Origin: Alcaligenaceae bacterium
GTDB lineage: Bacteria; Pseudomonadota; Gammaproteobacteria; Burkholderiales; Burkholderiaceae_B
DNA length: 64,000 bases
Reading direction: 5' to 3'
Assembly (NCBI GenBank): GCA_030538235.1
Contig: JAUNUJ010000005.1
Span: forward strand, 124,001 to 188,000
The position numbers and the translations under genes are program-made. The notes below the pieces were generated by a model. The model searched no databases. It was not told where the DNA came from and saw only the letters and a program-made list of their open reading frames with translations. Below are positions 1-64,000 of the stretch, one piece after another (the first letter of the stretch is position 1; each line of letters opens with the position of its first letter).

Positions 1-482
1 TGCCCCGAAGCCAGCGCGTCTTCAAGTAAATTAGATGCACTTCCTTGCGCTAATACTATATCGCCGGCGATTTCTATCAATGGCATCAAGACAAAACTAC
101 GTAGGTGTAGACGAGGGTGGGGGACTGTCAACTCGGCACTATCTGAGTTAAAGCCCTCATAAAGCAACACATCAAGATCCAAGGTTCGCGGCGCATTTCT
201 ATAGGCACGCTCTCTGCCAAAGGCGTTTTCTATGGCTTGTAAACGATGTAAAAGGGCTAAGGGCTCTAAGGTCGTGTGTATTTCAGCCACCGCATTGATA
301 TAGTCTGGGCCATCAGCATCGAGCGGGGGGCTACGATAAAGTGAAGAGCGTTGAATTAACTCAATCTCAACGCTTTCGGCAATCGTCGCTAAAGCCGCTT
401 CAAGTGTATTGGCCGGCGAATTGAGATTGGCGCCCAAAGCGATGTAGGCCGTTTGGGCTGGCCTTAACTCGGTATTAGTCAT
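1..482 (-). CDS. folK: 2-amino-4-hydroxy-6-hydroxymethyldihydropteridine pyrophosphokinase (HPPK), 3' end cut by window
   Basis: Transfers pyrophosphate from ATP to the pterin alcohol in folate synthesis, the step before dihydropteroate synthase (folP lies near 36.3 kb). The minus-strand translation from ATG at 482 begins MTNTELRPAQTAYIALGANL. It carries the HPPK landmarks: the ALGANL start, FGRERAYRNAPRTLDLDVLL in the middle and TVPHPRLHLRSFVLMPL near the end. About 160 residues are visible, close to full family length, so only a few C-terminal residues should lie beyond base 1. The start overlaps the pcnB stop by 8 bases (ATGACTAA), which implies translational coupling. The folK-pcnB pairing is common in proteobacteria. 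Confidence 0.93.
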   Translation of the reverse strand, partial: MTNTELRPAQTAYIALGANLNSPANTLEAALATIAESVEIELIQRSSLYRSPPLDADGPDYINAVAEIHTTLEPLALLHRLQAIENAFGRERAYRNAPRTLDLDVLLYEGFNSDSAELTVPHPRLHLRSFVLMPLIEIAGDIVLAQGSASNLLEDALASG

Positions 483-1962
483 TGTCGTTATGAGCACTTG
501 TCGTCGGTTTAGCGGCGGTTCTGCGATTGCGACTGGCGCTAGAGCGTCGGCGCGGGCGTCGGCGACGTTTAGATTTGGCGGGTTCGCTATTATCACCGCC
601 CGTTCGATGGGTAATATTGTGATGTTGAAGCTCAGCGAGCATCTCTTTGCGAGTTTGCTCATCGGCATCGGCCAGATCCATCCACCACTGTGCTAATACA
701 CTATCAAACTCACCGGCGGCGGTGCGAATCTGTAAGAAATCAACCGCCGCTCTGAAGCGATGCTGTTCAAACATGCGATGAATTGCTCGTATCGAACGTC
801 GTTCGAAACGTGGTTGCATAAACCATATCTCACGCATATCACTACTTTGACGACGTTGTAAGGCCAGGTTTCGAGCATAGACATCCAACACGTCGTGGGC
901 TGCCTGCACTAGGGCCGGGACTACTGGTTCATTGTGTTGTTCCTGATAATCATGCCATCGTTGCTTAACTAAAGGCCATAGCGCAGAGGCATATAAGAAA
1001 CTGGGACTGACGGTTTTATTGCTGCGAATGCGGTAGTCTGTTCTTTCGAGGGCAATTTGCAGGAATTTATTATGGCCCATCTGATTTTGAATCAGATCTA
1101 TTAAAGGTAAAATCCCTTCTCCAATGCCATGCTCTTTGATTACCTGAAGACAGAGTGGGATATTACCGCAAGTCAGTAATTTTAATGACTCATCTGCGAG
1201 TCGTGATTCAGGGACATTGGCTAATAAATCGGCCATTGTTTGGATTGGGGCTGCAGTATCAGCTTCGAGAGTGCCATTGAGTTTTGCCTGAAAACGTATG
1301 GCTCTGAGCATCCGCACCGGATCTTCTCTGTAGCGTGCTTCAGCATCACCGATAATATGAACCACACGCTGACGAATATCTTGAAGCCCATTGTGGTAAT
1401 CGATGACTTCCTCGCGTATTGGATCGTAATACAAGGCGTTAATAGTAAAGTCACGGCGTTCGGCATCTTGTGCTTGGGTGCCATAAACGTTATCGCTGAG
1501 CACGCGACCGAATTCATCGGTTAGTTGTTTTTGCTTAGATGCGGCTCTAAAAGTTGACACTTCGATGATTTCTCGACCAAAGACACAATGCACTAAACGA
1601 AAGCGACGACCGATAATCAGGGCACGGCGAAATAGCGGTTTTACCTGTTCCGGTGTGGCACTAGTGGCGACATCAAAGTCTTTAGGCTGTAGCCCTAAGG
1701 TTAGATCGCGTACTGCGCCGCCGACGATATAGGCCTCGTGGCCAGCCTCTTGTAGCACCTGACAAACTTTAATAGCGTTACGGGAAATAAAGTGTTTCTG
1801 GATTTGATGCTCATCAGCCCGATAAATAGTCGCCTGAGGCATTTTGTTAGGGGCGTCGGACTTGCTTCGACCGGAGCGAGCTTTACTTTTGCTCGTGCTC
1901 TCGGAAGTCCTAAAAAGACGTTTTACAAACTGATTGATGGATAGTTTCTTTTCTTTGTCCAT
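475..1962 (-). CDS. pcnB: poly(A) polymerase I
   Basis: Adds 3' poly(A) tails that mark RNA for decay; class II nucleotidyltransferase fold. In 495 residues from ATG 1962 I see GGAVRD (about 81-86), the metal-binding KDFDVATSA (about 94-102), RRDFTINALYYD and the RNA-binding DPVRMLRAIRFQAKL. A very basic Arg/Lys/Ser tail (KSKRRRRPRRRSSASRNRR) suits RNA binding. A tRNA nucleotidyltransferase is the main alternative, but the length, basic tail and folK neighbour favour PcnB. An in-frame ATG at 2025 would overlap the upstream HAD gene by 53 bases. ATG 1962 leaves a 10-base gap and is preferred, although its ribosome site is weak. Confidence 0.93.
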   Translation of the reverse strand: MDKEKKLSINQFVKRLFRTSESTSKSKARSGRSKSDAPNKMPQATIYRADEHQIQKHFISRNAIKVCQVLQEAGHEAYIVGGAVRDLTLGLQPKDFDVATSATPEQVKPLFRRALIIGRRFRLVHCVFGREIIEVSTFRAASKQKQLTDEFGRVLSDNVYGTQAQDAERRDFTINALYYDPIREEVIDYHNGLQDIRQRVVHIIGDAEARYREDPVRMLRAIRFQAKLNGTLEADTAAPIQTMADLLANVPESRLADESLKLLTCGNIPLCLQVIKEHGIGEGILPLIDLIQNQMGHNKFLQIALERTDYRIRSNKTVSPSFLYASALWPLVKQRWHDYQEQHNEPVVPALVQAAHDVLDVYARNLALQRRQSSDMREIWFMQPRFERRSIRAIHRMFEQHRFRAAVDFLQIRTAAGEFDSVLAQWWMDLADADEQTRKEMLAELQHHNITHRTGGDNSEPAKSKRRRRPRRRSSASRNRRTAAKPTTSAHNDND

Positions 1963-1972
1963 AGTCGCTTGT

Positions 1973-2659
1973 TTACTGCTCAAATAAATCAATAATTGTC
2001 CAGTTTTTTTGCTCTGCGATTTCACGTAAGGCCGGACTAGGATTGGTCGCCACCGGATGAGTGGCTTTTTCTAATAAGGGTAAATCATTGATCGAGTCAC
2101 TATAAAAATAAATCGTATCAAAGGCTTCTAAGCTGGAATTTAAACCCCCTAACCACTCTTCAACGCGTGTGATTTTGCCTTCTTGGTAGCTAGCGACACC
2201 GACGAATTTACCGGTATAGCGACCCTTGATGTATTCCGGGGTGGTGCCGATAATATGCTCAAAACCAAAGGCGCGACCCACCGGTTGAATCACAAAGGTA
2301 TTGGTCGCAGACACCAAACAGCATAAATCACCCTGGCGCAAATGCATATCAACCAGCTCAAAGGCAGCTTTAGTGATATTGGGACGAACCACATCAGCCA
2401 TAAAACGCTCATGATATTGGCCCAGTTCAAAGGGATTGTGCATGCTTAGAAAGCTTAATACAAAGGCGGCAGACTCTTCGATAGTGAGTTGGCCGGCGTC
2501 GTATTTATCCATGATTTCCTGGTTTCTACGTGCGACCTCAGCTGGATCGCCGGCCAAATTGTTGCGACTTAGCCATTCGACCCATTCATAATCCGTATCA
2601 ATGGGTAAGAGGGTATGATCTAAATCGAAAAGGGCAAGGGTTTTTGTGTTTATTGTCAT
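1973..2659 (-). CDS. HAD-IB family phosphatase (SerB-like)
   Basis: Haloacid-dehalogenase superfamily hydrolase of 228 residues. The nucleophile motif FDLDHT (residues 11-16, Asp12 nucleophile and Asp14 acid/base), SATNTFV (motif II) and YSDSINDLP (about 186-194, metal-binding Asp pair) place it in subfamily IB with phosphoserine phosphatase-like enzymes. The substrate cannot be read from sequence. Similar genes sit between pcnB and hda in Alcaligenaceae. Its start overlaps the hda stop by 4 bases (ATGA), and its stop lies 10 bases before the pcnB start, so the four-gene hda-HAD-pcnB-folK run is probably one transcript. Confidence 0.88.
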   Translation of the reverse strand: MTINTKTLALFDLDHTLLPIDTDYEWVEWLSRNNLAGDPAEVARRNQEIMDKYDAGQLTIEESAAFVLSFLSMHNPFELGQYHERFMADVVRPNITKAAFELVDMHLRQGDLCCLVSATNTFVIQPVGRAFGFEHIIGTTPEYIKGRYTGKFVGVASYQEGKITRVEEWLGGLNSSLEAFDTIYFYSDSINDLPLLEKATHPVATNPSPALREIAEQKNWTIIDLFEQ

Positions 2660-3348
2660 AAGGTCTTGTTAAATTCAGCTTCTTTAATAAAGTTTTTAAT
2701 TAAATTCAGAGTCACTTGGCGACGCTTTGCAATGGAATATAAATCCAGTGCGTCAAGCCAAGCAAAAAGTGAGCGGATATTGCGCTCGGTGTTTTTTAAA
2801 AGCCAATCAGTGGCTTCTTTGTTGATTTTTAAATCCTTTTCATAGGCACGTTGCTGTATTGCCAGTAAAATGTCTTCGTCTTTGAGAGAGTGCAGTTTAT
2901 AAGCTAAACCCCAGCCCAATCGATTACGCAAGTCCTCGCGGATAGGCATATTAAGTGGCGATTGGTCACCGGCAACGACCAAGGTAATTGCTTCAGGACT
3001 GCTCTTGTGACGGTGCGAGTAGTTCACCAGATCGAATAAGTTCATTTGCTGAGCATCACTAAGATCCTGCACATCATCTACCGCAATTAATTGAGGCGTT
3101 GACTGCAGACAGTCATCTAAGGTGGTGGGAAAGTCGTTTGCAGAAAAATACAGGCTGGCTGCTCGCTCGGCGACCAAGGCTTTGAGCAGGTGGCTTTTGC
3201 CGCTGCCGGGTTCACCGAAAAGATAAAACATCTTGCCGGTGGAGCAGTCCATCAGCTGGCTGAGAGCTTCCCAGTTCTCACCCGGCACAAAATTATCAAA
3301 ACTAAAATCTTGGCTCGGTAAGAGAGCCAAAGGCAGTTGCTCAATCAT
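2656..3348 (-). CDS. hda: DnaA regulatory inactivator Hda
   Basis: AAA+ DnaA paralogue of 230 residues that, with the DNA-loaded sliding clamp, stimulates hydrolysis of DnaA-bound ATP and so limits re-initiation. The N-terminus has QLPLAL (residues 4-9), matching the clamp-binding motif of Hda proteins. Next come Walker A GEPGSGKS (45-52), Walker B LIAVDDVQDL and an arginine-rich sensor region (REDLRNRLGWGL). No DnaA domain IV DNA-binding module follows, which separates it from DnaA itself. First gene of the minus-strand run towards folK. It is divergent from purM across 134 bases of AT-rich sequence that should hold both promoters. Confidence 0.9.
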   Translation of the reverse strand: MIEQLPLALLPSQDFSFDNFVPGENWEALSQLMDCSTGKMFYLFGEPGSGKSHLLKALVAERAASLYFSANDFPTTLDDCLQSTPQLIAVDDVQDLSDAQQMNLFDLVNYSHRHKSSPEAITLVVAGDQSPLNMPIREDLRNRLGWGLAYKLHSLKDEDILLAIQQRAYEKDLKINKEATDWLLKNTERNIRSLFAWLDALDLYSIAKRRQVTLNLIKNFIKEAEFNKTL

Positions 3349-3482
3349 TCAAAATTCATTGTTATCCGTCAGGCACAGCTGATTGATAATTTATCGTAAA
3401 ATAGGAAAATCTACTTATTGCGCAGCAGAGTGCACTTTTTCTAACAATAATCATTATTCTTACATATTTGGGTATATTTCTC

Positions 3483-4532
3483 ATGACAAATAAGCAAAAC
3501 TCCCCTTTAAGTTACCGCGATGCCGGTGTGGATATCGATGCCGGTGAGGCTTTAGTTGATCGTATTAAGCCCTTGGCAGCTAAAACCATGCGCGATGGGG
3601 TTTTGACCGGTCTTGGCGGTTTTGGTGCCTTATTCGAAGTGCCTAAGCGTTATCAAGAACCAGTGTTAGTGGCCGGTACCGATGGTGTAGGTACAAAATT
3701 GCGGTTAGCCTTTGATTGGGATAAACACGACACGGTTGGTATTGACTTAGTTGCGATGAGTGTTAATGACATTCTGGTACAGGGCGCCGAGCCGCTATTC
3801 TTCTTGGATTACTTTGCTTGTGGTGTCTTATCTGTTGACAAAGCAGCGGCCGTGGTCGGCGGTATTGCTCGAGGCTGTGAGCTTTCCGGTTGCGCTTTGA
3901 TTGGTGGTGAAACCGCAGAAATGCCGGGCATGTATCCTGAGGGTGAGTACGATTTAGCCGGTTTTGCTGTCGGTGCGGTTGAAAAGTCCAAAATTATTAA
4001 TGGTTCCACGATTGCTGCCGGTGATGTGGTCATTGCCTTAGCTTCCAGTGGTGCCCACTCTAATGGCTACTCTTTAATTCGTAAGATCATTGATCGTGCC
4101 GGTATTAAGCCTAGCGATCCTTTTGAGGGCGGCACTTTTGGCGATGCCATTATGGCGCCGACTCGTATTTATGTGAAGCCGGTATTAGCGGCCATTGAGC
4201 AGCACGGCGAAGCAATTAAGGGTTTAGTGCACGTGACCGGTGGTGGTTTATTGGAAAATATTCCCCGTATTGTACCCGCAGCTTTGGCGGCTCATTTACA
4301 AAAAGGTGAGTGGCAGTTACCGCCATTATTCCAATGGTTACAAGAACAGGGTAATGTCGATACTCAAGAAATGTACCGTGTCTTTAACTGCGGTTTAGGG
4401 ATGGTAATTGTGGTTGCCGCCGAGGCTGCTGAAGCGGTTAAAGCGCAATTACGCGAAGCCGGTGAAACGGTTTACCATCTTGGTGAAATTGTGGAGCAGG
4501 GCGACGGTCCTCGTGTTCTGGTTAAGGAATAA
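3483..4532 (+). CDS. purM: phosphoribosylformylglycinamidine cyclo-ligase (AIR synthase)
   Basis: ATP-dependent closure of the imidazole ring, FGAM to AIR, in purine synthesis. The 349-residue product matches family length. It has [13 protein letters not shown] near the start, [62 protein letters not shown] and [14 protein letters not shown] chose ATG 3483 because the protein then begins as the family does; an in-frame ATG at 3468 adds only five residues. No strong Shine-Dalgarno is visible before either. Convergent with miaA, with nine bases between the stops and no room for a separate terminator. Confidence 0.96.
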
Positions 4533-4541
4533 GGTGTTTCT

Positions 4542-5477
4542 TTAATCGATTAAGTTGAGTTCGCGCACGGTGTCTAAAACCTGTCCGGGGACATTATCAG
4601 AAAAGCAGTCAATTTGAATTCTTTCAGATTGACTGCGTAACCAGGTGATTTGTCGTTTAGCCAGTTGTCTGGTGGCAGCAATGCCGCGTTCAATGGCTTC
4701 TTCATAGTGGCAATGATCAGCCAAATAATCCCATAGCTGTCTATAGCCAACGCAGCGTATTGAGGGCAGTTCGGGGTGCAGATCCTTTCGCGCATAAAGT
4801 CTTTTTACCTCATCCAAAAAACCCAACTCCATCATTTGCATAAAGCGTTTGGCAATTTGTTGGTGTAACAGACTACGATCGACCGGCTCTAAACTGATGG
4901 TCACAAATTCATAATCGTGTTGTGGCTCTTTTTGCTTGGCAATCAGGCTTGACATGCTTTGGCCGCTCAATTCAATAATCTCTAGCGCACGCGAAATGCG
5001 TTGACTGTCATTAGGTGCTAGACGTTCTGCGGTGACAGGATCCAGTTCAGCCAGTTTTTGGTGCAAGGCGGGCCAACCCAGAACCGAGGCTTCAGTTTCT
5101 ATTTTTTCACGTAACGCGCTGTCGGCTTTGGGTAAATCATGCAATCCTTCACGTAATGCCTTGTAATACATCAGTGTGCCACCTTCAATCACCGGCAGAT
5201 GTCCACGGGCTTCAATCTCGGGAATTAGACGCAAGGTATCCGCCACAAAATCGGCAGCACTATAACTTTCAGCCGGATCGCGAATGTCTAATAAATGATG
5301 TGCTACTAGTGCTTGCTCTGCAGCACTAGCTTTGGCTGTACCGATATCCATGCCTTGATAGATAGTGGCCGAGTCCATGGAAATAATTTCTATCGGTGTT
5401 GTCTGGGCTAAAGCCAATACCGAAGCAGATTTGCCGGCGGCAGTCGGGCCGCTGATGCAGAGAATTCTTTTGCTCAT
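4542..5477 (-). CDS. miaA: tRNA dimethylallyltransferase
   Basis: Transfers a dimethylallyl group to N6 of A37 in tRNAs reading UNN codons. The 311-residue protein opens with the P-loop GPTAAGKS (10-17), followed by [54 protein letters not shown] and [11 protein letters not shown]. The family usually has Gln where this has Ala-Thr in DSATIY, a conservative-looking shift. It lies eight bases after mutL, a pairing also seen in enterobacteria, and is probably co-transcribed with it. Confidence 0.95.
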
Positions 5478-5485
5478 CGTTTAAA

Positions 5486-7414
5486 TTACTCGCCGCGCAT
5501 AAATAGTTTATCGAGATCGCGCATTGACCATTGAAACCAAGTCGGGCGACCATGATTGCAATTATCGGCTTTATCCGTGGCTTCCATCGCGCGTAGTAAG
5601 GCGTTCATTTCTGCTATCGTTAGAAACTTATTCGCTCGTATCGCACCGTGGCAAGCCATGGTGGCTAAAATTTCATTGCGCTGAAGGGCTAGACGCTCAC
5701 TGTTACCGATATCACTGATGTCCTTTAAGACACCAAGCACCAAACTTTCTATATCTCCACGCGCCAACAAAGCAGGCACCGCACGCACAGTAATACTTTT
5801 AGGGCCACCGGCACTCAAGTGTAAACCTAGTTCCTGTAATAGCTCATGATGTGACTCCACGATGGCCACGTCTTTTTCAGTGCAAGACAGTAAATAAGGG
5901 ACTAAAAATTCTTGTACCACGATATCTTGCTGATCGTGCAGTTGCTTTAAATGCTCATAGACCACACGTTCATGAGCGGCGTGCATATCGATTAAGACCA
6001 AGCCAGAGCGATTTTGCGCCAAAATATAAATCCCGTGCAATTGACCAATGGCCATGCCGAGAGGGAAGTCATCGGCCTCAGTTGACGGTTTCTGTGAATG
6101 TGGTGAGGACGAGATAGGGCTTGTTGCCGCAACAGCAGTCAGACCATCAGTATCGCCTTGCGTTTCGAGTTTGCTAATTGGCGCGTAGGCTGAGCGCCAA
6201 TCATCGGCTGATGGTAGATTAAGTGAGTTTTGGCTGTAGTGACTAGTTGGGTACTTAGGATAAGTGCTTACTGAGCCGGTACCGCCACTTTGTGACTGAT
6301 AGGTGCCGGGAGAACTTAAGCCCTGCTGCACTTGAGATTGAGACTGAGCCGTAGCAGTTGCCATAGAACCGTCACCAGCACGAGCGAGTGAACTCATAAC
6401 AGCATCAGCATCACTGCGGTTTTCACCACCGGTATTGGACAGCGCAGCGCCCAAGGCTTGAATAAATAAGCGGTAAACGGCACTGGATTCTCGGAAACGC
6501 ACTTCACTTTTGGCCGGATGCACATTGACATCGACTAGTTCGGGGGCGATTTCTAAAAACAGTACATAAGCAGCCTGACGATCACCATGCAATACATCGC
6601 TATAAGCCTGACGAATGGCATGGCTAATGGTGCGATCGCGGATAAAACGACCATTGACAAAAAGATACTGTTTATCCGCACGAGCTCTGGCTGCAGTTGG
6701 GTGAATAATCATCCCATGCACGCGAGCAAGGCCATGGTCCATTTGCACCTCTAGGCCATGTTCGATAAATTCCTCACCGATGACATCACGGACTCGTTGA
6801 AAGGCATCAGTCGCTTGCCATTGTTTATAGGGTTTTTGATTATGAAAGATTCTGAAACTAACATGGGGATTAGCCATGGCGAGACGTTCGATGGCATCGA
6901 CCGCATGGCCGAATTCCGTGGCTTCAGTTTTAAGAAATTTACGACGAGCAGGGATATGTTCAAACAACTGTCTAACGTCCACGGTCGTGCCCACGCCACC
7001 GGCTGAAGGGCTAATTTCTTTAGAGCTGCCGCAAATGCTAAAAGCATGCTCCTGATCAGCGCTCCGTGAGGTAATAGTCATGCGGCTGACTGATGCGATA
7101 GAGGCCAAGGCTTCACCTCTGAAGCCCATGGAGGCAACAGATTCGAGCTCTTCGAGTGAGCGAATTTTGCTAGTGGCGTGTTGTGTAATAGCTAGGGGTA
7201 ATTCATCCATGGGGATGCCACTGCCATCATCAATAACACATATCCTACGAATGCCACCGCCTTCGAGTCGAACCTCAATTTGTGTACTACCTGCATCTAT
7301 GGCGTTTTCCAACACCTCTTTTAAGACGGAAGCAGGGCGTTCAATCACTTCGCCGGCGGCGATTTGATTAATTAATTGTTCAGGCAGGGCGCGAATTTCT
7401 TTTCTTTGAGTCAT
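5486..7414 (-). CDS. mutL: DNA mismatch repair protein MutL, endonuclease type
   Basis: Couples MutS mismatch recognition to strand processing. The N-terminal GHKL ATPase motifs are ENAIDAGS (about 37-44), DDGSGIP, TSKI and GFRGEAL. A Ser/Gln/Gly-rich linker follows, then a C-terminal domain with DMHAAHERVVYE, which fits the endonuclease pattern DQHA(X)2E(X)4E except Met for Gln. ACHGAI and CNHGRPTWFQ supply the remaining metal-site elements. This is therefore a nicking MutL of the MutH-independent kind, known from other beta-proteobacteria. I start at ATG 7414 (642 residues). Upstream in-frame ATGs at 7423 and 7450 lie within or against a terminator hairpin at 7427-7458. Confidence 0.95.
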   Translation of the reverse strand: MTQRKEIRALPEQLINQIAAGEVIERPASVLKEVLENAIDAGSTQIEVRLEGGGIRRICVIDDGSGIPMDELPLAITQHATSKIRSLEELESVASMGFRGEALASIASVSRMTITSRSADQEHAFSICGSSKEISPSAGGVGTTVDVRQLFEHIPARRKFLKTEATEFGHAVDAIERLAMANPHVSFRIFHNQKPYKQWQATDAFQRVRDVIGEEFIEHGLEVQMDHGLARVHGMIIHPTAARARADKQYLFVNGRFIRDRTISHAIRQAYSDVLHGDRQAAYVLFLEIAPELVDVNVHPAKSEVRFRESSAVYRLFIQALGAALSNTGGENRSDADAVMSSLARAGDGSMATATAQSQSQVQQGLSSPGTYQSQSGGTGSVSTYPKYPTSHYSQNSLNLPSADDWRSAYAPISKLETQGDTDGLTAVAATSPISSSPHSQKPSTEADDFPLGMAIGQLHGIYILAQNRSGLVLIDMHAAHERVVYEHLKQLHDQQDIVVQEFLVPYLLSCTEKDVAIVESHHELLQELGLHLSAGGPKSITVRAVPALLARGDIESLVLGVLKDISDIGNSERLALQRNEILATMACHGAIRANKFLTIAEMNALLRAMEATDKADNCNHGRPTWFQWSMRDLDKLFMRGE

Positions 7415-7426
7415 GCCGTACATATT

Positions 7427-7458
7427 AAAAAACCGCTCGATATTAATCAAGCGGTTTT
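7427..7458 (-). terminator. intrinsic terminator between amiC and mutL
   Basis: Read on the minus strand, AAAACCGCT pairs perfectly with AGCGGTTTT across a 12-base loop, followed by a short U-tract. It lies about 35 bases after the amiC stop and ends 13 bases before the chosen mutL start. It should end or attenuate amiC transcripts, so mutL-miaA may depend on read-through or a promoter overlapping this hairpin. Confidence 0.7.
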
Positions 7459-7492
7459 AAAAAGTAATTCGATTGAGTTTGTGTTTTTAAAA

Positions 7493-8818
7493 TTAACCCA
7501 ATCTGGCTAATGGAGGATTGGTTGCCAAGTATTCCTGTAAACCGCTCAAAATACCTCGAGCCAGTGCTCTTTGGTTGTTGGTGGAGCGCAGGAATTGCTC
7601 TTCTTGGGGGTTAGAAATAAAGGCGGTCTCGACCAAAATCGATGGAGTGTCCGGTGAGCGTAACACAGCAAAACCGGCCTGCTCAACCCGACGACTGTGG
7701 ACGCCGTTGACCTTACCCAAAGAGCTCAAAACACGATGCCCGATCTTGAGAGAATCTTGGATTTGTTGAGAAGTCGACATATCTAATAAGACACTGGCGG
7801 TGCTTCGATCATGCACACCAAAATCCACCCCACCAATCATATCCGCTTGGTTCTCGCGATTGGCTAACCACTTGGCCGCAGCACTACTGGCACCCTTATT
7901 GGATAAGGTAAATACAGTGGTGCCACGAGCGCTAGGGTTGGTAAATGCATCAGCGTGAATCGAGACAAAGATATCAGCCTTGACGCGACGAGCTTTTTGA
8001 ACACGTACTTGTAAGGGGACAAAGAAGTCCGCATCACGCGTCATATAGGCGCGCATATTAGGTTGAGCATTAATCAGATCGCGTAATTGCTTACCAATGG
8101 CTAGTACAATGTCCTTTTCACGAGTACCGCGGGGCCCAATGGCGCCGGGATCCTCACCGCCGTGACCGGGGTCGATGGCGATTAATACCGGTCGTGAGCC
8201 ACGGTTACGCGTACTAGGCGAGACTGCAGGGGGTGGCGTCGGAGCGATTTGCCCCTGCACTGTCGGTGCACTGGTGGTCGGACGACTGCCGCCTAATTGG
8301 TCAATAATGCCCGCTAGCGGATCGTCTCCCGGGCTATCTAATAAGGCCATTAGTGGGTCATGTGCCACTTTAGGGTACAAGTCCAATACCAAGCGATATT
8401 GATAGTCACCGATGGGTTTCAACGTAAATACTTGAGGCGCAATCGATTGCTTCAAATCCATCACTAGACGAACCACGTCAGCGCGATTTTGAGCAACACG
8501 AATTGAGCGAATATAGGGATCGTTAGGTTTAATCTGCGATACCAGAGAATTTAAAGCTTGGTTTAGACTAATACCTTGTAAATCCACCACCAGACGACTC
8601 GGGTTGTCGAGCATAAAATGTTCAGCATTAAGCGGCGCGCTTAGCTCTAGGGTAACGCGAGTATATTCGTCAGCAGGCCATGTGCGGACTGCTAATACCT
8701 GAGCTGCGGCAGCATGAGCCCACTTGGGGACGACACTCAGGGTCAAAATGCTACCCGCAAAGCCTAAGGCATGGCGACGCTTTATGCCTTTGTCTGTGAG
8801 TTCAAATTGTTTAACCAT
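7493..8818 (-). CDS. amiC: N-acetylmuramoyl-L-alanine amidase AmiC, Tat-exported
   Basis: Periplasmic zinc amidase that cuts septal peptidoglycan during daughter-cell separation. The 441 residues begin with a twin-arginine signal (KRRHALGFAG, about 13-22, cleavage after WAHA). An AMIN domain (about 42-150) for septal targeting and a Pro-rich linker follow. The Amidase_3 catalytic domain starts at IAIDPGHGGEDPGAIG (zinc His219), with REKD, SIHADAF and the late VETAFISNPQEE glutamate. Its start overlaps tsaE by 37 bases; no later start would keep the Tat motif, so I accept the overlap. The tsaE-amiC-mutL-miaA order is widespread in proteobacteria. Confidence 0.94.
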   Translation of the reverse strand: MVKQFELTDKGIKRRHALGFAGSILTLSVVPKWAHAAAAQVLAVRTWPADEYTRVTLELSAPLNAEHFMLDNPSRLVVDLQGISLNQALNSLVSQIKPNDPYIRSIRVAQNRADVVRLVMDLKQSIAPQVFTLKPIGDYQYRLVLDLYPKVAHDPLMALLDSPGDDPLAGIIDQLGGSRPTTSAPTVQGQIAPTPPPAVSPSTRNRGSRPVLIAIDPGHGGEDPGAIGPRGTREKDIVLAIGKQLRDLINAQPNMRAYMTRDADFFVPLQVRVQKARRVKADIFVSIHADAFTNPSARGTTVFTLSNKGASSAAAKWLANRENQADMIGGVDFGVHDRSTASVLLDMSTSQQIQDSLKIGHRVLSSLGKVNGVHSRRVEQAGFAVLRSPDTPSILVETAFISNPQEEQFLRSTNNQRALARGILSGLQEYLATNPPLARLG

Positions 8819-9309
8819 TGTTTCCCTTTGTCTGAAATTGCCGATAGAACGGCCTCTCTCCCCTCATCGCGGTAATTTAAATGCAATCTTAAATCCGGCA
8901 GGGGGAGTTGCTCATTTGCTTTTTCTGACCATTCGACTAAAACGATTGCCTGGTCAAGGAGTTGCTCCTCAAAACCAGCCTCTTGCCATTCGTCAGAATC
9001 ATTAAACCTATAAAAATCAAAGTGATATAAGTATAATCTAGAAACATTATAGCTTTCAAGTAGGGTGTAAGTGGGACTTTTTATCCTTCCTGTTACACCT
9101 AGAGCTTGCAAAAAAGCTCTGGCAAAGGTCGTTTTCCCGGCACCTAAATCCCCATGCAAATAGATACGGGCTCCCGTAAAGTGACTCAGGTCTGGTTCGT
9201 AAGTGTCTGATAAGTCTGGAAAAATCGCCTTGGCTAAGCTTTTTGCTAAGGCAATCGTGGCCTCTTCATTATCTAAAAAAAGGCGGTATTGACTCAAGTT
9301 TTGGTTCAT
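8782..9309 (-). CDS. tsaE: tRNA threonylcarbamoyladenosine synthesis ATPase TsaE
   Basis: Small P-loop ATPase that works with TsaB and TsaD to make t6A37 in ANN-reading tRNAs. Walker A is GDLGAGKT (53-60), followed by SPTYTLLESY, YHFDFYRF and VLVEWSEKA, all TsaE landmarks. At 175 residues it is slightly longer than the usual 150-160, through its N-terminus. It overlaps amiC by 37 bases. The carrier gene upstream ends 72 bases before it. Confidence 0.93.
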   Translation of the reverse strand: MNQNLSQYRLFLDNEEATIALAKSLAKAIFPDLSDTYEPDLSHFTGARIYLHGDLGAGKTTFARAFLQALGVTGRIKSPTYTLLESYNVSRLYLYHFDFYRFNDSDEWQEAGFEEQLLDQAIVLVEWSEKANEQLPLPDLRLHLNYRDEGREAVLSAISDKGKQWLNNLNSQTKA

Positions 9310-9381
9310 GTGAATTCTGGGTAAGAGAGCTAATTCTTTGTTAATTAAATGAATTGTACGCCATGGTTATTATAATTTTTG

Positions 9382-10311
9382 TTAAAAGTATTTAGTAATA
9401 GTTTGTAAGAAATTACTTTGCACAATAAGAAATAGCCACAGTGGGAGGGTCAATAAACAGCTTAAGGTTTGCACAGAAATGATATTAGCTACTAATCGTG
9501 CATCACCCCCCATACGCACGGCTAAAACATAAGCGGCAGGTGCGGTTGGGATGGCGGCAAAGATAATAAACATCTGTGTTTGCAAAATACTAAAGCCTAA
9601 GGCTAAGGCAATCAATAGGGCAAAAACCGGCATCATAACTAAGCGCGAGACAGTCATCCAAGCCACTAACGGCGCATTTGCCGTGCCTTCTCTGAGTTTT
9701 AGGGCAGCCCCAATACAAATGAGACCCAGCGGGATCGAGCCCTGACCTAATTTTACTAGGGTATTGTCAACCATAGAAGGCAACTGGAAGCCGAGCAGGT
9801 TTAAACTGACCGCAGAAACGGTGGCTATAACTAGGGGGTTAGTTATGATGGATTTTAATACACCGCCACCCTGTTCGGCAGCTAATGCACGTACCGCCAA
9901 AATATTAACCAGGGGCACAGTAAAGCCGATAAATACCGCCATCACCGCTAGGCCGTCGGTGCCACCAACCGAAGGAGCGATAGAAAGTGCCAGATAGGTG
10001 CTAAATCGATAAACGCATTGTTGGGTTGAATTGGCAGAGCGCTGATCAATTTTTAGTATGGGCTTGGCCAGACTAGCTAATAATAAACCCCCAAAGGCCA
10101 ACAACACACAGGCGAGTAATGACGTGCCTGCCGTATTAAGACTGAGGGTACTTGATAGTACCGATCGAAATAACAAGGCCGGAAACATGATGAAATAAAC
10201 CATCTTTTCGGTGGCGGTAAAAAACTCCCGATTGAAACTCAGTTTATTGAGCATAATCCAACCCAGTGCAACTAGGATAATATCAGGCAAAAGAATGTAT
10301 AAAATGGTCAT
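9382..10311 (-). CDS. AEC-family (auxin efflux carrier type) membrane transporter
   Basis: Polytopic inner-membrane protein of about 309 residues with roughly ten hydrophobic segments, starting MTILYILLPDIILVALGWIM. The two-half arrangement, the opening LPDIILVALGW, the internal GSIPLGLICIGAALKL and the late FIIFAAIPTAPAAYVLAVRMGGD are typical of AEC/malonate-type permeases. The substrate is not deducible. An in-frame ATG at 10416 would overlap the divergent xerD start, so I use ATG 10311, which begins right at the first membrane helix. Confidence 0.82.
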   Translation of the reverse strand: MTILYILLPDIILVALGWIMLNKLSFNREFFTATEKMVYFIMFPALLFRSVLSSTLSLNTAGTSLLACVLLAFGGLLLASLAKPILKIDQRSANSTQQCVYRFSTYLALSIAPSVGGTDGLAVMAVFIGFTVPLVNILAVRALAAEQGGGVLKSIITNPLVIATVSAVSLNLLGFQLPSMVDNTLVKLGQGSIPLGLICIGAALKLREGTANAPLVAWMTVSRLVMMPVFALLIALALGFSILQTQMFIIFAAIPTAPAAYVLAVRMGGDARLVANIISVQTLSCLLTLPLWLFLIVQSNFLQTITKYF

Positions 10312-10410
10312 GACAATAGGTACTGAGTGATGCCGGAAAATAGCTAAATTTATCTGCGTAAAATACAAATTAGTATAGCTGAAATTATTAAGTTTTAAAT
10401 TGGAAATAAC

Positions 10411-11304
10411 ATGCATGAAAGCGATGTCTCTTCTTTTTTAGATACCTTGTGGCTTGAGGATGGCTTATCTAAAAACACCTTAGCCGCTTATCGACAGGAT
10501 ATGAATGCGTTTACTCATTTTCTGCAGGAGCAGCGCGCAGGCCTATCTCTGATGGCGGTTAAGGCAGAAGATATTCAGGCCTGGTTGTCTCAAATGCATT
10601 TACAGACTAAAGCCAGTACCGCCAACCGACGTTTGGCCACCCTCAGGCGTTTTTATGGCTGGGCGATACAAAGCCATCGTAGGCAAGAGGATCCTTGTCT
10701 GCATATTAAACCAGCAAAGCAGGCAGCGCGTTTTCCGAAGAGCTTAAGTGAGGCCCAGGTAGAGTTGTTATTAGCAGCACCGGATCTCACTACGCCTGGT
10801 GGTCTGAGGGATCGAGCGATGCTTGAAACGCTGTATGCTACCGGTCTCAGGGTTAGTGAGTTAATCGCTCTGAAGAGTTTTCACCTTGCGCTTAATGAAG
10901 GCTTTGTGCGAGTAGTGGAGGGTAAGGGTGGCAAGGATCGAATCGTGCCCTTAGGCGAAGAGGCGGTGCATTGGCTGCATCGCTATTTGCGTGAGGCCAG
11001 ACCCGAATTACTTAAGGGACGTCTTGATGATGCGGTGTTTATTACTCGTCTGGGTAGTGCTATGAGTCGTCAGGCTTTTTGGCAATTAGTTAAAAAATAC
11101 GCCCAACAACAAGAGATTCAGGTTCCTTTATCGCCGCATGTGTTGAGACATGCTTTTGCAACGCATTTGCTGAATCATGGGGCGGATTTACGCGTGGTTC
11201 AAATGTTATTAGGTCATGCTGATATCTCAACAACTCAGATTTATACCCATGTGGCACGAGAGCGATTAAAAACCCTGCATCAAAAACATCACCCTCGAGC
11301 CTAA
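10411..11304 (+). CDS. xerD: site-specific tyrosine recombinase XerD
   Basis: With XerC resolves chromosome dimers at dif under FtsK control. The 297 residues hold an N-terminal SAM-like DNA-binding half (to about 110) and a catalytic half. Catalytic residues visible are Arg in YATGLRVSEL, Lys in EGKGGKDR, His243/Arg246 in HVLRHAF, His269 in LLGHADIS and Tyr278 in TQIYTHV. Length and the RVVQMLLGHADISTTQIYTHV region favour XerD over XerC, though sequence reading alone does not exclude XerC. Divergent from the AEC carrier, sharing a 99-base gap. A standalone chromosomal gene, not next to any mobile element. Confidence 0.9.
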   Translation: MHESDVSSFLDTLWLEDGLSKNTLAAYRQDMNAFTHFLQEQRAGLSLMAVKAEDIQAWLSQMHLQTKASTANRRLATLRRFYGWAIQSHRRQEDPCLHIKPAKQAARFPKSLSEAQVELLLAAPDLTTPGGLRDRAMLETLYATGLRVSELIALKSFHLALNEGFVRVVEGKGGKDRIVPLGEEAVHWLHRYLREARPELLKGRLDDAVFITRLGSAMSRQAFWQLVKKYAQQQEIQVPLSPHVLRHAFATHLLNHGADLRVVQMLLGHADISTTQIYTHVARERLKTLHQKHHPRA

Positions 11305-11471
11305 TAAAAACACAACAAGAACATGACAAAATGTTAAATTAAGTAAAACCATTACGTTAGTCTTAAGATTCTAAATATGAGTTAGGCTTTATTTAGATCA
11401 AGGACTTCATTTATTACACTACTTAAAATTAGAAGATTAGCAGAGCCGTTTTTTTTATATAAGGAGACACA

Positions 11472-13097
11472 ATGGCTGATTATGATACAGGTCTTGGCAA
11501 AAATGCCGCTAACTACGTACCCTTAACACCTATCGATTATTTAGTACGCGCGCATGAGGTTTACGGTGATGAGCTATCCATTGTACATGGCACGATTCGT
11601 CAGACTTGGACTGAAACCTTTACCCGTTGTCGTCAGATGGCCGCTGCCCTTAGGCAAAATGGCGCTCAGCGTGGGACCACAGTAGCGACACTATTACACA
11701 ATACACCGGCGATGGTTGAGGCAAGCTTTGGTGTGCCAATGTCCGGTGGCGTTTTATTAGCACTCAACGTTCGCCTAGAAGCGGATGGTGTTATTTATTG
11801 TTTGAGCCACAGTGAGGCCGAATTCCTGATGGCCGACAGTGAGTTTGCACCGATGATCCCGCAGATTAAAGCGGCTTTACCTGAGTTGAAAATTATTCAG
11901 GTAAATGACGAGTTGGGTCCTGAAGATATCGAACCTTTTAGCGATATCGATTATGAGAGCTTCCTGCAATCAGCTGACGATATTGATAACTGGGTACTAC
12001 CGGAAGATGAGTGGGATGCCATTGCCTTGAATTATACGTCAGGCACCACCGGCAACCCTAAAGGCGTGGTTTATCATCACCGCGGCGCGGCTCTTAATGC
12101 AGTGGCTCAGGTGTTAGAATTCGATATGCCTAAGCGCCCGGTCTATTTATGGACCTTGCCTCTGTTCCACTGTAATGGCTGGTGTTTTGCTTGGACTATT
12201 GCGGCTCGAGGCGGTGTCAATGTCTGTTTGCGTAAATTTGATCCTAAAGCGTGTTTTGAATTAATCCGCAATGAGCGAGTTAACTACTATTGTGCGGCGC
12301 CGATTGTGCACGCCGCCTTAGCTAATGCACCTGAAGAGATTAAGCAGGGTGTTGAGCACGAAGTTAACGGCATGATTGCCGGTGCTGCACCTCCGGAGGC
12401 TGTGTTGGCTCGCATGGAAGAAATGGGCTTTAAGATTACCCACGTATATGGCTTAACAGAGGTTTACGGTCCTTCTGCGGGTTGTGTAGAAAAGGTCGAG
12501 TGGGCAGATCTTTCGATGGAAGATCGTGCTATGAAAAAGGCCCGTCAGGGGATGCGTTATACCTTGCAAGCAGGCTTTACAGTACTTGATCCGAACACGA
12601 TGGAAGCGGTTCCTGCCGATGGTGAAACGATTGGTGAATTGATGTTCCGCGGCAATATCGTGATGAAGGGCTATTTGAAAAACCCTGAGGAAACTGAAAA
12701 GACTTTTGCCGGCGGTTGGTTCCATACGGGCGACCTAGGGGTGATGTACCCTGACGGTTATGTGCAGATTAAAGACCGCAGTAAAGACATTATTATTTCC
12801 GGTGGCGAAAACATCTCCAGTATTGAGGTGGAGGATGTTCTTTATAAGTATCCCGGCGTGGCAAACGTCGCTGTGGTTGCATTGGTTGATGAAAAGTGGG
12901 GCGAGGTGCCGGTAGCCTTTGTCGAACTCAAAGACGATGCTGTTGTTACCCAAGAGGAGCTTGACCAATACTGTCGCGAGCGTTTAGCGGGCTTCAAACG
13001 ACCTAAATACTATGTATTCGGTGAGTTGGCTAAAACTGCAACCGGTAAGATCCAGAAGTTTGAGCTTAGAAAGCAAGCCGAAGAGTTGTTTTCTTAG
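11472..13097 (+). CDS. AMP-forming acyl-CoA synthetase (medium-chain / DmdB-like)
   Basis: Adenylates a carboxylic acid and transfers it to CoA. ANL-superfamily signatures in 541 residues are the P-loop-like YTSGTTGNPKGVVYHH (about 190-205), YGLTEVYGP, the hinge GWFHTGDLGVMYPDGYVQIKD region, SGGENISSIEVED and the C-terminal catalytic Lys in TATGKIQKFELR. The GLTEVYGPSAGCVEKVEW stretch resembles the group holding medium-chain fatty-acid and methylmercaptopropionate CoA ligases, but chain length is inference. It has a strong Shine-Dalgarno (AAGGAGAC at 11461) five bases before ATG. Apparently monocistronic: a terminator follows at 13120. Confidence 0.88.
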   Translation: MADYDTGLGKNAANYVPLTPIDYLVRAHEVYGDELSIVHGTIRQTWTETFTRCRQMAAALRQNGAQRGTTVATLLHNTPAMVEASFGVPMSGGVLLALNVRLEADGVIYCLSHSEAEFLMADSEFAPMIPQIKAALPELKIIQVNDELGPEDIEPFSDIDYESFLQSADDIDNWVLPEDEWDAIALNYTSGTTGNPKGVVYHHRGAALNAVAQVLEFDMPKRPVYLWTLPLFHCNGWCFAWTIAARGGVNVCLRKFDPKACFELIRNERVNYYCAAPIVHAALANAPEEIKQGVEHEVNGMIAGAAPPEAVLARMEEMGFKITHVYGLTEVYGPSAGCVEKVEWADLSMEDRAMKKARQGMRYTLQAGFTVLDPNTMEAVPADGETIGELMFRGNIVMKGYLKNPEETEKTFAGGWFHTGDLGVMYPDGYVQIKDRSKDIIISGGENISSIEVEDVLYKYPGVANVAVVALVDEKWGEVPVAFVELKDDAVVTQEELDQYCRERLAGFKRPKYYVFGELAKTATGKIQKFELRKQAEELFS

Positions 13098-13119
13098 TAT
13101 TTAATTTTTAACAGAAACC

Positions 13120-13154
13120 AAGAGCGCATCCTAAAGGCATGCGCTCTTTGTCTT
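13120..13154 (+). terminator. intrinsic terminator after acyl-CoA synthetase
   Basis: A perfect 10-bp stem, AAGAGCGCAT with ATGCGCTCTT (13120-13129 and 13139-13148), with a nine-base loop and a T-rich tail. It sits 22 bases past the stop codon. Confidence 0.85.
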
Positions 13155-13224
13155 TGCAGAATTGTATTGATCGCTTAGAATCCACAGCGTAGATGGATTC
13201 TAAGACAGGAAAAAGGCGGGTGCG

Positions 13225-15930
13225 ATGCTGGAAAATTTAGTTAACGTTTCAAGGCAAGATTTGTTGGATATGGAGGCGGCAAATACCATGGTGGTCACGG
13301 TGAATAACCGCATGGCCATCCAACTGAAAAAGGCCCTGATTGAGGTTAATCGTAGTCACGCCAAGGTGTTTGAGCTGCCACAAGTACAGCCATGGCCTCA
13401 CTTTCTGGATTTCCTTACTGAACGCGTGGTTTTTGCAACAGGAGAGGTGCCTGCGGCCAAGCAGCTAAGTCATTTCGCTGCCTTGCTGTACTGGGAAAAG
13501 GTATTGGAAGAGCAGCAACTTAGCACCCTGAATCTGACAAAATTAGCTCGCGTTTTGGCCGATGCTCATAGCTTGCAGGAGGAATGGGCTATCGCGGTTG
13601 ATGGCGCAGAAGAAACGCCGGAATACAGCGAATATAAACATATCAAAAGGCTATATTTGCAACGATTGGTACAGCGAGAAGTCATTGATGGCACGCTGAG
13701 AGACCAATGGTTGTTAGACCGACTACAGCAAAGTATCCCGCTTAAATCATCCGCGGCCTTTGCTAAAAATATTGTTCTATTAGGTTTTAGAGAGCTTTCG
13801 CCGATTCAATCAGCCTTATTAAGCGCTTGTCAGGACTTGGGGGCGACACTTTATAGTCTTGAAGTCGAGCCTGGCATCGCAGCGAATTTAGAGGTGTTCA
13901 GTGCGCATAGTCGTCGCGAGGAATTAGAGGCGGCTGTGGATTGGGCTAAAGCCAAATTGACAGCGCAACCACAAGGACGCTTTGCAATTATTGACCCTAT
14001 GCTGCAAACAGAGACCAACACAGTACGTCGTTATTTGCATGAGCGCATACAAGAAGCCGGCCTAAAAACCGATTTGCTTTATAACGTAGCCATTGGTCGC
14101 GCCCTCAGCGATTGGCCTATTGTACGTTCGTCCTTAGCATGGTTAGGCTTATTTATAACATTAGAGCAACATAATCGAATCGCTACCCAAGACTTGGGTG
14201 AGTCTTTATTACTAGCTCAAGAGACTTTACTATCTGCTTGGGCTGACTCGTTTAATGCCTTAGATTTAAAACTTCGTGAAGCTAATAAAATCAGCTATAG
14301 AAAAACTACTGTTCAACAGTTTTTTAATGATATCTCCGATGAGTTTTCTAATTTAATTAAAACAGCGTTTGAGATTTTCTGCGACTCAAAAAGTTTAAGA
14401 TTAAATCAATGGTTGCAAAAGTTTAAAACGTTTTTTGAACTCTTCAAATTTCCCGGTTTAAAGAAACTTAGTTCAGTGCAATATCAAGTCTGTAACGCTT
14501 TTGATCAGGCCTTAAAAAATGCCAGCGCCTTATCACCGGTGTTAGACCCTATGTCGGCGACTGAGGCCTTTCATTTGCTTGATCGATTGTGTAGACAGCA
14601 AATATTCCAACCGCAACGTGCGGCAACCGCACGACTGGATGTCTTAGGTATATTAGAGGCAGAAGGGGCGCAGTGGGATGCGGTGTGGATTTTAAGTATG
14701 CAGGATGATGTCTTGCCAACAGTACCTAAACCGAATCCTTTGATTCCAAAAGTGGCTTTGCAGCGAGCGGGAGCGCCGCGTTCAGATCATCAAAGAGAGT
14801 TTTTATGGGCAGAAGCTATGCTCAAAAGCCTGTTGGAAACGGCATCCGAGGTTACTATCAGCTGGCATGCATTCAGTGGTGAGATGCCGACTAAGGCGTC
14901 GCCATTAATTGCTCAATATCTGCCTGAGGATCAATGGTCTTCACTTGACATGCTTGCCGCAGCGACACCCGCAGAATCTGCCGCATTTGAGACCGTGACG
15001 GTCGCCGAAATTGAATCGCTAAGTGATGATTTCGGTCCCGCTGTTGATGGATTGTTATCCGGGGGCACACGTTTAATTGATTTGCAGGCGATTAATCCGC
15101 AATGGGCTTTTGCCGTTTATCGTCTACATATGCGAGAGTTTCATTCTTATCCTCGTTATGAACTGGATCGGATGCAACGCGGTAGCTTCATTCATGCGGC
15201 TTTAGAGCGATTCTGGCAAGACGTGCGGGAGCAATCAATCTTGAAGGCAATGGACGAAGCTGAACTAAGAGCAAAAATTACCGAAGTAGTTAATGCCTGT
15301 GCCCGCAGTGAGTTGCTTTTTGATTCGCAGGCCTTATTAGCATTGGAAAAAGAATATGCTAAAAACCAGTTGTTTCATTTCTTGACATTGGAGCAGCAGC
15401 GAGAGCTAAGCTTTAGCGTGGAAGAAGTAGAAAAAAACGTTGAGATTACTCTGTCTCGGATTCGGTTGCGGGTCAAAGTTGACCGTATTGATTATTTGGA
15501 AAATAACAGCTTTTTGTATTTGGATTATAAAACCGGTAACTTGCCAAATTATAAAAAAAATTGGTATAGAGAAAGGCCAATTGATTTGCAGTTACCCTTA
15601 TATGCCGCCTATGGTAACCATACTGTTAGCGATATCGGTGGCGTCGGTTTTGCCGGTTTAAAGCCAGGCAAGATGATGGGGTTTGCCGGCGTGGGCTTGG
15701 TGAATTGGTCAACTCAAGGGCGTTCTTCCGGCGTCGAAGAAAAGCAAGCGCATGAGTTTCAATCTCTTTTATCCGAGTGGCGAGGTAAATTAACCACTTT
15801 GGCCGATGAGATTGCTAATGGTTATGCGGCCAATCGCTATGAGGACAAAAAGGACATGAGCTATTGTGAGGTATTGCCTTTTTTACGATTAGAGCAGGTC
15901 GTTGAAGAAGAGGAGTGGGAAGATGAGTAA
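13225..15930 (+). CDS. AddB-like PD-(D/E)XK nuclease subunit (DNA repair)
   Basis: The 901 residues form a helicase-like body without a convincing Walker A, then a C-terminal PD-(D/E)XK nuclease. The nuclease core shows RGSFIHAALERFW (about 650-660), VKVDRIDYLEN (about 750) and FLYLDYKTGN (about 766), then a Q-x-x-x-Y helix (DLQLPLYAAYG). The next gene is the UvrD-type AddA-like partner, which overlaps this one by eight bases, so the two should form a RecBCD/AddAB-type double-strand-break resection complex. The four cysteines that hold the iron-sulfur cluster in Bacillus AddB are not present; I see a lone Cys in MSYCEVLPF. The family resembles the probable DNA repair protein annotated beside AddA-like helicases in beta-proteobacteria. 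Confidence 0.82.
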   Translation: MLENLVNVSRQDLLDMEAANTMVVTVNNRMAIQLKKALIEVNRSHAKVFELPQVQPWPHFLDFLTERVVFATGEVPAAKQLSHFAALLYWEKVLEEQQLSTLNLTKLARVLADAHSLQEEWAIAVDGAEETPEYSEYKHIKRLYLQRLVQREVIDGTLRDQWLLDRLQQSIPLKSSAAFAKNIVLLGFRELSPIQSALLSACQDLGATLYSLEVEPGIAANLEVFSAHSRREELEAAVDWAKAKLTAQPQGRFAIIDPMLQTETNTVRRYLHERIQEAGLKTDLLYNVAIGRALSDWPIVRSSLAWLGLFITLEQHNRIATQDLGESLLLAQETLLSAWADSFNALDLKLREANKISYRKTTVQQFFNDISDEFSNLIKTAFEIFCDSKSLRLNQWLQKFKTFFELFKFPGLKKLSSVQYQVCNAFDQALKNASALSPVLDPMSATEAFHLLDRLCRQQIFQPQRAATARLDVLGILEAEGAQWDAVWILSMQDDVLPTVPKPNPLIPKVALQRAGAPRSDHQREFLWAEAMLKSLLETASEVTISWHAFSGEMPTKASPLIAQYLPEDQWSSLDMLAAATPAESAAFETVTVAEIESLSDDFGPAVDGLLSGGTRLIDLQAINPQWAFAVYRLHMREFHSYPRYELDRMQRGSFIHAALERFWQDVREQSILKAMDEAELRAKITEVVNACARSELLFDSQALLALEKEYAKNQLFHFLTLEQQRELSFSVEEVEKNVEITLSRIRLRVKVDRIDYLENNSFLYLDYKTGNLPNYKKNWYRERPIDLQLPLYAAYGNHTVSDIGGVGFAGLKPGKMMGFAGVGLVNWSTQGRSSGVEEKQAHEFQSLLSEWRGKLTTLADEIANGYAANRYEDKKDMSYCEVLPFLRLEQVVEEEEWEDE

Positions 15931-18900
15931 ACAACCTTCAGATATGGCAGAACGCCAACGGGCCTTACAGCCTGAAGCCTCTTTTTTGGTTCAGGCTCCT
16001 GCCGGTTCCGGTAAAACGGAACTTGTCACTGATCGCATTTTGTCATTGTTGGCTATTGTTGAGCAGCCTGAGCAAGTGCTGGCGATTACGTTTACTCGTA
16101 AAGCGGCTGGTGAAATGCGCAACCGGGTGCTGGAAAAACTCATGGCGGGGCGTCAATCGGAACCGACTGAAGAGCATAAATTAAGCAGTTGGAAGCTAGC
16201 TCAAAACGTATTGGCCCGCAATGATGAAAAAGAATGGCATTTATTAGAGTACCCGAGTCGCTTGCGTATTATGACTTTTGACTCTTTAAGTTCGGGGTTG
16301 GTGCGCACTATGCCGTGGTCTTCACAGACCGGTGGTAGTTTGGAAATTTCGGAATCGTTGCATCGACAATATCGCCAGGCGGCTTTTCAGACGATTCGGC
16401 AGATTGACCAATCAGACGAACTGCAAGCGGTCTTAAGTCATCTGAATGTTGACTTGGAACATTTAGAAAGCTCCTTGGTGGAGATGCTGCAAATTCGTGA
16501 CCAATGGCAAGAAGCTTTAAGTAACCCTCAAGACACCATAGTTGCGATGGTGCAAAGCTTGGAATTATTAGTGACGCGCGTCCTGCAAAAGATTAAAGAC
16601 AAACTGCCCTTGGGTTTTGAGTCTGAGTATGTGCCGTTGCTAGCCGCATGGGCTCAAGAGTGGCCGGATTTTGCGTGTCTTAAAGATATCGATATTGAGC
16701 CTCTAAGCGTGGATCCCGATGATTTGCCTCGATGGCAGGCGGTGGCTGATTCCTTGATGACGCAGAGTAATACCATCAGAAAAACACTTAATAAAACACA
16801 GGGGGTACCTCCTGGAGCACCTTTTAAAGCGGGTTTATTACGTTTTTTAAAAGATTCGGACTTTTCTCCCGAACTGATTGAGGCGCTAGTGACTGTTAAG
16901 GCGTTACCGACTGAGTTATTAACAAAAGAGCAAGTGCAAATTTATCAGCAGTTAGCCACTGTGTTATCAATGGCCTTAGAGCAGTTGCACCAAGTGTATA
17001 TCGCTGATGGGGCGGTTGACTTTACCGAGGTCGCCTTAAGTGCCTTAAATGGCTTGGGTAGTGCTGATGAGCCGGCTGATTTGTTGTTGGCTTTAGATGC
17101 TCGTATTCAGCATTTATTAGTCGATGAGTTTCAGGATACCAGTCAGACCCAAATCGATTTATTAGCGCTTTTAACGTCGGGTTGGCAGCCGAATGATGGT
17201 CGCACGGTGTTTTTAGTCGGTGACCCGATGCAGTCTATTTATCGCTTCAGAAAAGCTGAGGTCGGACTTTTTATTAAAGTCGCTAATGAACATAGATTGA
17301 ATCATGTGCCCTTAGAAGTGTTAAATCTCAGAGAGAATTTCCGTTCAGTTGAAGGCGTCGTGGACTGGAATAATCGCATCTATCAGGCTAGTTTTCCGAG
17401 TGAGTATGATGCCGAATTTGGTGCGGTGCCCTACGAACATTCGGTGTCTTTTAATGGTCCTGGGACTTTGGAACCGGTCAGGCATTATCCTTTTTATTAT
17501 TCAAATAAAGAGATTGTCGGCATTGATGCTAAGGCAGAGGCCATTGAGGCAGCTGAACAGCAGGTGATTGAAGTGGTGCGGGAGGCGTTGGAGCGTCATC
17601 AGGGTGCAGATAAGCCGATTGCGATTTTGGTTAAGAGTCGCAATGCGCTAGGTCGTTTAAATCAACGTTTATTACAGGCTAATATTCCCGTCCGTGCGGT
17701 AGATATGTTCCCGCTCAGTGAACAGCCTTATGTGATTGATTTATTGCAAATTATTCGTGCCTTGACCTATAGGTACGATAGAGTGGCTTGGTTGTCTTTA
17801 TTTCGTTCGCCACTCTGTGGCTTGACCTTGAGTAGTTTGCATGAGCTTTTTGGCGATAAGACAGAGCGTAATGTGGTCAGGCAAATTCGCCATGCCCTGA
17901 GCGATGAGACATTGCCTATGCGTTTGGGGGCGGAGCAATTTACCCGCTTTAAGCATTTGAGTGAGATTATGCTTAATGCTAACGCCGAGCAGCAGGGCTT
18001 AAGCTTTACCATGCGTGTCAATATGATTTGGCAGCAACTCGGTGGTCATTTGCTTTATTCAAAGATCTCCGAAAAAGCCGATATTGAAGCTGTTTTTGCC
18101 TTACTAGATCAATTAGCACCCTATGGGAGTCCGAATCTCGAGGTGCTTGAAGAACATGTGTCTGAGCTGTTTGCGGAGAGCGTTGTTGCCGGCTCTGCGG
18201 TTGAGATTATGACCATTCATAAGGCTAAGGGCTTACAGTTTGAAGAGGTTATTTTATATGGTTTACATGGTTATTCTAAAAATCGAGATAACATGCTGTT
18301 GCGTCTAGAGCCTTATGAATATGAGTTCGAAGGACAGAAAATGCCGGGGATCTTATTAGGTACGGCGCAGTCCAAGCAGCATGGGGCGGCTGAAGATGCC
18401 GTGACCAAGTTGTTAAAAAGTCGGGAAGATCATCGTCAGTTATTAGAAGAAGCGAGATTGCTTTATGTGGCGACGACACGTCCATGTCAACGCTTACATC
18501 TATTTTATCTGATGGCGTTGGATAACAAAGACGGTGTGCTGAGTGTGCGTAAACCGAGTAAAAATCAGTTTTTTGCTCGAATTGAGCAAGCGCTTGAGTT
18601 GAATATTGAGGTTATTAAAGAGTCTTTGCCGGAGTATATGGCGGCTCAAGCAACTGATAACACAGATGATGCGGCAGCGCAGACGCTTGAAGCGGCGATA
18701 TCACTAGCTGCCTCGGAGGGATCGGAACAAACTGAATCACCTAGCACCAAGACAACACCTGTGGGTGATTTGCTGCGTTTTAAAGCATCAACCATTGCGC
18801 AATTAGAGACACAATATGCGCCGCACCGACAATTAAGTGAGCAATTATCCAAAGAGGCTGCCATTCAATCAGGTGTTTGGCAGTTTATTAGTGATGATGA

Positions 18901-19402
18901 AGCGATTTTGGGGACAGTCGCCCATAGTTGGCTGCAAATGATGGGTTTAGATCAACTTGAAGGTTGGGATGATGAGCGTTTGTATCAAGGCGAGTCCTTA
19001 ATGCGTTATCAGTTAATGAGCGCCGGTTATAACGAAGAGCGAGTGGATGCTGCCGTTCTTAGATTGAAGAATTTATTACTTAAGACTCTGCATCACGACG
19101 ATCTAAGAGCTATTTTGCTAAATCCGCAGGTGCAGCATGAATGGCCTTTATACGATCTTGACGGTAAATTATTGATTATGGATCTAGTCATCCCGCACGA
19201 GGATTATTGGGAGGTTATTGACTACAAGAGTTCGAGTCGTCGTGAGGGTGAGGGGCTTGAAGAGTTTAAGTTACGCGTGAAAACACAGTACCTGCCACAA
19301 CTCAGGAGCTACTGTGCTTATCTGCAAGCAATCGATGGTAAAGCAGCTAAAGCTTCTTTATTCTTAATCGAAGAGGGGGTATTTGTAGAAGTCATTCCTT
19401 AA
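15923..19402 (+). CDS. addA: AddA-like UvrD/REP helicase-nuclease
   Basis: The 1159-residue motor and nuclease subunit. Superfamily 1 helicase motifs are QAPAGSGKT (Walker A, 24-32), TFTRKAAGEM (Ia), HLLVDEFQDTSQ (II, about 397-408), GDPMQSIYRFR (III), NLRENFRS (IV), IMTIHKAKGLQFEEV (V) and LLYVATTRPCQRLHLF (VI). A RecB-type nuclease ends the protein, with LGTVAHSWLQ, IMDLVI and WEVIDYKSSSRR (about 1095-1105), then QLRSYCAYLQ. ATG 15923 is preferred to the in-frame ATG at 15902: AGGAG at 15911-15915 precedes it by seven bases, and its ATGAGTAA overlap with the upstream stop suggests coupling. The symbol follows architecture; RecB is the main alternative name. Confidence 0.86.
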   Translation: MSKQPSDMAERQRALQPEASFLVQAPAGSGKTELVTDRILSLLAIVEQPEQVLAITFTRKAAGEMRNRVLEKLMAGRQSEPTEEHKLSSWKLAQNVLARNDEKEWHLLEYPSRLRIMTFDSLSSGLVRTMPWSSQTGGSLEISESLHRQYRQAAFQTIRQIDQSDELQAVLSHLNVDLEHLESSLVEMLQIRDQWQEALSNPQDTIVAMVQSLELLVTRVLQKIKDKLPLGFESEYVPLLAAWAQEWPDFACLKDIDIEPLSVDPDDLPRWQAVADSLMTQSNTIRKTLNKTQGVPPGAPFKAGLLRFLKDSDFSPELIEALVTVKALPTELLTKEQVQIYQQLATVLSMALEQLHQVYIADGAVDFTEVALSALNGLGSADEPADLLLALDARIQHLLVDEFQDTSQTQIDLLALLTSGWQPNDGRTVFLVGDPMQSIYRFRKAEVGLFIKVANEHRLNHVPLEVLNLRENFRSVEGVVDWNNRIYQASFPSEYDAEFGAVPYEHSVSFNGPGTLEPVRHYPFYYSNKEIVGIDAKAEAIEAAEQQVIEVVREALERHQGADKPIAILVKSRNALGRLNQRLLQANIPVRAVDMFPLSEQPYVIDLLQIIRALTYRYDRVAWLSLFRSPLCGLTLSSLHELFGDKTERNVVRQIRHALSDETLPMRLGAEQFTRFKHLSEIMLNANAEQQGLSFTMRVNMIWQQLGGHLLYSKISEKADIEAVFALLDQLAPYGSPNLEVLEEHVSELFAESVVAGSAVEIMTIHKAKGLQFEEVILYGLHGYSKNRDNMLLRLEPYEYEFEGQKMPGILLGTAQSKQHGAAEDAVTKLLKSREDHRQLLEEARLLYVATTRPCQRLHLFYLMALDNKDGVLSVRKPSKNQFFARIEQALELNIEVIKESLPEYMAAQATDNTDDAAAQTLEAAISLAASEGSEQTESPSTKTTPVGDLLRFKASTIAQLETQYAPHRQLSEQLSKEAAIQSGVWQFISDDEAILGTVAHSWLQMMGLDQLEGWDDERLYQGESLMRYQLMSAGYNEERVDAAVLRLKNLLLKTLHHDDLRAILLNPQVQHEWPLYDLDGKLLIMDLVIPHEDYWEVIDYKSSSRREGEGLEEFKLRVKTQYLPQLRSYCAYLQAIDGKAAKASLFLIEEGVFVEVIP

Positions 19403-19408
19403 ACTTGC

Positions 19409-19414
19409 TACAAT
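19409..19414 (+). promoter_or_regulatory. candidate -10 element of the SRP RNA gene
   Basis: TACAAT lies directly after the addA stop and ends about seven bases before the first paired base of the SRP RNA, where a start near 19420 would be expected. I see no good -35 at 16-18 bases, so this rests on the -10 and its position. Confidence 0.4.
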
Positions 19415-19417
19415 GGT

Positions 19418-19521
19418 TGTCGGTGGGTCCCTTCGCATAGGTCCATGGTGAAACTGGTCAGGTCCGGAAGGAAGCAGCCACAGCCATTCAGACTTAGTGC
19501 CGAAGTCAGGCTCACCGCCTA
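19418..19521 (+). ncRNA. ffs: signal recognition particle RNA, small bacterial (4.5S) type
   Basis: The hallmark SRP domain IV is plain: GGTCAGGTCCGGAAGGAAGC at 19457-19476 with AGCAGCCACAG after it. This provides the GGAA-type tetraloop region and the asymmetric and symmetric internal loops that bind Ffh. The flanks pair: CGGTGGG (19421-19427) with CTCACCG (19511-19517), closing a single long hairpin of about 100 nt without an Alu domain, as in other proteobacterial 4.5S RNAs. It fills the gap between addA and dnaX. Neighbourhood to dnaX is common in proteobacteria. Ends are estimated from pairing, within about five bases. Confidence 0.93.
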
Positions 19522-19543
19522 ATTTTCATCATCCACATGTTCT

Positions 19544-21655
19544 ATGAATTATTTAGCCCTTGCCCGTAAGTGGCGTCCTCGTTCATTTTCGGAGTTGGTT
19601 GGCCAGGATCATGTGGTTCGCGCGTTATCAAATGCGCTCGATACTCAAAGAATTCATCACGCTTGGTTATTTACCGGTACTCGTGGAGTCGGTAAAACCA
19701 CCTTGGCGCGTATTCTAGCAAAATCCTTAAACTGTGAAACCGGCATCACTGCCACACCTTGTGGTCAATGTTCTGTTTGTGTGGAAATTGATCAGGGTCG
19801 TTTTGTTGATTATGTTGAGGTCGATGCAGCATCTAGGCGTGGTGTGGATGAAATTACGCCATTACTCGAACAAGCGATTTATGCCCCGTCTCGTGGTCGA
19901 TTCAAGATCTATACGATTGATGAGGTGCATATGTTGACGACTCACGCCTTTAACGCCATGTTAAAGACTCTCGAAGAGCCGCCAGCGCATTTGAAATTTA
20001 TTTTGGCCACCACCGATCCTCAAAAAATTCCGGTCACTGTCTTATCCCGCTGTATTCAATACAATCTCAAGCAAATGTCGCCTGAGGCCGTGGTTGAGCA
20101 TTTACAGCTTCTTTTAAAAGAAGAGGGGGTGGCTTATGAGAGTGCCGCCTTACAATTAATTGCCCGCGGTGCGGCCGGTTCGATGCGCGATGCCTTGTCG
20201 CTCACAGATCAGGCTATTGCCTTTAGCGGTAATCATATTACTGTGCAGGCCATGCAGGACATGCTGGGTACCATTGATCAGAGTTATTTGGTCAATTTAA
20301 TAAATGCCTTATTGGCCGGTGATGCATCTACCGTCGTGAGTCTGGCAGATGCGATTGCAGAGCGTGGATATTCTTATGAAGGTGCTTTGGCTGATTTAGC
20401 GGTGCTTTTATCACGAATCACCATGGAGCAAAGACTTAGCGGCTCTATTGATCGTGATGATCCTCTCTATCCTGAGATGGCACAAATTGCTCAAAGCGCC
20501 AATCACGATTTATTGCATCTTTTTTATACTATCGCTATTCACGGTCGCAAGGAATTGGCCTTAGCGCCCGATGAGTATTCCGGTTTTGTGATGATTTGCC
20601 TGCGTATGCTGGCTTTGGTTAGTGCACCGGCAATACAGCATGTAGTACATCAATCGACCAGTACAAGTTCTTCTGTTGAGCAAAGTGAAGAAAGCACTGC
20701 CAGTGCAGTGGATAAAAAAAAACTCCCTGATTTAAAGCAAGCAGTTCAAACCGAAGCGATTCAGTTAACAAAGGCTGAACCATCCCCGGCAATCATAGAG
20801 CCTGACAGTGAATCTGTAGAAGAGCCGTTAGCCCCCCCAACGGTTGATAAACCCACGATGACGGCCGCCGTTATCGACGAGTTTTCTGAGATTGAAGCGA
20901 GTGTAGCGTTGATGTCCGATAAGTCGCTAGAGACAGAGACTGTTGAGGTTGTCAGCCAAAATGCAGGAACTAAAGAAGCAGTCGTTTCAGCAATTATCGC
21001 ACCTAACAAATCTGCGGACGAGCCTGACTCTCAGAGCTCAGAGCTTGCAGCGCCAGCAAGTAATCATATTAAAACCAATACCTTAGTCGAGGAACAAGAT
21101 CATGTCAGCGAGCATTCTGCCATGTCTGCGGCCGATTGGGCACGTATGCAGGGTGTGGCTATTGATGATTATGATGGCGATATCATTGATGAGGTATTGC
21201 CCGATGCCGATTTAGAAATGACTTGGGCGCCACAGCTTACTGACCATGATAATAAAATCACCTTATCGACACTTAATCAGGAGCGCTGGATTGAGTTGAC
21301 TAAACGTCTGGCCTTACCCGGTTTAGCGGGTGAGCTTTTATTAAATAGCCAATGGTTAGCAACCGAAGCTAATACGATATACCTCAAAATCTTCTTGAAA
21401 AATGTTGATAGTCTGGCGATTAAATCCAGTCTGACCACGGCATTGACTGAGTATTTCTCACACGTCATAAAATTGGATTTTGAGAGTGGGGAGACCGGAG
21501 ATGCTACTGCTCGTGCACAATTAGTCAAAGAGCAAGAAGAGCGTCAGCAACAAGCAGAAGCTATGGTTGCTAATGACCCCTATATCCGGAGTCTAAAAGA
21601 AAATTTCGGCGCGATTGTGGTCGATGGCTCAGTGCGAGTTTTATCCACAGAGTAG
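19544..21655 (+). CDS. dnaX: DNA polymerase III subunits tau/gamma
   Basis: Clamp-loader ATPase and replisome organiser of 703 residues. AAA+ motifs are GTRGVGKTT (45-53), the zinc cysteines C64, C73, C76 and C79, IYTIDEVHMLT (Walker B) and the SRC sensor in VLSRCIQYNL. After about residue 370 a long acidic, low-complexity linker leads to a C-terminal domain (about 560-703) that should bind DnaB and the polymerase alpha subunit in tau. A run of nine A bases in frame at 20714-20722 (codons 391-393) looks like a slip site that would give a short gamma-like product (see findings). dnaX-ybaB-recR is a conserved order. Confidence 0.95.
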   Translation: MNYLALARKWRPRSFSELVGQDHVVRALSNALDTQRIHHAWLFTGTRGVGKTTLARILAKSLNCETGITATPCGQCSVCVEIDQGRFVDYVEVDAASRRGVDEITPLLEQAIYAPSRGRFKIYTIDEVHMLTTHAFNAMLKTLEEPPAHLKFILATTDPQKIPVTVLSRCIQYNLKQMSPEAVVEHLQLLLKEEGVAYESAALQLIARGAAGSMRDALSLTDQAIAFSGNHITVQAMQDMLGTIDQSYLVNLINALLAGDASTVVSLADAIAERGYSYEGALADLAVLLSRITMEQRLSGSIDRDDPLYPEMAQIAQSANHDLLHLFYTIAIHGRKELALAPDEYSGFVMICLRMLALVSAPAIQHVVHQSTSTSSSVEQSEESTASAVDKKKLPDLKQAVQTEAIQLTKAEPSPAIIEPDSESVEEPLAPPTVDKPTMTAAVIDEFSEIEASVALMSDKSLETETVEVVSQNAGTKEAVVSAIIAPNKSADEPDSQSSELAAPASNHIKTNTLVEEQDHVSEHSAMSAADWARMQGVAIDDYDGDIIDEVLPDADLEMTWAPQLTDHDNKITLSTLNQERWIELTKRLALPGLAGELLLNSQWLATEANTIYLKIFLKNVDSLAIKSSLTTALTEYFSHVIKLDFESGETGDATARAQLVKEQEERQQQAEAMVANDPYIRSLKENFGAIVVDGSVRVLSTE
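20714..20730 (+). promoter_or_regulatory. candidate frameshift/slippage site in dnaX
   Basis: Nine A bases occupy three in-frame AAA codons. A -1 shift, or one added A in the transcript, reads ACT CCC TGA and stops at 20728-20730. Loss of one A reads AAC TCC CTG ATT TAA and also stops at once. Either route gives a product of about 395 residues ending after the AAA+ and collar domains, as gamma does in Escherichia coli and Thermus. A small hairpin (GCACT/AGTGC) lies just upstream. Confidence 0.55.
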
Positions 21656-21701
21656 ATACGATACAATACGATAAATTTTTCAAGCAAAAGGAATACGACA
21701 T

Positions 21702-22031
21702 ATGATCATGAAAAAACAATTAGCTGGGCTGATGAAGCAAGCTCAGAAAATGCAAGAAGATGTGAAAAAAGCTCAGGAAGCCCTAGCTGATATCGAGGTT
21801 GAGGGAGCAGCTGGCGGTGGTCTGGTTAAAGTCACTATGAACTGTCGTTTTGATGTTCGACGCGTGACCATCGACCCGTCACTGTTTGAAGACGACAAAG
21901 ATATGCTGGAAGACTTGACCGCTGCGGCGTTTAATGACGCCTTACGCAAAGCTCAGGCAACCTCGGATGAGAAAATGGGTGCCGCGACAGCCGGTATGCC
22001 GATGCCTCCGGGTATGAAGTTCCCGTTCTAA
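21702..22031 (+). CDS. ybaB: YbaB/EbfC family nucleoid-associated protein
   Basis: Small DNA-binding dimer (109 residues) encoded between dnaX and recR in most proteobacteria. Family features visible are [20 protein letters not shown] at the start, [15 protein letters not shown], and the Gly/Met/Pro-rich end [17 protein letters not shown] at 21688-21692 stands nine bases before ATG 21702 and fits that start better than the ATG at 21708. Its precise role (nucleoid structure, recombination support) is not settled for the family. Confidence 0.93.
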
Positions 22032-22072
22032 AAAGCGTTAATGATCACCTTTTTAATCCTTAAGACAGTTCA

Positions 22073-22717
22073 TTGAATAACGCCGGATCCGAAGTCGAAA
22101 CCGAAATCGAAATCGAAACTAAAACTCGATTTTCCGAACCATTAGAGGAGTTGGTCGACAGTTTGCGTCAACTTCCGGGGGTGGGGGAGCGTAGCGCCAG
22201 ACGCATGGCTTATCATTTGTTGCAACATGATCCAGAGGGTGGCTTGAGGCTTGCCGTTGCTCTGGACAATGCGCTTAATAATCTGCGTCATTGTGAGCTC
22301 TGCAACTCTTTTACTATGGATGACATTTGCTCAACCTGTCGTGATGAGACGCGTGACCATTCGGTGCTTTGCGTTGTCGAAACACCGGTGGATCAAAACA
22401 TGATTGAGTCGACGCGCAGTTACCGCGGACTTTATTATGTTTTGATGGGTAAATTACAACCTATCCAAGGTGTGGGGGCGGCGAGCTTAAGCTTGCAACG
22501 CTTAATCGAAAGAGCGCAGCAAGGTCAAGTTAAAGAGGTGATTTTAGCAACCAATTACACCACTGAAGGTGAGACTACGGCGCATTATCTGGCTCAGCTC
22601 TTGCGACCACATGATATCAAGGTAACTCGTATTGCCCGTGGGGTACCTGCCGGTAGTGAGTTGGAGTATGTAGATGCCGGAACCATTGCTTGGGCGTTGA
22701 TGGAGCGCAAGAGCTAA
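22073..22717 (+). CDS. recR: recombination mediator RecR, TTG start
   Basis: Works with RecO/RecF to load RecA at single-strand gaps. The 214-residue protein has the helix-hairpin-helix RQLPGVGERSARRMAYHLL, a C4 zinc finger (CELCNSF and ICSTC), and a Toprim domain starting VLCVVETPVDQNMIESTRSY, ending at ATNYTTEGETTAHYL. Family members are usually about 200 residues and start near SEPLEELVD. Here the only start between the stop TAA at 22061 and that point is TTG 22073. It adds about 20 residues including the repeat-like acidic EVETEIEIETK. No clear Shine-Dalgarno precedes it. Confidence 0.92.
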   Translation: MNNAGSEVETEIEIETKTRFSEPLEELVDSLRQLPGVGERSARRMAYHLLQHDPEGGLRLAVALDNALNNLRHCELCNSFTMDDICSTCRDETRDHSVLCVVETPVDQNMIESTRSYRGLYYVLMGKLQPIQGVGAASLSLQRLIERAQQGQVKEVILATNYTTEGETTAHYLAQLLRPHDIKVTRIARGVPAGSELEYVDAGTIAWALMERKS

Positions 22718-22754
22718 GCTTGTTGGTCCATCTCCATAGCGCTCTTGTCACCAG

Positions 22755-22790
22755 AAAAGCAGTCTTCGAACTATCCGAAAGCTGCTTTTA
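22755..22790. terminator. bidirectional terminator between recR and tal
   Basis: AAAAGCAG (22755-22762) pairs with CTGCTTTT (22782-22789), with TTCG/CGAA pairing again inside. T-runs are on both outer sides, so it can stop recR rightward and tal leftward. Confidence 0.75.
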
Positions 22791-22852
22791 TCAATCAACA
22801 AAATACATCTAAAGGCACTTTAATTTTCGTATCAAGTGCGTCAATTGACTCT

Positions 22853-23806
22853 TTAGCGTGCCGATTCAATTAGCTTGTCGAGCTTAATTGCATCACTGAC
22901 GAAGTTGCGGATTCCTTCGGCTAATTTCTCGGTCGCCATCGCGTCTTCATTTAGTAAGAATCTGAATTTTGCTTCATCTAAACTCAATTCCTCGATATCT
23001 GAGTTTCGCGCTGCTTTAGTATCTAGGGCAAGCTCGAGAGGGTTTGTGTTGTTACGGAGTTGTTGCAATAAATCGGGACTGATGGTTAATAAATCACTAC
23101 CTGCAAGGGCTTGAATCTGTCCGATATTGCGGAAGCTGGCACCCATGATTTCAGTTTCAATATTGAATTTTTTATAGTAATTAAAAATTGCGGTCACTGA
23201 TTTGACACCGGGATCGTTGAGTCCCGCTTGCGCTTCTTCGTCCCAATCAGCACCGGCTTGTTTTTTGTACCAGTCATAAATACGACCGACAAAAGGCGAG
23301 ATCAATTTGACGCCTGCTTGTGCACATGCAACGGCCTGCACCAGACTGAACAACAAAGTGAGGTTGCAGTGAATGCCTTCTTGCTCTAATTGCTTTGCGG
23401 CTTCAATACCCTCCCAGGTCGCAGCAATTTTAATCAGAACGCGTTGCTTATCAATGCCGGCGGCTTCATATAATTCAATTAGGCGACGAGCGCGAGCTAC
23501 CGTGGCTTTTGTATCAAAAGAAAGTCGGGCATCGACTTCAGTAGAAACACGCCCAGGCACCACATCCAGAATCTTACGACCAAAGAGGATTAGTAAGTGA
23601 TCTAGAATCCCTTCGGTATCCGCCTGTGGATGCTCTTTAATGATTTCATCAAGCAGCGGACGATAACGCTCGTCTTGTATTGCTTTAAGTATTAAAGAAG
23701 GGTTTGTGGTGGCATCAGTCGGTTGGTGCTGACGGATAGCCTCAAAGTCGCCGGTGTCAGCAACAATAGTGGTGTATTTGGCTAAACTTTCTAATTGATT
23801 AGTCAT
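22853..23806 (-). CDS. tal: transaldolase
   Basis: Moves a dihydroxyacetone unit between sugar phosphates in the non-oxidative pentose phosphate pathway. The 317 residues match the TalA/TalB class: [11 protein letters not shown] (about 14-24), [14 protein letters not shown], the Schiff-base Lys126 in [46 protein letters not shown], and [12 protein letters not shown] near the C-terminus. Length is the family's usual. Monocistronic on the minus strand, with a terminator just downstream and a long AT-rich region upstream. Confidence 0.96.
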
Positions 23807-24158
23807 TGAAAAAACCTAAATCCAATTTAATTAAGAGAATTATCTCGTGAACTATTAGGAATTATATTGTTTTGGTATGAAATTACAGTGAATAAATGGA
23901 CTGCTATCAATAAATATATTATTTGTAACATAAAGGAACTTATTTTTACTTTATTTGCCCAATAGTTCAATTCGTTTTTTAGATTGAAAAATCACCGCGA
24001 ATCCTACAATATATACTTCTCAGCATGGTGAAGACTTGCTGTTTTAACTTATATAGTATAGTATGCATAGAATGTAATTCTATGTAAGTAAATGTTGGAT
24101 TGTGCTTAAGAATTTACTAATAAACATCGATTCGTATTCTTCTATGAGGCTGTCTTAA
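23807..24158. other. 352-base AT-rich intergenic region with an inverted repeat
   Basis: Lies between the divergent tal and the secreted-protein gene. I find no gene or RNA family in it. It holds TATAGTATAGTAT (24052-24064), a possible -10 region, followed at once by the inverted repeat CATAGAAT-GTA-ATTCTATG (24066-24084), and a four-codon open frame ATG AGG CTG TCT TAA (24144-24158) that touches the TTG start of the next gene. Confidence 0.6.
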
Positions 24159-25124
24159 TTGAAGGGATTTTCTTCTTTTCTCTCCTTGTTGATTGGTCTT
24201 TACTTGTCATTGCTATCGTCAGCGGCAGGCGCCTTTCCTAATGCCTATAATTTATTGGGTTTTTCACAGGTTGAGTACGAAGTTGCAATTAATCCATGTC
24301 TTGATCAGGCTGTTTTATTTGAGCGCTTTGGTCGAGAGGCCCTAGTAGCTCAGGAAAAGGAACTCGCTAAGTGGCCAAAGGGTCTGTGCCAGAATCTTGA
24401 GGTGGCCCGTCAGCTCCTTACTTGGAATTACTATTACACCACCTTACTTGCTAACACCGAGCGTCCGACGGTGATTGCCGGCGAGATCAGTAAGCATATT
24501 AAATCGCTTGAGGCGTGTACTGATTTATCTTGTCTTAATCGCTTATTACCGAGAATCACTGAGTGGGTCTATTTAAATATTGATCGTCTTCCGGTCTATA
24601 CCGACTCTGAAAGCGCACGACGTAGTCAAGCCTCTTTAGCCGGTGACCCGGTGTTGCATCCCAGTTTAGCTTTGAGAAACTTGCCATTGCCCTTATCCGG
24701 TTTAGCTGAGGGGTGTAATGGCACGGATATTAATGTGCTCAATTTCTATACGGTTAATTTTTCAGTAGAAGGTCGCCCTTTGGTACTCGCCATGTGCAAA
24801 GAAACCGCAAATGGTGCCGGCCACAAGCAAAATATTTGGCTTTTAGAGCGACTGGACCCAAATGGTTCGACCTCCGGACTTGGTGCGTCAGCGGGCAGTG
24901 GGTGGCGTGAAATTTTGGTCGAAAGAGGCGATTCCCGTCTCTATGTTTTTACTGATAGTCGTACGGCATATCCAACACTTTATAGTCGTCGCTCAACCGG
25001 CTCCGGTGAGCAGTTAGTCGTCTATGATTTTCAGGCCTCGGGGCAGCAATACACGCGTAGTACGGTATTGAATCTGGAGTACGATACGTTGGGTCGTGCG
25101 CATGCTTTTATGCTTCGCCCTTAA
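24159..25124 (+). CDS. secreted protein of unknown function
   Basis: I do not recognise this 321-residue protein. TTG 24159 gives a sound Sec signal peptide (Lys2, hydrophobic SFLSLLIGLYLSLLSS, cleavage after AGA near residue 25), and GAGG nine bases upstream can serve as ribosome site. The mature part has a helical N-terminal half with cysteines in NPCLDQ, GLCQN and EACTDLSC, and EGCNG and AMCKE further on. It ends in a beta-rich half with strands such as WREILVERGDSRLYVFTDS and EQLVVYDFQ. Six cysteines suggest disulfides in the periplasm. No membrane anchor or lipobox. It precedes carA on the same strand, but carA has its own promoter-like sequence, so a functional link is not implied. Confidence 0.72.
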   Translation: MKGFSSFLSLLIGLYLSLLSSAAGAFPNAYNLLGFSQVEYEVAINPCLDQAVLFERFGREALVAQEKELAKWPKGLCQNLEVARQLLTWNYYYTTLLANTERPTVIAGEISKHIKSLEACTDLSCLNRLLPRITEWVYLNIDRLPVYTDSESARRSQASLAGDPVLHPSLALRNLPLPLSGLAEGCNGTDINVLNFYTVNFSVEGRPLVLAMCKETANGAGHKQNIWLLERLDPNGSTSGLGASAGSGWREILVERGDSRLYVFTDSRTAYPTLYSRRSTGSGEQLVVYDFQASGQQYTRSTVLNLEYDTLGRAHAFMLRP

Positions 25125-25204
25125 AGTAAAAAGATCCGTTTCGCTATAAATTATTATTTTCTTTAACACTATTAGAAAATTATCCCTGAAACTATAGCAA
25201 TCTC

Positions 25205-25233
25205 TTAATTGAAGTCAATATTTCCTATATAAT
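25205..25233 (+). promoter_or_regulatory. candidate sigma70 promoter of carAB
   Basis: TTAATT (25205-25210), a 17-base spacer and a perfect TATAAT (25228-25233) place a start near 25240, about 30 bases before the carA ATG. The -35 is a weak match (3 of 6). I see no pyrimidine-type attenuator in the short leader. Confidence 0.55.
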
Positions 25234-25269
25234 AAACAGGTTTAACTAAGTTTTTATGTATGAGATTTT

Positions 25270-26424
25270 ATGGCGCACTCAAGTAGCATTTTCGCTTATC
25301 AAAATGGTGTTGAGCCGGCAATTCTCGCTTTGGCTGATGGTACCGTGTTTAGAGGCCGTTCAATCGGTGCGGCGGGTCATAGCACAGCAGAAATTGTATT
25401 CAACACATCAATGGTCGGTTATCAGGAGCTTTTGACAGATCCCGGTTATCACCAACAAATTATCACCCTGACTTATCCACACATCGGCAATAGCGGCATT
25501 AACTCAGAGGACAATGAATCCTCTCAAATTCAGGCGGCGGGCCTAGTGATTCGTAGCTGCCCTGTACGTTATTCAAATTTCCGCGCCGATCAGTCTTTAC
25601 CTGAGTACCTCAAGGCCAACGGCATCGTTGCTATTAGTGATATTGATACCCGTAAATTAACTCGTATTTTGCGTGAAAGCGGTGCCCAGGTAGCCTGTAT
25701 TATGGTTGGCGACGATGAGGCAAAAGCCATTGAATTGGCTAGGACTCATACGCCTCTTCAGGCGCAAGCGTCGGTCAAAGCCGTTAGTCGTCGAGAGCCC
25801 ACTGAGTGGACTCAGACGTCTTGGCAATTGCACGAGGGCTATGGTGATTTAAGCGATGCTTCTTACCACGTGGTAGTCTATGATTTTGGTGTTAAAAACA
25901 GCTTTTTACGCTTATTAGCTGATAGAAAGTGTCGCCTTACCGTGGTGCCTGCTGAGACACCGGTAGCCGATGTGCTCGCGCTTAATCCTGATGGCGTGTT
26001 TTTATCTAATGGTCCTGGCGATCCGATGGCTTGTGATTTTGCCATTGACAATACCAAGCAATTATTACAACAAAAAATCCCATTATTTGCTATTGGTCTG
26101 GGTTATCAAATCCTGGCTTTAGCCACCGGCGCCAAGACGTTTAAATTGAAAGCAGGCAATCACGGTGCTAACCATCCGGTCAAAGACTTGGCAAGCGGTC
26201 GTGTGCATATCACCGTACAAAATCACAATTTTGCGGTCGCTGCTGATAGCCTTCCGGAGGGTGTCACGCCTAGTCATATTTCATTGTTTGATGACAATCT
26301 TCAAGGTATCAAGCTACGCGATTGTCCGGCCTTTGGCTTCCAGGGTCACCCTGAAGCAACTAGCGCCCCTCATGCAGCGGTGTCTTTGTTTGATCAATTT
26401 ATTAATTTAATGGCAGAAAAGTAG
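25270..26424 (+). CDS. carA: carbamoyl-phosphate synthetase small subunit, glutaminase nucleophile replaced
   Basis: Normally the class I amidotransferase subunit that frees ammonia from glutamine for CarB. The 384 residues align along their whole length with Car[18 protein letters not shown] in the N-terminal domain, [22 protein letters not shown], and FQGHPEAT with His360 and Glu362 of the triad kept. The nucleophile motif usually reads G-I-C-L-G-H-Q but here reads A-I-G-L-G-Y-Q. Cys is Gly276 (codon GGT at 26095-26097) and the following His is Tyr279 (TAT). Nearby GHHGGNHP reads GNHGANHP. Loss of this Cys is known to abolish glutamine use while ammonia-dependent synthesis by CarB can continue. 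The frame is intact, and carB starts six bases after the stop. Confidence 0.95.
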
Positions 26425-26430
26425 AGAATT

Positions 26431-29400
26431 ATGCCTAAGCGTACAGATTTAAAAAGTATTTTAATTATTGGTGCCGGTCCGATTATTATCGGTCAAGCCT
26501 GTGAATTCGACTACTCCGGAGCCCAGGCATGTAAAGCCCTAAAGGCTGAGGGTTACCGCACGATTCTGGTCAATAGCAATCCGGCAACCATCATGACTGA
26601 CCCGGAAACGGCCGATGTCACTTACATCGAACCCATTACCTGGCAGGCAGTTGAGCGTATTATTGAGGTGGAAAAACCTGACGCTTTATTACCGACTATG
26701 GGTGGTCAAACCGCACTTAACTGTGCTCTGGATTTAGCTCGTCACGGGGTCTTAGAAAAACATGGCGTAGAGCTTATCGGGGCTAATGAAGCCGCTATCG
26801 AAAAAGCTGAAGATCGCATGAAGTTTAAAGACGCGATGACTAAAATCGGTCTGGACTCCGCTAAATCAGGTATTGCACATAGCATGGCAGAAGCTTGGGA
26901 AGTACAGCGTGCGATTGCTGAGGAAGTCGGTACATCCGGTTTCCCGGTGGTTATTCGTCCTAGTTTTACCTTGGGTGGAACCGGTGGTGGTATTGCTTAT
27001 AACCCCGAAGAGTTCGAAACTATTTGTCAACGCGGTTTAGAGGCTTCACCGACTAGCGAGTTATTGATTGAAGAATCCTTGCTCGGCTGGAAAGAATACG
27101 AGATGGAAGTGGTTCGCGACTCAGCCGATAACTGCATTATCGTATGTTCCATTGAAAACCTGGACCCGATGGGTGTACATACCGGTGATTCGATTACAGT
27201 AGCGCCGGCACAGACCATGACAGCTAAAGAGTATCGCATCATGCATGATGCGTCTGTGGCTGTGCTGCGCGAGATTGGTGTAGATACCGGTGGTTCTAAC
27301 GTGCAGTTTGCCGTTAACCCTGCCAATGGTCGTATGATTGTGATTGAGATGAACCCCCGTGTTTCACGCTCATCTGCCTTGGCTTCCAAAGCGACTGGTT
27401 TCCCGATTGCTAAAGTCGCTGCACGTTTAGCGGTGGGTTATACCCTTGACGAGTTAAAAAATGAAATTACTGACGGGCTGACACCAACTTCATTTGAACC
27501 GACCATTGACTACGTCGTTACTAAAATTCCGCGCTTTGCCTTTGAAAAATTCCCTCAAGCCGATGACCGTTTGACTACTCAGATGAAGTCAGTAGGTGAG
27601 GTTATGGCGATTGGTCGTACTTTTAAAGAGTCCTTCCAAAAGGCCTTACGTGGTCTTGAGGTAGGTGTTGATGGTCTTAATCAGATGACCATTGATCGAG
27701 AGAAGCTCCAGGTTGAATTGGCTGAGCCCGGTCCACAGCGTATCTGGTATGTTGGAGATGCCTTTGCTAAAGGTTTTTCTTTAGAGGAAGTTCATCAATT
27801 AACCAAAATCGATCTCTGGTTCTTAGAGCAAATTAAAGAAATTGTCGATATCGAATTAGCCCTTGAGAAAGTCACTCTGGCTGCTATTGAGCCTGCTACC
27901 ATGTTGGAGCTAAAGCGCAACGGCTTCTCCGACCGTCGTTTGGCCTATTTGCTGGACACCACTGAAGCTGAAGTTCGTAAAAATCGTCATCAGAACAATA
28001 TCCGTCCTGTATATAAGCGCGTTGATACATGTGCCGGTGAATTCCCGACCGGAACTGCTTATATGTACTCTACTTACGAGGAAGAGTGCGAAGCCCAACC
28101 AACCGACAAAAAGAAAATCATTGTTCTTGGTGGTGGTCCTAACCGTATTGGTCAGGGTATTGAGTTTGACTATTGCTGCGTGCATGCGAGCTTTGCTCTA
28201 CGTGATGACGGTTACGAAACCATTATGATTAACTGTAATCCGGAGACGGTTTCTACAGACTACGATACCTCTGATCGGCTGTACTTTGAGCCTTTGACGC
28301 TTGAGGATGTACTGGAAATTGTTGAAGTAGAGAAACCGGTTGGCATGATTGTACAATACGGTGGTCAGACGCCACTTAAATTAGCTCGTGACCTAGAGGC
28401 TAATGGCGTGCCGATTATCGGTACCAGCCCAGAGTCTATCGACATCGCCGAGGACCGTGAGCGTTTCCAAAAGCTACTGCAAAAACTCGGTTTACGTCAA
28501 CCGCCTAACCGTACTGCTCGAACTGAAAGCGAAGCGTTAACTCAGGCTGCGGAAATCGGTTACCCCTTAGTGGTTCGCCCATCTTATGTGTTAGGTGGTC
28601 GTGCTATGGAAATCGTTCATGAGCAGAGCGATTTAGAGCGCTATATGCGCGAAGCAGTTAAGGTCAGCAACGACTCTCCGGTGTTATTGGATCGATTCCT
28701 GAACAATGCCATCGAAGTGGACGTTGATTGTATTGCCGACGGTGAGCAGGTCTTTATCGGTGGTGTGATGCAGCATATTGAGCAAGCCGGTGTTCACTCC
28801 GGTGACTCAGGTTGTAGCTTGCCGCCGTACTCATTAGATGAGGCAACGGTCGAAGAGATTAAGCGTCAAACTAGCCTAATGGCTAAGGCCCTTGATGTTA
28901 AAGGTTTGATGAACGTACAGTTTGCCATTCAAGACGGTGATGTGTATGTCTTAGAGGTCAACCCGCGTGCTTCACGTACCGTGCCATTTGTCTCTAAAGC
29001 CACCGGTTTGCAATTAGCTAAAATCGCTGCGCGTGCCATGGCCAGTAAGAGCTTGGCTGAGCAGGGCGTAGAAAAAGAGGTGATACCACCTTTCTATAGC
29101 GTCAAAGAAGCCGTCTTCCCCTTTGTGAAGTTCCCAGGTGTCGATACGATTCTTGGTCCTGAGATGAAATCTACCGGTGAGGTCATGGGTGTAGGCAAAA
29201 CCTTTGGCGAGGCCTTCCTTAAATCGCAGATTGGTGCCGGTGCCTCTTTACCGGAATCTGGTACGGTTTTCTTGAGTGTCAGAGATCAAGACAAGGACAA
29301 GGCGCTTGAAATTGCTAAGGGCTTGCATGATTTAGGCTTTAAACTGCGCGCTACTCGCGGTACTGCCGCTAAAATTAGCGATGCTGGTATTCCAGTGCAG

Positions 29401-29667
29401 GCAGTTAATAAGGTAACCGAAGGTCGTCCTCATATTGTGGATATGATCAAAAATGATGAGATCGACATGGTGATTAACACCGTCGAAGAGCGCCGTAATG
29501 CGATCAATGACTCGAAAACCATTCGTACTCATGCTTTAGCGGGTAGTTTGACCTTCTTTACCACCATCGCTGGTGCTCATGCGGCAGTTCAAGGTATGCT
29601 TTATATGCGTGCGTCCAAGACGATGAATGTCTACTCTTTACAAGAGTTACACAAAGAGATGCAGTAA
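26431..29667 (+). CDS. carB: carbamoyl-phosphate synthetase large subunit
   Basis: Makes carbamoyl phosphate from bicarbonate, ammonia and two ATP for pyrimidines and arginine. The 1078 residues have the expected duplicated ATP-grasp layout. The first half starts [21 protein letters not shown], with [10 protein letters not shown] and the ATP loop [11 protein letters not shown]. An oligomerisation region spans about 400-550. The second half starts [21 protein letters not shown], with [10 protein letters not shown] and [13 protein letters not shown]. An MGS-type allosteric domain (about 940-1078) includes [23 protein letters not shown]. Both synthetase sites look intact, in contrast to the altered glutaminase of carA just upstream. 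Confidence 0.97.
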
Positions 29668-29729
29668 TCGAACTATTGGCAGGCATTTGACATCTGATGT
29701 CTGCCAGCTTCACAGCAAGCTCTTAAAAT

Positions 29730-29766
29730 AAAAAACTCGGTATTAAAACTAATACCGAGTTTTTTG
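29730..29766. terminator. bidirectional terminator after carB
   Basis: A perfect 15-bp stem (29730-29744 with 29751-29765; core ACTCGGTATT/AATACCGAGT) around a six-base loop, with A- and T-runs at the ends. It serves carB rightward and the phosphatase gene leftward. Confidence 0.9.
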
Positions 29767-29798
29767 ATCGTATTGATGTTAGAAATTCAGTTCCGAAT

Positions 29799-30452
29799 TT
29801 AAAGCGTTGTTTCTAAATGCGCTTTATGGCCCCAGTCTATCAATTCCCAGACACCGCTATCAAAACGCACGTGATTGATGGTGGTATTGCGTTGTAAGAC
29901 CTCACGTTGGGAGTCTAAGGCAAGTCCTTTAAAGTAGCGCCACATCATGTCTAGGGCGCCACCGTGAGAGATAACAACAACCAACTCACCGGGGTATCTC
30001 TGAGTGATGCCATTGAGTCCGCGTTGGAGGCGTTCGGCAAACTGGTCCAGACGTTCGACTTCGAGTTCAGCATCAAAATCCATGGGTGTCACATGATGAT
30101 GGTTATCATGATGATTTAAGGCCTCACGCCAATTTTTGCCCTCGAGTTTGCCGTAATTACGCTCTCGCAAATCCGGTTCAATCTGAATTTCTAGTGATAA
30201 GTCATTGGCTAGTGGGTGTGCAGTCTGAATAGCACGTTGTAAATCGCTAGCATAAATACGTGTCGGTTTTAAACCATATTGCTGATAAACGCTCTGAAGG
30301 TATTCCTGTTGTAAGTAGTTATTCAGGTGTTCGGCCTGATTCTTGCCGGTTTCGTTAAGAATAATATCAGACCAACCTTGTAAACGTTGCAAAGCATTCC
30401 AATCCGTCTCACCATGACGGATAATTAATAAGTCAGTGCTACGTCTTGACAT
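29799..30452 (-). CDS. histidine phosphatase family protein (phosphoglycerate mutase-like)
   Basis: Branch 1 histidine phosphatase of 217 residues. The catalytic RHGETDWN motif sits at 12-19 with His13 as phospho-acceptor. RIYASDLQRAIQTA, ERNYGKLEGKNW and VVVISHGGALDMMWR (second catalytic His) complete the active site. It resembles GpmB/CobC-type proteins, and whether it acts on phosphoglycerate or another phosphoester cannot be read from sequence. Divergent from the NCS2 permease across about 140 bases. Confidence 0.87.
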   Translation of the reverse strand: MSRRSTDLLIIRHGETDWNALQRLQGWSDIILNETGKNQAEHLNNYLQQEYLQSVYQQYGLKPTRIYASDLQRAIQTAHPLANDLSLEIQIEPDLRERNYGKLEGKNWREALNHHDNHHHVTPMDFDAELEVERLDQFAERLQRGLNGITQRYPGELVVVISHGGALDMMWRYFKGLALDSQREVLQRNTTINHVRFDSGVWELIDWGHKAHLETTL

Positions 30453-30592
30453 GTTTACTCCTAATGATGGATTTAAATTTCAGGCTTCATTCTAACATTT
30501 CAAAGCCGTCAGTAGTTTAAGCCCTCATGCTAAACTTAGAGGCGGAAAAGAGCAGATTTATCATTTTTTAACAAAAGCATCAGGGGAATCTC

Positions 30593-32044
30593 ATGAGCGA
30601 TAAGGATCAACCCACATCAGATGAAGCGGTAGGTTTCGGCTTTAGTGGCGAGGAAAGTGTTGTGGCCGACGGAGCGGTAGACGAAGAAGTCGAGAGCGTA
30701 GAGTATCAGACGCCGGATCCTGATGTTGCGCCATGGTATCCCAAATGGCGTGTGGTAGAAAGCCTAAAATCGGGACAAATGATTGCGCCGGATGAGCGTT
30801 TACCAATGGGGCAGTCGTTGGTGATGGGTGTGCAGCACGTGGTTGCCATGTTCGGTGCCACAGTGTTGGGACCATTGCTGATGGGCTTTGATGCCAATCT
30901 GGCCATTCTGATGTCGGGTATCGGTACTCTTATCTTTTTCTTCTTCGTCAAGGGGCAAGTGCCGAGCTATTTAGGCTCTAGCTTTGCCTTTATTGGTGGC
31001 GTCGTTTCAGTGACAGCCTACAGCGGCTCCGGTCTGAATCCTAATATTGGTGTGGCCTTAGGCGCAATAATTGTTTGTGGACTTATTTATACCTTGATAG
31101 GACTCGTGGTTTGGCATTTCAATGCCAAAGGCAGTGCCTCGGCTTGGATTGAGAAATTCATGCCACCGGTGGTCACCGGTGCTATTGTCGCGGTCATTGG
31201 ACTGAACCTAGCGCCGGTAGCAGCCAGTGGGGCGATGGCTAGCGGTAGTACTTATGATGCAGTGATGGCTATTGTGACCATGACCAGCGTTGGTTTGGTT
31301 GCAGTATTTACTCGAGGCATGCTGCAACGCCTGTTAATTCTCATAGGTCTAATTTTGTCTTATCTAGTTTATTTCCTCTTCAGTAATATCTTAGGTTTTG
31401 GGACATCGGTTGATTTAAGTGCAGTGGCTGCGGCGCCGTGGTTTGGATTGCCCACTTTTTATAAGCCTGAATTTCAATTCTCTGCGATCACGATTATTGC
31501 CCCTGTCGCGATTATTTTAGTCGCAGAAAACTTAGGGCATATTCGTGCGGTCAGTGCCATGACTGGGCGCGATCTGGATAAGTACTTGGGCCGCGCTTTT
31601 GTGGGTGATGGGGTAGCCACCATGGTCGCTGCTTCAGTTGGCGGTACCGGGGTAACAACCTATGGTGAAAATATCGGTGTGATGTCAGTAACACGTATTT
31701 ACTCCACTATAATTTTTGTGATTGCCGCAATATTTGCGATTATTTTAGGTTTCTCACCTAAGTTCGGCGCTTTGATTCATAGTGTTCCGGCGCCTGTATT
31801 GGGTGGTGTCTCGGTGGTTGTTTTTGGTCTGATTGCGATTGCCGGAGCCCGTATCTGGGTGACTAATCGAGTTGATTTTTCTGATAATCGGAATTTGATT
31901 GTTGCAGCAATTGCCGTGATCCTTGGTGCAGGTAATTTTACCATCGAATTAGGTATGTTTAAGCTTGAAGGAATAGGTACGGCAACTTTTGGTGCTATTC
32001 TGCTTTATCAATTGCTAAGCCTTGATAGAGGAAACAAAAAGTAA
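30593..32044 (+). CDS. NCS2 (uracil-xanthine) family permease
   Basis: Inner-membrane nucleobase transporter of 483 residues with about 12-14 hydrophobic segments. NCS2 hallmarks are QHVVAMFGATVLGPLL (about 81-96), the GSSFAFIGGV segment, and AENLGHIRAVSAMTGRDLDKYLGRAF with its substrate-site Glu. The next part, GDGVATMVAASVGGTGVTTYGENIGV, matches the uracil branch (UraA/RutG), so uracil is the likely cargo (inference). About 60 N-terminal residues before the first helix are hydrophilic and acidic (for example AVDEEVESVEYQTPDPDVA), longer than in UraA. A strong promoter and hairpins for greA follow its stop. Confidence 0.88.
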   Translation: MSDKDQPTSDEAVGFGFSGEESVVADGAVDEEVESVEYQTPDPDVAPWYPKWRVVESLKSGQMIAPDERLPMGQSLVMGVQHVVAMFGATVLGPLLMGFDANLAILMSGIGTLIFFFFVKGQVPSYLGSSFAFIGGVVSVTAYSGSGLNPNIGVALGAIIVCGLIYTLIGLVVWHFNAKGSASAWIEKFMPPVVTGAIVAVIGLNLAPVAASGAMASGSTYDAVMAIVTMTSVGLVAVFTRGMLQRLLILIGLILSYLVYFLFSNILGFGTSVDLSAVAAAPWFGLPTFYKPEFQFSAITIIAPVAIILVAENLGHIRAVSAMTGRDLDKYLGRAFVGDGVATMVAASVGGTGVTTYGENIGVMSVTRIYSTIIFVIAAIFAIILGFSPKFGALIHSVPAPVLGGVSVVVFGLIAIAGARIWVTNRVDFSDNRNLIVAAIAVILGAGNFTIELGMFKLEGIGTATFGAILLYQLLSLDRGNKK

Positions 32045-32064
32045 TAGGTTGAATTTATGAATGC

Positions 32065-32093
32065 TTGATTTTTAAGTGGTTTTTAAGCATAAT
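32065..32093 (+). promoter_or_regulatory. candidate sigma70 promoter of greA
   Basis: TTGATT (32065-32070), a 17-base spacer and CATAAT (32088-32093) predict a start near 32100, just seven bases before the first leader hairpin and 100 bases before the greA ATG. Confidence 0.6.
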
Positions 32094-32106
32094 AGACTTA
32101 TCAATT

Positions 32107-32137
32107 CCCCGGCTGTGATGGTCGGGGTTTTATTTTT
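32107..32137 (+). terminator. first hairpin of greA leader, intrinsic terminator
   Basis: CCCCGGC (32107-32113) pairs with GTCGGGG (32121-32127) around TGTGATG and is followed by TTTTATTTTT. It can end transcripts of the permease gene. It also lies immediately after the greA promoter, so it could end a leader RNA of only about 35 nt. Confidence 0.75.
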
Positions 32138-32138
32138 A

Positions 32139-32171
32139 AGCGCCCTTAGATAGTTATTTTGGGCGCTCTTT
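32139..32171 (+). terminator. second hairpin of greA leader
   Basis: AGCGCCC (32139-32145) pairs with GGGCGCT (32161-32167) around a 15-base loop, followed by CTTTTAATT. Together with the first hairpin it forms a tandem pair ahead of the greA ribosome site (GAGGTA near 32190). Confidence 0.6.
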
Positions 32172-32199
32172 TAATTGTATTTCATGATAGAGGTAGATC

Positions 32200-32676
32200 A
32201 TGTCAGGTATTCCTTTAACTGTTGCCGGCGCTAAGCGTCTAAACCAAGAACTAAATAACTTAAAGACGGTTGAACGTCCAGCGGTGATTGAGGCGATCGC
32301 AGTGGCTCGAGCTCACGGCGATCTCTCGGAAAATGCTGAGTACGACGCCGCGCGTGAGCGTCAGAGTTTTGTCGAAGGTCGTATTAAGGAGCTCGAATCC
32401 ACTTTATCAGCAGCTAATCTCATCGATCCCAGCAGCCTAGATGCCGGCGATCGTATTGTTTTCGGTGCTACTGTCGAGTTGGAAGATCTTGATTCAGGTG
32501 AGCAGCTCAAGTATCAGATCGTTGGCGATATTGAATCCGATATTCGTCAGAACTTGATTTCTGTTTCCAGTCCGGTGGCGCGAGCCCTAATCGGCAAGCA
32601 CGAAGGCGAAGTGGTCAATGTACTGGTTCCTTCCGGTGAGCGCGAATTCGAAATTTTATCGGTTGAGTATCTTTAA
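32200..32676 (+). CDS. greA: transcription elongation factor GreA
   Basis: Rescues backtracked RNA polymerase by stimulating transcript cleavage. The 158 residues are of family length. The N-terminal coiled coil holds the tip residues in HGDLSENAEYDAARERQSFVEGRI (Asp and Glu of the DLSENAEYDAA block), and the C-terminal FKBP-like domain ends SPVARALIGKHEGEVV. Preceded by a structured leader with its own promoter. A bidirectional terminator at 32756 follows. Confidence 0.96.
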   Translation: MSGIPLTVAGAKRLNQELNNLKTVERPAVIEAIAVARAHGDLSENAEYDAARERQSFVEGRIKELESTLSAANLIDPSSLDAGDRIVFGATVELEDLDSGEQLKYQIVGDIESDIRQNLISVSSPVARALIGKHEGEVVNVLVPSGEREFEILSVEYL

Positions 32677-32755
32677 ACTACTGCCGTTAGCGTACGCATT
32701 CAGGATACCTTCCGTTTCATGGTTGAAGCGGGAGGAATTTATCTTCAATAAAAAG

Positions 32756-32793
32756 AAAACCTTGTCACTATTAAGTTGTAGCGACAAGGTTTT
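32756..32793. terminator. bidirectional terminator between greA and yhbY
   Basis: AAAACCTTGTC (32756-32766) pairs with GACAAGGTTTT (32783-32793), and the interior offers a further CTA/TAG pairing. Confidence 0.85.
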
Positions 32794-32854
32794 ACTGATT
32801 TTAGATAATTAAATCTTAAATCTTTTGCTAAGTGGAAGCTTAAGTGGATTCGAT

Positions 32855-33418
32855 TTAATCTACTTTGCGGCGACCGGCTCTTAAGCTGAGCGCGCTAACT
32901 GGGCGTCGGCGAGAGGTAGGTTTTGCCGTTTTAGTTGCTGCTTTGGCAGAGCGACGGCCAAAAAATGCATTGGCAATATCGCGATTACTTTCGGTATTTT
33001 TGCGTTTGGCTTGTTTAAAAGGGCGAGAGAGCTTTTTGCCCTCGGCAGCGAATCTTTTTGGGGTATAAGCTTCACCCGCTTTGCGATAACTGCGCTGATT
33101 GTCAGGAGCAAATTCATCATAAGGTTCAGTATCAATGACGGATTTACCGGGACGGTATAAAATCAAAGTCTTACCTAAGTGGTGGATATTGGCACAAGAT
33201 AGCTCATCGCAGATTTTGTCGAGTATCGTGCCGCGCTCTTGACGATCATCAGAGGCGACCTTAACTTTAATCAGACTGTGAGCGGTCAGGTTGCGATCGA
33301 TCTCTTTTAATACGGCATCACTTAAGCCGTTGTCACCAATTTGTACAACAGGCTTTAGAGAGTGAGCCGCGGAGCGTAGAGCACTACGTTCCTTGGAAGT
33401 TAGTTCAAGAATAGACAT
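32855..33418 (-). CDS. yhbY: YhbY/CRS1 RNA-binding domain protein, basic C-terminal extension
   Basis: The first 95 or so residues form a CRM domain linked to 50S ribosome assembly: LTSKERSALRSAAHSLKPVV, IGDNGLSDAVLKEID, HSLIKVKVA and the late HHLGKTLILYRP. Escherichia coli YhbY is about 97 residues. Here another 90 residues follow that are rich in Lys, Arg and Ala and probably disordered (PTSRRRPVSALSLRAGRRK), plausibly extra RNA contacts. I start at ATG 33418, which begins MSILELTSKER; an ATG at 33433 would overlap the rlmE start. Divergent from rlmE with 14 bases between the starts, the same arrangement as in enterobacteria. Confidence 0.88.
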   Translation of the reverse strand: MSILELTSKERSALRSAAHSLKPVVQIGDNGLSDAVLKEIDRNLTAHSLIKVKVASDDRQERGTILDKICDELSCANIHHLGKTLILYRPGKSVIDTEPYDEFAPDNQRSYRKAGEAYTPKRFAAEGKKLSRPFKQAKRKNTESNRDIANAFFGRRSAKAATKTAKPTSRRRPVSALSLRAGRRKVD

Positions 33419-33432
33419 AGGAATTATTGGCA

Positions 33433-34065
33433 ATGGCCAAAAAGAAATTTTCCAAAAACTGGATACATCAACATATTAATGATCCATACGTAAAGCTTGC
33501 TCAGCAAAAAGGCTATAGAGCAAGGGCTGCATTTAAGCTGATCGAAATTTTAGAAATTGAAAAGCTAATGCGTCAAGGGGATATTATAGTAGACTTAGGC
33601 GCCGCTCCCGGCAGTTGGTCGCAGGTTGCGCGAGAAAGATTAGTAACACCCTCCGGCGAGCTCGACGGTCGAGTGATTGCGCTAGATCTTTTGCCCATGG
33701 AAGAGATTGCCGGGGTCGAGTTTTTCCAAGGGGATTTTCGTGAAGATGAGGTCTTGCACGAGCTTGAACAAAGGCTAGCCGGCCAAAAGGTCGATTTAGT
33801 GATTTCCGATATGGCCCCTAATCTTTCCGGCGTAGGGCCCGCTGACGCGGCCAGAATCCAGCACGTGTGTGAGTTAGTGTTGGAGTTTGCCATGGAGCAC
33901 CTTAAGCCCGAAGGCGCTGTTATTCTGAAAGCGTTTCATGGCAGTGGCTTTTCACAGATTGTCGAGATGTTCAAGCAGCACTTTAAACGGGTGGTTGAGC
34001 GCAAACCTAAAGCCTCGCGAGACCGTTCATCTGAAACTTTTCTAGTCGCTAGAAGTCTAAAATAA
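33433..34065 (+). CDS. rlmE: 23S rRNA (uridine-2'-O)-methyltransferase RlmE (FtsJ)
   Basis: Methylates U2552 of 23S rRNA late in 50S assembly. The 210 residues show the SAM site [14 protein letters not shown] (about 55-68) and the K-D-K-E tetrad: Lys in [12 protein letters not shown], Asp in [12 protein letters not shown], Lys in [12 protein letters not shown] and Glu in [12 protein letters not shown] 33433 gives the family-like [10 protein letters not shown]; a TTG two codons earlier also exists. Followed by ftsH, as in many proteobacteria, and divergent from yhbY. Confidence 0.95.
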
Positions 34066-34262
34066 CAAGCCTGCAAGATTTTATACATATTTTATTACCC
34101 GAGTTCTTGAGTTATAGTTTTTTGCCCCCACAATAATAAGTTAGAATGAAACATATTTTTAGTAAATAACCGCTTACTCTTAAGTGAATTCTTACAGAGA
34201 GCTGTATTTATTGACATAGTGTTTTATTATTATAAGATTCGGTTTTTTTGGAGTACCATGCC

Positions 34263-36239
34263 TTGAATAATTCCTTTTCGAAATTTGCCATCTGGGCGAT
34301 AATTGCGATGGTTCTATTTACGGTCTTTAGGCAGCTTGATGCACCGGCAGTGCCTACTGATACCGTAACCTATTCGCAATTCTTGGAAGATGCAAAGCAG
34401 GGTAAGTTGTCTAGAGTTGAAATCCAGGGCGATAAGCTCACGGTTACCCCGGCCAATGGTCGTAGCTATTCTTTGACCGCGCCGCGCGATCTCTGGATGG
34501 TCAGTGATTTAATTCGCGATGGCGTGCAAGTTACTGCGCGCCCGCCTGAGCAGCCTTCTTTCTTGTTAAGTGCCTTACTCTCTTGGTTCCCGATGCTATT
34601 ATTAATTGGCGTCTGGATTTTCTTTATGCGCCAAATGCAGGGTGGTGGCAAGGGCGGAGCGTTCAGTTTCGGTAAGTCACGGGCCCGTATGTTGGATCAG
34701 ACCACTAACCGCATTACTTTTGCTGATGTGGCTGGTTGTGACGAAGCTAAAGAAGAGGTTAGTGAGATTGTTGAGTTCTTGCGAGACCCTTCGCGTTTCC
34801 AACGTTTAGGTGGTCGCATTCCCCGCGGTGTCCTAATGGTTGGCTCACCCGGTACAGGTAAGACCTTATTGGCCAAAGCCATTGCCGGTGAAGCCAAGGT
34901 TCCCTTCTTTACCATTTCCGGCTCTGACTTCGTTGAGATGTTTGTGGGTGTGGGTGCATCTCGTGTTCGCGATATGTTTGAAACAGCTAAAAAACACGCC
35001 CCATGCATTATCTTTATTGATGAGATTGATGCCGTTGGTCGCCAACGTGGCGCCGGTGTTGGTGGTGGTAATGACGAGCGTGAGCAGACATTAAACCAGT
35101 TGTTAGTCGAAATGGATGGTTTTGAATCAGGTCAAAGTGTGATTGTGATTGCTGCGACTAACCGTCCCGATGTATTGGATCCGGCGTTATTACGTCCCGG
35201 TCGTTTTGACCGTCAGGTAGTGGTTTCCTTACCTGATGTTCGTGGTCGTGAGCAGATCCTTAAAGTACATATGCGCAAAGTTCATGTCGCACCAAATGTA
35301 GACGCTTCGATTATTGCTCGCGGTACCCCGGGTTTTTCTGGTGCGGACTTAGCCAACCTAGTTAACGAAGCGGCTTTATTCGCTGCCCGTCGCAATGGCC
35401 GTATGGTCGATATGGTTGACTTTGAGCAAGCCAAAGACAAAATCATTATGGGTGCTGAGCGTCGTTCGATTGTGATGCCTGAAGATGAGCGTTTAAATAC
35501 TGCTTACCATGAGTCAGGTCACGCTATCGTTGCTCGTTTATTACCTAAGACAGACCCGGTTCATAAAGTCACAATTATTCCTCGTGGCCGTGCCTTAGGC
35601 GTGACCATGCAGTTACCTGAGGGTGATCGTTATAGTATGGACAAAGAGCGCTTACTCAATATGATTGCAGTTTTATTCGGCGGTCGTATTGCTGAGGAAG
35701 TGTTTATGAATCAGATGACTACCGGCGCTTCTAATGACTTTGAACGGGCGACTCAAATTGCTCGTGATATCGTTACTCGCTATGGTATGACGGATTCTTT
35801 AGGCCCAATGGTTTACGCTGAAAATGACACGGATCCTTTCTTGGGTCGTCAGATGACACGTTCTTCGCAGATGTCTGAAGCCACCATGCAAAAGGTTGAT
35901 GCAGAAATTCGAGCGATCATTGACGAGCAGTATCATGTGGCTCGTAAACTGATTGAAGACAACAAAGAAAAAATGCACGCCATGGCTAAAGCCTTGATGG
36001 AGTGGGAAACAATCGATGCTGAGCAGATTGACGATATCATGCAAGGTCGTCCACCACGTCCGCCTAAGGTTCCTGACCAGCCATACGACTCTCAACCGCC
36101 AAGCGCAGGTAATGCACCTGCAGCAGAAAAGGCTGAGGATAAAAAACCGCTAGCTGAAGACGGCGACAATGACAAAGGCAAAAAAGACAAAAAAGATAAA
36201 AAAGACGAGGATGGCGACAAGCCGGTAGAAGCGCTTTAA
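34263..36239 (+). CDS. ftsH: ATP-dependent zinc metalloprotease FtsH, TTG start
   Basis: Membrane AAA+ protease that degrades misassembled membrane proteins and regulators. The 658 residues have a first membrane helix at about 7-26, a periplasmic domain to about 95 and a second helix ([18 protein letters not shown]). The AAA module holds GSPGTGKT (194-201), [11 protein letters not shown] and the RPGRFDRQV second region of homology. The zinc site is HESGHA (H416, E417, H420). TTG 34263 lies nine bases after GGAG (34250-34253) and gives [11 protein letters not shown], the N-terminus I know from Bordetella-type FtsH. The ATG at 34258 is out of frame. The end is a Lys/Asp-rich tail ([15 protein letters not shown]). 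Confidence 0.96.
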
Positions 36240-36254
36240 TTTTTCTTTGTTTAT

Positions 36255-36290
36255 AAGGCACTGTGATATGATTTTGCAGTGCCTTTTTCT
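36255..36290 (+). terminator. intrinsic terminator after ftsH
   Basis: AAGGCACTG (36255-36263) pairs with CAGTGCCTT (36277-36285), followed by TTTCT. It lies 15 bases past the ftsH stop, so folP-glmM likely have their own promoter or depend on read-through. Confidence 0.8.
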
Positions 36291-36316
36291 ATTGTGTTAT
36301 CAAAAATAGTAATAAT

Positions 36317-37165
36317 ATGAGTAAGAATTTTCTTTGTGGGCGTTATGTCCTTGATTTATCGAGTCCTTTAGTGATGGGGATTGTTAACGTTACACCGGAC
36401 TCTTTTTCTGATGGTGGTGCTCAGTCCAGTCAGTTAAATCTCGCCATTGAGCGCGGATTGCGCATGGTTGAAGCCGGCGCACAGATACTTGATATTGGTG
36501 GTGAATCAACCAGACCGGGTAGTGATGCGGTGTCAGTTGATGAGGAATTACGTCGTGTGATTCCGGTAATAGAGGGTCTCAAGAATGTCGGTGTGCCGTT
36601 ATCCATTGATACTTTAAAGCCCGAAGTCATGCAAGCTGCTCTAGATGCCGGTGTCGATATGATTAATGATATCTACGCGTTGCGTCAACCCGGTGCTCTT
36701 GAGGTGGTGGCTAAGCACCCTAATTGTGGTATTTGTATTATGCATATGGAGGGTGAGCCCAAAACTATGCAGCAATCCCCACCGGATTATGACGGTGATA
36801 TTACGGGTGTTGTTAAGCAATTTCTCCAAGAGAGGGTTAGTGTTTTGCTACAATATAATGTTAGTCCTGCCAGAATTATTCTTGACCCCGGTTTCGGTTT
36901 TGGTAAAACCATAGCTCAAAACTATCAATTATTAAATCAACTGGCAGAGCTTAAGAGTTTAAATCTACCTTTATTAATCGGACTATCGCGTAAATCAATG
37001 ATTGGTGCAGTCACAGGCAAGGAGCCTCAGGATCGCTTAATAGGTAGTGTGGTTGCAGCCATCGCTTGCGCTGATCGTGGTGCTGCAGTTCTTAGAGTGC
37101 ATGATGTGCTCGAAACAGTTGAAGCATTAACTGTTTGGCGTGCAATTCATCAGGGAGAGATATAA
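36317..37165 (+). CDS. folP: dihydropteroate synthase
   Basis: Joins p-aminobenzoate to the pterin pyrophosphate made by FolK; target of sulfonamides. The 282-residue TIM-barrel shows [15 protein letters not shown], the [16 protein letters not shown] loop, [34 protein letters not shown] and LRVHDV. All expected pterin-binding residues seem present, and I see no obvious insertion of the kind linked to sulfonamide-resistant Sul proteins. It lies two bases before glmM, a conserved ftsH-folP-glmM order. Confidence 0.96.
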
Positions 37166-37167
37166 AG

Positions 37168-38511
37168 ATGGCACGTAAGTATTTTGGCACCGATGGTGTA
37201 CGTGGTCGTGTGGGCGGTGAGGTGATCAATGCCGAATTCGCTTTAAAATTGGCTTATGCAGCGGGTCGTGTGTTGGCCAATCAAGCGCTGGAGGGCATTG
37301 ATCGACCGACGGTTTTAATCGGTAAAGACACAAGAGTTTCAGGCTACATGCTTGAGGCTGCGATGCAGGCCGGATTTGCTGCGGCGGGCGTGGATGTGCT
37401 TCTAGCCGGACCTATTCCTACACCGGCAGTGGCTTATTTAACGCGTACCTTGAGATTAAATGCAGGTGTCGTCATCAGTGCTTCGCACAATCCCTACCAT
37501 GATAATGGTATTAAGTTCTTCTCAGAAAATGGTTTAAAACTACCAGACGAGATTGAGATCAAGATTGAGTCACTAATTGATCAAGACATCAAATACGAAG
37601 AGTCCGAATCTATTGGCCGTGCTCGCCGTTTAAGTGATGCTGCCGGACGCTATATTGAGTTCTGTAAGAGCAGTTTTCCTAACGATCTGAACCTTAGAGG
37701 GTTGAAGATAGTGGTTGATGCTGCTCATGGAGCAGCCTATCATGTGGCGCCTCATGTATTTAAGGAGTTGGGCGCGACAGTAGTTGCGATTGGTTGCAGT
37801 CCGGATGGGTTTAATATTAACCGCAATGTCGGTGCCTTATACCCTGAACAGTTAGTTGCCATGGTTAATGCTCAACGAGCCGATTACGGTATTGCCTTGG
37901 ATGGCGATGCTGATCGTCTGCAAATGGTTGATTCAAAAGGTAATATTTACAATGGTGATGAGCTTTTGTACGCTATTGTACTTGAGCGTATGCAACGCTC
38001 CGAAGTCAAAGGTGTGGCCGGTACGTTGATGACTAATTTTGGTCTCGAAAAGCGTTTAAAAGATCTAGGGATTCCTTTGGAGCGTGCTAAAGTCGGCGAC
38101 CGCTATGTTCTTGAAACCTTGCATAAAAACGGTTGGAATTATGGTGGTGAGAGTTCCGGTCACTTACTTTGTTTAGATTGCCATACTACTGGTGACGGTA
38201 TTGTTGCGGCTTTACAGGTTTTAACAGCGGTAGTTCGCAGCTCAAAAACATTAAGAGATTTGACACGCGATCTTAAAATGTACCCACAAATGATGATTAA
38301 TGTTCCATTAAAATCGGGTTTAGACTGGCAAAACCATGCTGAACTCAGTCGTGTGCGCGCCGAAGTCGAGTCTGAGTTAGGCGACAAGGGACGTGTTTTG
38401 ATTCGTGCCTCTGGAACCGAACCCATCCTACGCTTAATGGTCGAAGCCGAGACTCAGGAGATGGCGAAACGTGGGGTAGAGCGTCTTGCAGACGTGAATT
38501 TGGAATCATAA
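37168..38511 (+). CDS. glmM: phosphoglucosamine mutase
   Basis: Converts glucosamine-6-phosphate to the 1-phosphate for UDP-GlcNAc and so peptidoglycan and lipopolysaccharide. The 447 residues start [13 protein letters not shown]. The phosphoserine loop is [15 protein letters not shown] (Ser106), the metal loop is ALDGDADR, the sugar loop is GGESSGH, and the phosphate-binding [14 protein letters not shown] closes the protein. ATG 37168 follows GGGAGAG with good spacing; an upstream in-frame ATG at 37135 would overlap folP. Confidence 0.96.
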
Positions 38512-38567
38512 GCAAAAGCTATCTAAAGGTGATCAGTTAAAACTTGCCTTTCCTCTTTCCTCAAACG

Positions 38568-38596
38568 AGGCACAATGTGCTGTGCGCTTTGTGCCT
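38568..38596. other. hairpin after glmM
   Basis: AGGCACAA (38568-38575) pairs with TTGTGCCT (38589-38596), with further pairing inside. On the plus strand it is followed by A rather than T, so it is not a classic terminator for glmM. On the minus strand it has a T-run, but no minus-strand gene ends here. Role unknown. Confidence 0.5.
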
Positions 38597-38643
38597 AAAA
38601 AATACAATAATTAAACTGAAAGAAATCTGTAAAGTGACTTTTG

Positions 38644-38649
38644 TATAAT
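38644..38649 (+). promoter_or_regulatory. candidate -10 element upstream of the OlsB-like gene
   Basis: A perfect TATAAT lies 105 bases before the ATG. No convincing -35 stands 16-18 bases upstream, so activator-dependent transcription is possible but unproven. Confidence 0.35.
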
Positions 38650-38753
38650 ACAGACAGGTAATAGATTCGTAAGAATTGTTATCATCTTGTAAACTATATA
38701 TATTGTCATAATAATTCTAATTATTTATTCAGGACGTTGAGGGAAATTAATAT

Positions 38754-39536
38754 ATGCAAGAGCTGATTGAGATTCCAAAGGACTTAAGTGCGCTTGATGG
38801 TCCTAGCTTGGTATTAGGCATTGCTACCTCTCAAGAAGAGGTGGAGGCAGTTCAGCGGCTGCGTTACGATGTTTACACCAAAGAGATGGGGGTGCATTTT
38901 CCGGATGCAATCGACGGTCGGGATGTCGATCATTTTGACGAGTTTTGTCAACATTTGATTGTTATGGACACCAAGGAAAATCTCGCTGTCGGTACGTATC
39001 GCATTTTGACTCCCGAAAAAGCAGTTGAAGCAGGGAGTTATTACTCAGAATCCGAGTTTGAGTTGAGCCAGATGGAGCATTTACGACCGGTCTTAAGTGA
39101 GTGTGGTCGCTCGTGCACGCATCCCGATTATCGTGATGGTGGCGTCATTATGCTGTTGTGGAGTGGCTTAGCGCAATTTATGCGTTGCTATGATTTACGT
39201 TATTTATTCGGTTGTGCCAGCGTTAGTCTGCTTGATGGCGGTGTTCAAGCAGCCCAAGTGTGGCAGTTAGCTAAGCAGCAGATGGCAGAGTACGCAGACC
39301 AACCCTTTGTGACGCCACACCAACCATATCCTATCGAATTACTCGAAGAAAAGGCTGACGGCGAACGAATTCGCCATTCACGTATGCCTGCCCTAATTAA
39401 AGGTTATTTAAAAATCGGCGCACGTATCTGTGGCGAACCCGCTTGGGACCAGGATTTTAATGCTGTCGACTTTCCGGTTATTGTGGATGTGGAAAATATG
39501 GATCGCCGTTATCGACGCCATTTTGGTTTTGACTGA
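38754..39536 (+). CDS. OlsB-like GNAT N-acyltransferase (ornithine lipid / hemolysin-like family)
   Basis: The 260 residues match the GNAT-fold family of L-ornithine N-acyltransferase OlsB: RLRYDVYTKEMGV (about 32-44) near the start, VGTYRIL, the core SECGRSCTHPDYRDGGVIMLLW (split here as SECGRSCTHPDYRD and GGVIMLLW), LFGCASVS and the late MPALIKGYLKIGARICGEP. OlsB makes lyso-ornithine lipid, a phosphorus-free membrane lipid, and in several bacteria is induced by phosphate starvation. Its place just before ppx and pstSCAB fits that. No OlsA partner is visible in the window. Its last 59 bases overlap the convergent end of ppx. Confidence 0.75.
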   Translation: MQELIEIPKDLSALDGPSLVLGIATSQEEVEAVQRLRYDVYTKEMGVHFPDAIDGRDVDHFDEFCQHLIVMDTKENLAVGTYRILTPEKAVEAGSYYSESEFELSQMEHLRPVLSECGRSCTHPDYRDGGVIMLLWSGLAQFMRCYDLRYLFGCASVSLLDGGVQAAQVWQLAKQQMAEYADQPFVTPHQPYPIELLEEKADGERIRHSRMPALIKGYLKIGARICGEPAWDQDFNAVDFPVIVDVENMDRRYRRHFGFD

Positions 39537-41040
39537 TTGTATTGATCGTAAAGTCAAAACCACAGGCCTCCCACTCGGCTTTTTCATTGTTTAAACTGAA
39601 TTCCGTCAGTGGGTGATTGGCGAGCCAACGCTCACCAATAGTTAAATAAATATGGTTGTCTTTGATTTCCAACGCCAAGTTTTCCATATGGATAGCTTGG
39701 CGTTTGCGTAAAAACATAATCGCTAAGCGCATACAGAGGATCGCTTGCCACTCCTCATCGGGTAGTGTATCGATATCAGTTTTGTTTAACTTGCCCTGAG
39801 ACTCCAAGTTTAAGCGTGACAGAATCGTCTGTTCATCTTTAGAGAAACCTGGCATATCCGCGTGTTGTAACACATAAGCTGAGTGACGATGGTTTGATGA
39901 TTGAGAAATGCTCAGACCGATTTCATGTAAATCACAAGCCCAGTTAAGCAATAAACGCATATCATGAGGCCAGGATTCCTGCTCTTGTTTGCTTAGTGTT
40001 AAAGCAGATTCATATAGAGCACCTGCTAATTGACGTACGCGCAAAGCTTGCTTAGCATCGACCCGGTAGCGGTGCATGTACTGTGACACAGTACCGGCAC
40101 GGATATCGGAAGCGGATCTACGGCCCAACATATCATAGAGCACACCCACTCTTAGGGCGCCTTCACCCTGATTCATCTGTTCAATCTTAAGCTCTTTGAA
40201 GGCCGCCATCATAATAGCTAAACCACCAGGCAAGACCTCAATACGGTCGTCTTTTAGATCAAGTAGTAATGGTGAGTTAGCTGAGCCGGTTTTAATTAAA
40301 ATTTGTTTAAGCTGTTCTAAACCGGCAAGCGTAATACCCCGTTCTGAAAAACCTGAAGCTTGTAAAACAGCAACTAAGGCTTTGGCCGTACCTGATGAGC
40401 CGAAAGCCTCTGCCCAACCCAGATGGCGGAAGCTTCTGCTGAGTACTTGAATCTCCTCACGAGCATTGATCTCAGCTTTTTTAAAGGCTTCAGCGGTAAC
40501 CATGCCACCCGGAAAATACATTTTAGTGAAGGAGACACAGCCAATGGGTAAAGATTTAACTAATAAAGATTGGTAGCCTCGACCAATAATAAATTCAGTC
40601 GAACCACCACCGATATCGATGACAAAGCGATTTTTTTCTGAAACCGGTAGCTCATGCGCCACACCAGAGAAAACTAAGCGAGCCTCCTCAGGGCCGGAGA
40701 CCACTTCGATTGGGAAGCCTAAAGCGGTTTCGGCACGCTGAAGGAGGGTTTCGCGATTTTTAGCGACCCTGAAAGTGTTGGTGGCGATTGCGCGCACTTG
40801 GTGTGGATGGAAATCTTGAATGCGTTCGGAAAAACGATTTAAGACATCAACGGCACGGTCAATTGCTTCATCACTTAATAGTTTGTCGTCGTCTAGGCCG
40901 GCGGCGAGACGAACAGTCTCTTTGAGGCGGTCAATGGCAAAAACATAGGCTGCGCCATTGCGCTCTTCGATGCGCCCTACAGATAGGCGGAAGCTGTTAG
41001 AGCCCAAGTCTACAGCGGCAAGTAAATTATTATTATCCAT
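39478..41040 (-). CDS. ppx: exopolyphosphatase / Ppx-GppA phosphatase
   Basis: ASKHA-fold enzyme that releases phosphate from polyphosphate (or pppGpp). The 520 residues carry AAVDLGSNSFRLSVGRI (phosphate-1, about 9-25), VVSGPEEARLVFSGVAHEL and the phosphate-2 loop FVIDIGGGSTEFIIGRG. A C-terminal HD-like helical domain contains CDLHEIGLSISQSSNHRHS. Full-length Ppx type rather than the shorter 300-residue kind. Divergent from pstS, which supports a role in phosphate economy. The last 20 codons run through the end of the convergent acyltransferase gene. Confidence 0.92.
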   Translation of the reverse strand: MDNNNLLAAVDLGSNSFRLSVGRIEERNGAAYVFAIDRLKETVRLAAGLDDDKLLSDEAIDRAVDVLNRFSERIQDFHPHQVRAIATNTFRVAKNRETLLQRAETALGFPIEVVSGPEEARLVFSGVAHELPVSEKNRFVIDIGGGSTEFIIGRGYQSLLVKSLPIGCVSFTKMYFPGGMVTAEAFKKAEINAREEIQVLSRSFRHLGWAEAFGSSGTAKALVAVLQASGFSERGITLAGLEQLKQILIKTGSANSPLLLDLKDDRIEVLPGGLAIMMAAFKELKIEQMNQGEGALRVGVLYDMLGRRSASDIRAGTVSQYMHRYRVDAKQALRVRQLAGALYESALTLSKQEQESWPHDMRLLLNWACDLHEIGLSISQSSNHRHSAYVLQHADMPGFSKDEQTILSRLNLESQGKLNKTDIDTLPDEEWQAILCMRLAIMFLRKRQAIHMENLALEIKDNHIYLTIGERWLANHPLTEFSLNNEKAEWEACGFDFTINTISQNQNGVDNGDPYFPHPQ

Positions 41041-41268
41041 AGATAAGCGGTGTTGAAATAATGTGACTATTGTACCTAAGAATTTGTTTTAAAAGAGATT
41101 GCAATGCTGTTTTAAAACCACAAAGGGTTTCAATTTAAATGCTTTTGTAGGTGTAATATTCTTGTAATATGTGCTTTGTACAATTTTGCTTGTAGATGAA
41201 AACACCAAAGTATTTTCTTTATCTAATTTACAAACAGATATTCATAACCTGAAATCAAAAGGATGATC
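41041..41268 (+). promoter_or_regulatory. pstS upstream region with TTGTA repeats
   Basis: The 222-base gap between divergent ppx and pstS should hold the phosphate-responsive promoter. I cannot find two good 11-base PHO-box repeats. It does hold TTGTA at 41162, 41176 and 41190, spaced exactly 14 bases, and one more at 41145. These are candidate operator repeats only. Confidence 0.35.
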
Positions 41269-42315
41269 ATGTTAAAACAAGCTTTTTCACGCGTTACATT
41301 AGCAGTTGCTTTAGGTGCTGCAGCTTTCTCAGTACAAGCAGCTTCCGTAACCGGTGCCGGCGCTTCTTTCCCGTACCCTATTTATGCAAAGTGGGCTTCT
41401 GAGTACCACTCAGCAACTGGTAACCAAATTAACTACCAGTCTATTGGTTCTGGTGGTGGTCAGCAACAAATTATTGCTAAAACTGTCGATTTCGGTGCTT
41501 CTGATGACCCACTATCTGGTGAGAAATTAGCCGAAACTAACTTACTTCAGTTCCCAGCTGTTATCGGTGGTACAGTTCCTGTTATCAACGTTGACGGTAT
41601 CAAACCAGGTGAGTTGAAATTAACCGGTACTATTCTAGCTGACATCTTCTTAGGTAAAATCACTAAGTGGGATGACGCTGCAATTGTTGCTTTAAACGAC
41701 GGTTTAAAGTTACCTAACGCTGACATCATCGTAGTTCACCGTTCTGACGGTTCAGGTACTACTTTCGGTTGGACTAACTACTTATCTCAGGTTTCTGAAG
41801 AGTGGAAAGAAAAAGTAGGCGAAGGTAAAGCTGTTAGCTGGCCTGTTGGTCAAGGCGGTAAGGGTAACGAAGGTGTTGCCGGTTACGTTCGTCAATTAGC
41901 TAACTCAATCGGTTATGTTGAGTATGCTTACGCTAAGCAAAACGACTTATCTTGGACTCAGTTACAGAACCGTGAAGGTGAATTCGTTCAGCCTGAGCAG
42001 TCTTCTTTCGCGGCTGCCGCTGCTAACGCTGACTGGGCTTCTGCTCCTGGTATGGGCGTTGTTCTTAATCACGAGCCGGGTGCTCAATCTTGGCCTATTA
42101 CACAAGCTACTTTCATCTTGTTACACAAGGTAGCTGATAAGCCTGAGCAAACTAAAGCCACTATGGATTTCTTCAACTGGGCTTGGGAAAACGGTGCCGA
42201 GATGGCTTCTGAATTAGATTACGTACCTCTTCCTAAAGAAGTAAGTGATGCTGTTCGCGCTGCTTGGGCTACTGATGTTAAAGCAGCTGACGGTTCTGCA
42301 GTTTGGACTAAGTAA
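41269..42315 (+). CDS. pstS: phosphate ABC transporter substrate-binding protein
   Basis: Periplasmic high-affinity phosphate receptor feeding PstCAB. The 348 residues start with a Sec signal (MLKQAFSRVTLAVALGAAAF, cleavage after VQA), then the family opening VTGAGASFPYPIYAKWASEY. Ligand-binding blocks are SIGSGGGQQQII, TVDFGASDDPL and HRSDGSGTTFGWTNYL. ATG 41269 lies six bases after AAGG; the ATG at 41263 touches that site and is less likely. Codon use is strongly skewed (mostly GCT, GGT, TTC and AAC), unlike its neighbours, which suggests very high expression when induced. Confidence 0.96.
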   Translation: MLKQAFSRVTLAVALGAAAFSVQAASVTGAGASFPYPIYAKWASEYHSATGNQINYQSIGSGGGQQQIIAKTVDFGASDDPLSGEKLAETNLLQFPAVIGGTVPVINVDGIKPGELKLTGTILADIFLGKITKWDDAAIVALNDGLKLPNADIIVVHRSDGSGTTFGWTNYLSQVSEEWKEKVGEGKAVSWPVGQGGKGNEGVAGYVRQLANSIGYVEYAYAKQNDLSWTQLQNREGEFVQPEQSSFAAAAANADWASAPGMGVVLNHEPGAQSWPITQATFILLHKVADKPEQTKATMDFFNWAWENGAEMASELDYVPLPKEVSDAVRAAWATDVKAADGSAVWTK

Positions 42316-42352
42316 TTATTAATTACTAGATTAAACCAAACTAAAATGACAA

Positions 42353-42394
42353 GGTTAAGTGCCCTAGCGAAAAAACTAGGGAAATTGCTTAACC
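42353..42394 (+). other. nested hairpin between pstS and pstC
   Basis: Outer stem GGTTAAG (42353-42359) with CTTAACC (42388-42394), inner stem CCCTAG (42362-42367) with CTAGGG (42376-42381), loop CGAAAAAA. It lacks a T-tract. In this position a hairpin often stabilises pstS mRNA and lowers expression of the permease genes downstream. Confidence 0.65.
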
Positions 42395-42527
42395 ACTAGA
42401 GGGTCGGGCAGTGGGTGTTATAATTTGCTGTCCGACTTTCTGTATTTCAGTTGTAAAAAATCTTAAATAAATAGTAGTAATTGTATATTTAAGCATTGTG
42501 CTTATAAGTCTTTTCACTGGATTGCTG

Positions 42528-43556
42528 ATGTCGACATATTCAGAAACTATTGTCAATGATAGTAGGTCTTCAACCCTAACTAAAGAGGCTACGGTGTCGA
42601 AGAGTTTACCACCTTCCCCCGGCAAAAGAGGAGTCGGTTTAGCAGATATGATTTTTGCTAATGCTGCTCGTTTCTTTGCGTTTTTCGTATTTATTTTACT
42701 GGCAGCCATCATGCTATCGTTAGTTTACGGTAGCTGGGACTCGATTCAGGCCTTCGGATTTTCTTTTTTATTCAGCACTGACTGGAATCCTGTACAGAAT
42801 CAGTTTGGTGCGGTAGTGCCTATTATCGGTACGTTGGTCACCGCAGGTATCGCTCTGATTATTGCTGTGCCGGCGTCATTCGGTATTGCGATGTTCTTGA
42901 CTGAATTAGCACCTGCCTGGATTAAGCGTCCTTTGGGGATTGCAGTCGAGATGCTCGCCGCTATTCCTTCGATTATTTATGGTATGTGGGGTTTATTTGT
43001 ATTTGTCCCCTTATTCCAAAAATACATTCAAGTTCACTTGATTAATTTCTTTGCGCCAATCCCGGTGTTAAACCAATTGTTTGCCGGTCCGCCGATGGGT
43101 ATTGGTCTGTTTACTGCCGGTCTGATTTTATCAATCATGATTATTCCTTATATTGCATCGGTTATGCGCGACGTCTTCAGCGTGGTACCGGCTATGTTTA
43201 AGGAATCCGCTTACGGCTTAGGTGCGACCACTTGGGAAGTGATGTGGAAAGTTGTTCTACCTTACACCAAGGGTGGTGTGATTGGCGGCATTATGCTTGG
43301 TTTAGGTCGTGCTTTGGGTGAAACCATGGCAGTGACATTCGTGATTGGTAATGCTTTCCGTACACCTAACAGTATTTTTGCACCGTCCAACTCGATTGCT
43401 TCGGCGATTGCCAATGAGTTTAACGAGGCCTCAGGTTTGCAGTTGGCTGCATTGATTGAATTAGGCTTGATTTTATTCTTGATCACAACTGTGGTTCTCA
43501 GCTTATCTCGCTGGATGTTGTATCGCATGGATAAGAGCCAAGGCACTAAGACATAG
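42528..43556 (+). CDS. pstC: phosphate ABC transporter permease PstC
   Basis: One of two membrane subunits of the Pst importer. About 342 residues: a cytoplasmic start of 45 residues, then six helices beginning [19 protein letters not shown]. The family blocks are [34 protein letters not shown], the coupling-helix region [21 protein letters not shown], and [20 protein letters not shown] prefer ATG 42528 to the in-frame GTG at 42498; neither has a strong ribosome site. Its TAG stop overlaps the GTG of pstA. Confidence 0.94.
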
Positions 43557-44458
43557 TGAGTAATCAAATGACTTCTAATGTTTCTACAGTATCTCGTCAA
43601 CCGATTGCATCGGTTTTACATAACGGGAATAAAATTTATAAAAAACGTCGTACGGTCAACCGTGTGATGTTAACACTCTCTTTAATGACTCTGGCCTTTG
43701 GTCTGTTCTGGTTATTCTGGATTATCGGTACCCTGTTAATTAAGGGCGGTGGTTCCTTATCCATGGATTTATTTACCAAAGTCACTCCCGGCCCTGGCGG
43801 ACAGGGTGGTCTAGCTAATGCCATCGTCGGTTCAGTGATGATGTCTGCGGTGGCTACAGTAATCGGTACACCTATTGGTATTCTTGCCGGTACTTACTTA
43901 GCCGAATATGGTGATCGTGGTTGGTTAGCTCCTGCAACTCGCTTCTTAAATGATGTGTTGTTATCTGCGCCTTCGATTGTGATTGGTTTGTTTATCTATT
44001 CAATTTATGTTTCTCAAATTGGTCACTATTCAGGTTGGGCAGGCTCACTAGCATTAGCGATACTGGTTATTCCGGTAGTTGTTAGAACGACTGACAATAT
44101 GCTCTTATTAATTCCAAATAGTTTGCGTGAAGCAGCGGTTGCTTTAGGCTGTCCTAAATACCGCATGATTTTATCAATCTGTTATCGTGCGGCTTTATCG
44201 GGAATTATTACAGGTGTTTTATTAGCCGTTGCCCGTATTTTGGGTGAGACAGCGCCGCTATTATTTACTGCCCTAAATAATCAATTCATGTCTTGGAATA
44301 TGAACCAACCAATGGCCAACCTACCGGTGACGATTTATCAGTTCGCCGCCAGTCCGTTTAATGACTGGAACCAGTTAGCTTGGGCAGGTGCAACCTTTAT
44401 TACTTTATTGGTTTTAGGTTTAAATATTGTTGCCCGATTACTAACCCGTGAAAAATAA
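43556..44458 (+). CDS. pstA: phosphate ABC transporter permease PstA
   Basis: Second Pst membrane subunit, about 300 residues and six helices beginning VMLTLSLMTLAFGLFWLFWI. It includes GGLANAIVGSVMMSAVATVIGTPIG, split as GGLANAIVGSV and VATVIGTPIGILAGTYLAEY, SAPSIVIGLFIYSIYV, the coupling block NSLREAAVALGCPKYRMIL and VARILGETAPLLFTAL. The GTG at 43556 shares one base with the pstC stop (TAGTG), implying coupling. An ATG at 43568, seven bases after GTGAG, is an equally reasonable start. Confidence 0.94.
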   Translation: MSNQMTSNVSTVSRQPIASVLHNGNKIYKKRRTVNRVMLTLSLMTLAFGLFWLFWIIGTLLIKGGGSLSMDLFTKVTPGPGGQGGLANAIVGSVMMSAVATVIGTPIGILAGTYLAEYGDRGWLAPATRFLNDVLLSAPSIVIGLFIYSIYVSQIGHYSGWAGSLALAILVIPVVVRTTDNMLLLIPNSLREAAVALGCPKYRMILSICYRAALSGIITGVLLAVARILGETAPLLFTALNNQFMSWNMNQPMANLPVTIYQFAASPFNDWNQLAWAGATFITLLVLGLNIVARLLTREK

Positions 44459-44486
44459 TTTTCAGAAAAGATTTTAGGATTTTAAA

Positions 44487-45299
44487 ATGGACACTCTAGC
44501 GCCAGCACAAATTACCCAAGCGGAATTAGATTTAGTATCTCCGGAAGATACTAAGTTAGAGGTTAAGGATTTAAACTTCTACTACGGTAAATTCCACGCT
44601 ATCAAAAACGTCAATATGCGTATTGCCCGCAACAAAGTTACCGCCTTTATTGGTCCTTCAGGTTGTGGTAAATCAACTTTATTGCGTACCTTCAATCGTA
44701 TGTTTGAGCTTTATCCCGGCCAACGCGCCGAGGGCGAGCTTAACATGGATGGTGAGAATCTGTTGACCAGTGAAACCGATATCTCTTTGTTGCGCGCAAA
44801 GGTCGGTATGGTTTTCCAAAAACCAACACCATTCCCAATGAGCATTTACGACAACATCGCTTTTGGTGTGCGCTTATTCGAAAGTTTAAGTAAACCTGAT
44901 ATGGACGAACGTGTTGAGTGGGCTTTACAAAAAGCTGCTCTTTGGGGTGAGGTCAAGGACAAACTAGGTCAGAGCGGTCATAGTTTATCCGGTGGTCAGC
45001 AACAACGTTTATGTATTGCTCGCGGTATTTCTGTTAAGCCTGAAGTTTTACTGCTTGATGAGCCGTGTTCAGCTCTTGACCCGATTTCAACAGTCAAAAT
45101 TGAAGAGTTAATTTCCGAGTTGAAAAAAGACTACACGGTCGCTATCGTTACTCACAACATGCAACAGGCTGCACGCTGTTCTGATTACACTGCCTATATG
45201 TATTTAGGTGAGTTAATTGAGTTTGGTGAGACCGATCAGATGTTTGTTAAACCACGTCGCAAAGAAACACAGGACTATATTACCGGTCGTTTCGGTTAA
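44487..45299 (+). CDS. pstB: phosphate ABC transporter ATP-binding protein
   Basis: ATPase of the Pst importer, 270 residues. Walker A is GPSGCGKST (about 65-73), Q-loop [16 protein letters not shown], signature LSGGQQQR, Walker [14 protein letters not shown] and the switch His in [15 protein letters not shown]. The [11 protein letters not shown] block is diagnostic for PstB among ABC ATPases. AGGA precedes ATG 44487. The operon ends here: no phoU follows, only a terminator and a convergent gene. Confidence 0.97.
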
Positions 45300-45334
45300 T
45301 TATTAGTTTTGTTCAAGACCAGCCGTCATCCTTT

Positions 45335-45946
45335 TTAGGGTTTTGGCTGACTTACAAAGCCGAGGATTTCCTCGGCTTTGTTGCTTTCCAGGTAGAGACA
45401 AGGCGCGGTTAAGTTTGATTCACGTGTGTTTAAACTAAGGGTGATTTCTTTACCCATTGCTACAGCCTCAATGTCATGAGTATCCAGTTCGCGAATCGAG
45501 TTGTCTTCTTCAAGCACTCGTGCATCTTCAATAAAAGCCGGTGCATCACGACCGCTCAGCATGGCAGCGCCGAGATCTGTTTGCGCAAAAATGCGTCCAT
45601 CATTTGAGAAATACCATTGTTTGATAGTACTTACCGTGTGATCATGATGGGTGCTGAGAGTTGTTTGGGAATTATTATAGAAAAGAATCAGTGGCGCGTG
45701 AGGGAGGGTGACATAGGCTTTTTGAGGGCCATTTTGAACATACCACTCGCCACGATCATTAACGGTGTAATTTCGCCCCAGAAAATCGATGAGTTGGCGG
45801 TTTTCAATGGTATCACCAGCGGGGTCGGCTGCAAAATCACCTTGGTGATGAAAACGCCATAAACCTCGCTCATTAAGTGATAACCAACCATAAGCTGCAG
45901 GCACATTAGGCCATTTATTCATCGCTGCTAAGACTTGTTCATCCAT
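45335..45946 (-). CDS. conserved-looking cytoplasmic protein of unknown function
   Basis: I do not recognise this 203-residue protein well enough to name a family. It lacks a signal peptide or membrane helix. It is acidic, rich in aromatic strands (YGWLSLNERGLWRFHHQGDF, GEWYVQNGPQKAYVTL, KQWYFSNDGRIFAQTDLGAA), and looks like an all-beta fold with repeated hairpins in its first 130 residues. It lies 34 bases after maf at the end of the yebC-to-maf minus-strand run, so it is probably co-transcribed. The pstB terminator hairpin is encoded inside its last codons. Confidence 0.75.
   Translation of the reverse strand: MDEQVLAAMNKWPNVPAAYGWLSLNERGLWRFHHQGDFAADPAGDTIENRQLIDFLGRNYTVNDRGEWYVQNGPQKAYVTLPHAPLILFYNNSQTTLSTHHDHTVSTIKQWYFSNDGRIFAQTDLGAAMLSGRDAPAFIEDARVLEEDNSIRELDTHDIEAVAMGKEITLSLNTRESNLTAPCLYLESNKAEEILGFVSQPKP
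45356..45384 (+). terminator. terminator after pstB inside the convergent gene
   Basis: A perfect 10-bp stem AAAGCCGAGG (45356-45365) with CCTCGGCTTT (45370-45379), four-base loop, then GTTGCTTTC. It lies 57 bases past the pstB stop and within the 3' coding end of the minus-strand gene. Confidence 0.7.
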
Positions 45947-45980
45947 AGTTTGAACCTAAATTGAGGTGATGAGCTATAAA

Positions 45981-46583
45981 CTAATCCGCTAGCGCGTGCA
46001 AAAGCTCCCAAGTATCGCTTAAGGGCAAACCCACAACACCAGTGAAGCTGCCTTCAAGTCTTTCGATAAGCATAGCACCTAAACCTTGAATCGCATAGCC
46101 TCCAGCTTTGCCCAGTCCTTCGTCGCTGGAAACATAATGTTCTATCTCCACATCACTTAGTTTGCGCATGATGATTTTATTGATACTGGTTCTTTCAAGT
46201 CGACGCTCGGGAGTCACTAACACAATATGCGTATGTACTTCATGCGCTTGACCCGAAAGTATGTTAAGACTTTGACGAACATCGTCCCTAGAGTGCGCTT
46301 TATCAATCACTTGCCCATGTATCATGACGCAGGTATCGGCAGCTAAAATAGGACGCTGGGTCAAAGCCTTGGCTTCTTGCTTGACATAGTCAAGAGCGCG
46401 TTGGGCTTTTTCTCGAGCGGTGCGGATAACGTAGTCTTCGGGAGCTTCTGCCGGCAGAATAGGCTCATCTTCTTGACCCTCCGGCTCCGGCACACGCAAG
46501 ACGTCGTGTGGAACCCCTATTTGCTTTAAAAGTTCGTGGCGTCTCGGACTTGCCGAGGCTAAATAAATAGACGGAAGTTGCAT
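45981..46583 (-). CDS. maf: Maf family nucleotide pyrophosphatase
   Basis: House-cleaning enzyme that hydrolyses non-canonical nucleoside triphosphates. The 200 residues show the Maf opening IYLASASPRRHELLKQIGV (5-23), EKAQRAL, PILAADTCVMIHGQVIDK with the catalytic Asp, and the late GGYAIQGLGAMLIERLEGSFTGVVGLPL region. Which of the dTTP/UTP (YhdE) or m7GTP (YceF) branches it belongs to I cannot settle by eye. Thirteen bases downstream of rlmH, in the same operon. Confidence 0.93.
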   Translation of the reverse strand: MQLPSIYLASASPRRHELLKQIGVPHDVLRVPEPEGQEDEPILPAEAPEDYVIRTAREKAQRALDYVKQEAKALTQRPILAADTCVMIHGQVIDKAHSRDDVRQSLNILSGQAHEVHTHIVLVTPERRLERTSINKIIMRKLSDVEIEHYVSSDEGLGKAGGYAIQGLGAMLIERLEGSFTGVVGLPLSDTWELLHALAD

Positions 46584-46596
46584 GGTGTAATTGAAA

Positions 46597-47067
46597 CTAT
46601 TCTCGATGGTAGGGGTGATTGTTCAGGATTGACCACGCCCTATAAATTTGCTCTACCAATAACACGCGCACCATAGGATGGGGAAGGGTGAGTGACGATA
46701 AGCGAATTTTTTGCGAAATACTGTTTTTAAAATCAGCATCAATACCATCCGGTCCACCGATAATCAAGGCAATATCTTGTTGGTTCGCCATCCAGTCATC
46801 GAGCATGGTAGCGAGTTTTTTGGTACTGAGGTCGTGACCGTTTTCGTCCAGTACAATGACTAAGCTACGCGCAGGAATAGCGGTTTGTATGCGTTTCGCC
46901 TCTGCTGCCATCATCTGTGTAGGGGTTTTGCCGGTGGTTCTGGGCTCTGCCTTAACTTCTTTTAATTCGATGCTGCAGTCGTTAGGTAAGCGCTTGGCAT
47001 AATCATCCCAAGCGGTTTTGACCCAATCCGGCATGCGGTGACCAACAGCAATGACAGTGATTTTCAT
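46597..47067 (-). CDS. rlmH: 23S rRNA pseudouridine-1915 N3-methyltransferase RlmH
   Basis: SPOUT-fold methyltransferase acting on helix 69 of 23S rRNA in the assembled ribosome. The 156 residues are family length and show [14 protein letters not shown] at the start, [18 protein letters not shown], the SAM-knot block [11 protein letters not shown] and the C-terminal [25 protein letters not shown], given here as [20 protein letters not shown]. Start and the rsfS stop overlap as TAATG. Confidence 0.96.
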
Positions 47068-47474
47068 TAATCTTCAGATGGTTGCATCGGATCAAAGCCC
47101 TGATTCACAGAAGGCACTAATTGAGATTGAGGTAGCAGTTTGACACGAACCGGTTTTTGACCCCAAATCGCTTCCAGATTGTAGTATTGACGGATTGCCG
47201 GCTGCATACAATGCACCACAATATCGCCCAAATCTAAAACAACCCATTCGCCGGTGTCCTCGCCCTCAATTGAGAGTACATCCAGTTTTTTCTCGCGAGC
47301 CGCATCATAAACACTACGAGCCAAGGAGCGAGTTTGACGATTGGAGGTACCACTGGCAATGATCACGCGGTCAAATAAACCGGTCAACTCGGTGGTATTG
47401 AAAACCTTAATGTCTTGAGCCTTAGCGTCTTCTAGTGCATCAATCACTAAGCGTTGCATTTTGTTTAATTGCAT
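47067..47474 (-). CDS. rsfS: ribosome silencing factor RsfS
   Basis: Binds L14 on the 50S subunit and blocks joining with 30S in slow growth. The 135 residues include [35 protein letters not shown] and [20 protein letters not shown], all family marks. The C-terminal 25 residues after EAIWGQKPV are variable. It follows nadD by 44 bases and overlaps rlmH, the usual nadD-rsfS-rlmH group. Confidence 0.95.
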
Positions 47475-47518
47475 AGTTTAAATAATGTCCTTTGTCAGTC
47501 CTATAAAAGGTACTTGTT

Positions 47519-48115
47519 TTAATTCTTATAAAGATGATGCTCTTTAATATATCGTATCACCTCGGGGTGTACATAATCGCTGACGTCTTGATTATTTGCT
47601 AAGCGTTCACGTACTTCGGTAGAAGAGATATCAATTTCATCAAAGTCGATCTGAATGATTTCTTTACCGGGTAGCTGTGCTGCTAGCATGATTTCTGGGA
47701 TCTCAGAGGGGTAATCCGGACGTTTAGCAACCACCAAGGTTAATTTTTGCATAATTTCTTGCCAACCGTTCCAGGTCGGAAAGTTTTGTAATTGATCGGT
47801 GCCCATAAGCCAATAATAATCGACATCATCGTCTAATTGATTAACCGTATCAATAGTATAAGTGGGGCCATCGCGTTCAATTTCCATGGTGTTGAAAAGA
47901 ATTTGCGGATGACCCTCGGCGGCGATTTTAAGCATCTCCAGTCGATGCTCAGCGCTCACCGATAAACTGTCTTTTTGCCAAGGTTGACCCGCCGGCAGTA
48001 GTTCGACGTGTTTTAAAGGCAGTTGTTCCAAAGCACTAAGTGCTAATTTAATATGCGCTTTGTGGATAGGATTAAAGCTGCCACCCAATAAACCTATCTT
48101 AGGGCGGGCAGTCAT
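47519..48115 (-). CDS. nadD: nicotinate-nucleotide adenylyltransferase
   Basis: Makes nicotinic acid adenine dinucleotide in NAD synthesis. The 198 residues start with GLLGGSFNPIHKAHIKLAL (8-26), the HxxH nucleotide-binding motif with Asn where many have Asp. LLPAGQPWQK, MGTDQLQNFPTWNGWQEI and the ISSTEVRERLA signature follow. Its ATG overlaps the purD stop by four bases (ATGA). Confidence 0.95.
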   Translation of the reverse strand: MTARPKIGLLGGSFNPIHKAHIKLALSALEQLPLKHVELLPAGQPWQKDSLSVSAEHRLEMLKIAAEGHPQILFNTMEIERDGPTYTIDTVNQLDDDVDYYWLMGTDQLQNFPTWNGWQEIMQKLTLVVAKRPDYPSEIPEIMLAAQLPGKEIIQIDFDEIDISSTEVRERLANNQDVSDYVHPEVIRYIKEHHLYKN

Positions 48116-49386
48116 TTAATAGCTCGCCAGGCGATATCTTGACGGAATTGCATGCCGTCAAATTTGATACCGTCAATGGCGCTATAAGCCTTTTCACGTG
48201 CCTCTTCGATGCTTTCACCGACCGCGGTCACGCAAAGCACACGTCCCCCCGAGGTCAGGATTTCGCCATCCACTTGTTTGGTACCGGCATGAAACACCAT
48301 CACCTCATTGCTATCTTCGGGTAGGCCGCTAATAGCATCACCGACGCGAGGATCGGCCGGGTAATTATGAGAAGCTAAGACTACGCCAATCGCACTGCGT
48401 GGATCCCAGTTCATTTGAACTTGATCCAGATTGCCCTGGGTAGCAGCTTCAAAGAGCTGCACAAAGTCATTGTTGATGCGCATCAGAATTGGTTGAGTTT
48501 CCGGATCACCCAAGCGGCAGTTAAACTCTAAGACCTTAATCGGACGCGTTTCGTCATCACCTTCGCCAATCATTACGCCGGCATATAAGAAGCCGGTGTA
48601 TTCGATGCCGTCTGCCTGCATGCCCTCGATAGTCGGGATTACCGCTTCGCGTAGGATGCGCTCATGAATAATGTCATTGACAATAGGGGCCGGGGAGTAA
48701 GCGCCCATACCGCCGGTGTTTGGACCCTTATCGCCATCTAATTGACGCTTATGATCCTGGCTTGAGGCTAAGGGTAGGATGGTTTTGCCATCGCACATCA
48801 CGATAAAGCTTGCTTCCTCACCCTCCAAGAACTCCTCGATAACTACTAAGGCCCCGGCCTCACCAAATTGACCGCCTAACATATCGTCAATTGCTTGGTG
48901 AGCCTCTTCTAAAGTCATGGCAACCACCACGCCCTTGCCGGCAGCTAGACCATCGGCCTTAATAACAATCGGTGCACCGTGTTGCTCTACATAGGCATGC
49001 GCCGGTTCAGCTTCAGTGAAACTGGCATAGGCCGCTGTTGGAATCTGATGACGTATCATAAAGGCTTTGGCAAAATCCTTGGAACTTTCTAATTGGGCGG
49101 CCGCTTGAGTCGGTCCGAAAATGGATAAGCCCTCGGCGCGGAAGACATCAACCACACCGGCCGCTAAAGGCGCTTCAGGACCGACCACAGTCAAAGCGAC
49201 TTGATTGTCTTTGGCAAACTGTAGCAATTCTTCAGGTGTTTTAAGATCCACATTGCTAAGGCGCTCGGAGCGCGCTGTACCGCCATTGCCAGGGGCAACA
49301 AAGACCTTATCCGCAGTTGGGGATTTAGAAAAACACCACGCCATGGCATGCTCACGGCCGCCACCACCAATCACTAAAATATTCAT
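48112..49386 (-). CDS. purD: phosphoribosylamine-glycine ligase
   Basis: GAR synthetase, second step of purine synthesis. The 424 residues show ILVIGGGGREHAMAW (3-17), VTVVGPEAPLAAGVVD, the ATP-grasp segment VIKADGLAAGKGVVVA, EEFLEGEEASFIV, DHKRQLDGDKGPNTGGMGAY, and EFNCRLGDPETQPIL. It lies 42 bases after the yebC gene and overlaps nadD. Confidence 0.97.
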   Translation of the reverse strand: MNILVIGGGGREHAMAWCFSKSPTADKVFVAPGNGGTARSERLSNVDLKTPEELLQFAKDNQVALTVVGPEAPLAAGVVDVFRAEGLSIFGPTQAAAQLESSKDFAKAFMIRHQIPTAAYASFTEAEPAHAYVEQHGAPIVIKADGLAAGKGVVVAMTLEEAHQAIDDMLGGQFGEAGALVVIEEFLEGEEASFIVMCDGKTILPLASSQDHKRQLDGDKGPNTGGMGAYSPAPIVNDIIHERILREAVIPTIEGMQADGIEYTGFLYAGVMIGEGDDETRPIKVLEFNCRLGDPETQPILMRINNDFVQLFEAATQGNLDQVQMNWDPRSAIGVVLASHNYPADPRVGDAISGLPEDSNEVMVFHAGTKQVDGEILTSGGRVLCVTAVGESIEEAREKAYSAIDGIKFDGMQFRQDIAWRAIK

Positions 49387-49428
49387 AAGGATTTTGTTAA
49401 AACTCTTTTAAGATTAAATTATTAATTA

Positions 49429-50166
49429 TTAAACTGCTTCTTCTTCGTTGAAAACAGCATTGGTATAGACTTTTTGCACGTCGTCCAAGTCTTCTAGCAT
49501 ATCGATGATTTTCTGCATGGTTGCACCGTCTTCATCGCTTAGTTCAATTTCATTTTGAGGTCGCATAATAATTTCCGCGAGCTCAGGTTCAAGACCGGCT
49601 GCCTTGAAGGCATCGCGGACTTGAGCGAAATTGGTTGGCGCTGAAATCACTTCGGTTAAACCGTCTTCGTCGGTTTCGATATCCTCAACGCCGGCTTCTA
49701 GAGCAACTTCCATAATTTGTTCTTCATCAACATCGGGGCCGAAAAGAAACTGACCTACATGATCAAACATAAAGGTCACGGAGCCATCGGTGCCGAGATT
49801 GCCGCCATTTTTAGTTAACGCGTGACGAACATCGGATACGGTACGCTGACGATTGTCAGTCATACAATCAACAATAACGGCTGCACCTGCTACGCCATAC
49901 CCCTCGTAGCGCGCAAATTCGTAGTCATCGCCATCGGCTGCGCCGGCGCCACGTTGAATTGCGCGGTTAATATTGTCTTTGGGCATATTGCTTGCGTTGG
50001 CCTTGTCCATGGCTAAACGCAAGGGTGGATTGACTTCGGGGTCTGAGCCGCCTGCACGTGCAGCGACTGTGATCTCACGAATGATTTTGGTCCAAATTTT
50101 GCCTCGTTTGGCGTCCTGGCGACCTTTGCGGTGCTGGATATTCGCCCATTTACTATGACCTGCCAT
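49429..50166 (-). CDS. yebC: YebC/PmpR family transcriptional regulator
   Basis: The 245 residues begin with the invariant [19 protein letters not shown] and contain [43 protein letters not shown] and [13 protein letters not shown]. YebC proteins are described both as DNA-binding regulators and, for some members, as translation factors easing ribosome stalling at proline-rich stretches. Which applies here is open. First gene of the minus-strand run to 45335, with a 149-base AT-rich gap to the divergent ATPase gene. Confidence 0.94.
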
Positions 50167-50315
50167 AATGTTCTATTAATAAAAAAAGGTTAAACTGATG
50201 GGATATATTATTAGTATTAATTTTGAAGTATTTTTATTGTGCTTAGATTTTACCTTGAATAGCGCAATATTTTATAGAATAGCCTAGATTATAGCCTTTT
50301 TAAGAGGATCTCTTT

Positions 50316-51809
50316 ATGCTTGAGCCGATTGCTTTTGGACGTAACCCTGAATCTGACGTTGTTTTACAGCCTAAATTAGCCAACCGTCACGGTTGTATTA
50401 CGGGAGCTACCGGTACGGGTAAAACCGTTACTTTGCAATTGATGGCAGAGGCTTTCTCGAAAATCGGTACGCCGGTTTTTCTAGCTGACGTAAAGGGCGA
50501 TTTATCTGGTATTTCTCAATCCTCCGCGATGAGCGATGGTTTGCAGAAACGCTTAGATAAACTAGGTTTACCGGCGCCTCAGTTTGGTGCTTGTCCTACT
50601 GTGTTTTGGGATGTCTTCGGTGAAAAAGGGCATCCGGTGCGCGCTACCATCAGCGATATGGGCCCGCTCTTACTGGCGCGAGTGATGGGCTTAAACGAAA
50701 CCCAGACCGGTATTTTAAATATTTGTTTTAAATTGGCTGATGATGAAGGCTTGCTGCTGCTGGATCTTAAGGATTTGCGTTCTATGCTGCAGTTTGTCTC
50801 GGACAATGCGCGTGAACTTCGAGCGACCTACGGCAATATAGCGCCCGCCTCGGTCGGGGCGATTCAGCGCGCTTTATTAGAGCTTGAGGTACAGGGAGCT
50901 GATCAGTTTTTTGGCGAACCCATGCTGGATGTTTTTGACTTGATGCGTACTAATGCTCAGGGCCAAGGCATGGTAAATATTCTAGCTGCCGACAAGTTAA
51001 TGCAGTCGCCCCGTCTCTATGGCGTTTTCTTATTATGGCTATTGGCTGAGTTATTTGATCATTTACCGGAAGTAGGGGATTTGGAGCAGCCAAAGCTCGT
51101 TTTCTTTTTTGATGAGGCCCATGTTTTGTTTGATAGCGCTCCAAAGGCCTTATTGGATCGTATTGAGTTAGTCGTGCGTTTAATTCGCTCCAAAGGCGTT
51201 GGGGTCTACTTTATTACGCAAAATCCATTGGATATTCCTGAGACGGTGCTGGGTCAATTAGGTAATCGTGTGCAACATGCGTTACGTGCATACACACCAC
51301 GTGACCAACGTGCGGTTAAAACAGCAGCTGATACCATGCGACCGAATCCACCGCTTGATATTCAACAGTCAATTACCGAGTTGGGTGTGGGTGAGGCCTT
51401 AGTGTCATTTTTAGACCCCAAAGGGATTCCTACACCGACCGAAAGGGTGTGGATGTTTGCGCCGGGTAGTCGCATTGGTTTAGCGACTGATGAAGAAATT
51501 GCGCGCGTTCGTGCGAGTTCACCTTTTACTAATAAATACGATCAATCCTTTGATCGAGAATCAGCCTATGAAGTCCTCAATCGTCGTGCTGATGAGGCTG
51601 CTCAAGAGTCAGTAGCAGCTGAGAAACAGGCCCAAGGCGGTAGTGGTATTAGCGGTATGCTCAGAGATGCTTTACTTGGTTCAACCGGCCCTCGTGGTGG
51701 TCGTCGCGAAGGTTTAGTGGAGCAGGTAGCCAAAAACGAGGCTCGTCGAATTACCAGAAATCTAATTCGTGGGGTCTTGGGTTCGCTAATAGGTGGCAAG
51801 CGTCGCTAG
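50316..51809 (+). CDS. HerA-like DUF853 family ATPase (YjgR-like)
   Basis: Motor ATPase of 497 residues of the HerA/FtsK superfamily. Walker A is GATGTGKTVTLQ (about 30-41), with VFLADVKGDLSGIS after it. Walker B is LVFFFDEAHVLFD and the arginine-finger region YFITQNPLDIPETVLGQLGNRVQHALRAYTPRD is summarised by FITQNPLDIPE and LGNRVQHALR. A Gly/Arg-rich C-terminus (GPRGGRREG) ends the protein. It corresponds to Escherichia coli YjgR, whose function is unknown. No NurA nuclease or defence gene is next to it, so I do not call it a defence ATPase. Confidence 0.87.
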   Translation: MLEPIAFGRNPESDVVLQPKLANRHGCITGATGTGKTVTLQLMAEAFSKIGTPVFLADVKGDLSGISQSSAMSDGLQKRLDKLGLPAPQFGACPTVFWDVFGEKGHPVRATISDMGPLLLARVMGLNETQTGILNICFKLADDEGLLLLDLKDLRSMLQFVSDNARELRATYGNIAPASVGAIQRALLELEVQGADQFFGEPMLDVFDLMRTNAQGQGMVNILAADKLMQSPRLYGVFLLWLLAELFDHLPEVGDLEQPKLVFFFDEAHVLFDSAPKALLDRIELVVRLIRSKGVGVYFITQNPLDIPETVLGQLGNRVQHALRAYTPRDQRAVKTAADTMRPNPPLDIQQSITELGVGEALVSFLDPKGIPTPTERVWMFAPGSRIGLATDEEIARVRASSPFTNKYDQSFDRESAYEVLNRRADEAAQESVAAEKQAQGGSGISGMLRDALLGSTGPRGGRREGLVEQVAKNEARRITRNLIRGVLGSLIGGKRR

Positions 51810-51841
51810 CGCTTAGTTTTTAATCAACCCACATAAATCAC

Positions 51842-51872
51842 AAAGAGGATGGTAGGGACTACCATCCTCTTT
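51842..51872. terminator. bidirectional terminator between the HerA-like gene and marR
   Basis: A perfect 14-bp stem (51842-51855 with 51859-51872; core AGAGGATGGTAG/CTACCATCCTCT) with a three-base loop. Confidence 0.85.
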
Positions 51873-51894
51873 ATGATCAATCGCGGTTTTTGAC

Positions 51895-52395
51895 TTATTT
51901 CTGTGCGACTTCTTGAGGGAATATGAGGGCATAAGCCTCAGGTAAATTATGTTGAACCAGTTTCTGATTGAGTTTAGTGTACAGCTCAAATTCTTCTTTG
52001 CTTAAGCAAGCAAAAAATTGGTTGAGGATTTGTTCAATGGCCTTAAGAATTTCAGTTCGCAAATGCAGGCTTTTCTCAGTTAAGGCGAGTTCAACAACGC
52101 GTTTATCTTTTTCGGAGCGTTGTCGTGTGATTAAGCCCTTGGCTTCTAACCGATTAAGCGTGCGTGTCATCGCACCGGTATCAACACCGATAGTATCTGC
52201 TAATTCAGCGGCCGTATTGACATGGCCGGTATCCAATAACACAATAGGACGCCACTGAGCACCGGTGAGGCCTAGAGGTAGTAAGCCCTCGTCAAGCTGC
52301 TCATTGATGGTCTTGTGGACTAAACGCAGTATATTACCAATGTTTTGATCGGTAGTCGCTGTTGAATTAAGTGATAATTTAATATGTTTCATCAT
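51895..52395 (-). CDS. MarR family transcriptional regulator
   Basis: Winged-helix dimer of 166 residues. GLTGAQWRPIVLLDTGHVNTAAELADTIGVDTGAMTRTLNRLEAKGLI spans helices 2-4; visible key parts are TAAELADTIGVDTGAMTRTL (recognition helix about 68-85) and the wing RQRSEKDKRVVELALTEK, with the family's Asp-Arg pair. It lies divergent from a zinc-free quinone oxidoreductase gene, a common MarR arrangement, so it likely represses that gene, itself, or both. The ligand is unknown. Confidence 0.9.
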   Translation of the reverse strand: MMKHIKLSLNSTATTDQNIGNILRLVHKTINEQLDEGLLPLGLTGAQWRPIVLLDTGHVNTAAELADTIGVDTGAMTRTLNRLEAKGLITRQRSEKDKRVVELALTEKSLHLRTEILKAIEQILNQFFACLSKEEFELYTKLNQKLVQHNLPEAYALIFPQEVAQK

Positions 52396-52606
52396 CTTTT
52401 TGGGCTTAATGATAGCAAGCGGTTGAAGCCGAGCATGCTACTATTAATATAATTTTTTTATTAACATCAGTTTACATCTAATGCGCTTGATAAGACAGTA
52501 ATAGATAGCCTCAGTAGGATTAATCGTTACCATAAATCAGAAACATGTTAAAAATTACTATCTTGAACACCCCCTCATCAAGGTACTAGCTTAAGGAGAG
52601 TTTTTT
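52396..52606. promoter_or_regulatory. divergent marR-qor control region
   Basis: This 211-base gap holds short palindromes that could be operators: AGCATGCT (52432-52439), AACATGTT (52542-52549), and TAGCAAGC (52413-52420), which resembles half of the known SlyA/MarR-type site TTAGCAAGCTAA. None is long enough to be convincing alone. A strong AAGGAG stands eight bases before the qor ATG. Confidence 0.35.
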
Positions 52607-53593
52607 ATGAGTATACAAACAAAGAGAATTGAGATTAAGACCCACGGTGAACCGGCTGTGATGGAGTGGGTCGATACGGTGGTTGAGGCACCGGCGGCGC
52701 ACGAGGTACAAATTGAACATAAAGCAGTTGGTCTTAACTTTATCGATATTTATTTTCGCACCGGCCTTTATGATAATCCCTTACCTCATGGTTTAGGCTT
52801 TGAAGCAAGTGGTGTGGTGACTGCAGTCGGCAGTGAGGTTACGCATCTACAGGTAGGTGATCGTGTGGCTTATGGCCAGAGTCCGATCGGTGCTTACGCC
52901 CTAGTACGTAATATGCCTGCCTTCCAAGTAGTTAAGTTGCCGGAGCAAATCTCTTTTGAAGAGGGTGCTGCTATCATGCTTAAGGGCCTCACCGCATGGT
53001 ATTTGTTGCGCCAAACTTACCGAGTGCAATCGGGTGAGACGATTTTATTGCACGCAGCCGCCGGTGGGGTCGGTTTGATTGCGACCCAATGGGCCAAAGC
53101 GTTGGGGGTTAAAGTGATTGGTACAGCGTCGAGTGCTGAGAAAATTGCTTTAGCTAAAGAGCATGGTGCTTGGGAGATGATCAATTATCGTGAAGAAGAT
53201 GTGGTGGCACGAGTACTTGAGTTGACCAAGGGCGAAAAATTACCGGTGGTTTATGATGGTGTGGGTAAAGACACTTTTGAGACCTCACTTAATTGCTTAA
53301 AGCCACGCGGTTTATTAGTCAGTTATGGTAATGCTTCAGGTGCGGTTACTGGGGTCAATTTAGGCATTCTCGCAACCAAGGGCTCGCTGTATGTAACTCG
53401 TCCTTCAGTGGCTGCCTATGTCAGTACCCGTGAAGCCATGCAAGAGGCCGCTGATGAGCTCTTTGAGCAAGTAGTGTCGGGCAATATCAAGGTTCGTATT
53501 GATCAGAAAGTCCCGCTGATTGATGTGGCCCAAGCTCATGAAGCGCTGGGTGCCGGTCGTACCACCGGTTCAACAATCTTGACCATCGATTAA
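52607..53593 (+). CDS. NADPH:quinone oxidoreductase (QorA-like, zinc-free MDR)
   Basis: Medium-chain dehydrogenase of 328 residues that reduces quinones with NADPH. Family blocks are GLNFIDIYFRTGLY (about 43-56), GFEASGVVTAVG, GDRVAYG, EGAAIMLKGLTAWYLL, the Rossmann turn LLHAAAGGVGLIATQWAKALG (in two parts, LLHAAAGGVG and LIATQWAKALG), and VVYDGVGKDTFE. It lacks the structural and catalytic zinc ligands of alcohol dehydrogenases. Strong Shine-Dalgarno AAGGAG. The divergent marR gene is its likely regulator. Confidence 0.9.
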   Translation: MSIQTKRIEIKTHGEPAVMEWVDTVVEAPAAHEVQIEHKAVGLNFIDIYFRTGLYDNPLPHGLGFEASGVVTAVGSEVTHLQVGDRVAYGQSPIGAYALVRNMPAFQVVKLPEQISFEEGAAIMLKGLTAWYLLRQTYRVQSGETILLHAAAGGVGLIATQWAKALGVKVIGTASSAEKIALAKEHGAWEMINYREEDVVARVLELTKGEKLPVVYDGVGKDTFETSLNCLKPRGLLVSYGNASGAVTGVNLGILATKGSLYVTRPSVAAYVSTREAMQEAADELFEQVVSGNIKVRIDQKVPLIDVAQAHEALGAGRTTGSTILTID

Positions 53594-53618
53594 TTTCAAA
53601 ATCTTTAACCCTAAACTA

Positions 53619-53653
53619 AAAAAGCAGCTTTAAATATAATTAAGCTGCTTTTT
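53619..53653. terminator. bidirectional terminator between qor and fbp
   Basis: AAAAAGCAGCTT (53619-53630) pairs with AAGCTGCTTTTT (53642-53653) around an 11-base AT loop. Confidence 0.85.
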
Positions 53654-53691
53654 ATGATCTATTAAGCCTAAAAATTTAGTTTATTAACTTC

Positions 53692-54699
53692 TTAGGCTTG
53701 CTTGTCCAGGTGGTATTTCATCACCTGTTCAACTTCATTTTTAGAGCCTAAGCAAACACTGACCCGTTGATGTAGTTCTGCCGGTTGAATATCCAAAATC
53801 CGTTGCTGGCAGTCGGTCGATGCACCACCGGCTTGTTCAACTAAAAAGCTCATCGGATTGGCTTCGTACATAAGGCGTAATTTGCCGGCTTTATTTGGTT
53901 CACGCGCATCCCAAGGATACATAAAGACACCACCGCGCATCAAGATGCGATGAACGTCAGCGACCATTGAGGCGATCCAACGCATATTGAAGTTTTTTTC
54001 GCGAGGTCCGCTGGTGCCGGCTAGACAGTCGTCAATGTAGTCACGTACCGGACTCGCCCAATGCCTGTAGTTTGACATATTAATGGCAAACTCTTGGGTG
54101 TCTTCCGGGATAGTGATTTGCTCATGAGTCAGGTACCACTCGTTGTCTTCTCTATCAAAAGTAAAGCCAACAACGCCTTGACCTACAGTCAGAATCAGGA
54201 TGCTTTGCGGGCCATAAATGGCATAACCGGCAGCCACTTGTTTGTGACCTGCTTGTAAAAAATCCTTTTCGATGAGTTCGGCTGCGTTATTTGGCGAATT
54301 TAAAATCGAGAAAATCGTCCCGATAGAGGCATTAATATCAATATTTGATGAGCCGTCAAGCGGGTCAAAAAGTAATAAGTAGTTGCCTGTTTGGGGAGCA
54401 TCTTTAAGACTGTAAAACTCATCCATTTCCTCAGAAGCCATGCCTGCTAAAAAGCCGCTACGCTCATTTTCTTCCAATAAAATATCATTGGCAATCACGT
54501 CCAGCTTTTTTTGAACTTCACCCTGTACGTTTTCCGATCCTAAGGTTCCCAAAACCCCGGCAAGGGCACCTTTAGCCACTTTGTTGCTAATGGTTTTACA
54601 AGAGTCTGCGACAGACAGCAGGAGTCCCGCTAGTTCTTGATTGATATGATTTTGACTCTGTAATAAAGCCAAATAATCAGAAAAAGTTTTATTTGACAT
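53692..54699 (-). CDS. fbp: fructose-1,6-bisphosphatase class 1
   Basis: Gluconeogenic hydrolysis of fructose-1,6-bisphosphate. The 335 residues show the metal and substrate sites [16 protein letters not shown] (about 105-120), GTIFSI, the late [27 protein letters not shown] block (seen as GGVFMYPWD and [11 protein letters not shown]), and [11 protein letters not shown] 54699 follows AGGA by seven bases on the minus strand; an in-frame ATG at 54723 lacks this. It lies 39 bases after pepN, as in Bordetella-type genomes, and is probably co-transcribed. Confidence 0.95.
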
Positions 54700-54738
54700 G
54701 GTTTTTCCTAAATAAAATTCCAATAAAATGTTTAATCT

Positions 54739-57459
54739 TTAGCGCGCGATACTTAAGGTCTTGCTCACAACCTCACGTAAATTCTTAGAAATGTCCGGTT
54801 GGACAATAATTTTTTCTAAAGCCTCTTTCATCAATGATTGATAAGGCTCCGCATAATGCGTCCAATTGTCCATGACGCGGGCTAAGCGCGCAGCAATCTC
54901 GGGATTGAATTCATCGATTTGCAACACCTGGTCAGCCCAGAATAGATAGGACTTACCGTCCGGACGGTGGAAGCCTCGGATATTATTCAAGCAAAACTGG
55001 AAAATTAGCGCACGAGCACGGTTAGGATTAGTGAGATTAAAAGCCGGATGCGCCATTAGTCCTTTAATATCTTTTAGTTCGCTTTGACGTGAAGAGGCTT
55101 GAAGCGCAAACCATTTGTCGACGACCAGCGCATTGTGTTGGTAGGACTCATAAAATTTATTTAATGGCAAGCAATCGCAACTAGTATCGCTGTAATTAAC
55201 AAGGGCAGCAAGAGAGGCCAAGCGATCGGTCATGTTGTCTGCCGAGTCAAACTGTGCTTCGGCGGCTTTGATTGCCTGAGCATCCTGAATCGCAACGAGT
55301 TGTGTTAAGGCTAAGTTTTTAAGACTACGGCGGCCGGCCTCAATGGCATTCATCTTATAAGGCGCATCGATATTCAGCTCAACATAGCTGCTCCACCATT
55401 GATCTTTAAGCTGATAAGCCAAGGCCTGTTTTAAAAAATCATAGCTTTGCGCCAAACGCTGAGGATCCACGGCTTCGATTTGTTCCAACATGATTTTGAT
55501 GCTGGGTAAGGTCAATAAGACTGTACGATAGGCTGCATCTAGGGCCGGATCAAGCAGATTACGACGCCATAGCTCAATTAACTGTGGATCAACAGGTAGT
55601 GTTTTATAGTCATAGTCGCTCAGATTATCTAGTTCATATAAGCGTTTAATTTCGTCGCCTGCTATGATTTGCACCGCATCCCAACGATTAAAATGATCGC
55701 TGTCATGAGCAGCTAGCAGCATCAGTTCATCCTGTTCGTAATCGTAGTCAATGATCACCGGCGCTGAAAAATTGCGCAGTAAAGAGAGGATGGGCTCACG
55801 ATCGACTCGTTCAAATACAAGCTCTTGTGATTCTTCAGTTAAATGCAGCAACACCTCATCATAGTGACCGCCATTAAATTCGAATGCCATTGCCTTGCCC
55901 TCTTTATCTAGTAGGGCGACCGCAATAGGTATGTGGAATGGCTGTTTTTCATAATCGGCTGCCAGTGTTTCTACACCCACTTTAGGGCATGATTGTTGCA
56001 TACGTAGTGTCAAGGTTTTGGCGTCTGCATCGTACTGGGATTGTATCGAGACCTTAGGTGTGCCGGCTTGTTGGTACCAACGTCTAAAAATACTTAAATC
56101 GGCTTCAGTATCAGTTTGTTGATAAGCCCACTCCATCGCATTGACAAAGTCATCGCAGGTGACGGCTTGACCATCGTGACGACGAAAATACTCCCTAATG
56201 CCTTGTTGGAAACCCTCCTCACCGAGAATCGTATGCAGCATGCGAATAACTTCAGCGCCTTTTTCATAAATAGTATGGGTGTAGAAATTACTGATTTCTT
56301 CATAACTGTTTGGACGAATAGGGTGTGACATGGGACTGGCGTCTTCGGGGAACTGGTGCGTTTTGAGAACCGTGACATCATCAATACGCTTAACCGCGCG
56401 GGCGGTTTTAGCTGCTTCTTCAGTTAAGCCGATGCTCATCATATCTGCCGAGAATTCTTGGTCTCTAAAAACCGTCAAGCCCTCTTTTAGGCTTAATTGG
56501 AACCAGTCACGACAGGTCACTCGGTTGCCGGTCCAGTTGTGGAAGTACTCATGACCAATCACAGACTCAATGCCGGCATAATTAGCATCGGTTGCAGTTT
56601 GCGGCTCGGCTAAGACATAGGCTGTATTAAAAATATTTAAGCCTTTATTCTCCATGGCACCCATATTGAAATCACCAACCGCCACAATCATAAAGCGTTC
56701 TAAGTCCAGACTTAAATTAAAGCGCGTCTCATCCCAACGGATCGAGCGCTCCAGACAGTCGAGTGCCCATTCGGTCTGGCGATAGGTGCCCTGGTCACTG
56801 TAAATCTGTAATAGGACATCGCGACCATCAGCGATGGTGATTGTTTTTTCTCGTAGATCAAAATCACCGGCAACCAAGGCAAATAAATAGGCCGGTTTTC
56901 TAAAGGGATCGTGCCAGATCGCCTGATGATAACCATCAGATAAATCCTCTTGGCTCAGCAAATTGCCATTAGATAGTAAAATAGGATAAGCGTCTTTGGG
57001 GGCTCGTAAAGTAACCTCGAATTCACTCATCACATCCGGCCTATCAGGGTAAAAGGTTATCCGTCTAAAACCTTCGGCCTCACATTGCGTATAAAAATAA
57101 TCCCCGGAACGATACAGTCCCATCAGGGTTTTGTTGCTATCGGGTTGGTTGCTGCAGCTGATGGCGAGTTCAAAGTCACCGCTGCAATTGAAAATTGTTA
57201 AACCGGCCTCATCTAGGTGGTAGTCATTTTCTCCAAGCAGCGCACCGTTGCGAGAGACCTCGATAAGTTCAAGTTCTTCACCGTGCAAAAACATATGCTG
57301 AGGTGTGTCGCTTTTGCTTTTTACCTGCAACACACTGTTAACTTGTGTTTTTTCAGCTTCTAAATTGAACTCTAAGCTGACTTTAGTAATCTCAAAGGGA
57401 TAGCTTTGATAATCTTGGCGGAAAATGGTGGCGGATTGTTTTTCGGTCATAACATTCAT
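54739..57459 (-). CDS. pepN: aminopeptidase N
   Basis: M1 zinc metallopeptidase that removes N-terminal residues from peptides in the cytoplasm. The 906 residues show the GAMEN motif in GDFNMGAMENKGLNIFN (about 262-275) and the zinc site VIGHEYFHNWTGNRV (about 298-312), with the distant Glu in LKEGLTVFRDQEF. A long helical C-terminal half follows. Length and layout match Escherichia coli PepN (about 870) with a slightly longer start. ATG 57459 and ATG 57450 are both possible; neither has a clear ribosome site. Confidence 0.95.
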   Translation of the reverse strand: MNVMTEKQSATIFRQDYQSYPFEITKVSLEFNLEAEKTQVNSVLQVKSKSDTPQHMFLHGEELELIEVSRNGALLGENDYHLDEAGLTIFNCSGDFELAISCSNQPDSNKTLMGLYRSGDYFYTQCEAEGFRRITFYPDRPDVMSEFEVTLRAPKDAYPILLSNGNLLSQEDLSDGYHQAIWHDPFRKPAYLFALVAGDFDLREKTITIADGRDVLLQIYSDQGTYRQTEWALDCLERSIRWDETRFNLSLDLERFMIVAVGDFNMGAMENKGLNIFNTAYVLAEPQTATDANYAGIESVIGHEYFHNWTGNRVTCRDWFQLSLKEGLTVFRDQEFSADMMSIGLTEEAAKTARAVKRIDDVTVLKTHQFPEDASPMSHPIRPNSYEEISNFYTHTIYEKGAEVIRMLHTILGEEGFQQGIREYFRRHDGQAVTCDDFVNAMEWAYQQTDTEADLSIFRRWYQQAGTPKVSIQSQYDADAKTLTLRMQQSCPKVGVETLAADYEKQPFHIPIAVALLDKEGKAMAFEFNGGHYDEVLLHLTEESQELVFERVDREPILSLLRNFSAPVIIDYDYEQDELMLLAAHDSDHFNRWDAVQIIAGDEIKRLYELDNLSDYDYKTLPVDPQLIELWRRNLLDPALDAAYRTVLLTLPSIKIMLEQIEAVDPQRLAQSYDFLKQALAYQLKDQWWSSYVELNIDAPYKMNAIEAGRRSLKNLALTQLVAIQDAQAIKAAEAQFDSADNMTDRLASLAALVNYSDTSCDCLPLNKFYESYQHNALVVDKWFALQASSRQSELKDIKGLMAHPAFNLTNPNRARALIFQFCLNNIRGFHRPDGKSYLFWADQVLQIDEFNPEIAARLARVMDNWTHYAEPYQSLMKEALEKIIVQPDISKNLREVVSKTLSIAR

Positions 57460-57622
57460 CTATAAGTTGTTAAGCGCTTTGTAATGATTTGGCTATTATA
57501 AGTTAATCGTACAAGGTACTAAATAGCATAGAAAGTTTATCAGGGTAAATTTCATAAAGAAATTATTAAGACAGTAAATCTTATACAATTGATTAGGCTT
57601 TCTTACTTCGTAGGATAGAGCG

Positions 57623-58351
57623 ATGAAAAATTTTAAATTACAACGATCCTGGCGCTTGTTAGCGGCTTCTTTGGTCGTGTTTTTAACAGCATGTGCTAGT
57701 AGCAATACCTTTACTGTTCGTCAAGAGGTGTTCCAACAATTGGGTGGTGCCGGTTCAGGTGGTAGTTATGTCATCAAAAATCCGGACACACAAAATCTTG
57801 AGCGCAGCGCTTATGCTAACTTATTGCAGCAAAATATGCACCGCACTGGTTTATATCAAGCGGCCTCAGAAAAAAATGCCGATTATCTGGTTAATTTTAA
57901 TTACACCACTGAACGTCGTCAGCAATTAGTGCGTGATTACGATTACGATCCTTTTTATTTTTACCCCTATATGGGCTTTGGGTATTGGCCGAGTAGTCGT
58001 TTTCATGGCGGTATGATGTTCTATCCGCGCATGCATTATGGTTCTAGTGTGCGTCAAGTAAACTATAATTATTACATTTTACAGGTGCTGATAAGTCGCC
58101 GCTCTGATGGTCAAAGTGTCTATCAGTCAACGGTCGCCGCTAGCAGTCAAGCGCCTATGGTTCAAGTGATGCCTTATTTGATGGCCGCTGTCTTTGACGG
58201 TTACCCGGGTCAGAGCGCACAGATTAGAGAGGTTGTCTTTGATCTGGACGAGCCGGGAGCGGGTTTAGGCGCCTATTCCGGGCTTGGTGCTCAGCGAGTG
58301 CCACAGAGCGGGACACAGACACCAACAATTAATAATAGCAGTCTGCAATAG
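57623..58351 (+). CDS. DUF4136-type lipoprotein
   Basis: The 242-residue precursor has a Lys/Arg start and a lipobox LTAC (Cys about 24), so it should be lipid-anchored in the envelope. The mature part has SAYANLLQQNMHRTGL and NADYLVNFNYTTE. A Tyr/Phe/Pro/Gly-rich region (YDPFYFYPYMGFGYWP) and VNYNYYILQVLISRRSDGQ follow, a pattern typical of DUF4136 lipoproteins. Function unknown. The last 30 residues are Gly/Ser/Thr/Gln-rich and probably disordered. It lies 36 bases before tldD on the same strand. Confidence 0.83.
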   Translation: MKNFKLQRSWRLLAASLVVFLTACASSNTFTVRQEVFQQLGGAGSGGSYVIKNPDTQNLERSAYANLLQQNMHRTGLYQAASEKNADYLVNFNYTTERRQQLVRDYDYDPFYFYPYMGFGYWPSSRFHGGMMFYPRMHYGSSVRQVNYNYYILQVLISRRSDGQSVYQSTVAASSQAPMVQVMPYLMAAVFDGYPGQSAQIREVVFDLDEPGAGLGAYSGLGAQRVPQSGTQTPTINNSSLQ

Positions 58352-58387
58352 CAGCATATGACACAGATTTAAAAGAGTTAAATTTAC

Positions 58388-59890
58388 ATGAATTTAAAAA
58401 CCCAAATTAAAGAGCCTCAGTTGGCGACACAGTTATTAGTGCCGAGTCAGCAGAGCTCAATGGATATTGCCAAGTCATTGTTATTGGATCCTTGGGGGCT
58501 TGATGAGAGCCATCTAGAGAGTGCGATGGCAGAGATGTTCAGTCATCAAGTCGATTATGCCGATCTCTATTTCCAATACAGCAATAGTGAGAGTTGGTCG
58601 CTTGATGAGGGTATTGTAAAGTCCGGCTCTTTTAATATTGACCAAGGCGTCGGCGTGCGTGCAGTGGTTGATGAAAAAACCGCTTTTGCTTACTCCGATA
58701 AACTGTCGCCCGAGGCTTTACTGGAGGCGGCGACCACGGTCAAGACGATTGCCGCTCATGGCCCTAAGGATCGCGCGATTCAGGTGCAGTCCAAGCAGTC
58801 GGAGGCTCATCAACTCTATATCGCCGATGATCCTTTGGATTCCATGACTGCCGAAGAAAAAGTTGAGTTACTCGAAAAGGTTGAGCGTGTTGCCCGTGCT
58901 CGTGATCCGCGTGTGATTCAGGTCATGGCCGCTCTAGGCGCCACTCGTGATGTAGTGTTAGTGGCCGGTAGTGATGGTCGCTTGGTTGCTGATGTGCGTC
59001 CTTTGGTGCGTTTGTCGGTCCACGTGATTGTTGAGCAAGAGGGTCGTCGTGAAAGTGCCTCAGCCGGCGGCGGCGGTCGTTTTGGTCTGAATTACTTTAC
59101 GGATACCTTGATTGATGAGTACGTTAATCGTGCGGTTGATGATGCCCTGATTAATCTGGAAGCGCGTCCTGCCCCGGCAGGTCAAATGACTGTGGTGCTG
59201 GGTTCAGGTTGGCCGGGCATCCTATTACATGAAGCAGTAGGTCATGGTCTCGAGGGTGACTTTAACCGCAAGGGTTCTAGCGTGTTTTCCGGGCGCATTG
59301 GCGAACAGGTCGCCTCAAAAGGGGTTACCGTCATTGATGATGGCACCATGGTCGACCGTCGTGGCTCATTAAATGTTGACGATGAGGGTAATCCGACTCA
59401 GCACAACGTGCTAATCGAAGATGGCGTATTACGCGGTTATATGCAAGATACACTCAACGCTCGCCTAATGGACACGCCGGTCACCGGTAATGGTCGTCGC
59501 GAGTCGTATGCTCATTTGCCCATGCCACGCATGACTAATACATACATGGTGGCAGGTGACAAAACACCGGAAGAAATTATTGAATCGGTCGAAGACGGTA
59601 TTTATGCTGTGAATTTTGGTGGCGGTCAGGTGGACATTACCAGTGGTAAGTTTGTTTTCTCCGCCTCAGTCGCTTATCGTATCGAAAATGGCAAGGTGAC
59701 CTATCCGGTCAAGGGGGCGACCCTGATTGGTAGTGGTATCGAGGCCATGAATCAGGTTTCCATGATTGGCAATGACCTAAAATTAGATCCGGGGGTCGGT
59801 ACTTGCGGCAAAGAGGGCCAAAGTGTGCCGGTGGGTGTCGGTATGCCAACTATACGTATTGATGGTTTGACCGTGGGCGGTACGGCATAG
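58388..59890 (+). CDS. tldD: metalloprotease TldD
   Basis: With TldE/PmbA forms the zinc protease that processes microcin B17 and the antitoxin CcdA in Escherichia coli. The 500 residues carry the active-site [11 protein letters not shown] (His about 281), [35 protein letters not shown] and [20 protein letters not shown] near the end. The first 25 residues are polar and variable. No pmbA is in the window; the two are often unlinked. Confidence 0.95.
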
Positions 59891-60059
59891 TTTATATTAA
59901 AGAGCACCATAGCTAAAATTAATAGAGTGCCCTAACTACTTAAAAAATAATATAAAAAAGGCAATTATTATGGTTTTAGTCATTATGTTGCAATACAATA
60001 TAAATATGCTTGTTTAGAAAGCCATTAAATTAAAAATTTAGATATTTGGAGTTATAAAG

Positions 60060-61124
60060 GTGTCATACAATACCGATGATTTACGCATTGATGAAATCCG
60101 TGAGTTAACCCCACCTTCTCATTTGATGAGAGAGTTTCCGTGCTCCTCAGAGATTTCCAGTGTGGTGCATGATTCACGCCAAGCGATTCATAAGATTCTG
60201 CACGATCAAGATGACCGTATTTTGGTTGTGGTTGGTCCTTGTTCAATTCATGATACCAAAGCAGCTCTTGAGTATGCTGATTTATTAAAAGCTGCTCGTG
60301 ACAAGTATCAGGGTGAGCTTGAGGTCGTGATGCGGGTTTATTTTGAAAAGCCTCGTACTACCGTTGGTTGGAAGGGGTTGATTAATGACCCTGATTTAGA
60401 CTCTAGCTACAATATCAACAAGGGCTTACGCATTGGGCGCCAACTGCTTCTCGATATTAATGCCAAGGGTTTACCGGCCGGTTGTGAGTTCCTTGATATG
60501 ATTAGCCCGCAGTACATGGCCGACTTGGTTTCTTGGGGCGCTATCGGTGCTCGTACCACGGAGAGTCAGGTGCATCGTGAGTTATCTTCCGGACTATCTT
60601 GCCCGGTAGGTTTTAAAAATGGTACCGATGGTAATGTCAAAATTGCCGTTGATGCTGTTCAAGCCGCCTCTCGTCCGCATAGCTTCCTTTCTGTCACCAA
60701 GGGTGGTCACTCAGCGATTGTCAGAACTCGCGGTAACGAAGACTGCCATATTATTTTACGTGGTGGCAATGACGGTCCTAACTACAGTGCTGAGCATATT
60801 CAGGCGGCAGCGGCAGTGATTGAAAAAGCCGGTTTGACACCCAAGATCATGATTGATGCGAGCCACGCAAACAGCTCTAAAAATCCTGAAAATCAGCCAT
60901 TAGTGATGGAAGATGTTGCTCAGCAACTTGAAGGGGGTGACGCACGTATTTGCGGTGTCATGATTGAAAGTCATTTGGTTGCCGGTCGTCAAGACCAGGT
61001 CGATGGTGAGCCTTTAGTCTATGGCCAGAGTATTACCGATGGCTGTATCGATTGGGCGAGTACTGACAAAGTACTGGCACGTTTGGCCGAAGCGGTTAAA
61101 GTTCGTCGCCAAAAAGCTGCTTAA
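60060..61124 (+). CDS. aroG: 3-deoxy-7-phosphoheptulonate (DAHP) synthase, class I
   Basis: First step of the shikimate pathway, condensing phosphoenolpyruvate and erythrose-4-phosphate. The 354 residues show VVVGPCSIHD (about 59-68), MRVYFEKPRTTVGWKGL, GARTTESQVHRELSSGLSCPVGFKNGTDG (seen as GARTTESQVHRELSSGL and CPVGFKNGTDG), and MIDASHANSSKNPENQ. The start is GTG 60060, eight bases after GGAG. Class I-alpha enzymes are feedback-inhibited by one aromatic amino acid; the sequence resembles the Phe-sensitive AroG type, but I would not fix the effector by eye. Confidence 0.94.
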   Translation: MSYNTDDLRIDEIRELTPPSHLMREFPCSSEISSVVHDSRQAIHKILHDQDDRILVVVGPCSIHDTKAALEYADLLKAARDKYQGELEVVMRVYFEKPRTTVGWKGLINDPDLDSSYNINKGLRIGRQLLLDINAKGLPAGCEFLDMISPQYMADLVSWGAIGARTTESQVHRELSSGLSCPVGFKNGTDGNVKIAVDAVQAASRPHSFLSVTKGGHSAIVRTRGNEDCHIILRGGNDGPNYSAEHIQAAAAVIEKAGLTPKIMIDASHANSSKNPENQPLVMEDVAQQLEGGDARICGVMIESHLVAGRQDQVDGEPLVYGQSITDGCIDWASTDKVLARLAEAVKVRRQKAA

Positions 61125-61164
61125 TGACAGATCAAATTCTGCATAAGTTTTTTGATTTGTGTAA

Positions 61165-61210
61165 AAATGGCTAAGTGAATTATCGGATTCACTTAGCCAT
61201 TTCCTATTAT
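61165..61210 (+). terminator. intrinsic terminator after aroG
   Basis: A perfect 16-bp stem (61165-61180 with 61187-61202; core ATGGCTAAGTGAAT/ATTCACTTAGCCAT) around a six-base loop, then a T-rich tail. It lies 24 bases before mnmA. Confidence 0.9.
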
Positions 61211-61226
61211 TTTTTATACCTTATAC

Positions 61227-62345
61227 ATGAACAATTCCCCAGCATCTTCAAATGGCAAACGCGTTGTGATCGGTATGTCGGGGGGCGTAGATTCATCAGT
61301 GAGCGCCTGGCTACTGAAGCAGCAGGGCTATGATGTGGTCGGTCTTTTTATGAAAAACTGGGAAGACGATGACACCGATGAGTATTGCTCCAGTCGCCAA
61401 GATCTCTTGGACGCCGTAAGTGTGGCCGACTTATTAGGGATTGAAATTGAGGCGGTAAATTTTGCTGCCGAGTACAAGGACCGCGTTTTTTCTGAGTTCT
61501 TGCGCGAGTATTCCGCAGGCCGTACACCGAATCCTGATGTGCTTTGTAATGCCGAAATTAAGTTTAAAGCCTTTTTAGATCATGCCATGAGTTTGGGTGC
61601 CGATCATATCGCCACTGGACATTATGCGCGTGTGCGTCAAGTTGATGGTTTAAACGGTCCCGAATTTCAATTATTAAAAGGCGTGGATCCTAGCAAGGAT
61701 CAAAGCTATTTCCTACACCGTTTAAACCAGGCTCAATTAAGTAAAACCTTATTTCCTTTAGGTGAAATTCACAAAACTGAGGTGCGAGAGATCGCTGAAC
61801 GTTTGCAATTACCCAATGCGGATAAAAAAGACTCGACCGGTATTTGCTTTATTGGTGAACGACCTTTTAGAGAGTTTTTAAATCGCTATTTACCGACTGA
61901 GCCGGGCCCTATGGTGACGGATAGCGGTGATGTCTTGGGCGAACATATGGGTTTGTCTTTTTATACTTTGGGTCAACGCAAAGGTCTGGGAATTGGTGGG
62001 GTCAAAAATTACCAGAGCGAAGATGGCACAGCGCCGGCTTGGTTTGTGGCCCGCAAGGATTTAGAAAACAATACACTTTATGTGGTTAATGGTCATGACC
62101 ATCCATGGCTGATGACTAAACAATTGGTAGCAGAAGATGTCAGTTGGGTTGCTGGCCATGCGCCTGCTGCCGGCAATTACGGTGCCAAAACACGCTACCG
62201 ACAAGCTGATGCGCCTTGTTATTTGGAAGCAACTGAACAGGGCTTTCGCCTAAGCTTTCCAGAGGCCCAATGGGCTGTGACACCCGGCCAATCGGCGGTG
62301 TTATATGATGGAGATATTTGCCTAGGCGGCGGTATTATTTATTAA
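61227..62345 (+). CDS. mnmA: tRNA-specific 2-thiouridylase MnmA
   Basis: Adds sulfur to C2 of the wobble uridine of Lys, Glu and Gln tRNAs. The 372 residues show the PP-loop [15 protein letters not shown] (14-28), [11 protein letters not shown], the catalytic Cys107 in [31 protein letters not shown] and the second Cys207 in [10 protein letters not shown]. The C-terminal domain begins near [16 protein letters not shown]. All thiolation residues are present. It has only a short gap after the aroG terminator and is 19 bases ahead of purB. Confidence 0.96.
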
Positions 62346-62352
62346 CTATTAA

Positions 62353-63747
<1,395 letters not shown>

Positions 63748-63810
63748 TCAGAAACCGATTGAAATACTTTAACATAACTGTAACTTGTCCTCTAATTAAC
63801 GCTTAGCTTA

Positions 63811-63828
63811 TAATTGACTAGTCAATTA
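63811..63828. promoter_or_regulatory. 18-bp perfect palindrome, candidate operator
   Basis: TAATTGACTAGTCAATTA is fully self-complementary and lies 139 bases before the next ATG. A half-site TTGACT recurs at 63933-63938. Length and symmetry suit a dimeric regulator of the MarR or TetR kind. Confidence 0.5.
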
Positions 63829-63855
63829 AAGGTTGATAGGGCATTTATTTGGCCA

Positions 63856-63883
63856 TTGACACTTATTTGATACAAGTCACAAT
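63856..63883 (+). promoter_or_regulatory. candidate sigma70 promoter of the last gene
   Basis: A perfect TTGACA (63856-63861), 16-base spacer and CACAAT (63878-63883), placing a start about 75 bases before the ATG. Confidence 0.4.
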
Positions 63884-63966
63884 TAAATGCTTGAAGACTA
63901 TATTAGAAACTTGTAAAGTAATAATTTATAGTTGACTCGTTTTAGGGAATTTAAGGGAAATTTATT

Positions 63967-64000
63967 ATGAAAAAATTATTAAGCGCTATTGTGTTAGCAA
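63967..64000 (+). CDS. start of an exported protein, cut by window end
   Basis: Only eleven codons are visible, reading MKKLLSAIVLA, a typical Sec signal-peptide start. AAGGGAAA stands a few bases upstream as ribosome site. The identity cannot be told. A promoter-like TTGACA/CACAAT pair and an 18-bp palindrome lie in the 219 bases before it. Confidence 0.6.
   Translation, partial: MKKLLSAIVLA

Follow-up and report, generated by a model that had tools for sequence, protein, structure and literature searches.

Textbooks illustrate the channelling of ammonia with the glutamine amidotransferases, and glutamine itself passes for a nitrogen donor of almost universal use. How, then, does a bacterium make carbamoyl phosphate when the small subunit of its synthetase (CarA) carries a glycine at the place of the catalytic cysteine? 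The locus that raises this question lies in a stretch of 64,000 nucleotides from an Alcaligenaceae bacterium, hereafter the window. The carA gene (25270-26424, forward strand, as are all window genes with a strand given below) is one open frame of 384 amino acids, and its product matches the NCBIfam family TIGR01368 with 428 bits (cut-off 307). The nearest solved structures are CarA proteins of carbamoyl phosphate synthetase, which we take to be those of Escherichia coli. Alignment to a solved small subunit puts the codon GGT at 26095-26097, encoding Gly276, at the position of the catalytic Cys269 of E. coli, within an elbow that reads LFAIGLGYQ, and so bears out the original prediction that this cysteine is replaced; one of the two solved small-subunit sequences aligned (1c30) has Ser at 269. 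The full frame and the other two triad residues, His360-Pro-Glu362 (26347-26355, aligned with E. coli His353 and Glu355), are retained, as had been claimed. Six bases separate the carA stop from the start of carB (26431-29667), whose product, the large synthetase subunit, is of full length (1078 amino acids; TIGR01369, 1540 bits, cut-off 1027) and thus intact, again in agreement with the first reading. Upstream of carA, positions 24159-25124 encode a protein of 321 residues without an NCBIfam match at E 1e-8.

The remaining active-site changes were sorted by comparison with 102 CarA loci outside the genus Oligella. The Tyr at position 279 had been read as a meaningful change, but this position is variable among the 102 loci (His 85, Gln 12, Phe 4, Ile 1), which weakens this reading. 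The conversion of the motif GHHGGNHP to GNHGANHP survives in one half: the Gly to Ala exchange is common among relatives, while Asn297 (26158-26160) stands out, as the corresponding His (E. coli His290) is found in 102 of 102 loci. Two further changes had been overlooked, namely Gly59 (GGT, 25444-25446) at the position of E. coli Ser47, which is Ser in 101/102 loci, and Asn320 (26227-26229) at the position of E. coli Gly313, which is Gly in 90/102; Ser47 and Gly313 are presumably located at the glutamine site. Because the nucleophile is a Gly and the glutamine pocket is altered as well, CarA is predicted to be unable to split glutamine, and we infer that its glutaminase activity has been lost in the window genome. 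The NCBIfam label of the protein is still that of a glutamine-hydrolysing enzyme, despite Gly276.

These changes are not a peculiarity of one assembly. The Oligella set consisted of the genome to which the window belongs (G000, 99.45% complete) and six congeners with 77-81% identity: O. ureolytica DSM 18253, O. urethralis DSM 7531, three Alcaligenaceae metagenome genomes (samples AS10 and AS23) and one uncultured Oligella. The loci compared were drawn from 80 named ones, a non-random choice made with query-derived patterns, and from the best 27 matches outside the genus plus G001; the loci L043-L048, which duplicate the contigs of G004, G002, G003, G006, G005 and G007, were counted once, and the 102 CarA sequences from outside Oligella are all distinct from one another. 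At position 276, six of the seven Oligella genomes have Gly and the seventh has Asp; elsewhere 101/102 loci have Cys, the exception being L081, which is described below. Gly or Asp occupies position 59 in 7/7 Oligella, Asn position 297 in 6/7, and Asn or Ser position 320 in 7/7, the last being the least specific change, with Asn or Ser in 12/102 other loci. In two species the triad has eroded further: O. urethralis reads Gln-Pro-Glu and has lost the His as well as the Cys, and O. ureolytica reads His-Pro-Val and has lost the Glu as well as the Cys. The loss of the Cys is thus common to a clade, a point that the first reading had proposed to test. G001, nominally of the same genus, has 62% identity, falls outside the Oligella clade in the PurL tree and has Cys at position 276. 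A sequencing or assembly error, or contamination, would need only one transversion (TGT to GGT) to produce the central change. However, the Cys is also missing in six further assemblies, so that seven agree, two of them from DSM-numbered strains (those of O. ureolytica and O. urethralis), and several linked changes in several genes fall into one clade of the tree; artefact, which the original prediction had already considered improbable, is therefore refuted and is left with a negligible probability.

Is carAB then simply decaying? Carbamoyl phosphate could come from carbamate kinase or arginine deiminase, or be made dispensable by uptake of pyrimidines or arginine, with carAB left functionless. 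A nucleobase permease gene of the NCS2 type does lie downstream of carAB (30593-32044), possibly for pyrimidine uptake, and, measured against the N-terminal domain, the glutamine amidotransferase (GATase) domain of CarA has evolved faster in Oligella than in relatives (divergence ratio 1.48 over 21 pairs vs 0.93 over 78 pairs, with 10 of the 13 outgroup rows clipped at an internal Met). Against decay, CarA is intact and full length in 7/7 Oligella and CarB in 6/6 read, and mean pairwise dN/dS in CarA is about 0.09, i.e., 0.084 in the GATase domain (16/21 pairs usable) and 0.089 in the N-terminal domain, values that are rough since synonymous sites are near saturation. An argF-like frame was recognized by motif, and no match to one carbamate kinase motif was found in the 61% of the own genome scanned. 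Each Oligella genome has one carA, and, as predicted, no second copy was found in any of the seven. Decay confined to carAB would also leave unexplained why other glutaminases are damaged in the same genomes (see below). Local relaxation is for these reasons very unlikely, and a local carA pseudogene is rejected by purifying selection and by loss across the whole clade. The GATase domain of CarA is relaxed yet held, and the frame is under purifying selection, as expected of the structural partner that CarA had been proposed to be. CarB differs in 6/6 Oligella at five positions that are otherwise invariant in the comparison with 18 others (sequence L016 and the large subunit of L067 were left out of this comparison). 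The idea that the CarB changes opened an ammonia route was tried without support beyond these five positions.

The preferred reading, in which CarAB uses free ammonia, gains most from the other amidotransferases of the genus. A profile search with PF00117 detected four class I GATases in the own genome (PabA, CarA, PyrG, and GuaA). In GuaA (L126 1486-3081, contig C9), the motif GIGYGMH aligns with GVCYGMQ of the solved structure 1gpm, the catalytic Cys being gone; as with CarA, the NCBIfam name remains glutamine-hydrolysing. This Cys is lost in 7/7 Oligella (Gly in six, Ala in G004) and kept in 5/5 comparison genomes (G001, G046, G021, G029, G105). Selection on the GuaA GATase domain resembles that on CarA, with a mean dN/dS of 0.097, equally rough, and a divergence ratio of 1.90 vs 1.69, i.e., slight relaxation. 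In PurF, Asp127 has become Asn in 6/6 readable Oligella and Thr76 is changed in 7/7; we take both to be glutamine-site residues, Asp127 binding glutamine. The N-terminal Cys of PurF is replaced by Ser in two Oligella (G003, G005) and retained in the own genome, and all three PurF positions are ordinary in 5/5 comparison genomes. Contig ends cut GuaA of G004 and PurF of G002. PurL has Ser for its Cys, together with an altered SHGEG motif, in G003, G004, G005, and G006, which form exactly one supported subclade of the tree (100/99), and has kept the Cys in the own genome, G002 and G007 as well as in 5/5 comparison genomes. Not all glutaminases are affected: PyrG has its Cys in 6/6 Oligella genes read (no PyrG was found in G005), as does PabA (6/6 genes read, none found in G003). 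Since PyrG, PabA and, in three of seven genomes, PurL keep their Cys, glutamine must still be used somewhere. Genes resembling asparagine synthase (L175 1408-3174, L172 1414-3210) were also seen, and the genes upstream of them resemble each other; the glutaminase Cys is kept in O. ureolytica, while the metagenome genome G003 has Ser at this place and several altered motifs.

The cleanest case among these losses is HisH. The histidine operon of the own genome (L331 5692-10852, contig C8) reads hisG-hisD-hisB-hisA-hisF-hisI-hisE, without hisH; HisF (TIGR00735, 340 bits, cut-off 295) and HisB were named by NCBIfam, the other genes by motif, PF00977 or eye. HisH is missing from the six Oligella operons seen and from the PF00117 matches of 7/7 genomes, and G002 has neither HisA nor HisF above cut-off. 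In G001, G021, and G046, hisH occupies a hisB-hisA gap of 691-863 bp; in 6/6 Oligella operons this gap measures 201-264 bp, and tblastn detected no hisH remnant in it. That a gap of this size (in the own genome from hisB to the likely hisA start, L331 8023-8283) is preserved in six Oligella without hisH is an observation of its own. In HisF of 6/6 Oligella, Gln123 is changed to Glu and Asp98 to Ser or Ala, both residues being conserved in the three relatives compared, to which G105 does not belong. In the HisF:HisH complex, Gln123 of HisF recognizes the glutamine carboxylate and Asp98 is a key allosteric residue (PMC9052757). As the changed residues are those with roles in the complex, Oligella HisF seems, judged by these positions, to be adapted to life without HisH.

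The HisF changes also bear on the possibility that glutamine is still the donor and that a glutaminase acting in trans (PabA, PyrG, an amidase or another protein) feeds the orphan synthetases. PabA and PyrG would be available for this, with their Cys intact where read, glutamine synthetase (GlnA) is present, and HisF has kept Lys99. Yet several different partners would have to be replaced, the side of HisF that recognizes glutamine (Gln123, Asp98) is changed in 6/6, and the four class I GATases in the own genome are all assigned, with no extra one by PF00117. Supply in trans is accordingly given little credence.

Two enzymes are missing altogether from most or all Oligella. GlmS was not found in 6/7 Oligella nor in G105, whereas O. 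urethralis, G001, G046, G021, and G029 have it. The next step toward the cell wall is kept in the window, where glmM (37135-38511, forward strand) encodes a phosphoglucosamine mutase (TIGR01455, 581 bits, cut-off 448), so that glucosamine 6-phosphate needs some source. A GlmS without its glutaminase domain, or a stand-alone substitute of the SIS type, is rejected as this source, as a SIS-domain search was negative. NagB with its motif was found in 5/7 Oligella. As the sole replacement of GlmS it is a weak, merely possible candidate: G002 and G004 have neither enzyme and G046 has both. The two genomes with neither are metagenome Oligella with 88 and 93% completeness. Akkermansia muciniphila likewise has no GlmS and has NagB, which does not aminate under physiological conditions, and it needs an external amino sugar (PMC5902328); some Oligella share this gene content. 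Glutamate synthase (GOGAT), searched by the GATase_2 domain alone (PF00310, with matches in 12/14 control genomes), was found in G001, G046, and G021, but in none of the seven Oligella and neither in G105 nor in G029. Three congeners are 84-88% complete, which makes single absences weak; the argument from absence is carried by G000, G006, and G007 (99-100%).

A missing GOGAT would also fit a shortage of glutamine, rather than an excess of ammonia, as the driving force of the losses, for instance where the glutamine synthetase has little activity or is under tight control, or where glutamine must be taken up. The glnA gene of the own genome is however full length and intact, and PyrG and PabA are kept where read, which argues against shortage and makes it an unlikely cause; presence of the synthetase is consistent with the kept PyrG and PabA and with the glutamine need of protein. 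The absence of GOGAT is in any case not diagnostic, since G029, a genome of 1.7 Mb, is also without it and has kept GlmS and the catalytic residues of CarA, GuaA, PurF, and PurL. G029 has no match to HisH and PabA either; for this reason, an absent gene by itself counts for less than a retained gene with dead residues. The comparison genomes from the family retain the catalytic residues, and as this small one does so too and keeps GlmS, genome reduction alone is weakened as a cause.

The distribution of the lesions on the tree gives an order of loss. Genus-wide, as far as readable, are the losses of the Cys in CarA and GuaA, of Asp127 in PurF, and of HisH and GOGAT. Narrower are those of the PurL Cys (one subclade), the PurF Cys (two species inside that subclade) and GlmS (all but O. 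urethralis). A partial, separate case is the Aeromonadales metagenome genome AS23ysBPME_17 (G105). In its CarA (L081, 5962-7131), the Cys, Ser47, the His and the Glu are replaced by Gly, Ala, Thr and Gln, respectively; the neighbouring carB is open, and a dapB-like frame close by was recognized by eye. In this genome, GlmS and GOGAT have no match and GuaA, PurL, PurF, and HisH are intact; its loss of the CarA Cys is independent of that in Oligella. It shares its sample name with an Oligella metagenome genome.

The lesions, taken together, are very probably explained by an ammonia-dependent CarAB that is one part of a genus-wide shift from glutamine to free ammonia. CarA would no longer hydrolyse glutamine and would stay as a folded partner of CarB, which would make carbamoyl phosphate from free NH3, bicarbonate, and ATP. 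As a general property of these enzymes, CarB, the synthetase domain of GuaA and PurF can accept ammonia. The same is documented for HisF (PMC3896937), and free NH3 would enter the synthetase subunits directly. Oligella has in this manner probably given up glutamine as donor for carbamoyl phosphate, GMP, phosphoribosylamine, and imidazole glycerol phosphate and, in one subclade, for FGAM; as far as its genes indicate, the bacterium of the window probably builds pyrimidines, arginine, purines, and histidine from free ammonia. The cost of direct use would be the need for high internal ammonia, and a lasting high level, arising from ammonia-rich habitats and amino-acid catabolism, is the likely cause of the shift, as under such conditions glutaminases would become dispensable.

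What is known of the habitats of the genus is consistent with such a cause. Species related to the source bacterium come from urine, from manure, and from the tanks of biogas plants. Oligella are non-fermenters (PMC11178559) and ranked first in abundance among the genera of raw piggery wastewater (PMC9429445), and genomes with about 80% ANI to O. ureolytica were obtained in a digester series fed with manure, at 2.07 g ammonium-N per litre (PMC5985405). The original prediction had named free ammonia as the donor, perhaps in an ammonia-rich or ureolytic niche. The donor part is strengthened by the parallel losses in GuaA, PurF, PurL, HisH, GlmS, and GOGAT, but ureolysis is rejected as the general cause, because in published tests O. 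ureolytica is urease-positive and O. urethralis, which has the lesions, is urease-negative (PMC11178559). In the scanned 61% of the own genome, there was no match to a urease motif, which is weak as a sign of absence, and none to one ammonium transporter motif.

Parts of this picture have precedents. Vertebrate carbamoyl phosphate synthetase (CPS) I of the urea cycle works on free ammonia and has kept the small-subunit-like domain, though without the catalytic Cys (PMC7657897). Oligella CarA shares with it both the missing Cys, a CPS I-type trait that holds for the window CarA, and the kept small-subunit part, and the mitochondrial CPS [ammonia] 5dot is among the solved-structure matches of the window CarA (E 9e-50). 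In contrast to the CPS I type, carA and carB in the window are separate genes without a one-chain fusion. CPS1 is a single chain that needs N-acetylglutamate and serves in ammonia disposal (PMC4655335), whereas Oligella has two bacterial subunits for biosynthesis, and other amidotransferases have changed too. CPS III of Alcolapia fish has converged on ammonia through a change in a glutamine-binding residue (PMC7657897); it keeps the triad and some glutamine use, unlike the Oligella enzyme, which has lost the Cys and, in two species, the His or the Glu as well.

For HisH, a Corynebacterium glutamicum hisH deletion mutant still makes histidine in medium with ammonia, which is explained by a HisF that depends on ammonia in vivo, while hisH mutants of E. 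coli and Salmonella are auxotrophic, in E. coli despite ammonia in the medium (PMC3896937), so that ordinary ammonia levels are insufficient in E. coli. Several Blochmanniella have a hisH pseudogene, for which high ammonia was proposed as bypass (PMC12779916). However, both accounts deal with HisH only, the hisH of C. glutamicum is still functional, and Blochmanniella belong to the reduced endosymbionts; Oligella do not, and have lost glutaminases in several pathways. Single-domain NAD synthetase is an example of bacterial biosynthetic amidation by free ammonia, with the ammonia form inferred as ancestral (PMC3376133); in Oligella, by comparison, several enzymes that depended on glutamine have together lost the ability to use it. 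That HisH alone can be lost or dispensed with when ammonia serves as bypass, and that GlmS alone can be lost, is already in print. Among the titles and abstract starts listed from the open-licence literature, no bacterium with several glutaminases lost was described, and by this measure the joint loss of several glutaminases in one genus appears to be new. E. coli CarA mutants at Cys269 reportedly retain ammonia-driven synthesis; they concern the same residue but are laboratory mutations, and the state in Oligella is natural and genus-wide.

For annotation, the consequence is practical: as the dead CarA and GuaA are named glutamine-hydrolysing, metabolic models that use NCBIfam names would err at these steps. 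For the biology of the genus, it appears likely that Oligella has largely left glutamine, with at least six systems (CarA, GuaA, PurF, PurL, HisH, GlmS) and GOGAT disabled or deleted stepwise, pyrimidines, arginine, purines, histidine, and probably the cell wall made from ammonia, some dead domains serving as scaffolds, and a lineage of Aeromonadales on the same path. Predicted ammonia-only forms of CPS, GMP synthetase, PRPP amidotransferase, and HisF could be studied in Oligella, and amidotransferases that went dead in parallel within one genus form a natural experiment that may show why other organisms keep channelling and at which ammonia level it becomes dispensable. If this reading is true, dead glutaminases would be genomic markers of a life with ammonia permanently high inside the cell.
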